Shown: one piece after another, positions 1-20,986 of the stretch
Layout of the letters: each line of letters starts with the position of its first letter
Position numbering within the stretch: position 1 is the stretch's first letter
From: a virus
Direction: 5' to 3' (one strand)
DNA: 20,986 nt
Virus record (IMG/VR): IMGVR_UViG_3300042565_002255
Location: 1 to 20,986 of that record
Notes under the pieces: model-generated
The model's database searches: none
Seen by the model: the letters and a program-made list of their open reading frames with translations, nothing else
Told to the model about the DNA's origin: nothing
Position numbers and translations under genes: made by a program

Positions 1-1
1 C

Positions 2-1534
2 GCAATCAACCTCGTCATCAAAGGCGTGAACCTATTTGGAGGCATCCTGCGAGCTGTCGGTATCAAGATGCCAGAGCTCGGGGAGATAGGCAAGGTGGCG
101 TTCGGCAGGATAGGAGATGCAGCTGCCGGGGCAACGAAAGAGGTTGTCGGTCTGCAAGCAGAAACTGAGAGATTCGCCCGGCTGAATCCGAAGAACAGAG
201 TCAAGCCGAACCTCGGAGGAGGAGATGACGATGAGGGAGACGGGCCGACAGGAGGAGCCGCCAAGGCTGTAGAGACTGTTCAGGAGAAGATTAAGAAATA
301 CACCGATGCCCTGAAAGGTTTGACATCGCAACAGAAGAATCTCACCTCAGCTACCGAGGGAACGGTCAAAGCCCAGCGAGATCTCGGGAACGCAACCGAG
401 GGCGTGAGGATTGCTCAGGCTCAGTTCAACATCGTGACTCAGGGATACAGCCGAGACTCTAGGAAGGCGCAGGAGGCTACGAGAGGGCTCGAGGATGCCA
501 ATCGCAGGCTCCGGGATTCAACGCTCGGGCAGGAGGAGGCAGTCCGAAGGGTAGGGCAGGCCGAGAAGGCTCTGGCCCAGCTGCGAGCCATCGCCGCCGA
601 TCCTGAGTCCGTTGAGGCCGCTGAGAGGAATCTGACTCGATCCAAGTTTGATCAGGAGGAGAGCGCATTCGCAGTCATCGAGGCCGAGCAGCAGCTGGCT
701 GAGCTCCGGGCGAGCCCTGAGGCGAACCCGATGGAGATACGCCGGGCAGAGATCGCCCTGCAGGAGGCAAAGTTCAGGGTCACGGAGGCAACTCTCGGGA
801 TTAGGGATGCTGAGGAGAAACTGCGAGGCGAGCGTGAGAAGGCGGCCTCTGCTGAGGAGCTGGCTGAGGCTGAGAGGGATCTGGATGCGGCCAAGCGAGG
901 CGTAGAGGATGCGATCAGGGATACGCAGGATGCGACCTCTGCTCAGGCTGAGGCTCAGGAGCATCTCAACGAGATCCTGCATGGGGCCAGAGAGGGCTCG
1001 GATGCCTACAGGGAGGCTCTCGATGAGCTGAATGAGGCAAAGAAGCGGGAGCAGGAGGCGATTGACGCAGTAGCTGAGGCGTTCAGCCGGGAGAGGGATG
1101 CCCTCCTAGAGCTGATCGAGGCCCAGAAAGAGCTCAACAGGATTAGATCCCTGACTCCCCCGGCTGTGATTGCTCGGGCTGAGCGCATCCTCGGAGCTCA
1201 GGCTGCCCTCGGCCTGCCATCCCAAGCGGCTGTTGCAGCCGCAGCCGCCGCAGCAGCAGTCGGAGGAGCAGCCCCCGCCTTCGGGATTACGCCGTTCGCC
1301 AAAGGAGGGATTGTGATGCGGCCAACGATGGGCCTCGTCGGGGAGGCTGGCCCTGAGGCGATCATCCCTCTGAGGAACGCTGGAGCCCTCGGAGGAGAGA
1401 TCAACATTACAGTCAATGCCGGGATGGGCGCAAACGGCCCAGAGATCGGGGATGCCATCGTTGAGGCTCTCCGTAAATGGCAGTTCAGGAATGGGGCTCT
1501 CGTCGGATCGGCTCAGCCTCTGAAGGTGGCCTGA
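2..1534 (+). CDS. Tail tape measure protein, C-terminal part (5' end outside window)
   Basis: The frame is open from base 2, so the gene starts upstream of the window; GTG at 26 is only the first internal start codon. The visible part is about 510 residues, mostly charged, alanine/glutamate-rich predicted coiled coil, then an alanine run (around 1225-1270) and a glycine-rich C-terminal module. That module has the segment FAKGGIVMRPTMGLVGEAGP followed by EAIIPL, which is a recurrent signature near the C-terminus of phage tape measure proteins. In that family the protein sets tail length and passes through the tail tube during DNA injection. Its position just before a minor tail gene, with a TGATG stop/start overlap, fits the usual siphovirus tail order. 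Family call is strong; total length is unknown. Confidence 0.88.
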   Translation, partial: AINLVIKGVNLFGGILRAVGIKMPELGEIGKVAFGRIGDAAAGATKEVVGLQAETERFARLNPKNRVKPNLGGGDDDEGDGPTGGAAKAVETVQEKIKKYTDALKGLTSQQKNLTSATEGTVKAQRDLGNATEGVRIAQAQFNIVTQGYSRDSRKAQEATRGLEDANRRLRDSTLGQEEAVRRVGQAEKALAQLRAIAADPESVEAAERNLTRSKFDQEESAFAVIEAEQQLAELRASPEANPMEIRRAEIALQEAKFRVTEATLGIRDAEEKLRGEREKAASAEELAEAERDLDAAKRGVEDAIRDTQDATSAQAEAQEHLNEILHGAREGSDAYREALDELNEAKKREQEAIDAVAEAFSRERDALLELIEAQKELNRIRSLTPPAVIARAERILGAQAALGLPSQAAVAAAAAAAAVGGAAPAFGITPFAKGGIVMRPTMGLVGEAGPEAIIPLRNAGALGGEINITVNAGMGANGPEIGDAIVEALRKWQFRNGALVGSAQPLKVA

Positions 1535-2793
1535 TGGCTGCCGTCCTCCCCTTCGGGGAGAAGATTGAGATCTTTGCAGAGCTCGGCTTCCTAGTCCGGG
1601 AGTTCACCCTCAACTCCTCCACGCTCGATGGCACCGATGTCCTCGACGGAACGCTGGAGGGCCTAGACATCGCCCCTTATGTTCAGCAGGCTCGCATCTC
1701 TAGAGGCCGCTCCAGCCAGCTCGATCCTTTCTCTGCAGGAACGCTCTCCCTCGTCCTCAACAACAATGACAGGCGATTCGATCCCCTGAATCAGGCCTCC
1801 CCTTACTATGACCCTGCAGCCGGGAGATCAGGCGTTGTTCCCCGGCGCAAGGTTTCCATCCTCTGCGATGATGAGCCTGTGTTCGTAGGGCAAATCGTAG
1901 ATGTAGATGTGGACTACGAACTCTCCCCAGCATCCAGAGATCTCTCAACGGCAGTCCTGACCTGCGCCGACGATTTCCAAATCCTCGCCAATGACTCAAC
2001 CGAGGCCGCAGTCACCCCTTCTCAGGAGCTCTCAGGCTCCAGAGTTTCCTACCTCCTCGATCTCCCGGAGATCTCCTACCTCGGGGCTCGCAGCATCCAG
2101 CCCGGAGTAGCCATCCTCGGGGCCTATCCGATAGCAGAGAACACCAGCGCAGTCTCCTACCTCCAGAGCATCGCTGAAGCCGAGCAGGGTCTGTGCTTCA
2201 TCTCCCGAGATGGAACGCTCACCTTCGTAGATCGCCAACAGGCTCAGTTCTCCAGCGCATCCGTTTCGTTCTCCGATGATGGAACAGGAATCCCGTACCA
2301 AACGCTCTCCATCAGATACGGCTCCGAGATCCTGTTCAATCGGGTCATCGTCACCCCCGAGGGGCTCTCCCCTCAAACATCCGACGATGTTCCCTCCCAG
2401 ACCGAGTTCGGAGTTCAGACCCTGAGCCTGACGGACTCTCTACTCGCCTCAGAGCCTCAGGCTGCAGCTCTGGCCGATGATCTCATCTCTCTGTATGCCG
2501 AGCCTGAATACAGGTTTGACTCCCTGACGGTCATCATGAACGGCAAGGATGAGCCAACCCGGCAGAGCCTGTTTCAGCTGGAGCTCGGCACTCAGATAGA
2601 AATCACACGCACATTCGCTACAGGGAGCCCTCTCTCTGTTTCAGACACCTACCAAATCCAGAAGATTTCGCACTCCATCTCCCCAGCTACGCACCTGATG
2701 GAGATTGGGCTCGGATGGATACCCATCGTGTTCCCTCTAATCCTCGATGATGCAGAGTTCGGCAAACTCAGTAGTGACAACGCCCTCGTCTAA
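1534..2793 (+). CDS. Minor tail protein (distal tail / baseplate-like)
   Basis: The 419-residue protein starts at the ATG that overlaps the tape-measure stop (TGATG). An in-frame start at 1477 lies inside the tape measure gene and is less likely. The N-terminal half has phrases such as APYVQQARISRGRSSQLDPF, LSLVLNNNDRRFDPLN and VPRRKVSIL, typical of minor tail proteins that follow the tape measure in actinobacterial siphophages, where they build the tail tip. The rest resembles hub or baseplate-type tail proteins only loosely. No transmembrane segment or catalytic motif is evident. Translational coupling to the tape measure suggests stoichiometric expression late in infection. Exact sub-role (Dit or Tal equivalent) cannot be decided from sequence alone. 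Confidence 0.8.
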   Translation: MAAVLPFGEKIEIFAELGFLVREFTLNSSTLDGTDVLDGTLEGLDIAPYVQQARISRGRSSQLDPFSAGTLSLVLNNNDRRFDPLNQASPYYDPAAGRSGVVPRRKVSILCDDEPVFVGQIVDVDVDYELSPASRDLSTAVLTCADDFQILANDSTEAAVTPSQELSGSRVSYLLDLPEISYLGARSIQPGVAILGAYPIAENTSAVSYLQSIAEAEQGLCFISRDGTLTFVDRQQAQFSSASVSFSDDGTGIPYQTLSIRYGSEILFNRVIVTPEGLSPQTSDDVPSQTEFGVQTLSLTDSLLASEPQAAALADDLISLYAEPEYRFDSLTVIMNGKDEPTRQSLFQLELGTQIEITRTFATGSPLSVSDTYQIQKISHSISPATHLMEIGLGWIPIVFPLILDDAEFGKLSSDNALV

Positions 2794-2810
2794 ACGGTAG
2801 TATCTCTCGT
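2774..2810 (+). promoter_or_regulatory. Promoter for a leaderless tail-gene transcript
   Basis: GTGACA at 2774-2779 (five of six matches to TTGACA), an 18-nt spacer, and TAGTAT at 2798-2803 lie just before ATG 2811. Only seven bases (CTCTCGT) separate the -10 box from the ATG, so transcription would begin at or next to the start codon. No Shine-Dalgarno-like purine run precedes the ATG. Leaderless mRNAs with TANNNT close to the start codon are well known in Actinobacteria. The -35 lies inside the end of the minor tail gene. The site is predicted, not measured. Confidence 0.6.
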
Positions 2811-3089
2811 ATGGCAGGTGCAGGAGCGAAACTATTCGTATCGGGGGCTGTGCTTACAGCTGCTCAGGTGAACACATTTCTGATGGATCAGACCATCATG
2901 CGTTTCGCTACGACAGCTGCTCGTGATGCGGCCTTCGGAGGAGCGGGGGAGCCTACCCTCGCTGAGGGTATGTTTGCCTACATAGATGCCGATGACACCG
3001 TTTACTACTACGATGGCTCAGGCTGGGAAGCGTTCGGAGCTGTTGTAGATAGTGATCAGAACATCCTCGCAACTCAGGTCTTTAGTTAG
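2811..3089 (+). CDS. Small virion/tail-associated protein
   Basis: A 92-residue protein without signal peptide or membrane segment. The layout LFVSGAVLTAAQVNTFLMDQ, then RFATTAARDAAF, then LAEGMFAYIDADDTVYYYDG resembles small proteins downstream of tail genes in many actinobacterial and environmental phages. In those, a short N-terminal segment is followed by a stretch listing a condition or coordinate and ending in a YYDGSGW-like turn. They are presumed virion or tail-fibre accessory proteins; I know of no biochemical role. It has no Shine-Dalgarno but sits directly behind a predicted promoter, so it is probably read from a leaderless transcript. The next gene starts 10 nt after its stop. 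Confidence 0.65.
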   Translation: MAGAGAKLFVSGAVLTAAQVNTFLMDQTIMRFATTAARDAAFGGAGEPTLAEGMFAYIDADDTVYYYDGSGWEAFGAVVDSDQNILATQVFS

Positions 3090-3098
3090 GAGAAACAG

Positions 3099-3461
3099 GT
3101 GGCAACATTCAGCAAACTAACGCTGTCAGGCTCTACCGATGGCAGGCTCATCAAGGTAGCGGCCACAGCTACGGCTGGCACGACGCTGCACACAGGCTCT
3201 GCGACTGCGACGACATTCGACGAACTGTGGCTGTATGCGGTGAACAGCGATACGACTGCTCGCAAACTGACTATTGAGTGGGGTGGCACAACATCACCTG
3301 ATGACTTGCTGGAACTCACTGTGCTACCAGAGAGCGGTCTAGTCACCGTAGTTCCCGGGCTTGTTATCAAAGGCAACGCCACACCACTTGTCGTGAGAGC
3401 GTTCTGCGCTTCTGCGAATGTCGTGATGATTGGCGGCTATGTGAACAGGATTACGGCATGA
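3099..3461 (+). CDS. Putative virion structural protein, beta-rich
   Basis: A 120-residue protein from GTG 3099, supported by AGGAG at 3088-3092 six bases upstream. It is rich in Thr, Ala, Val and Gly and looks like an all-beta domain: alternating hydrophobic strands around FDELWLYAVNSDTTARKLTI and NATPLVVRAFCASANVVMIG. No catalytic motif is visible. Similar short beta proteins lie among tail-fibre genes of environmental phages, so a structural or adhesin-accessory role is inferred from context. From this gene on, codon use changes: more T-ending Gly, Val and Arg codons (GGT, GTT, CGT) than in flanking genes. It overlaps the next gene by ATGA at 3458-3461, so the two are translationally coupled. 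Confidence 0.6.
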   Translation: MATFSKLTLSGSTDGRLIKVAATATAGTTLHTGSATATTFDELWLYAVNSDTTARKLTIEWGGTTSPDDLLELTVLPESGLVTVVPGLVIKGNATPLVVRAFCASANVVMIGGYVNRITA

Positions 3462-3937
3462 GCCGCACCATCGGCTATGTGAGCGGCGCACGCTACGAGA
3501 AACGAGTAGAACGATTCACGGCTGGCGGTACTTTCACGCCACCTGCTGGTGTCTCGTATGCGATTGCGCACATTCGTGGTGGCGGTGGTGCTGCTGCTGG
3601 CAGTGTCGCTAATGGTGGCAGTAGTTCAGTTGCGTTCGCAGGTGGCACGATAACTGCCAACGGTGGCACATCAGTGACGGCTTATTCAGAAGGCACGACT
3701 GGAACGGCTGGTGCAGACAACGGCGGTCAAGGCGGTTTCACTTTCGGTGGCAACGGCTTCGGCTCGGTGACTGTTGTGTTGCGTGGTGCTGATGGGGCTT
3801 ATGTTGTCGCAGGTGGCGCAGTCACTGCAGGTACAGGAATTACGGTGACAGTTGGTGCAGGTGGCACAGGAACCAAAGCAGGCGGAAGCGGCTATGTGTG
3901 GATTGAGTACGAACAACCAGTGGGGGCAGGACTATGA
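3458..3937 (+). CDS. Glycine-rich tail fibre / adhesin-like protein
   Basis: A 159-residue protein starting at the ATGA overlap with the previous stop. The N-terminus (VERFTAGGTFTPPAGVSYAI) followed by a glycine tract (HIRGGGGAAAG) and many GG-containing turns is typical of phage tail-fibre glycine-rich domains, where glycine loops or polyglycine helices present host-range-determining surfaces. Near the end it has GTGTKAGGSGYVWIEY, a common closing phrase of such domains. Codon choice is strikingly GGT-rich compared with the GGA/GGG/GGC pattern of neighbours, consistent with module exchange. Receptor recognition is inferred from family resemblance; the receptor cannot be guessed. Confidence 0.68.
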   Translation: MSRTIGYVSGARYEKRVERFTAGGTFTPPAGVSYAIAHIRGGGGAAAGSVANGGSSSVAFAGGTITANGGTSVTAYSEGTTGTAGADNGGQGGFTFGGNGFGSVTVVLRGADGAYVVAGGAVTAGTGITVTVGAGGTGTKAGGSGYVWIEYEQPVGAGL

Positions 3938-4140
3938 GCCAGCGAACAGTTGCAGTTATTGAACCTGATGTGACGAACGGTGTGGTAGTGAATGTTGTTG
4001 TTGTTGCACCAGATTGGGTGAATGACGACCCGACACATCTCATTGAGTACACACCTGAGAATCCTGCTGGCATCGGTTGGGAAGTAGTGAACGGTGTAGT
4101 TATCGTGCCACCACCACCACCAAAGCCTGACGCTGAATAA
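3934..4140 (+). CDS. Small proline-tailed protein downstream of tail fibre
   Basis: A 68-residue protein coupled to the glycine-rich gene by ATGA at 3934-3937. It begins with a beta-like segment (RTVAVIEPDVTNGVVVNVVV) and ends with WEVVNGVVIVPPPPPKPDAE. Small proteins of this shape, with a repeated NGVVxNV-type strand and a C-terminal proline run, accompany fibre genes in many environmental phages and may be fibre attachment or chaperone-like partners; this is an analogy, not a proven function. Composition matches the two preceding genes (GTT/GTG-rich), so it belongs to the same atypical block. After it, composition returns to the window norm. Confidence 0.55.
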   Translation: MSQRTVAVIEPDVTNGVVVNVVVVAPDWVNDDPTHLIEYTPENPAGIGWEVVNGVVIVPPPPPKPDAE

Positions 4141-4161
4141 CACCTGAAAGCGAGACACCAA

Positions 4162-4368
4162 ATGATGCTGAATGAACGCCAGCAGGCCGCCCTCTCCTCC
4201 TATCTGAGGAGCGTTGTAGCTGCAGCTCTCGCAGTCGCATCTACGGGGAACTATGCGCCCGAGGATCTCGCAAAGGCGGCCCTAGCAGCTGCCCTCCCTC
4301 CTCTGTTGCGATGGGCAAACCCGAAGGATCCAGCGTTCGGCAGAGGATCGCAGGATGAAGCCGCCTGA
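4162..4368 (+). CDS. Small hydrophobic phage protein at the start of the lysis region
   Basis: A 68-residue protein, ATG at 4162 with a second in-frame ATG at 4165. It has an alanine-rich hydrophobic stretch (SVVAAALAVASTG, about residues 17-29), then another (AKAALAAALPPLLRWANP) ending in the phrase WANPKDPAFG. Similar small proteins with a C-terminal NPKD-type motif sit next to endolysin genes in environmental phages. The hydrophobic stretches could be membrane-interacting, so holin or lysis-accessory is possible, but they are short and alanine-rich and I would not call a holin from this. Its end overlaps the endolysin start by 14 nt. No good Shine-Dalgarno is seen (GAAAGCGAGA is weak). Confidence 0.6.
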   Translation: MMLNERQQAALSSYLRSVVAAALAVASTGNYAPEDLAKAALAAALPPLLRWANPKDPAFGRGSQDEAA

Positions 4369-4855
4369 AATCGCCCGGCGATACACAGGTATCTCCGATG
4401 GGCTCGCCAAAGCTGCGAGGCCGGGGCTGCTCATGCTCGTATCCCAGATAGAGGCTCGATCCGATGGGGCTCTGTGGAACAACGGTACCTTCGTCAATAG
4501 GAAGGCGAGGGGCAAGGACTCGATGAGCGTTCATGCCACAGGCCGGGCTGTAGATCTCTCGTATCGCAAGATGCCAGACGGTAAGAGGGGCCGCCCGGCT
4601 GGGCGCAAGATAGCAGCCGAGTGGCTGCAGCTCCTATCCTCAAAGGCTGACGAGTTCGGGATTGAGATGCTGCTGGATTATTGGCCAGCCCCATACGGCG
4701 TAGGCTGGAGATGCGATCGAGGCGTATGGCAGAGGTATCAGAAGCCGACCATTTCCGGGGCTCCTCATGGCGATTGGATTCACATCGAGGTCAGCCCCCG
4801 GCTGGCTGATGATCCTGAGAGGATGCTGGCCGCCTTTGAGAAAGTGTGCGGCTGA
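4355..4855 (+). CDS. Endolysin, M15-type zinc peptidase
   Basis: A 166-residue single-domain protein. It contains the zinc site of M15/VanY-like peptidases: S58-x-H60-x-x-G63-x-A65-x-D67 (MSVHATGRAVDLSY) and the second histidine in GDWIHIEV (H143), with a W and acidic residue beside it as the family expects. Such enzymes cut peptide stems of peptidoglycan (D,D- or L,D-type bonds). There is no signal peptide and no recognisable cell-wall-binding domain, so export should depend on a holin. It lies between two small hydrophobic or membrane proteins, consistent with a lysis cassette. ATG 4355 was chosen because the domain starts directly after it and it overlaps the previous gene by 14 nt. The exact bond cleaved is not determinable here. 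Confidence 0.82.
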   Translation: MKPPEIARRYTGISDGLAKAARPGLLMLVSQIEARSDGALWNNGTFVNRKARGKDSMSVHATGRAVDLSYRKMPDGKRGRPAGRKIAAEWLQLLSSKADEFGIEMLLDYWPAPYGVGWRCDRGVWQRYQKPTISGAPHGDWIHIEVSPRLADDPERMLAAFEKVCG

Positions 4856-5121
4856 TGGATCTTGGGCTCTCAGCTCTGCTCGCTGGCATCGTTTCAGCTG
4901 GGGGAGGGATCATCGTTGCCCTCATCCAGAGGGCTCGCCGGGAGAACTCCGAGGATCATCGGGTTGTGCAACAGCAGCTATCTCATGTATTCAGGGCTGT
5001 GGGCAGAGTGGAGGATCTGATGCACGGACACCTACAATGGCATAGGAAGGAAACAGATGACGGAACTAGGCACTCAGCTGAAAGCTCAGGCGGCCCAATC
5101 GAGGCGCAAGACCGGGCTTGA
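4855..5121 (+). CDS. Holin-like small membrane protein
   Basis: An 88-residue protein from ATG 4855, which overlaps the endolysin stop (TGATG); a GTG start nine bases upstream is possible but unneeded. One clear N-terminal transmembrane segment spans about residues 4-23 (GLSALLAGIVSAGGGIIVAL), followed by a basic RARR stop-transfer and a hydrophilic, probably helical tail rich in Gln, His and Glu. One TM helix plus a charged cytoplasmic tail, directly after an endolysin, fits a class III-like holin or lysis regulator. The last 65 nt overlap the next gene in another frame. Holin function is inferred from topology and location. Confidence 0.6.
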   Translation: MDLGLSALLAGIVSAGGGIIVALIQRARRENSEDHRVVQQQLSHVFRAVGRVEDLMHGHLQWHRKETDDGTRHSAESSGGPIEAQDRA

Positions 5122-5293
5122 TGCTGCTCTTGAGAGGCTCAGCCCTCAGGAGAGGAAAGAGTTGGTGAACGCCATTCTTGACCCGATGATCCCTCTGCAG
5201 GCTATTTCTACGGTTATGAGACAGAGGGGCATCATCCTCTCCACGCACTCCATTCGCAAAGCTCGCAGAGGGGAAATCGTTTGTGAGGCTTAG
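5057..5293 (+). CDS. Small HTH-like protein
   Basis: A 78-residue basic protein with ATG 5057 preceded by AAGGAAACAG (5047-5056). The C-terminal two thirds (RLSPQERKELVNAILDPMIP, then LQAISTVMRQRGIILSTHSI and RKARRGEIV) reads like a helix-turn-helix in which a decision helix is followed by a basic recognition helix, a common arrangement in small phage DNA-binding proteins. It overlaps the holin-like gene by 65 nt and the metallophosphoesterase by 11 nt, so it is embedded in the operon. Targets are unknown; a small terminase-like or regulatory role is possible, but no large terminase is in the window to support it. Confidence 0.55.
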   Translation: MTELGTQLKAQAAQSRRKTGLDAALERLSPQERKELVNAILDPMIPLQAISTVMRQRGIILSTHSIRKARRGEIVCEA

Positions 5294-6347
5294 CGACCAA
5301 ATCTCGGCAGAGGCCGCCTCCTCTGATGACTCCACATCGCTAATTCGTTTGCGCCGGGAGCGCGACTCTGCTGTTCGGGAGGCTGTGAGGCTTCGGACGC
5401 AACTAGAAATCTCTGACAGGGCTCTCTCGATGGTGTCAGCTGCTGAGGGAGCAGAGCTAGAGCCTCCTAAGTGGATGAGCCCAGCGAAGCCGAGGGCATC
5501 GGCTGGAACGCTGGTCGTGATGCTCTCCGATACGCACTTTGACGAAATCGTGAAGCCTGAGGAGCTGGATGGGCTGAACGCCTACAACAGGGAGATTGCT
5601 GTTCTCAGGCTGGAGCGATGGGCTCAGAGCGTAGTAAATCTCGCCCGGCACTATCTGGCAGGCGTGAAATACGATGGCGTGATCCTCCTGCTCGGAGGAG
5701 ACATCTTCTCTGGAGACATCCATGAGGAGCTAAAGGAAACGAACGCTGACACGATTCTGGGCTCTCTCCTGTTTTGGTCGGAGCAGATAGCAGCCGCCAT
5801 CGAGCTGCTGTCTGCCGAGTTTGGCAAGGTTCATGTGGCCTCTGTGGTCGGCAATCACGGCAGGATGACGAGGAAACCCAGAGCGAAGCAGAGGGTGCGC
5901 ACAAACTTTGATTGGCTGCTCTCAAAGATGGTAGAACGCCATTTCTCTGGGAATAGCAAGGTTTCGTTCCAAATCCCCGAATCGGCTGATTGCCTCATCT
6001 CGATCTACGACCATAATCATCTCATGACGCACGGAGATCAGGTCAATGGAGGAGGAGGCATCGGAGGAATCTACCCTCCAATCATGCGACTGAGGGCTCG
6101 GAAGGCTCAGCATCATCTCGCCATCGGCTCCCGGTTCTCAACTCTGTGGATGGGCCATTGGCACCAATACCTCTCAACGCCCTCGCTCATCATCAACGGT
6201 TCCCTCAAGGGATACGACGAGTACGCCAAGATTTCCAACTTCGGATTTGAGCCGCCCCAGCAGGCTCTCGCCATCGTCACGCCAGAGCGAGGAATCACCT
6301 TTCAGGCTCCTGTGTTCTGCTTGGATAGGAAGCGTGAGAAATGGTAG
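5283..6347 (+). CDS. Calcineurin-like metallophosphoesterase
   Basis: A 354-residue protein from GTG 5283, with AGAGGGG at 5268-5274 as ribosome site. An N-terminal coiled segment (residues 20-60) precedes the catalytic domain: SDTHFDE (82-88), GGDIFSGDIHEE (138-149), GNHGR (190-194), THGDQ (249-253) and GHWHQY (291-296). These are the metal-ligand motifs I-V of the superfamily, so a two-metal phosphodiesterase or phosphatase is well supported. The third motif reads GNHGR rather than GNHD/E. Actinobacteriophages often carry such enzymes and their substrate (DNA ends, nucleotides or a cyclic dinucleotide signal) is not settled. Weak similarity to Mre11/SbcD nucleases would be the first alternative. 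It overlaps the next gene by 7 nt. Confidence 0.82.
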   Translation: MRLSDQISAEAASSDDSTSLIRLRRERDSAVREAVRLRTQLEISDRALSMVSAAEGAELEPPKWMSPAKPRASAGTLVVMLSDTHFDEIVKPEELDGLNAYNREIAVLRLERWAQSVVNLARHYLAGVKYDGVILLLGGDIFSGDIHEELKETNADTILGSLLFWSEQIAAAIELLSAEFGKVHVASVVGNHGRMTRKPRAKQRVRTNFDWLLSKMVERHFSGNSKVSFQIPESADCLISIYDHNHLMTHGDQVNGGGGIGGIYPPIMRLRARKAQHHLAIGSRFSTLWMGHWHQYLSTPSLIINGSLKGYDEYAKISNFGFEPPQQALAIVTPERGITFQAPVFCLDRKREKW

Positions 6348-6643
6348 AAATCTGGGAACAAACGATTGTCGCTGTCTGGTGGCATGACGCTCACTCTCTG
6401 CCCGGCTCATGGCTGGAGCTCTCAGAGATAGATCAAGAGCCATGCGAAGTGCTAACACTCGGGATGCTCATCCCGAACTCCAAGCCTGACCATGTTGTTA
6501 TTGCCCAATCGTTCAACAGGCTGGGGGAGGATGATCTGAAGCCACAGTATGACTCGATACTTTGCATCCCTGTAGGAATGGTGCGAGGAATGCGTGTACT
6601 ATCGGGGTCAGGTATTCGGGATGCCGATGCCTCACCGAGGTAG
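6341..6643 (+). CDS. Unknown small phage protein
   Basis: A 100-residue protein whose ATG overlaps the metallophosphoesterase stop (ATGGTAG). It reads IVAVWWHDAHSLPGSWLELS, followed by EVLTLGMLIPNSKPDHVVIA and SILCIPVGMVRGMRVL. The pattern suggests a compact beta-rich fold of about 85 residues with a disordered tail. Small proteins of this type (a W-rich start, an S/P-containing turn and a closing IPVGMVRGM-like strand) recur in phages beside nucleases, but I know of no assigned function. Its stop lies inside the left arm of the strong hairpin at 6634-6674, so transcription of this rightward unit probably ends here. Confidence 0.6.
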   Translation: MVEIWEQTIVAVWWHDAHSLPGSWLELSEIDQEPCEVLTLGMLIPNSKPDHVVIAQSFNRLGEDDLKPQYDSILCIPVGMVRGMRVLSGSGIRDADASPR

Positions 6644-6674
6644 GTAGTTCCCCCTTCCTCCTACCTACCTCGGT
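6634..6674. terminator. Hairpin between convergent operons (bidirectional terminator candidate)
   Basis: A perfect 14-bp inverted repeat (ACCGAGGTAGGTAG at 6634-6647 and its complement at 6661-6674) with a 13-nt loop occupies most of the gap between two convergent units. There is no U-run on either strand, so it is not a canonical intrinsic terminator, although terminators with short or absent U-tracts are reported in Actinobacteria. The loop C-run (6650-6654) can also pair with GGGGG at 6676-6680, giving a competing fold. Position favours termination from both sides. Confidence 0.65.
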
Positions 6675-6684
6675 TGGGGGAGCC

Positions 6685-7035
6685 TCAGGTCAAATCTCGG
6701 TGCGCTCTGACATTCTTCTGAATCTTGATTGCCGCCCGGCACTCGGTATCGGCAACACAGAAGCCTCTCTGCTCCAACCTATCCCAGAAGGAGCCCCAGT
6801 CAATCGGCTCATCGTTGTCGTACCAATCCTCAAACACATCCAGAGCTGCAGAGATGCAGACATCATCCACATCCTGCGCTGTTGTGACGGTGATGGGAGG
6901 CGATGATGAGAGAGGAGCAGGGAGCGAGCCTTCAGCAGCTCGCTCCTCCAACTCTTTCTTCAGCTGGGCGATTTCCCTCTCATGCGTCTCCTGAACGCCC
7001 CTGAAAGCATCCTTAGGGATAATGATGGGCTTCAT
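6685..7035 (-). CDS. Unknown phage protein, last gene of leftward operon
   Basis: A 116-residue acidic protein. The N-terminus (MKPIIIPKDAF) leads into a probable coiled coil (REIAQLKKELEERAAEG), then a Ser/Pro-rich linker and a C-terminal domain with VFEDWYDNDEPIDWGSFWDR and RLEQRGFCVADTECRAAIKI. The phrase DWGSFWDRLE resembles small phage proteins of unknown function. It starts at ATG 7035, overlapping the stop of the upstream HTH gene (ATGA), with GAAAGG about ten bases before it, so all three genes of this operon are translationally coupled. No enzymatic motif seen. Confidence 0.6.
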   Translation of the reverse strand: MKPIIIPKDAFRGVQETHEREIAQLKKELEERAAEGSLPAPLSSSPPITVTTAQDVDDVCISAALDVFEDWYDNDEPIDWGSFWDRLEQRGFCVADTECRAAIKIQKNVRAHRDLT

Positions 7036-7439
7036 CGTTTGTCTGCCTTTCTATCATCGTGAGGGTTGCGCACCTCATAGGTTCGCCCCTCGCTCGGGCG
7101 CAGGATGTCGGGCCGCTCTGAAATCATCGTGCGAACGGCTGACTGTGATACGCCTGCCGAGGTGGCGATTTCTTTGACGGTCATGATCGCGAACACATTC
7201 TGAGATGCCCAGAGCCTCAGCATCTCCCGAGCGTCAGGTCTGCCGAAGATGAGCCTGTCTCCCTGCCAAGCCCAGCCATCGCTCAGCCGGGCAGATGCCA
7301 TCAGTTCTCGTTTGACCTCAACTCGGGCCGCATCTCGTACAGAAATCGGCACAACGCCGACCCATCGAGGCATCCCATGTTCCTCTATCGCTCGGGCGCA
7401 GATTGCCTCTGCCTCTGCTTGGGAGATGCGCTGGCTCAT
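7032..7439 (-). CDS. HTH DNA-binding protein (possible regulator)
   Basis: A 135-residue protein, ATG 7439, with GAGGA seven bases upstream, overlapping its neighbour by ATGA. Residues about 86-110 form a convincing helix-turn-helix: MTVKEIATSAGVSQSAVRTM, followed by ISERPDILRPSEGRTYEVRN, which looks like a winged or recognition-helix context. The N-terminal part has no recognised family. It lies in the leftward operon that starts at the divergent promoter region 7684-7868, so it is a natural candidate for controlling that region or the related promoter at 14580. That link is an inference from layout only. Confidence 0.68.
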   Translation of the reverse strand: MSQRISQAEAEAICARAIEEHGMPRWVGVVPISVRDAARVEVKRELMASARLSDGWAWQGDRLIFGRPDAREMLRLWASQNVFAIMTVKEIATSAGVSQSAVRTMISERPDILRPSEGRTYEVRNPHDDRKADKR

Positions 7440-7684
7440 GCTGCGTCCTCATCATCGTCGGACTCCTCGGATACCTCGCAGTCATCCCACAGTTTCTTGG
7501 AGCCGTACTCATCGCCATCTCCGAGAGCGATGAACACCTCAGGGAACTTGGTATCTACCAGCGTGGTGATTGCTTGTATCTCCGATAGGAGGGGATACCT
7601 CGGCTGGAAAGCCCCTCGTACCTCAATGTTGCCGTGATCCTCCTGTATCTCTTGGAGGCGTTCAATCAGCTCATTTATTCTCAT
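7436..7684 (-). CDS. Unknown small acidic protein, first gene of leftward operon
   Basis: An 82-residue protein. ATG 7684 is preferred over an upstream start at 7762 because ACAGAGGGAG lies seven bases before it and because the leader hairpin and promoter occupy 7708-7762. It begins MRINELIERLQEIQEDHGNI (predicted helix), continues through VRGAFQPRYPLLSEIQAITT and ends in a run of acidic residues (SEESDDDEDAA). The acidic tail and absence of catalytic motifs suggest a small binding partner or inhibitor, but this is speculation. It is coupled to the HTH gene by an ATGA overlap and is the first gene expressed leftward. Confidence 0.62.
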   Translation of the reverse strand: MRINELIERLQEIQEDHGNIEVRGAFQPRYPLLSEIQAITTLVDTKFPEVFIALGDGDEYGSKKLWDDCEVSEESDDDEDAA

Positions 7685-7707
7685 GTCTATTCTCCCTCTG
7701 TTGTATG

Positions 7708-7726
7708 GAGAGGCTCCCTGCCCCTC
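7708..7726 (-). promoter_or_regulatory. 5' leader hairpin, copy with a variant stem
   Basis: Minus-strand stem GAGGGGC (7726-7720), loop AGGGA (7719-7715), stem GCCTCTC (7714-7708). All seven pairs form, one as G-U. The loop and the downstream ACAGAGGGAG match the two rightward copies, whereas the outer stem bases differ and are compensated. It lies seven nt after the -10 box. Confidence 0.72.
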
Positions 7727-7733
7727 TGCCTTG

Positions 7734-7762
7734 ACAATAGCGAGAGCAGCCCGAGGTTGCAA
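7734..7762 (-). promoter_or_regulatory. Leftward promoter, TTGCAA-17-TATTGT
   Basis: Read on the minus strand: TTGCAA at 7762-7757, a 17-nt spacer, and TATTGT at 7739-7734. The extended -35 block CGATTTGCAA (7766-7757) matches the rightward promoters at 7788 and 14577. The expected start falls just before the leader hairpin at 7726-7708. Confidence 0.7.
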
Positions 7763-7796
7763 ATCGGCTCGGATGCGCCTGAATAGGCGATTTGCA
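7757..7796. repeat. Inverted repeat formed by two divergent -35 regions
   Basis: TGCAAATCG at 7758-7766 and CGATTTGCA at 7788-7796 are a perfect 9-bp inverted pair separated by 21 bp (feature bounds add the outer -35 base at 7757). Each half contains the -35 hexamer of a promoter facing away from the other. It could serve as a shared activator or repressor site, or simply reflect the same promoter sequence placed back to back. Confidence 0.7.
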
Positions 7797-7820
7797 TTCC
7801 CCCAGCTCCATCCCTAAGGT
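7792..7820 (+). promoter_or_regulatory. Rightward promoter, TTGCAT-17-TAAGGT
   Basis: TTGCAT at 7792-7797, a 17-nt spacer and TAAGGT at 7815-7820. The same TAAGGT box and spacing recur at 14580-14608, and CGATTTGCA precedes both. Predicted transcription start is about 7826, at the foot of the leader hairpin. Confidence 0.74.
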
Positions 7821-7826
7821 TGAGGC

Positions 7827-7845
7827 ATCGGGCAGGGAGCCCGAT
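7827..7845 (+). promoter_or_regulatory. 5' leader hairpin, rightward unit 1
   Basis: ATCGGGC (7827-7833), loop AGGGA, GCCCGAT (7839-7845): a perfect 7-bp stem, six nt after the -10 box and eight before the Shine-Dalgarno AGAGGGAG (7853-7860). It has the same sequence as the copy at 14615. Confidence 0.75.
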
Positions 7846-7867
7846 ACTAAACAGAGGGAGCAATGAC

Positions 7868-8110
7868 ATGATCACAATGGAGCAGAGACAGAGGTTCATT
7901 CGCAAAGAGTGGGGCTCGTTCGTCGGCAAAACAATCAAGGAAATCAGGCCGCTCACGCAGGATGAGTGCATGTTCATCGGCTGGGAGTTTCGCCTAGAGC
8001 ATTATGCAACGGCAATCGTTTTCACGGATGGCTCGGCATGGATACCGATGGCTGACGAAGAGGGCAACAGCGCAGGGTTCCTCGCATGTGCAGACATGGA
8101 GCAGTGCTAA
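7868..8110 (+). CDS. Unknown protein, first gene of rightward unit
   Basis: An 80-residue protein from ATG 7868, seven bases after AGAGGGAG. Upstream in-frame starts lie inside the promoter or leader hairpin, and the ATG at 7877 is too far from the ribosome site. The sequence RFIRKEWGSFVGKTIKEIRP, then DECMFIGWEFRLEHYATAIV and FTDGSAWIPMADEEGNSAGF, looks like a compact beta-rich domain in which a strand-turn ends in DGSAWIP. No catalytic motif and no membrane segment are seen. As the first gene behind a strong, structured leader it is probably abundant early in infection. Function not recognised; a host-takeover role is possible but unsupported. Confidence 0.66.
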   Translation: MITMEQRQRFIRKEWGSFVGKTIKEIRPLTQDECMFIGWEFRLEHYATAIVFTDGSAWIPMADEEGNSAGFLACADMEQC

Positions 8111-8112
8111 TC

Positions 8113-8667
8113 ATGGCAACGCTCATCAAGGACGCTCTAGAGAAAGCGACAGACCATTACCTAGATCTGGTGGTGGATGATACAGCAGGAGGGCAGCTCG
8201 CCATCCACATACGCCTGCAGAACGACATCACGGCTCTCATCACGAACGAGGATGGGAGCGACATCCCCCATCATCCTGAGTCTGCTCAGCCTGTGGTCAT
8301 CGGCTGGTATCACGGACTAGACGGAGAGGGCATGGAGCAGATACGAACGCTGGTGTTCCCCAACATGAGGTATCTGCTGGCGTTCGCTGAGGCAGCCCCA
8401 GAGCTGTTCACGGATGGATACCATCGGGCTCTCGGCAAGAGGAGGCATGAGGGAGTGATCCGAGTTGAGGCGTTTGACCGACCCTCCTACTCCTCTCATG
8501 CTCATTGGGCTGTCTCGGTGCATAACAATCGGGATGAGGATGACTGCCTCTACTCCAACAGGAATCGCTCCACTCTGCCTCATGCGATGCGAGAGGCTCT
8601 CTCGCTCATCGCTGAGTTGGAGCAGGGCTGGGAGCAGGCTGGGTATCCCGGCTACGGAGAACGATGA
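8113..8667 (+). CDS. Unknown protein of rightward unit
   Basis: A 184-residue protein. ATG 8113 is chosen, two bases after the previous stop, with GGAGCAG at 8099-8105 as ribosome site; a longer start at 8086 would overlap the upstream gene. It contains DYLDLVV-type helices at the N-terminus (KATDHYLDLVVDDTAGG), a beta-like core (GQLAIHIRLQNDITALIT), a PVVIGWYHGLDGEGMEQI segment and a C-terminal helix EALSLIAELEQGWEQAG. No motif I can link to a known enzyme. Aspartate and histidine are frequent but not in a recognisable metal-binding order. Overlaps the next start by ATGA. Confidence 0.62.
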   Translation: MATLIKDALEKATDHYLDLVVDDTAGGQLAIHIRLQNDITALITNEDGSDIPHHPESAQPVVIGWYHGLDGEGMEQIRTLVFPNMRYLLAFAEAAPELFTDGYHRALGKRRHEGVIRVEAFDRPSYSSHAHWAVSVHNNRDEDDCLYSNRNRSTLPHAMREALSLIAELEQGWEQAGYPGYGER

Positions 8668-8849
8668 GAGACAACCTCTATCGCATCGAGACCAAACCTC
8701 GGCTAGGCCGATGGCGAGCCAAATACTCTGTTGCCGAATGGGGGCAGGCTGTCCTCCTCTATGAGGGCGTAAACATCGGCAACGGATACTCCAAGAGGCT
8801 GACCATCAACGGACAAACGCTAGACAGGCGAGACTCGCTAACTATGTAG
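8664..8849 (+). CDS. Small unknown basic protein
   Basis: A 61-residue basic protein coupled to the upstream gene by ATGA at 8664-8667. It reads NLYRIETKPRLGRWRAKYSV, then WGQAVLLYEGVNIGNGYSKR and LTINGQTLDRR, with alternating hydrophobic residues indicating a small beta-sheet domain. There is no transmembrane segment or cysteine pair. Length and position are typical of uncharacterised accessory genes ahead of a phage recombination module. A 47-nt gap to the exonuclease gene follows and contains that gene's strong Shine-Dalgarno (AGGGAGGA) but no convincing promoter. Confidence 0.58.
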   Translation: MRDNLYRIETKPRLGRWRAKYSVAEWGQAVLLYEGVNIGNGYSKRLTINGQTLDRRDSLTM

Positions 8850-8896
8850 CACCCCTCCAGCAGGATGATCTCATCAACAAACTAGGGAGGAACATC

Positions 8897-9871
8897 ATGG
8901 TAGAAATAGTGGAGAAGCCTGAGCATGGCTCAGAGGAATGGCTTCGCAAACGATGGAGAGATGCAGAGGGTCGCTGTTTGTTCGGCGCATCAGAGGCGGC
9001 CTCAGTAATGAATCAGAGCCCATACTCCTCTCGGGGAGCCCTGTTCGCAGCCAAGAGCGCAGAGCCGACAGTTGGGCTCCAAACGGAGGCGTTCAGGCGA
9101 GGTCATGTGCTGGAGCCTGCCCTGCTCGCTGAGGCTGGGCGCATCCTCGGGGCTCCTATCTCAACGCCCGAGGTGATGTACCGTTCCGGGCGATGGATTG
9201 CGACTCTGGATGGCATCATCGGCTCCGAATCTGCCCCTGAAATCATCGTAGAGGCCAAGACCACAACTCGATACTCGGTCAGGGATGCAGAGGATCTACC
9301 TGCCGAATGGCTCTGGCAGACATGGGTTCAGGGCTCCCTCCTCAACGCTCAGGTGTTCATCATGTGCCTAGACCGAGATCAGAGGCTGTCGCTCACGCAG
9401 GTTCCCGATAATCAGCCTGCTTGGGATGCCCTGCTGGAGGAGGCTGAAACGCTCGGCTCTGCCATAGACAAAGGCGATTTCCTCCCAGCTGCAGAGTATG
9501 ACTACGACGAAATCGCTGACCTCTGGAGAGCAGAGCCCAAGACGATAGAGCTCCCCAGCGATGCCGGGCAATGGCTCCACATCCTCGCTGATGCCCGAGA
9601 TTTGCAGGCTCAGGCCGACAAACAGGAGAAGGAGGCGAAGGATGCGCTCGCCCGAATGATGCTGGACGCAGAGATAGGGCTGCTTGGGGGCAATCAGGTT
9701 CTTACATGGAAGGAGCAGGCTGGCAGAGCCTCGCTCGATCAGTCTCGGCTCCGATTAGATCATCCAGATCTCGTCGCAGCGTATGAGAAACAGGGGAAAC
9801 CGTTTCGTGTGATGCGGCTCTCCTCTGGCAAATCATCCAAATCACGCAAAGGTAAGGGAGAACAATCATGA
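8897..9871 (+). CDS. YqaJ/lambda-type recombination exonuclease
   Basis: A 324-residue protein from ATG 8897 with AGGGAGGA in the preceding 15 bases. PD-(D/E)XK nuclease landmarks are present: LFGASEAA (G30, E33), RRGHVLEP (E73), ATLDGII (D105) and EAKTTT (E119-A-K121), followed by WLWQTWVQGSLL, the Gln-containing helix of the YqaJ family. Such exonucleases degrade one strand of linear duplex DNA 5'-3' and pair with an annealing protein. Residues about 220-260 form a charged coiled coil, and the C-terminus is lysine-rich. The next gene, overlapping by ATGA, has features of an annealing partner, so the pair probably forms a Red-like system used in recombination or in making concatemers for packaging. 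Confidence 0.86.
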   Translation: MVEIVEKPEHGSEEWLRKRWRDAEGRCLFGASEAASVMNQSPYSSRGALFAAKSAEPTVGLQTEAFRRGHVLEPALLAEAGRILGAPISTPEVMYRSGRWIATLDGIIGSESAPEIIVEAKTTTRYSVRDAEDLPAEWLWQTWVQGSLLNAQVFIMCLDRDQRLSLTQVPDNQPAWDALLEEAETLGSAIDKGDFLPAAEYDYDEIADLWRAEPKTIELPSDAGQWLHILADARDLQAQADKQEKEAKDALARMMLDAEIGLLGGNQVLTWKEQAGRASLDQSRLRLDHPDLVAAYEKQGKPFRVMRLSSGKSSKSRKGKGEQS

Positions 9872-10536
9872 GTTTCAACATGGAGGGATACGTTGATGTC
9901 GCTGAGAGGATACGCCTGTTCAAGGGTTTGTATCCGAACGGATGTCTGCGGCCCTACAATCCAGCTGAGCCGTTCAGAATCATGGAAATCGGAGGGAAAG
10001 AGTTCATTGTTTACACAGCTGCAGCGTTTCGCTCCCCTGATGATCCCTGCCCCGGCATCGCAGTAGCGGCAGAGCCAGCAGTAGGGCAAACCTCGTTCAC
10101 CAAGAACAGCGAAGTGATGAACGCTGAGACATCGGCTTGGGGTCGCGCCATCGTGGCCGCCCTCGCAGCTGACTCCCAGCGCATCGCCTCAGCAGACGAG
10201 GTGCGCAACAGGCGAGAGGAACCTCAGAATGCCCCAATCCCGTTTCCAGTCAGAGACAAACAGGCTCATCCAGCAGGCTCATCCAAGAGCCGGGCAGCCT
10301 CAACGCCATCGGCAGGGGCGAGCGATCAGGTCAGCGACAAACAGCTCGGGCTTCTCAACAGGCTCATTCGGGAGCGAGGCGTAGATGATGCTCTCGCTCT
10401 GGCATCGGTAGAGGCTGATCGAGACATCACAGCTCTCGCCCAACTGAGCAAGAAGCAGGCGAGCAGCCTCATCTCGGTCATCATGGCTCTCCCGGCTGAG
10501 GGTCAGGAGGATTCAACTCCCGAGGAGCCGTTCTAA
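9868..10536 (+). CDS. Putative single-strand annealing protein / exonuclease partner
   Basis: A 222-residue protein coupled to the exonuclease by ATGA at 9868. The N-terminal domain (VDVAERIRLFKGLYPNGCLR; EPFRIMEIGGKEFIVYTAAA) ends with NAETSAWGRAIVAALAADSQ and RIASADEVRNR. That ETSxWGRA...IASADEV phrase resembles ERF/Sak-like annealing proteins, whose core also carries a G-R-A helix. A low-complexity linker leads to a C-terminal helical module SDKQLGLLNRLIRERGVDDA ... LSKKQASSLISVIMAL, a short module often seen at the ends of phage recombination proteins. Adjacent to the exonuclease it most likely anneals single strands, but the annealing family is not confirmed. Confidence 0.6.
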   Translation: MSFNMEGYVDVAERIRLFKGLYPNGCLRPYNPAEPFRIMEIGGKEFIVYTAAAFRSPDDPCPGIAVAAEPAVGQTSFTKNSEVMNAETSAWGRAIVAALAADSQRIASADEVRNRREEPQNAPIPFPVRDKQAHPAGSSKSRAASTPSAGASDQVSDKQLGLLNRLIRERGVDDALALASVEADRDITALAQLSKKQASSLISVIMALPAEGQEDSTPEEPF

Positions 10537-10925
10537 TGGGAGGGAATCTGCAACTATTCCAGCCAACGAACGGGCTTGGGATGGCATCAGAGGTTGTAAA
10601 TCCGATGATGAAGGAGGAGCCTGAGAGGCTCGCCAGAGCATCAGATCCCTCTACCTCCCATCGGGCAGCTCAGATAGCGGCCATCCGAGGCAAATCTCAG
10701 AAGGCTCTCCTCCTGCTCGCCTATCAGCGAGCCGAGGAGAGAGGGCTGACCGATGAGGAGGCTGGAGCATCGGCTGGGCTCTCAGGCTCAGGGTATTGGA
10801 AGCGATGCTCAGAGCTGAGAACGCTCGGGCTCATCGCTCCCTCAGGGAAAGAGAGGCAAGCATCGTCGGGCCTCATGGTGCAGGTTTGCTCCATAACGCT
10901 CGCAGGGATGAGAGCCCTCTCGTGA
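10536..10925 (+). CDS. Winged HTH-like protein
   Basis: A 129-residue protein whose ATG overlaps the previous stop by one base (TAATG). Residues about 53-105 form a winged-helix-like domain: KSQKALLLLAYQRAEERGLT, DEEAGASAGLSGSGYWKRCS, ELRTLGLIAPSGKERQASSG. The phrase ASAGLSGSGYWKRCSELRTLGLI is a turn and recognition helix followed by a wing. The N-terminal 40 residues look disordered, and DPSTSHRAA is a phrase common in such phage proteins. It sits next to recombination genes and just before the WhiB gene (GTGA overlap). It may regulate the operon or assist DNA processing; no evidence separates these. Confidence 0.6.
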   Translation: MGGNLQLFQPTNGLGMASEVVNPMMKEEPERLARASDPSTSHRAAQIAAIRGKSQKALLLLAYQRAEERGLTDEEAGASAGLSGSGYWKRCSELRTLGLIAPSGKERQASSGLMVQVCSITLAGMRALS

Positions 10926-11236
10926 CGTATCGAGGCGATTGGCGAGAGAGAGCAGCCTGCCGGGGCGTTCCCCCAGACCTGTTCTTCCCTCCGAAGCCGA
11001 GAACGACAGCAAACTACAAGGCGGCCAAGAAAATTTGTGAGAAATGCCCTGTTCAGGAGCAGTGCCTCAACCTCGTTCTCCCTCTGGAGACAGTGGATGA
11101 TCGCTTCGGCCTATTCGGAGGGATGACCCCATCCGAGAGGAGGAGGCTCAGATTCAAGATGAGGCTGGGGAGTGCCGACTACGGTGTTAGAGATGGAACA
11201 GCACGAACGCAAGGGCGAGTGTCAGGGAAATCGTGA
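10922..11236 (+). CDS. WhiB-family Fe-S transcription factor
   Basis: A 104-residue protein. Start GTG 10922 overlaps the upstream stop (GTGA); an upstream in-frame ATG would add residues in the wrong frame context. Four cysteines in WhiB spacing are visible: C13 (AACRGV), C39-x-x-C42 and C48 (KKICEKCPVQEQC), which hold a [4Fe-4S] cluster in the family. The turn FGLFGGMTPSERR follows; most WhiB proteins have G-V/I-W-G-G here, so the Trp is replaced by Phe. WhiB proteins bind the primary sigma factor of actinobacteria and change promoter choice; phage copies have been reported to act on host WhiB pathways. This gene is the best single pointer to an actinobacterial host. Confidence 0.85.
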   Translation: MTYRGDWRERAACRGVPPDLFFPPKPRTTANYKAAKKICEKCPVQEQCLNLVLPLETVDDRFGLFGGMTPSERRRLRFKMRLGSADYGVRDGTARTQGRVSGKS

Positions 11237-11642
11237 GAAATGCGGCGTGGAAGGATGCCCGAAGTTCGGAACGCTCGGCAGAGCCGGGAGAGATGGCAAA
11301 CGCAGGATTAGAGGATGTGAGGATCCTGCAGCTCGAGGCAGGAGAAACAGAGCGAAGGGAGATGGCAAGGCTCGCAGGGTTCGCAAACAGCTCAACCTCG
11401 GAGGAGCAAACACACGGCATGAGGAGCTTTGGGGAGGAGCCGTTCGGGTTGAAATCAAGGCAGGAGCGCAGGTTGGGCCGATTGCTACTCGGTTCAGGGC
11501 AGCAGAGCAGCAGAGTGGAGCATCGAGAGCCCTCGGAGACATCAGGCCGTTCGTGTTTGTTGCGATGCCCGACGATTGGGGGTCGGAAGGTTTGGCGATC
11601 ATGCGCCTCTCGGCGTTTGCAGATTTGCTCAACGGAGGCTAG
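11172..11642 (+). CDS. PD-(D/E)XK-type nuclease, Holliday-junction-resolvase-like
   Basis: A 156-residue protein from GTG 11172 (GAGG at 11161-11164 seven bases upstream); ATG 11193 is an alternative start, and either overlaps the WhiB gene. An N-terminal cysteine cluster (C17, C24, C29, C49) may be a small zinc-binding element. The core RGRRNRAKGDGKARRVRKQL (basic) is followed by ELWGGAVRVEIKAG, where the VExK (E94, K96) is the catalytic strand of PD-(D/E)XK enzymes, and then a basic helix with RFRAAEQQSGAS. This resembles Hjc-like or phage resolvase-type nucleases. It would suit a role in resolving replication or recombination branches next to the exonuclease pair. Assignment is moderate because the first acidic residue is uncertain. 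Confidence 0.6.
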   Translation: MPTTVLEMEQHERKGECQGNREKCGVEGCPKFGTLGRAGRDGKRRIRGCEDPAARGRRNRAKGDGKARRVRKQLNLGGANTRHEELWGGAVRVEIKAGAQVGPIATRFRAAEQQSGASRALGDIRPFVFVAMPDDWGSEGLAIMRLSAFADLLNGG

Positions 11643-11656
11643 ACAAGAGGGCTCTG

Positions 11657-13303
11657 ATGGATGAGAAGCTCGGCGTTGTCTCCCTGTTCTCTGGCGTTGG
11701 AGGAATGGAACTCGGATTGGAGAGGGCAGGGATGCGCTCGGTGTACCAATGTGAGATTGACAAACATTGCCAGAGCATCCTTGAACATCATTGGCCGGGT
11801 TTGCCCCGATGGGATGATGTCTCTACGCTGACTGCGAAGGAGATCCTCTCCAAAGTAGATCGTGCTGATGTGATCGCTTGGGGCTCTCCCTGCCAAGATT
11901 TGTCTGTAGCAGGACGCAGAGCAGGGCTCGCAGGTTCACGCTCGTCGCTATTCCACGAAGGTATGAGAATCATCCGAGAGATGAGAGAGGAAACAAATGG
12001 AAAGTATCCAAGAATCTCTATTTGGGAGAATGTCGCAGGAGCCCTCACTTCCAACAAGGGAGCTGACTTCGGGATCGTCCTCGATGCGATGGCAGAAGCA
12101 GGGGCGATGGTCTGCGAGTGGCGGCTGCTGGATGCACAATACTTCGGAATCCCCCAACGGCGTAGAAGAGTGTTCCTCGTCGCTGTCTTTGATTCTGATG
12201 TCGCAGAGCGAAGTTCCAATCCGATACTCTCTCTCAGCGAAGGCTTGCGAAGGTATCCTGCGCCGAGCAGCTCGGAGAGGCAAGGTTCTCCCGGCGAGGT
12301 TGCAGCGAGCCCTAGAGGAGAGGGCTCAGGGGTTGCCTACACCAAATCCAAGCGACCCAGAAGCGTAGAGAATGATGAGACTTGGGAGGCTGGCCGCCCG
12401 GCTCCGACGCTGAACGCATTTGATCAGGGCGATGTTCGCTCTACAACTGTTGTTGTTGCGGCGAGCGAGGGGCAGGGAGTGATTTCGTTCCCGACGAACT
12501 TCGGGTCTTATGCTCAGGCTACGGAGGAGATAGCTCAGAGCATGGCAGTCAAAGCAGGGCCGCCCTCGATCATGCAGGAGAATCACGCTCGCCCTGTCGG
12601 TCAGCCTGTTCTCGGATCGGAGATTGTTGGGCCGCTCTCGGCTTGCGATTGGAAGTATCCACAGAATCAGCAACTAGCAGAGAACAAGTTCATCGTTGCC
12701 GAGGAGCCTGTGCTGATGCGCCAGCGAGAGGGCAAAGCCGGGGGAGGTAAAGGGCCGCTGCTATCGCACAACAAATCTTTGACGCTCGCTGTGAACAACG
12801 ATCAGTATCTGTTCCAAGCCGAGGAGGATCCGATACTGTTTGAGAACTCGTACCGAGACAATGTGAGAGTTCAGCACGATGGCATCTTCCCGACGCTGAC
12901 TGCGAAGATGGGAACAGGAGGGAACAATACGCCGATGTTGGCGCATGAGCAGCCTGTCGCTTTCTCCATCCGAGAGGATGCGAAGGCGAACACATTCTCT
13001 GCTACGCAGCTAGACCGAGCGAACGCTCTTTCAGCCCTCCAGCCCTCGCCTCAATCGCATCACGCCCAGATGTTCATCACAGATGTTGCCCTAGAGAGCC
13101 CTCCTCGGATGATTGTGCGCCGACTGATGCCGATCGAGTGCGAACGGCTGATGGGATGGCCCGATGATTGGACACGCTGGAGAGCCGATGGCAAGGAGCA
13201 GGCTGATACGCATCGCTACAAACAATGCGGCAACGGAGTTGCTTCGCCCTGCTCGGAATGGATTGGGGGCATCATCGCCCGGCTCCTCGGAGGCTCCTCC
13301 TGA
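11657..13303 (+). CDS. C5-cytosine DNA methyltransferase with large insertion
   Basis: A 548-residue protein. ATG 11657 is chosen: AAGAGG lies six bases upstream and the catalytic domain starts at once. Motif I is SLFSGVGGMELGLERAG (11-25), motif IV GSPCQDLSVAGRRAGL (C79 nucleophile), motif VI ENV (124-126), motif VIII QRRRRVF (167-173), motif IX RRLMPIECERLMGWPDDWT (near 490-506) and motif X KQCGNGVASP (near 522-531). The enzyme transfers methyl groups to C5 of cytosine, presumably to protect phage DNA. The stretch of about 300 residues between motifs VIII and IX is far longer than a typical target-recognition region and contains repeated P-T-L-like phrases. Target sequence is unknown. Confidence 0.9.
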   Translation: MDEKLGVVSLFSGVGGMELGLERAGMRSVYQCEIDKHCQSILEHHWPGLPRWDDVSTLTAKEILSKVDRADVIAWGSPCQDLSVAGRRAGLAGSRSSLFHEGMRIIREMREETNGKYPRISIWENVAGALTSNKGADFGIVLDAMAEAGAMVCEWRLLDAQYFGIPQRRRRVFLVAVFDSDVAERSSNPILSLSEGLRRYPAPSSSERQGSPGEVAASPRGEGSGVAYTKSKRPRSVENDETWEAGRPAPTLNAFDQGDVRSTTVVVAASEGQGVISFPTNFGSYAQATEEIAQSMAVKAGPPSIMQENHARPVGQPVLGSEIVGPLSACDWKYPQNQQLAENKFIVAEEPVLMRQREGKAGGGKGPLLSHNKSLTLAVNNDQYLFQAEEDPILFENSYRDNVRVQHDGIFPTLTAKMGTGGNNTPMLAHEQPVAFSIREDAKANTFSATQLDRANALSALQPSPQSHHAQMFITDVALESPPRMIVRRLMPIECERLMGWPDDWTRWRADGKEQADTHRYKQCGNGVASPCSEWIGGIIARLLGGSS

Positions 13304-14052
13304 GCATCCGTTGGATTGGGAAAGTCTGGGAGTCCTCCCCGTATCAGGGTGATCAACTGCTCCTGCATCTCGCTCTCGCAGATTTCGCCAACGATGAGGG
13401 AGAGTGCTGGCCCTCCCAGAGGACGCTCGCCCGGAAGGCGAGATGCTCCCAGCGATGGGTTCGGGAGAGCCTCAACAGGATGGTGGAGGATGGGCGGCTC
13501 GAGGTCATGACGCAGACGCTCGGCAGAGGAGGGAGAACGCTCTATCGCCTCAAAGGGGAAGCCACATCCCCTTTAGATGCCAAAGGAGGAACTACAGAGC
13601 AGGTAAAGAGGAACTCGGGCGCATTGGACTCTACTAATAAGAACCGTCAAGAACCGTCACTCTCTGACGCATCATTTGAGCTGTTCTGGGCCGAGTATCC
13701 TCGCAAGGTTGCCAAGGGCGCAGCTCGCAAGGCGTGGGCTATGCTGGTCAGGCGAGCCGATGCCCCGACCATCGAGGAGATCCTGCGATCCATCAGGCTG
13801 TACCGATCATCAGTATCAGACCCCAAGTTCATTTGCCACGCCGCTACATGGCTGAGGCAGGAAAGGTGGAGCGATGAGCTCTCCTCTACGCAACCCGAGA
13901 CGAAACCGAGCAACAGCCCCTATCGGCAGGCCGAGAGCCTCGCAGCAGGGCTACGCCATGCCGGGCGATCCCGAGAGGATGTTGAGGCCGCTCTCTCTGG
14001 TCGGAATCCTGAGGAGCTTGCTGCAGCTCTCGCGATCTACGACGCTCTCTAA
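13300..14052 (+). CDS. HTH / replication initiator-like protein
   Basis: About 250 residues with an N-terminal winged HTH (LLLHLALADFANDEGECWPS; QRTLARKARCSQRWVRESLN; RMVEDGRLEV), a Ser/Thr-rich linker and a C-terminal domain with ELFWAEYPRKVAKGAARKAW and FICHAATWLRQERWSDE. This organisation is common in phage replication proteins that bind the origin and load the helicase. The conserved part starts at SIRWIGKVWESS, so ATG 13258 or 13225 would add unlikely residues overlapping the methyltransferase. I prefer CTG 13300, which overlaps the methyltransferase stop (CTGA) and has GGAGG at 13289-13293 six bases upstream. No helicase or polymerase gene lies in this window. Confidence 0.68.
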   Translation: MSIRWIGKVWESSPYQGDQLLLHLALADFANDEGECWPSQRTLARKARCSQRWVRESLNRMVEDGRLEVMTQTLGRGGRTLYRLKGEATSPLDAKGGTTEQVKRNSGALDSTNKNRQEPSLSDASFELFWAEYPRKVAKGAARKAWAMLVRRADAPTIEEILRSIRLYRSSVSDPKFICHAATWLRQERWSDELSSTQPETKPSNSPYRQAESLAAGLRHAGRSREDVEAALSGRNPEELAAALAIYDAL

Positions 14053-14569
14053 GCTCGGGCTCCTCCTGATTGCCTCAGGAATCATCAGTATCGCCCAAGC
14101 GGCCATCGCATCAGAGGCGAAGGCTCCAGCCCCTTCCCCGGCTCCCATCGAGAGCCCTCGGGAGCCCTCCCCAATCATCCCAGCCTCAACTACTGAGCCC
14201 CCAGCCCCTGCCCCAGCTGATGCCCTCTGCCCCGGCTGGTGGGAGCAGGCTCGCCGGGCAGGCTGGGCCGAGGAGGATCTCGCCTCCCTCGATCTCGCAA
14301 TGTATAAGGAGAGCCGATGCGACCCCTCCCAGCTCAACGCCTCCGATCCTCATGGGGGCTCCCTCGGCCTGCTCCAAATCAACTCCTTCTGGTGCCTCCC
14401 CTCCAGATACTCGCCGGGAGGCTGGCTGCAGGAGCAGGGCATCCTCTCAGCCTGCCCCGAGCTCTATGAGCCCGAGGTTGCCCTCAGGGCTGGGCTGGCC
14501 ATCTTCAGGTATGCCGAGGAGAGAGCCCCTTGCGGCTGGAGCCCTTGGGCAACGATGACCTGCCCCTGA
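13874..14569 (+). CDS. Membrane-tethered lysozyme / transglycosylase-like protein
   Basis: A 231-residue protein from ATG 13874, where AGGAAAGG (13859-13866) gives a good ribosome site; starts at 13958 and 13979 are alternatives. It overlaps the preceding gene by 179 nt. A basic N-terminus leads into one hydrophobic segment (LGLLLIASGIISIAQAA, about residues 62-78), then a Pro/Ala/Ser-rich linker to about 115. The C-terminal domain has LAMYKESRCDPSQLNASDPH, GGSLGLLQIN and VALRAGLAIFRYAEERAPCG. E-S-R plus GLLQIN is the catalytic signature of SLT/lysozyme-like transglycosylases; the E is the expected catalytic acid. An envelope-facing muralytic protein is supported; its role is not. Confidence 0.75.
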   Translation: MSSPLRNPRRNRATAPIGRPRASQQGYAMPGDPERMLRPLSLVGILRSLLQLSRSTTLSKLGLLLIASGIISIAQAAIASEAKAPAPSPAPIESPREPSPIIPASTTEPPAPAPADALCPGWWEQARRAGWAEEDLASLDLAMYKESRCDPSQLNASDPHGGSLGLLQINSFWCLPSRYSPGGWLQEQGILSACPELYEPEVALRAGLAIFRYAEERAPCGWSPWATMTCP

Positions 14570-14579
14570 GGGAGCCGAT

Positions 14580-14608
14580 TTGCAATACTCCGAGCCCCTC
14601 CCTAAGGT
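14580..14608 (+). promoter_or_regulatory. Rightward promoter 2, TTGCAA-17-TAAGGT
   Basis: TTGCAA at 14580-14585, a 17-nt spacer and TAAGGT at 14603-14608 match the promoter at 7792-7820 in hexamers, spacing and the preceding CGA. It is in the 86-nt gap between the lysozyme-like gene and the next unit. Confidence 0.74.
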
Positions 14609-14614
14609 GTAGTC

Positions 14615-14633
14615 ATCGGGCAGGGAGCCCGAT
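14615..14633 (+). promoter_or_regulatory. 5' leader hairpin, rightward unit 2
   Basis: Stem ATCGGGC (14615-14621), loop AGGGA, stem GCCCGAT (14627-14633), six nt after the -10 box, then the Shine-Dalgarno AGAGGGAG (14642-14649) and ATG 14656. The hairpin is base-for-base the same as at 7827. Confidence 0.75.
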
Positions 14634-14655
14634 CTAGAAACAGAGGGAGATAGCA

Positions 14656-15117
14656 ATGAGTAAGGAATCAGCAAACAATGTAGAGAGGGAGCTGGCGAAA
14701 GCCATCACCTCGGAAATCATGGAAGCCGCCAAGGCTATCCTCGCCAAACATGGCATGGAACTAGCCAAGTCATCCTCAGGGTTCGGGGATTACTACAAAC
14801 TGAGCATCCAAGCATCAGCAGTCAAGAAGGGCAAGAACGGCGTCAATCTCGCCAGCACCGAAGCCTCACATTGGCTCTCATACTCCTCCATGTATGGCTT
14901 CTCATACGATGAGGCTCTGGAGATGCTCGGCTCGGTAGTCAAATCCACACCTAAGGATGGAGACCTCATCCTTATCGGCTCATGCAATCGCAAGTTGCCA
15001 ATCATCGTGCAGAGCCTCAAGAACGGCAAACAGTATCAGGTGAGCAACCTCTGGATGAGCAAGACATACGCTCGCCTCGCAGAGATGCCTCCCCTCACGA
15101 TGCCAGCGAGCAAATAA
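14656..15117 (+). CDS. Unknown protein, first gene of second structured-leader unit
   Basis: A 153-residue protein. ATG 14656 is six bases after AGAGGGAG, so the start is well supported. A helical N-terminus (ERELAKAITSEIMEAAKAIL AKHG in two blocks) precedes a core with SGFGDYYKLSIQASAVKKGK and a closing strand pair: KDGDLILIGSCNRKLPIIVQ and KNGKQYQVSNLWM. This last arrangement resembles small phage proteins in which a Cys-Asn-Arg-Lys turn separates two strands; I know of no assigned role. There is no membrane segment or catalytic triad. Being the first gene behind the shared leader, it is probably expressed with the same timing as the gene at 7868. Confidence 0.65.
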   Translation: MSKESANNVERELAKAITSEIMEAAKAILAKHGMELAKSSSGFGDYYKLSIQASAVKKGKNGVNLASTEASHWLSYSSMYGFSYDEALEMLGSVVKSTPKDGDLILIGSCNRKLPIIVQSLKNGKQYQVSNLWMSKTYARLAEMPPLTMPASK

Positions 15118-15344
15118 TGAAACGCTCCTACAACTGCGCCTACTGCACGGAGACATTCGCATCTCCATCCGACCACATCTCTCATCTCATGCAGGCGCAT
15201 CCTCGCCTCCATCAGGGGAGAGTACCGAGGGAGAGGCAACTACGCCGACCCTCCTTCTGCCCATCATGCGCCTCAGAGATAGCAGTCGGAGAGAGGCTCT
15301 GCTCATGTGGAGCCATCGCCCCAGCGTTCAGGAGCGTGGCATGA
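15117..15344 (+). CDS. C2H2 zinc-finger plus zinc-ribbon small protein
   Basis: A 75-residue basic protein from ATG 15117, which shares its first base with the previous stop (TAATG). It carries a classic C-x2-C-x12-H-x4-H finger (CAYCTETFASPSDHISHLMQ then AH, residues 7-28) and then a second cluster CPSCASEIAVGERLCSCG (C-x2-C-x10-C-x-C), typical of a zinc ribbon. Basic residues between the two (RVPRERQLRRPS) could contact nucleic acid. C2H2 fingers are uncommon in phages compared with ribbons; actinophages have a few such small proteins. A nucleic-acid-binding or host-protein-binding role is an inference. It is coupled to the ArdA-like gene by a four-base overlap. Confidence 0.68.
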   Translation: MKRSYNCAYCTETFASPSDHISHLMQAHPRLHQGRVPRERQLRRPSFCPSCASEIAVGERLCSCGAIAPAFRSVA

Positions 15345-15952
15345 CCGACAAACGGATAGCTGCATGGATTGGCTGTCTCGGATGCCACAATGAGGGCGTT
15401 CTGAACGGTCAATGGATTTCAGTAGAAGAGGCATCCGAGGAGAATGCTCGCATCGAGAACGAGGAGATTCCTCTCGGAGCCGATGTGCTGAAAGGTATCG
15501 CAACGATGGAGCCTCTCGGAGAGCATTCCGGGCGACCCGTTTGCAAACGATGTGCATCCGATGAGTTTCAGGTGTTTGACACCGAGCATCTCGCAGGAGG
15601 CCGAAGCCAAAGTTGGGGAGAGTTCTATCATCTCTCCAGCATCCTGAGCGAGCTGGATGAGGATGATCGCGAGCGTTTCCTGTTCGTTATGAGCAACTTC
15701 CACTACGGATGGGATGCCAAACAGATAGAGGAGGCTGACGCATGGAACGAAACCTTCTATGTCGGCTTCTACAGCGAACTCTCCGACCTCGCCTCCGAAC
15801 TCGTAGAGGGCTGCATCTCGCCCGATGCCGAGCTCCTCGGCAGGCCGCTAATAGATTGGATTGACATGGATGAGGTGTGGCGATACACCCTCCAGCATGA
15901 CTACATCACGAACGCAACTGAGGGAGGATACGACGTATGGCTCAACGGATAA
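15341..15952 (+). CDS. ArdA-like antirestriction protein
   Basis: A 203-residue acidic protein. ATG 15341 is preceded by AGGAG at 15330-15334 and overlaps the previous stop; a start at 15266 would run through the zinc-finger gene. It begins with AAWIGCLGCHNEGVLNGQWI, like the AWVGxLxxYNxG start of ArdA proteins, continues through EFQVFDTEHL and has the long acidic middle part WGEFYHLSSILSELDEDDRE before LIDWIDMDEVWRYTLQHDYI. ArdA proteins are acidic DNA mimics that bind type I restriction enzymes and block them. Four cysteines (two CxxC pairs: GCLGC and CKRC) may bind zinc, which is not standard for ArdA. Family call is probable, function inferred. Confidence 0.75.
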   Translation: MTDKRIAAWIGCLGCHNEGVLNGQWISVEEASEENARIENEEIPLGADVLKGIATMEPLGEHSGRPVCKRCASDEFQVFDTEHLAGGRSQSWGEFYHLSSILSELDEDDRERFLFVMSNFHYGWDAKQIEEADAWNETFYVGFYSELSDLASELVEGCISPDAELLGRPLIDWIDMDEVWRYTLQHDYITNATEGGYDVWLNG

Positions 15953-16296
15953 TGACAGGCGCAGTTCATCAGCCTGAGGCTCGCATCTACAGGATGACGA
16001 TAACGCTCGTCGCTCTCCATGCCGAGCCGGGAGACGATGACTTTGACCCGACGCTCCTCATAGACATCTCAGAGGGAGAGGCTCAGGTCATCGGCTGGGA
16101 TACCGAGGAGCTGCTCCTCATCGAGCCAGCGTGCGACGATTGCCAGCCCAACGATGACCTGAGTATCTCCAAACGAGACGCTGTTCTGTTCGCTCTGGAT
16201 GATTTGGTCATCCATGAACTAGGAGACGCATGGAGCGCAGAGGCGCATTGCAAACGCAAGATGGAGATGCTGGAAATCATTGACGGAGACTCATGA
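15937..16296 (+). CDS. Unknown acidic protein
   Basis: A 119-residue acidic protein from ATG 15937, nine bases after AGGGAGG (15921-15927); ATG 15952 is less likely because the ribosome site would be too far. It reads RIYRMTITLVALHAEPGDDD then DPTLLIDISEGEAQVIGWDT and a C-terminal helical part (DAVLFALDDLVIHELGDAWS). There are two cysteines close together (CDDC) and no catalytic motif. It overlaps the ArdA-like gene by 16 nt and the next small membrane protein by four. High acidity would be consistent with a DNA-mimic or inhibitor, but composition alone is not enough to claim it. Confidence 0.6.
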   Translation: MAQRIMTGAVHQPEARIYRMTITLVALHAEPGDDDFDPTLLIDISEGEAQVIGWDTEELLLIEPACDDCQPNDDLSISKRDAVLFALDDLVIHELGDAWSAEAHCKRKMEMLEIIDGDS

Positions 16297-16502
16297 ACTA
16301 TCTAGTAAGCCTCAAGGTTGTAAATCCTGAGCGTTGGGAGCGCACCAAATCGTTCGCATGGCTCGCCTGTTTCCTCGGAATGATTGCCAGCATCGGAGGG
16401 CTAGAGGGGCGGCCCGATGTTGCTCTACCAAATCCGTTCCCCTTCATCGTCTGTGTAGCCGGGATGTATCTGATTGGGGTATCGCTCAAACCTCGCCCGT
16501 AG
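16293..16502 (+). CDS. Small two-helix membrane protein
   Basis: A 69-residue protein coupled to the previous gene by ATGA. Two hydrophobic segments are clear: FAWLACFLGMIASIGGL (about 21-37) and FPFIVCVAGMYLIGVSL (about 49-65), joined by a short loop (EGRPDVALPNP). The N-terminal 20 residues are basic and would face the cytoplasm. Small two-helix proteins in phages can be superinfection-exclusion factors, holins or unknowns; there is nothing to decide between them, and the gene is not next to an endolysin. It is the last gene of this unit before the strong hairpin at 16539. Confidence 0.6.
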   Translation: MNYLVSLKVVNPERWERTKSFAWLACFLGMIASIGGLEGRPDVALPNPFPFIVCVAGMYLIGVSLKPRP

Positions 16503-16538
16503 ATCTGGCTGACATCTCCCGATGTTATGCTCAGGGTT

Positions 16539-16580
16539 CCCCTCGGTTCGGCTCTGCTCCCTCTTTGCTGGGCCGAGGGG
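16539..16580 (+). terminator. Strong hairpin, putative terminator
   Basis: CCCCTCGGTTCGGC (16539-16552) pairs with 16567-16580 over 14 positions (three G-U), leaving a 14-nt loop. It lies in the 98-nt gap after the small membrane gene. Like the hairpin at 6634 it uses a CCTCGG/CCGAGG core and lacks a U-run. Termination or transcript-end protection is inferred from position. Confidence 0.55.
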
Positions 16581-16600
16581 TTCTACCTTCAAGGGGCTTT

Positions 16601-16753
16601 ATGCACACAGATCATCTCATCTCTGCCGTCTATTTCCTCAGAAGGGTCATCGCTGGTAAGTTAGATGAGGACAGATTGCTCTCTACGGTGGATGCCCTAG
16701 AGAGGGAAATCCTGAGGAGGAAACAGAGTGAGCGCAACACGACAGCCCGATGA
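16601..16753 (+). CDS. Short unknown helical protein
   Basis: A 50-residue protein from ATG 16601, preceded by AAGGGG (16591-16596) six nt before (CTTT plus adjacency). It reads MHTDHLISAVYFLRRVIAGK then LDEDRLLSTVDALEREILRR: two amphipathic helices. Longer in-frame starts lie before the hairpin and are unlikely. The coiled-coil gene overlaps its end by 26 nt. Likely a real gene because of the ribosome site and conserved operon spacing, but no function can be offered. Confidence 0.52.
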   Translation: MHTDHLISAVYFLRRVIAGKLDEDRLLSTVDALEREILRRKQSERNTTAR

Positions 16754-16997
16754 CCTCTACTATCATGCAGCTGTGGCCGTAGAACAGGCGAAAGCGGCTG
16801 ACGATTTGCGTTTGGAGAGGGATGAACTCCAGCAGAGAGTCTCTGAGCTATCAGCCGCCATCGAGCTGTGGCGAGAGAAATCAGAAAACCTCGCAGATGC
16901 AGCTGCATCTCTCGCAGCTGAACTCGATCACTACAAACTCAAAGCCGCAGTGCTCCAATCTCAAATCCAGCGCATCCACGAAATCTTTGAGATCTGA
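16728..16997 (+). CDS. Coiled-coil small protein
   Basis: An 89-residue protein from GTG 16728, with GAGGAGG about seven bases upstream. Most of it is an amphipathic coiled coil: LRLERDELQQRVSELSAAIE, LWREKSENLADAAASLAAEL and DHYKLKAAVLQSQIQRIHEI follow a heptad-like pattern. Its stop (TGATGG) overlaps the ATG of the ParB-methyltransferase gene by one base, so the two are probably translated together. It could serve as a dimerisation partner, but there is no direct sign of this. Function unknown. Confidence 0.6.
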   Translation: MSATRQPDDLYYHAAVAVEQAKAADDLRLERDELQQRVSELSAAIELWREKSENLADAAASLAAELDHYKLKAAVLQSQIQRIHEIFEI

Positions 16998-18415
16998 TGG
17001 CTCGCCTCCTATCTACCGAACAAACAGATGTTCGCACCATCCAGCCGCATCCCCGGAATGTTCGCCAAGGAGACATCGGAGCAATCTCTCGCAGCCTAAA
17101 GGCTCACGGACAGTATCGGCCCATAGTCATCCAACAATCCTCCAGATTCATCCTTGCCGGGAATCACACATACAAAGCGGCCATCGCTCTCGGCTGGAGC
17201 GAGATTGCTACCTCCATCATCGAGTGCGACGATGACGAGGCTCTCAGAATCCTCCTAGCTGACAACAAATCCTCCGACTTAGCTGCATACGATGAGAGCC
17301 AACTCGCTGAGCTGCTCCGAGAGCTCTCAGCCTCCTCGGTCGGATTAGAGGGAACGCTCTACGATGGCGATGACTTAGACCAAATCATCTCCGACATCAA
17401 CGCCGATGCCTCCGACTATGCAGAAAGCATCTCTACAGGAGCCATCGCCCAACGCTTCGGCATCGCCCCGTTCTCTCTGCTGGATTGTCGCAGAGGCTGG
17501 TGGAAAGAGCGACGCAAGCGATGGCTCGATCTCGGCATCACATCAGAGGTCGGGCGAGATGGCAACCTGCTCAAGTTCAGCGACACCGTCCTCGGAGCAG
17601 CCGGGCGATCAGAGAACCTAACCGTTCCGAACAGCGCAATCTACAAGAACAAAGATGCAGATCGCCCACAATACAACGGCACATCCGTCTTTGATCCTGT
17701 TCTCTGCGAGCTGGCGTATCGGTGGTTCTGCCCAACAGGAGGAACAATCCTCGATCCTTTCGCAGGAGGCTCAGTCAGAGGAATCGTTGCATCGCACCTC
17801 GGGATGAACTACCGAGGGATAGAGCTGCGCCCAGAGCAGGTAGAAGCGAACAGGAAACAGTACGAGGATGTCGGCCATCGCTCAGGCTCAGCGACATGGA
17901 TAGAAGGAGACTCTGCTCGCATCATCCCCGAGAGCTCAGAACAGTACGATTTCGTGTTCTCATGCCCTCCATACCATTCGTTAGAGGTTTACAGCGACCT
18001 CCCCGGCGATCTCTCAGCAATCGAGGACTACGAACAGTTCCTCTCCTCGTATGAAGAAATCATCAGAGCATCAGCCTCCGTACTACGAGACAATCGTTTC
18101 GCCTGTTGGGTCATCTCAGAAATCCGAGATGCTGATGGCCGATACCGAAACTTCGTCGGTGACACAATAGAAATCTTTGAGCGAGCAGGGCTCTCCTACT
18201 ACAACGAAGGCATCTACATCCAGCAAGCAGGCTCATGGCCGCTTCGCATCGGACGAATGTTCGGATCATCTCGCAAGATTGCCCGGCTGCATCAGAACCT
18301 CCTCGTATTCGTCAAAGGAGATCCGAGGATTGCTACAGAGCAGCTCGGGGAAGCCGAATGGGGATTTGACAACGAACCTCAAATGCTGACGGAGGCTGAG
18401 GAGGGAATCAGCTGA
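16997..18415 (+). CDS. ParB N-terminal domain fused to a DNA methyltransferase
   Basis: A 472-residue protein. Residues 1-100 show the ParB/sulfiredoxin-like nuclease domain: QPHPRNVRQGDIGAISRSLK, GQYRPIVI, and ILAGNHTYKAAIALG. Residues 150-220 are a linking module (RFGIAPFSLLDCRRGWWKER). The methyltransferase part has motif I LDPFAGGSVRG (252-262) with E275 in RGIELRP as SAM ligand, and motif IV SCPPYHSLEVYSDLPG (322-337), where S replaces the usual D/N before PPY, as is common in this phage lineage. The last part, RLHQNLLVFVKGDP, closes the family. ParB-MTase fusions are frequent in phages and thought to modify N4-cytosine or N6-adenine. Its neighbours suggest it may supply or mark the base altered by the next two enzymes. 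Confidence 0.85.
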   Translation: MARLLSTEQTDVRTIQPHPRNVRQGDIGAISRSLKAHGQYRPIVIQQSSRFILAGNHTYKAAIALGWSEIATSIIECDDDEALRILLADNKSSDLAAYDESQLAELLRELSASSVGLEGTLYDGDDLDQIISDINADASDYAESISTGAIAQRFGIAPFSLLDCRRGWWKERRKRWLDLGITSEVGRDGNLLKFSDTVLGAAGRSENLTVPNSAIYKNKDADRPQYNGTSVFDPVLCELAYRWFCPTGGTILDPFAGGSVRGIVASHLGMNYRGIELRPEQVEANRKQYEDVGHRSGSATWIEGDSARIIPESSEQYDFVFSCPPYHSLEVYSDLPGDLSAIEDYEQFLSSYEEIIRASASVLRDNRFACWVISEIRDADGRYRNFVGDTIEIFERAGLSYYNEGIYIQQAGSWPLRIGRMFGSSRKIARLHQNLLVFVKGDPRIATEQLGEAEWGFDNEPQMLTEAEEGIS

Positions 18416-19593
18416 TGACTGACGCAAGTTCTCCAGATTGGGCGCATGGCCTCGATGTCAAGTTCCTGAAATCCATCGCTCAACTGTTCCGTTCTTACAA
18501 ACCGTATGCGATGGGGAGGTTCTCCATCCCGAACGAAGCCGAGATTGCCAGAGCAATCAGCTCAAACTCAGGGTATGTGGTCGCTGTTGGAGATAAGCCT
18601 CTCGGCTTCATGATTGCCAGCATTGCTCAGCGTGACTCTGTACGCCGAGATTTCGCAGGCCGAGCCCTCTATGTCAAACAGGGAGATTTCAGCATCCAGC
18701 ACCTAGCGTTTGCCGATGAGCTCCCGGCACACATCCTTCAGGATCATCTCCTGCAGTATGCAGGGAACAGATCGGTATGGGCTCTAATCCATGCAGAGAA
18801 TCGGGCGAAGATTCGGATGATGGAGAGCCTCGGCTTTCAGGTGATTGGCACGAAGATAGGAGCCTCCTCGGAGATGCACTCCATCCTGCTTCGTTCCAAC
18901 AGGCCAGCCATCAGACTCCCGGAGCCTCTCGATGCGGCCCATCGCCCTAGCCTCGCCATGCTCTCCGAACGATTCATTACCGAGCAAGAGCTGAGCGACA
19001 TCCGAGCCGAGATTGCCCGAGGCGTTGAGTGGGCTGATCACTACTCCTCCTACAACCTGCGCCACTCATGGTCAGCAATCTCGCTTCGGGGCTACTCCGA
19101 TGATCCCTCGTTTATCATCAAGCCTGCAGAGATGTCAAAGAAATGGCGTGAGGCACATTGGGCGATGCTTTCAGCCCCTGTCAGAGATACGCCTCTCATG
19201 GCTCGCTTCCCAACGGTTGCCGCTGTCTGCAGCCGCCTCGGAACAGACCTGCAGAGGGTCAGATTCATGAGGGTCAGGGCAGAGGATGGAGGGCTCTCTC
19301 GCCATGCCGACATCACAGATCGAGAGGCTGGCCCGATGCCCGGGCAAATCGCCCGGCTGCACATCCCCATCAACTCGGAGCCTGTCTGCCGATTCCAAGC
19401 ATGGAACCTCGCAGGGGAGAAACTGCAGGCCCATCTCCCTGAACGCTCCCTTTGGTATCTAGATACGAGAAAGCCTCACGCAGTCAGCAACGCAGGAGCA
19501 GACCATGATCGCATCCATCTCGTCATTGACGCAGTATCAACAGAGGCCCTCTGCCGATGGATTGCAGCATCGCAGGAGGAACCTGCAGCATGA
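18415..19593 (+). CDS. GNAT acyltransferase fused to an Asp/Asn-hydroxylase-like 2OG oxygenase
   Basis: A 392-residue protein whose ATG shares its first base with the previous stop. Residues about 50-160 form a GNAT domain: YVVAVGDKPLGFMIAS, then FSIQHLAFADELPAHILQDH and VWALIHAENRAKIRMMESLG followed by FQVIGT, the classic eN.ra...m..lGF motif B. Residues about 285-375 form a double-stranded beta-helix 2OG-Fe(II) oxygenase: SRHADITD (H297, D299), QIARLHIPI, ERSLWYLDTRKPHAVSN (H355) and DRIHLVID (R366), matching the H-x-D...H plus Arg set of Asp/Asn hydroxylase-like enzymes. Fe and 2-oxoglutarate dependence follows from the motif. This fusion next to a DNA methyltransferase suggests base hydroxylation and acylation; substrate unproven. 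Confidence 0.78.
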   Translation: MTDASSPDWAHGLDVKFLKSIAQLFRSYKPYAMGRFSIPNEAEIARAISSNSGYVVAVGDKPLGFMIASIAQRDSVRRDFAGRALYVKQGDFSIQHLAFADELPAHILQDHLLQYAGNRSVWALIHAENRAKIRMMESLGFQVIGTKIGASSEMHSILLRSNRPAIRLPEPLDAAHRPSLAMLSERFITEQELSDIRAEIARGVEWADHYSSYNLRHSWSAISLRGYSDDPSFIIKPAEMSKKWREAHWAMLSAPVRDTPLMARFPTVAAVCSRLGTDLQRVRFMRVRAEDGGLSRHADITDREAGPMPGQIARLHIPINSEPVCRFQAWNLAGEKLQAHLPERSLWYLDTRKPHAVSNAGADHDRIHLVIDAVSTEALCRWIAASQEEPAA

Positions 19594-20333
19594 GAAAGCC
19601 TTGGGAGGAGCCGTTCAAGATCACCGAGCATGATGGCTACAGAGCCATCCGAGATGACCTGCTCGATGGGGGAACGAAGCTGCGCTTCCTGCCCCATGTC
19701 GTAGGAGATGCCGATCATGTCGTATTCGGCGGCCCATTCGCAGGAGGAGCCCCTGTCAGCCTCTCCGTCCTCGGCAGAGAAACAAGGAAACGCATCACCA
19801 TCTTCTACGCATGGAGGAAACAGCTCCACCCGAGGATGCGCCGTGTGCAACGCAACGGAGCGCACCTAGAGCTGGTCAAACCCGGCTACATGACCGTTGT
19901 TCAGAAGCGAGCCCGAGACTATGCCCAACAATCGGGAGCCCTGTTCCTCCCTCTCGGCTTTGACACAGCAGCCGCCAGAGATCCGTTCAGGGCAGTCCTC
20001 TCCAACCTTCGGGCGCAAATCGGGGAGCCTGACGAGATCTGGTGCGCTGCAGGCTCCGGGATGATGGCCCTCAACATCGCCCATTGCTTCCCCTCCTCCC
20101 AGATAAACGCTGTCGCTGTCGGCCTCGCCTCACGATGGAGCAAGCAGGAGCTCCCAGCCAACTGCACCATCCATGAGCAGCCCCTCCCATTTGACAAACC
20201 CCTCGCCTCATCGGCCCCGTTCCCTATCTGCGCCCACTATGAGGCGAAAGCATTCCGGGCGATGCAGGCCGCCATCAGAGCCCAACCCCAGAGGACTCGC
20301 CTGTTCTGGAATGTCCTCGGCTGGGAGGGCTAA
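19590..20333 (+). CDS. Fold-type II PLP-enzyme homologue
   Basis: A 247-residue protein. ATG 19590 overlaps the previous stop (ATGA), with AGGAGGA at 19574-19580. It resembles ACC-deaminase/D-cysteine desulfhydrase-type PLP enzymes: IRDDLLDGGTKLRFLP (K30 is the expected PLP lysine), DHVVFGGPFAGGAPVSL, HPRMRRVQRNGAHLELVKPG, PLGFDTAAARDP and EIWCAAGSGMMALNIAH, the last being the phosphate-binding glycine loop region. It is shorter than the about 330 residues of cellular enzymes and ends with RLFWNVLGWEG. Phage proteins of this type occur near DNA methyltransferases. Possible action on an amino-acid-like group attached to a base, or provision of one, is an inference. Confidence 0.7.
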   Translation: MRKPWEEPFKITEHDGYRAIRDDLLDGGTKLRFLPHVVGDADHVVFGGPFAGGAPVSLSVLGRETRKRITIFYAWRKQLHPRMRRVQRNGAHLELVKPGYMTVVQKRARDYAQQSGALFLPLGFDTAAARDPFRAVLSNLRAQIGEPDEIWCAAGSGMMALNIAHCFPSSQINAVAVGLASRWSKQELPANCTIHEQPLPFDKPLASSAPFPICAHYEAKAFRAMQAAIRAQPQRTRLFWNVLGWEG

Positions 20334-20336
20334 GAC

Positions 20337-20552
20337 ATGACCCTCCTCGATGTGGCAGTCATCGCCTGCCTCGCCCTGCTCCTAGCCCTTACCATCGCAG
20401 CCGATAGGCGCATCACCAAACTCTCCCGGCTGGAGCCAACCCTGAGAGAGATGATCGAGAGCAAACAGATCCGATACATCGGGGAACGAAACGGCATGGC
20501 TATCTACGAGAGGATAGACCACCCTCAGCCGGGCGGCCTCCCCGAGAGCTAG
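20337..20552 (+). CDS. Small membrane protein
   Basis: A 71-residue protein, ATG 20337, three bases after the PLP-homologue stop, with GGGAGGG about ten bases upstream. One N-terminal hydrophobic segment (LLDVAVIACLALLLALTIAA, residues 3-22) is followed by a basic and amphipathic part (DRRITKLSRLEPTLREMIES) and a probably disordered tail. It looks like an N-in or N-out anchored protein with a cytoplasmic or external helix. Nothing identifies the function. Its stop codon TAG lies inside the GAGCTAGAGCC repeat that starts the next promoter-like element. Confidence 0.55.
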   Translation: MTLLDVAVIACLALLLALTIAADRRITKLSRLEPTLREMIESKQIRYIGERNGMAIYERIDHPQPGGLPES

Positions 20553-20589
20553 AGCCATACCCAGCCCTAATCTGCGCTACCCTGACCCT
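20546..20589 (+). promoter_or_regulatory. Leaderless promoter-like repeat, copy 1
   Basis: GAGCTAGAGCC (20546-20556), a 13-nt variable part, then ATCTGCGCTACCCTGA (20570-20585). TACCCT (20578-20583) fits TANNNT and ends six bases before ATG 20590. There is no Shine-Dalgarno. No good -35 hexamer is at the usual distance; the constant upstream 11-mer may take that role. Confidence 0.6.
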
Positions 20590-20736
20590 ATGACCCCAGA
20601 CCCAAACCTCTCAACCTCGGAGGTGTTCATCGGAGAGTGCGAGATGTGCGGCACGTGCGCCACGCTCATCCCGATCCCCATCGAGGAAATGTCATACTGT
20701 TGCGTCCGATGCGCACGGACTCTAGAAGCCGGATGA
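20590..20736 (+). CDS. Tiny zinc-ribbon protein
   Basis: A 48-residue protein, probably missed by length cut-offs. It reads MTPDPNLSTSEVFIGE, then CEMCGTC at residues 17-23, then IPIPIEEMSYCCVRC ending near residue 41. Four or more cysteines arranged as C-x2-C ... C-x2-C form a zinc-ribbon or knuckle. It is expected to be read from a leaderless transcript because TACCCT lies six bases before the ATG and there is no ribosome site. Its stop is directly before a second copy of the same promoter-like repeat. Function unknown; small zinc proteins beside HNH nucleases are common at phage genome ends. Confidence 0.6.
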   Translation: MTPDPNLSTSEVFIGECEMCGTCATLIPIPIEEMSYCCVRCARTLEAG

Positions 20737-20780
20737 GCTAGAGCCCTGCTCATCCTCGATCTGCGCTACCCTGAGCCTCC
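20735..20780 (+). promoter_or_regulatory. Leaderless promoter-like repeat, copy 2
   Basis: GAGCTAGAGCC (20735-20745) and ATCTGCGCTACCCTGA (20759-20774) repeat copy 1 exactly and at the same spacing (both blocks shifted by 189). The intervening 13 nt differ. TACCCT (20767-20772) ends eight bases before ATG 20781. Confidence 0.6.
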
Positions 20781-20986
20781 ATGATCCTGAGAGCCTGCCT
20801 CTCCTGCGGCCAACTGCAGGCGAACAGCCGATGCTCATCCTGCTCAGCAGCTCAGGAGCAACGCCGATACAGGAAACGAACCCACTATCACGGAGACTAC
20901 AAACGCCGAGCAGCCGAGATCAGAGCCAACGCCGAGATCTGCTGGATCTGCCAACAGGGAGCCCGACCTGATGATCCGTGGACTGC
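20781..20986 (+). CDS. HNH endonuclease, N-terminal part (3' end outside window)
   Basis: The frame from ATG 20781 is open to the end of the window (68 residues seen). It starts ILRACLSCGQLQANSRCSSC, a treble-clef style C-x2-C ... C-x2-C knuckle, followed by a basic region RRYRKRTHYHGDYKRRAAEI and a second pair CWICQQGARPDDPWT. In HNH nucleases of this phage type the next residues would give the DH(V)xP catalytic motif, which lies beyond the window. Such small HNH proteins usually sit next to the terminase genes and help DNA packaging or cos cleavage, so terminase genes may lie just to the right. Transcription probably starts at the repeat directly before the ATG. Confidence 0.75.
   Translation, partial: MILRACLSCGQLQANSRCSSCSAAQEQRRYRKRTHYHGDYKRRAAEIRANAEICWICQQGARPDDPWT

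Follow-up and report, generated by a model that had tools for sequence, protein, structure and literature searches.

A candidate amino-acid-type DNA hypermodification cassette of viruses, with a ParB-methyltransferase, a PLP enzyme and a GNAT-fused 2-oxoglutarate oxygenase

The window analysed here is a complete IMG/VR record of 20,986 nt, possibly a fragment of a virus, and contains the following genes.

16997..18415, + strand: ParB-MTase, an ORF of 472 aa with a ParB N-terminal domain, a conserved linker and a SAM-dependent N4/N6-type methyltransferase (MTase)
18415..19593, + strand: GNAT-2OG (P0002), an ORF of 392 aa, a fusion of a GNAT-fold domain and an Fe(II)/2OG oxygenase of Asp_Arg_Hydrox type
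19590..20333, + strand: PLP fold-type II enzyme (P0003), an ORF of 247 aa
20781..20986, + strand: HNH-endonuclease-like ORF, start only, running off the end of the record (assigned by eye)

The three-gene cassette with short overlaps at 16997-20333, as first predicted, was confirmed: the three ORFs lie on the + strand and overlap by 1 nt (stop TGA 18413-18415, ATG 18415) and by 4 nt (ATGA at 19590-19593). The PLP gene has GGAGGA ~10 nt 5' of its ATG at 19590, and a second in-frame ATG at 19557. Domain and structure-model matches bear out the gene identities originally assigned (ParB-MTase, GNAT fused to 2OG, PLP fold-type II). The HNH-like ORF is outside the pathway; a small HNH-like ORF similarly adjoins the cassette in relatives (e.g. 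L095).

The ParB-MTase matches ParB_N (2e-6) and N6_N4_Mtase (4.6e-10) in Pfam, with the ParB domain at aa ~5-140, the linker at aa ~145-222 and the MTase at aa ~226-460. Motif I is DPFAGGSVRG and includes R261, which is near-invariant among ParB-MTases. Motif IV is SCPPY and includes C323; nearly all of 176 ParB-MTases have (S/T)CPPY at this position and a few have TSPPY, the textbook N4/N6 form being (D/N/S)PP(Y/F/W). At 59 of 77 ParB-MTase loci, neither PLP nor GNAT-2OG is found close by. The idea that the PLP-associated MTases have a distinct active site was rejected, as the alignment comparison revealed no catalytic column that separates them from the PLP-less MTases. A partner enzyme beside the PLP-less ParB-MTases was likewise rejected; what recurs downstream of them is terminase and portal genes, together with a few unassigned families. 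Because so many loci stand without PLP or GNAT-2OG and the active site is the same in both groups, the MTase may simply methylate.

In P0002, the GNAT-fold domain spans aa ~1-165 and the oxygenase domain aa ~185-390. The AlphaFold2 model (pLDDT 95.2) places the GNAT half, which has only a weak Pfam match, alongside Ard1 (E 1.5e-6), and the C-terminal domain alongside L-proline cis-4-hydroxylase (3e-11). H297, D299, H355 and R366, which constitute the HxD...H iron triad and the 2OG-binding Arg, are invariant among 59 aligned sequences. The fold and the HxD...H...R active site are shared with L-proline cis-4-hydroxylase and aspartyl beta-hydroxylase (AspH; Asp_Arg_Hydrox, PF05118); unlike these enzymes, the cassette oxygenase is GNAT-fused and located within phage DNA-modification cassettes. 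Judged by sequence and model, its closest type appears to be the hydroxylases of free amino acids and of AspH type rather than TET/JBP or AlkB base oxidases, so an attached amino acid would be a likelier hydroxylation target than the base, which the original prediction had favoured. By eye, we recognised no (Q/R)xxGx(G/A) acetyl-CoA motif in the GNAT domain of P0002 or in the relatives inspected, which makes the acyl transfer first proposed for it doubtful. We suggest that the GNAT-fold half probably holds the DNA-linked amino acid rather than moving an acyl group.

Mom of phage Mu, a DNA-modification enzyme that acts on adenine, likewise has a GNAT fold, and the original prediction had drawn this parallel. 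It did not hold up: searches of Pfam (E<1) and PHROGs (E<0.1) with the cassette proteins gave no Mom hit, and the GNAT fold here, unlike that of Mom, is fused to a 2OG oxygenase. With neither a Mom match nor the acetyl-CoA motif, Mom-like acyl or carbamoylmethyl transfer was rejected. The GNAT-2OG family is nearly confined to viruses, with four confirmed loci in 84,980 bacterial and archaeal genomes; three are GNAT-2OG (PLP and MTase nearby in two, a weak MTase match in one) and the other is a standalone oxygenase-domain protein.

P0003 matches phrog_7093 at 1e-26 and PALP at 5.9e-5, the latter a score that does not reach the curated cut-off in this member. Its model (pLDDT 93.9) matches D-cysteine desulfhydrase and O-acetylserine sulfhydrylase at ~1e-10, and the latter is its top sequence match among solved structures. 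In 76 sequences, the PLP Schiff-base Lys K30 and S156-G157 of the phosphate loop are invariant and G155 is nearly so; Y217 and K220 are also conserved in the family. The TSGNT-type loop that binds the substrate carboxylate has been lost, the aligned loop being of GGA(Q/P) type, and the substrate of the enzyme may for this reason be something other than a free amino acid. This bears on a scheme in which the ParB-MTase does no more than ordinary N4/N6 methylation. PLP and GNAT-2OG would then attach an adduct of their own, either to that base or to a neighbouring one, with the amino acid coming from the PLP enzyme by beta-replacement (the base nitrogen attacks the aminoacrylate from Ser or O-acetyl-Ser). 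Plant cysteine-synthase relatives perform such a reaction with uracil. The O-acetylserine sulfhydrylase match, the majority of ParB-MTases that stand alone and the few with TSPPY, typical of N4/N6 MTases, are all consistent with this scheme. We nevertheless judge it unlikely, since the carboxylate loop of the beta-synthases is lost and 14 records have MTase and GNAT-2OG with no detectable PALP; PLP is therefore not required for GNAT-2OG, nor is it the sole source of the GNAT-2OG substrate.

Profile comparisons relate the P0003 family to the Vincenzo/Montesquieu PLP set (hhalign probability 99.7), and this intermediate profile matches the ViI PLP (Vi01_182) at 2.9e-44. As the direct profile match between the P0003 family and the ViI PLP is weak (E 0.33), the link runs through intermediates. 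The Montesquieu PLP has aGPT-Pplase2, two kinase3 genes and a hydroxymethylase as neighbours, a thymidine-hypermodification cluster. The sequences thus suggest that the family is remotely related to the PLPs of Salmonella phage ViI and of the Montesquieu cluster. F46 and P55 of the substrate loop mark the subfamily associated with GNAT-2OG: F46 occurs in 33 of 34 PLPs with GNAT-2OG and in none of 41 without, where the residue is Y46. On the tree, this association comes down to ~3-4 independent changes (two of three informative pairs) and is not significant, and we regard the tie between the loop and GNAT-2OG as a hint, not proof.

Co-occurrence in other phages had been set beforehand as a point on which the prediction could fall; the survey shows that members of the three families are widely found together and also as fusions. 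The scan found 127 GNAT-2OG loci, and neighbours within 4 kb were counted at 84 GNAT-2OG loci. A DNA MTase is present at 65 (49 of them also with PLP), ADDT with a 5hmU-type kinase at nine (six also with Tet_JBP), PLP only at six and none of these at four. Seen from the PLP side, 78 of 80 loci have an MTase, the exceptions being L058, where PLP is at the contig end, and L011, which is truncated and has GNAT-2OG. ParB-MTase with PLP occurs in phages Vincenzo and AlanGrant, which grow on M. smegmatis mc2 155, and an MTase with inserted PLP in Erythrobacter phages R6L and ZS04. In ZS04 and Pam4, the PLP enzyme interrupts the MTase after motifs I-III and ahead of motif IV, and L136 is a single ORF of 1218 aa that runs ParB, MTase-N, PLP, GNAT, 2OG, MTase-C. 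Chance does not account for the three-gene arrangement, the families being neighbours or fusion partners in other phages too. The cassettes often stand 5' of terminase genes. We found no further recurrent enzyme common to most cassettes; a 199-206-aa gene occurs only in L105, L109 and L111, and a second MTase only in L112, L115, L127 and L159.

These arrangements also weigh on a reading in which the enzymes modify proteins or small molecules and lie next to the MTase by the coincidence of anti-defence islands. AspH and proline hydroxylases, the nearest structures to the oxygenase, have proteins and free amino acids as substrates, as this reading would expect. We consider it very improbable in view of the near-invariant adjacency with the MTase, the phages in which PLP and GNAT-2OG lie within the MTase domain, and the exchange of GNAT-2OG between MTase and TET/ADDT/kinase writers; the fusions largely refute it. 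In Mycobacterium phage LilMcDreamy and its kin, GNAT-2OG sits beside Tet_JBP, ADDT (PF18724) and Ploopntkinase3 (PF18751). The GNAT-2OG of LilMcDreamy and its IMG/VR relatives resembles that of our cassette along most of the protein (~27-33% identity); their cassette again includes a ParB gene, but TET/JBP, the PF18751 kinase and ADDT are present, and MTase and PLP are absent within 4 kb. ADDT and kinase3 were found in three of three TET-type control records and in none of 27 records with ParB-MTase and GNAT-2OG, the window included; most records are fragments, so the absence of a gene is not proof, and of the aGPT clades the scan for amino acid:DNA transferases covered PF18724 only. We found no publication on the LilMcDreamy cassette of TET, kinase, ADDT and GNAT-2OG.

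A DNA modifier that uses no amino acid can also be envisaged, with GNAT-2OG directly oxidising the group installed by the MTase, for example N-methyl. GNAT-2OG does occur with the MTase alone, and 2OG enzymes of AlkB type hydroxylate N-methyl groups. This seems decidedly unlikely to us, as the oxygenase is of the amino-acid/AspH type and not AlkB or TET/JBP, the same GNAT-2OG protein adjoins ADDT, an amino acid:DNA transferase, and PLP enzymes act on amines and amino acids.

Salmonella phage ViI and Pseudomonas phage M6 carry amino-acid-derived thymidine hypermodifications, by a pathway reportedly described by Lee and co-workers in 2018 and 2022. Shared with the cassette are a PLP fold-type II enzyme from one broad family of phage proteins and, if our proposal is correct, the remodelling of an amino acid on DNA. 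Unlike in these phages, the window and its relatives, which may be fragments, have neither 5hmU kinase nor ADDT; the apparent writer is the ParB-MTase, and a GNAT-fused 2OG oxygenase of AspH/proline-hydroxylase type is present in addition. A similar logic is found in the CmoA/CmoX/CmoY system for 5-carboxymethylcytosine, although that system employs a C5 MTase with an SPPC motif, a Cx-SAM synthase and an ATP ligase (PMC12783734). There too an MTase-fold enzyme places a SAM-derived handle that then receives an amino acid, and ParB is often nearby; by this analogy, the cassette MTase might be a DNA carboxymethyltransferase using Cx-SAM. We rejected this route as extremely improbable: CmoA (TIGR00740) and an Asn_synthase-type ligase are both missing from all 33 records tested (which may be fragments), and the MTase is of N6_N4 type rather than the SPPC C5 type.

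We conclude that the cassette is probably a system for amino-acid-type hypermodification of DNA, where the ParB-MTase, with or without PLP, replaces the writer made up of TET/hydroxymethylase, kinase and ADDT. DNA hypermodification as originally predicted is well supported by the co-occurrence and fusions; the order of chemistry proposed with it is not. In our model, the ParB-MTase would flip out the base and use SAM to place a group on an exocyclic nitrogen, a step that would substitute for the TET/hydroxymethylase, kinase and amino acid:DNA transferase used elsewhere. By homology with its ViI-type relatives, which Lee and co-workers (2018/2022) are said to have shown decarboxylate the base-linked amino acid, the PLP enzyme would then supply or act on the amino-acid part of the adduct. 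Finally, the AspH/proline-hydroxylase-type oxygenase would hydroxylate the amino-acid moiety, probably held by the GNAT fold. A more specific version, which we offer tentatively and regard as possible but rather doubtful, is that the ParB-'methyltransferase' moves the 3-amino-3-carboxypropyl group of SAM (+101.05 Da) to the exocyclic base nitrogen, where PLP decarboxylates or reshapes it and GNAT-2OG hydroxylates it. SAM itself would then be the amino-acid source, and one enzyme would stand in place of the hydroxymethylase/TET-kinase-ADDT route. We know of no earlier DNA aminocarboxypropyl transferase; the ParB-MTase would be the first.

A literature search, whose coverage did not extend to Iyer 2013, Lee 2018/2022 and Burke 2021, found no description of a system of ParB-MTase, PLP and GNAT-2OG. 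If we are right, this would be a second, independent phage route to amino-acid-decorated DNA, one that starts from a SAM-dependent MTase instead of a hydroxymethylpyrimidine, and an amino-acid hydroxylase would join the known DNA-sculpting enzymes. It would explain common phage genes labelled 'DNA methylase', 'ACC deaminase/threonine dehydratase' and 'hypothetical', and it predicts new nucleosides in culturable phages. With hundreds of viral contigs carrying the cassette families, the usual surveys of methylation in phage DNA may be overlooking the modification, whose probable role is to shield virion DNA from nucleases or bacterial defences.

The window is one complete IMG/VR record (20,986 nt). 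The cassette is made up of three genes in a row:

16997-18415, plus strand: ParB-MTase, a ParB N-terminal domain with an N4/N6-type methyltransferase (MTase)
18415-19593, plus strand: GNAT-2OG (P0002), a GNAT fold with a 2-oxoglutarate (2OG) oxygenase
19590-20333, plus strand: PLP (P0003), a PLP fold-type-II protein

The overlaps described in the original prediction are seen in the sequence, 1 nt between ParB-MTase and GNAT-2OG and 4 nt between GNAT-2OG and PLP. An alternative in-frame ATG for PLP at 19557 is less likely to be the start, because GGAGGA lies about 10 nt upstream of the ATG at 19590. Structure matches of the AlphaFold2 model of GNAT-2OG (pLDDT 95.2) relate its oxygenase half to L-proline cis-4-hydroxylase (3e-11) and its N-terminal half to the acetyltransferase Ard1 (1.5e-6), with a further match to a nucleoside-antibiotic beta-hydroxylase (6e-8); the profile search is concordant. 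The PLP model (pLDDT 93.9) has D-cysteine desulfhydrase, O-acetylserine sulfhydrylase and an ACC deaminase homologue as its top matches. Elsewhere in the window are a separate C5-cytosine MTase with a long insert (11654-13303, PF00145, 9e-49), which runs in the direction of the cassette, and, upstream of the cassette, an ArdA antirestriction protein (15266-15952, PF07275, 7e-10), consistent with an anti-restriction island. A WhiB-type transcription factor (10796-11236, 4e-20) suggests an actinobacterial host.

The oxygenase residues H297, D299, H355 and R366 are kept in 59/59 aligned sequences, as are K30 and S156-G157 of the PLP enzyme in 76/76 (G155 nearly so). In the PLP enzyme, however, other sequence replaces the substrate-carboxylate loop of cysteine synthases. 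The MTase, with motifs in the order I then IV, keeps motif I (DPFAGGSVRG, with R261 in 174 of 176 sequences) and a (S/T)CPPY motif IV (nearly all of the 176). Acyl transfer by the GNAT half, as originally predicted, is unsupported, because the acetyl-CoA motif (Q/R)xxGx(G/A) is absent from that half of P0002 and of the relatives inspected; the fold may have a role in substrate binding.

The neighbourhood survey that the original prediction proposed finds that the families do co-occur. The scan of viral contigs gave 207 PLP relatives, and among the best 80 of these an MTase lies within 3 kb of PLP in 78; the other two are a PLP gene starting at a contig end (L058) and a truncated locus with GNAT-2OG (L011). 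The GNAT-2OG scan gave 127 relatives, and the tally covers 84 loci, including the window and loci found earlier: a DNA MTase lies within 4 kb in 65 (in 49 together with PLP), nine have the amino acid:DNA transferase ADDT and the PF18751 kinase (six of them also the base oxidase TET), six have PLP only and four have none of these partners. ParB-MTase is commoner than its partners (590+ relatives), lacks both PLP and GNAT-2OG in 59/77 examined loci and is often near terminase genes. GNAT-2OG is nearly absent from bacteria and archaea, with four confirmed loci among 84,980 species (the GNAT-2OG protein in three, the oxygenase domain only in one).

Other genes were noted at the related loci. A second small MTase with TSLPD replacing motif IV (L112 5603-6226, L115, L127, L159, L143 9975-10661) comes after GNAT-2OG in loci that lack PLP, or occurs together with a Vincenzo-type PLP. 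A conserved gene of 199-206 aa sits inside the cassette in L105 (6308-6907, no Pfam match), L109 (7378-7998) and L111 (4061-4660), and two records that are not related to each other have PAPS-reductase-like genes close to the cassette (L248 3716-4396, L004 1-939). In the sequenced Staphylococcus phage Alsa_1 (L254 1717-4477), one cluster holds a relative of the PLP family (7e-17), a DNA MTase and an uncharacterised protein.

The fusions argue strongly that MTase, PLP and GNAT-2OG would all act on DNA, the substrate of the MTase. In two phages, ZS04 of Erythrobacter and Pam4 of Pseudanabaena, the MTase is interrupted by the PLP domain between motifs I-III and IV, where alpha-class MTases carry their target-recognition domain. 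A single 1218-aa ORF (L136) reads ParB, MTase N-half, PLP, GNAT, 2OG, MTase C-half; another locus (L144) divides the insert arrangement between two ORFs, and in L130 ParB-MTase is fused to GNAT-2OG.

Amino-acid hypermodification of DNA as such is already known: in the thymidine hypermodifications of ViI and M6, 5-hydroxymethyl-dU reportedly receives an amino acid, and PLP-dependent decarboxylases, acetyltransferases and other enzymes then remodel this amino acid. The window PLP family is remotely but clearly kin, as judged by profile comparison, to that of Vincenzo gp2, Montesquieu and ViI (hhalign probability 99.7, E 1.2e-26); ViI Vi01_182 is matched by an intermediate profile at 2.9e-44 but by P0003's own only at 0.33. 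The Montesquieu PLP gene neighbours aGPT-Pplase clade 2, two PF18751 kinases and a thymidylate synthase/pyrimidine hydroxymethylase. Mycobacterium phage LilMcDreamy has its GNAT-2OG homologue, gp4, downstream of ParB, a TET/JBP-like protein and ADDT (PF18724) and upstream of a PF18751 kinase, and the arrangement recurs in IMG/VR relatives L157-L162; Tet_JBP is above the Pfam cut-off in L157 and L007. GNAT-2OG is therefore also used in systems that attach an amino acid to DNA. Two LilMcDreamy annotations are probably wrong: gp2 (L002 855-1787, 'queuine tRNA-ribosyltransferase') looks TET/JBP-like (Pfam 0.002, below the cut-off that its L157 relative passes), and gp5 (L002 3761-4333), annotated as 'terminase small subunit', belongs to the PF18751 P-loop nucleotide kinases (1e-71).

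The most economical model is that the MTase-fold enzyme would put an amino-acid-bearing (or amine-reactive) group on the exocyclic nitrogen of a base (A or C), which PLP and GNAT-2OG would then sculpt. Since an MTase already has an amino acid to draw on, the aminocarboxypropyl group of SAM itself, ParB-MTase could conceivably be a DNA aminocarboxypropyl transferase; we regard this as doubtful, as the MTase active site is identical in PLP-less loci and a few members have TSPPY. CmoA and an Asn-synthase-type ligase were each found in 0/33 records, which may be fragments. L156 (6746-10768) has a C5-type MTase with an SPPC motif near GNAT-2OG and PLP, and no CmoA was found in its record. Returning to sculpting, position 46 of PLP is F in 33/34 relatives with GNAT-2OG and Y in 41/41 without, and P55 is found in 25/34 versus none; this suggests that the PLP reaction may differ when GNAT-2OG is present, a hint short of proof because the differences amount to only a few changes on the tree.

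In the searchable literature we found no description of a ParB-MTase-type writer or of an AspH/proline-hydroxylase-type GNAT-2OG sculpting enzyme; an earlier prediction is possible. The LilMcDreamy-type cluster has a homologue of the window's GNAT-2OG with TET, ADDT and the PF18751 kinase as its writer, whereas the apparent writer of the window is ParB-MTase. ADDT and the kinase are found in 3/3 TET-type control records and in 0/27 ParB-MTase + GNAT-2OG records, the window included; as records may be fragments, these absences, like those of CmoA and the ligase, fall short of proof. Fourteen records have MTase and GNAT-2OG and no detectable PALP protein. The pattern of gene content says that ParB-MTase, with or without PLP, would stand in for the writer composed of TET, kinase and ADDT.
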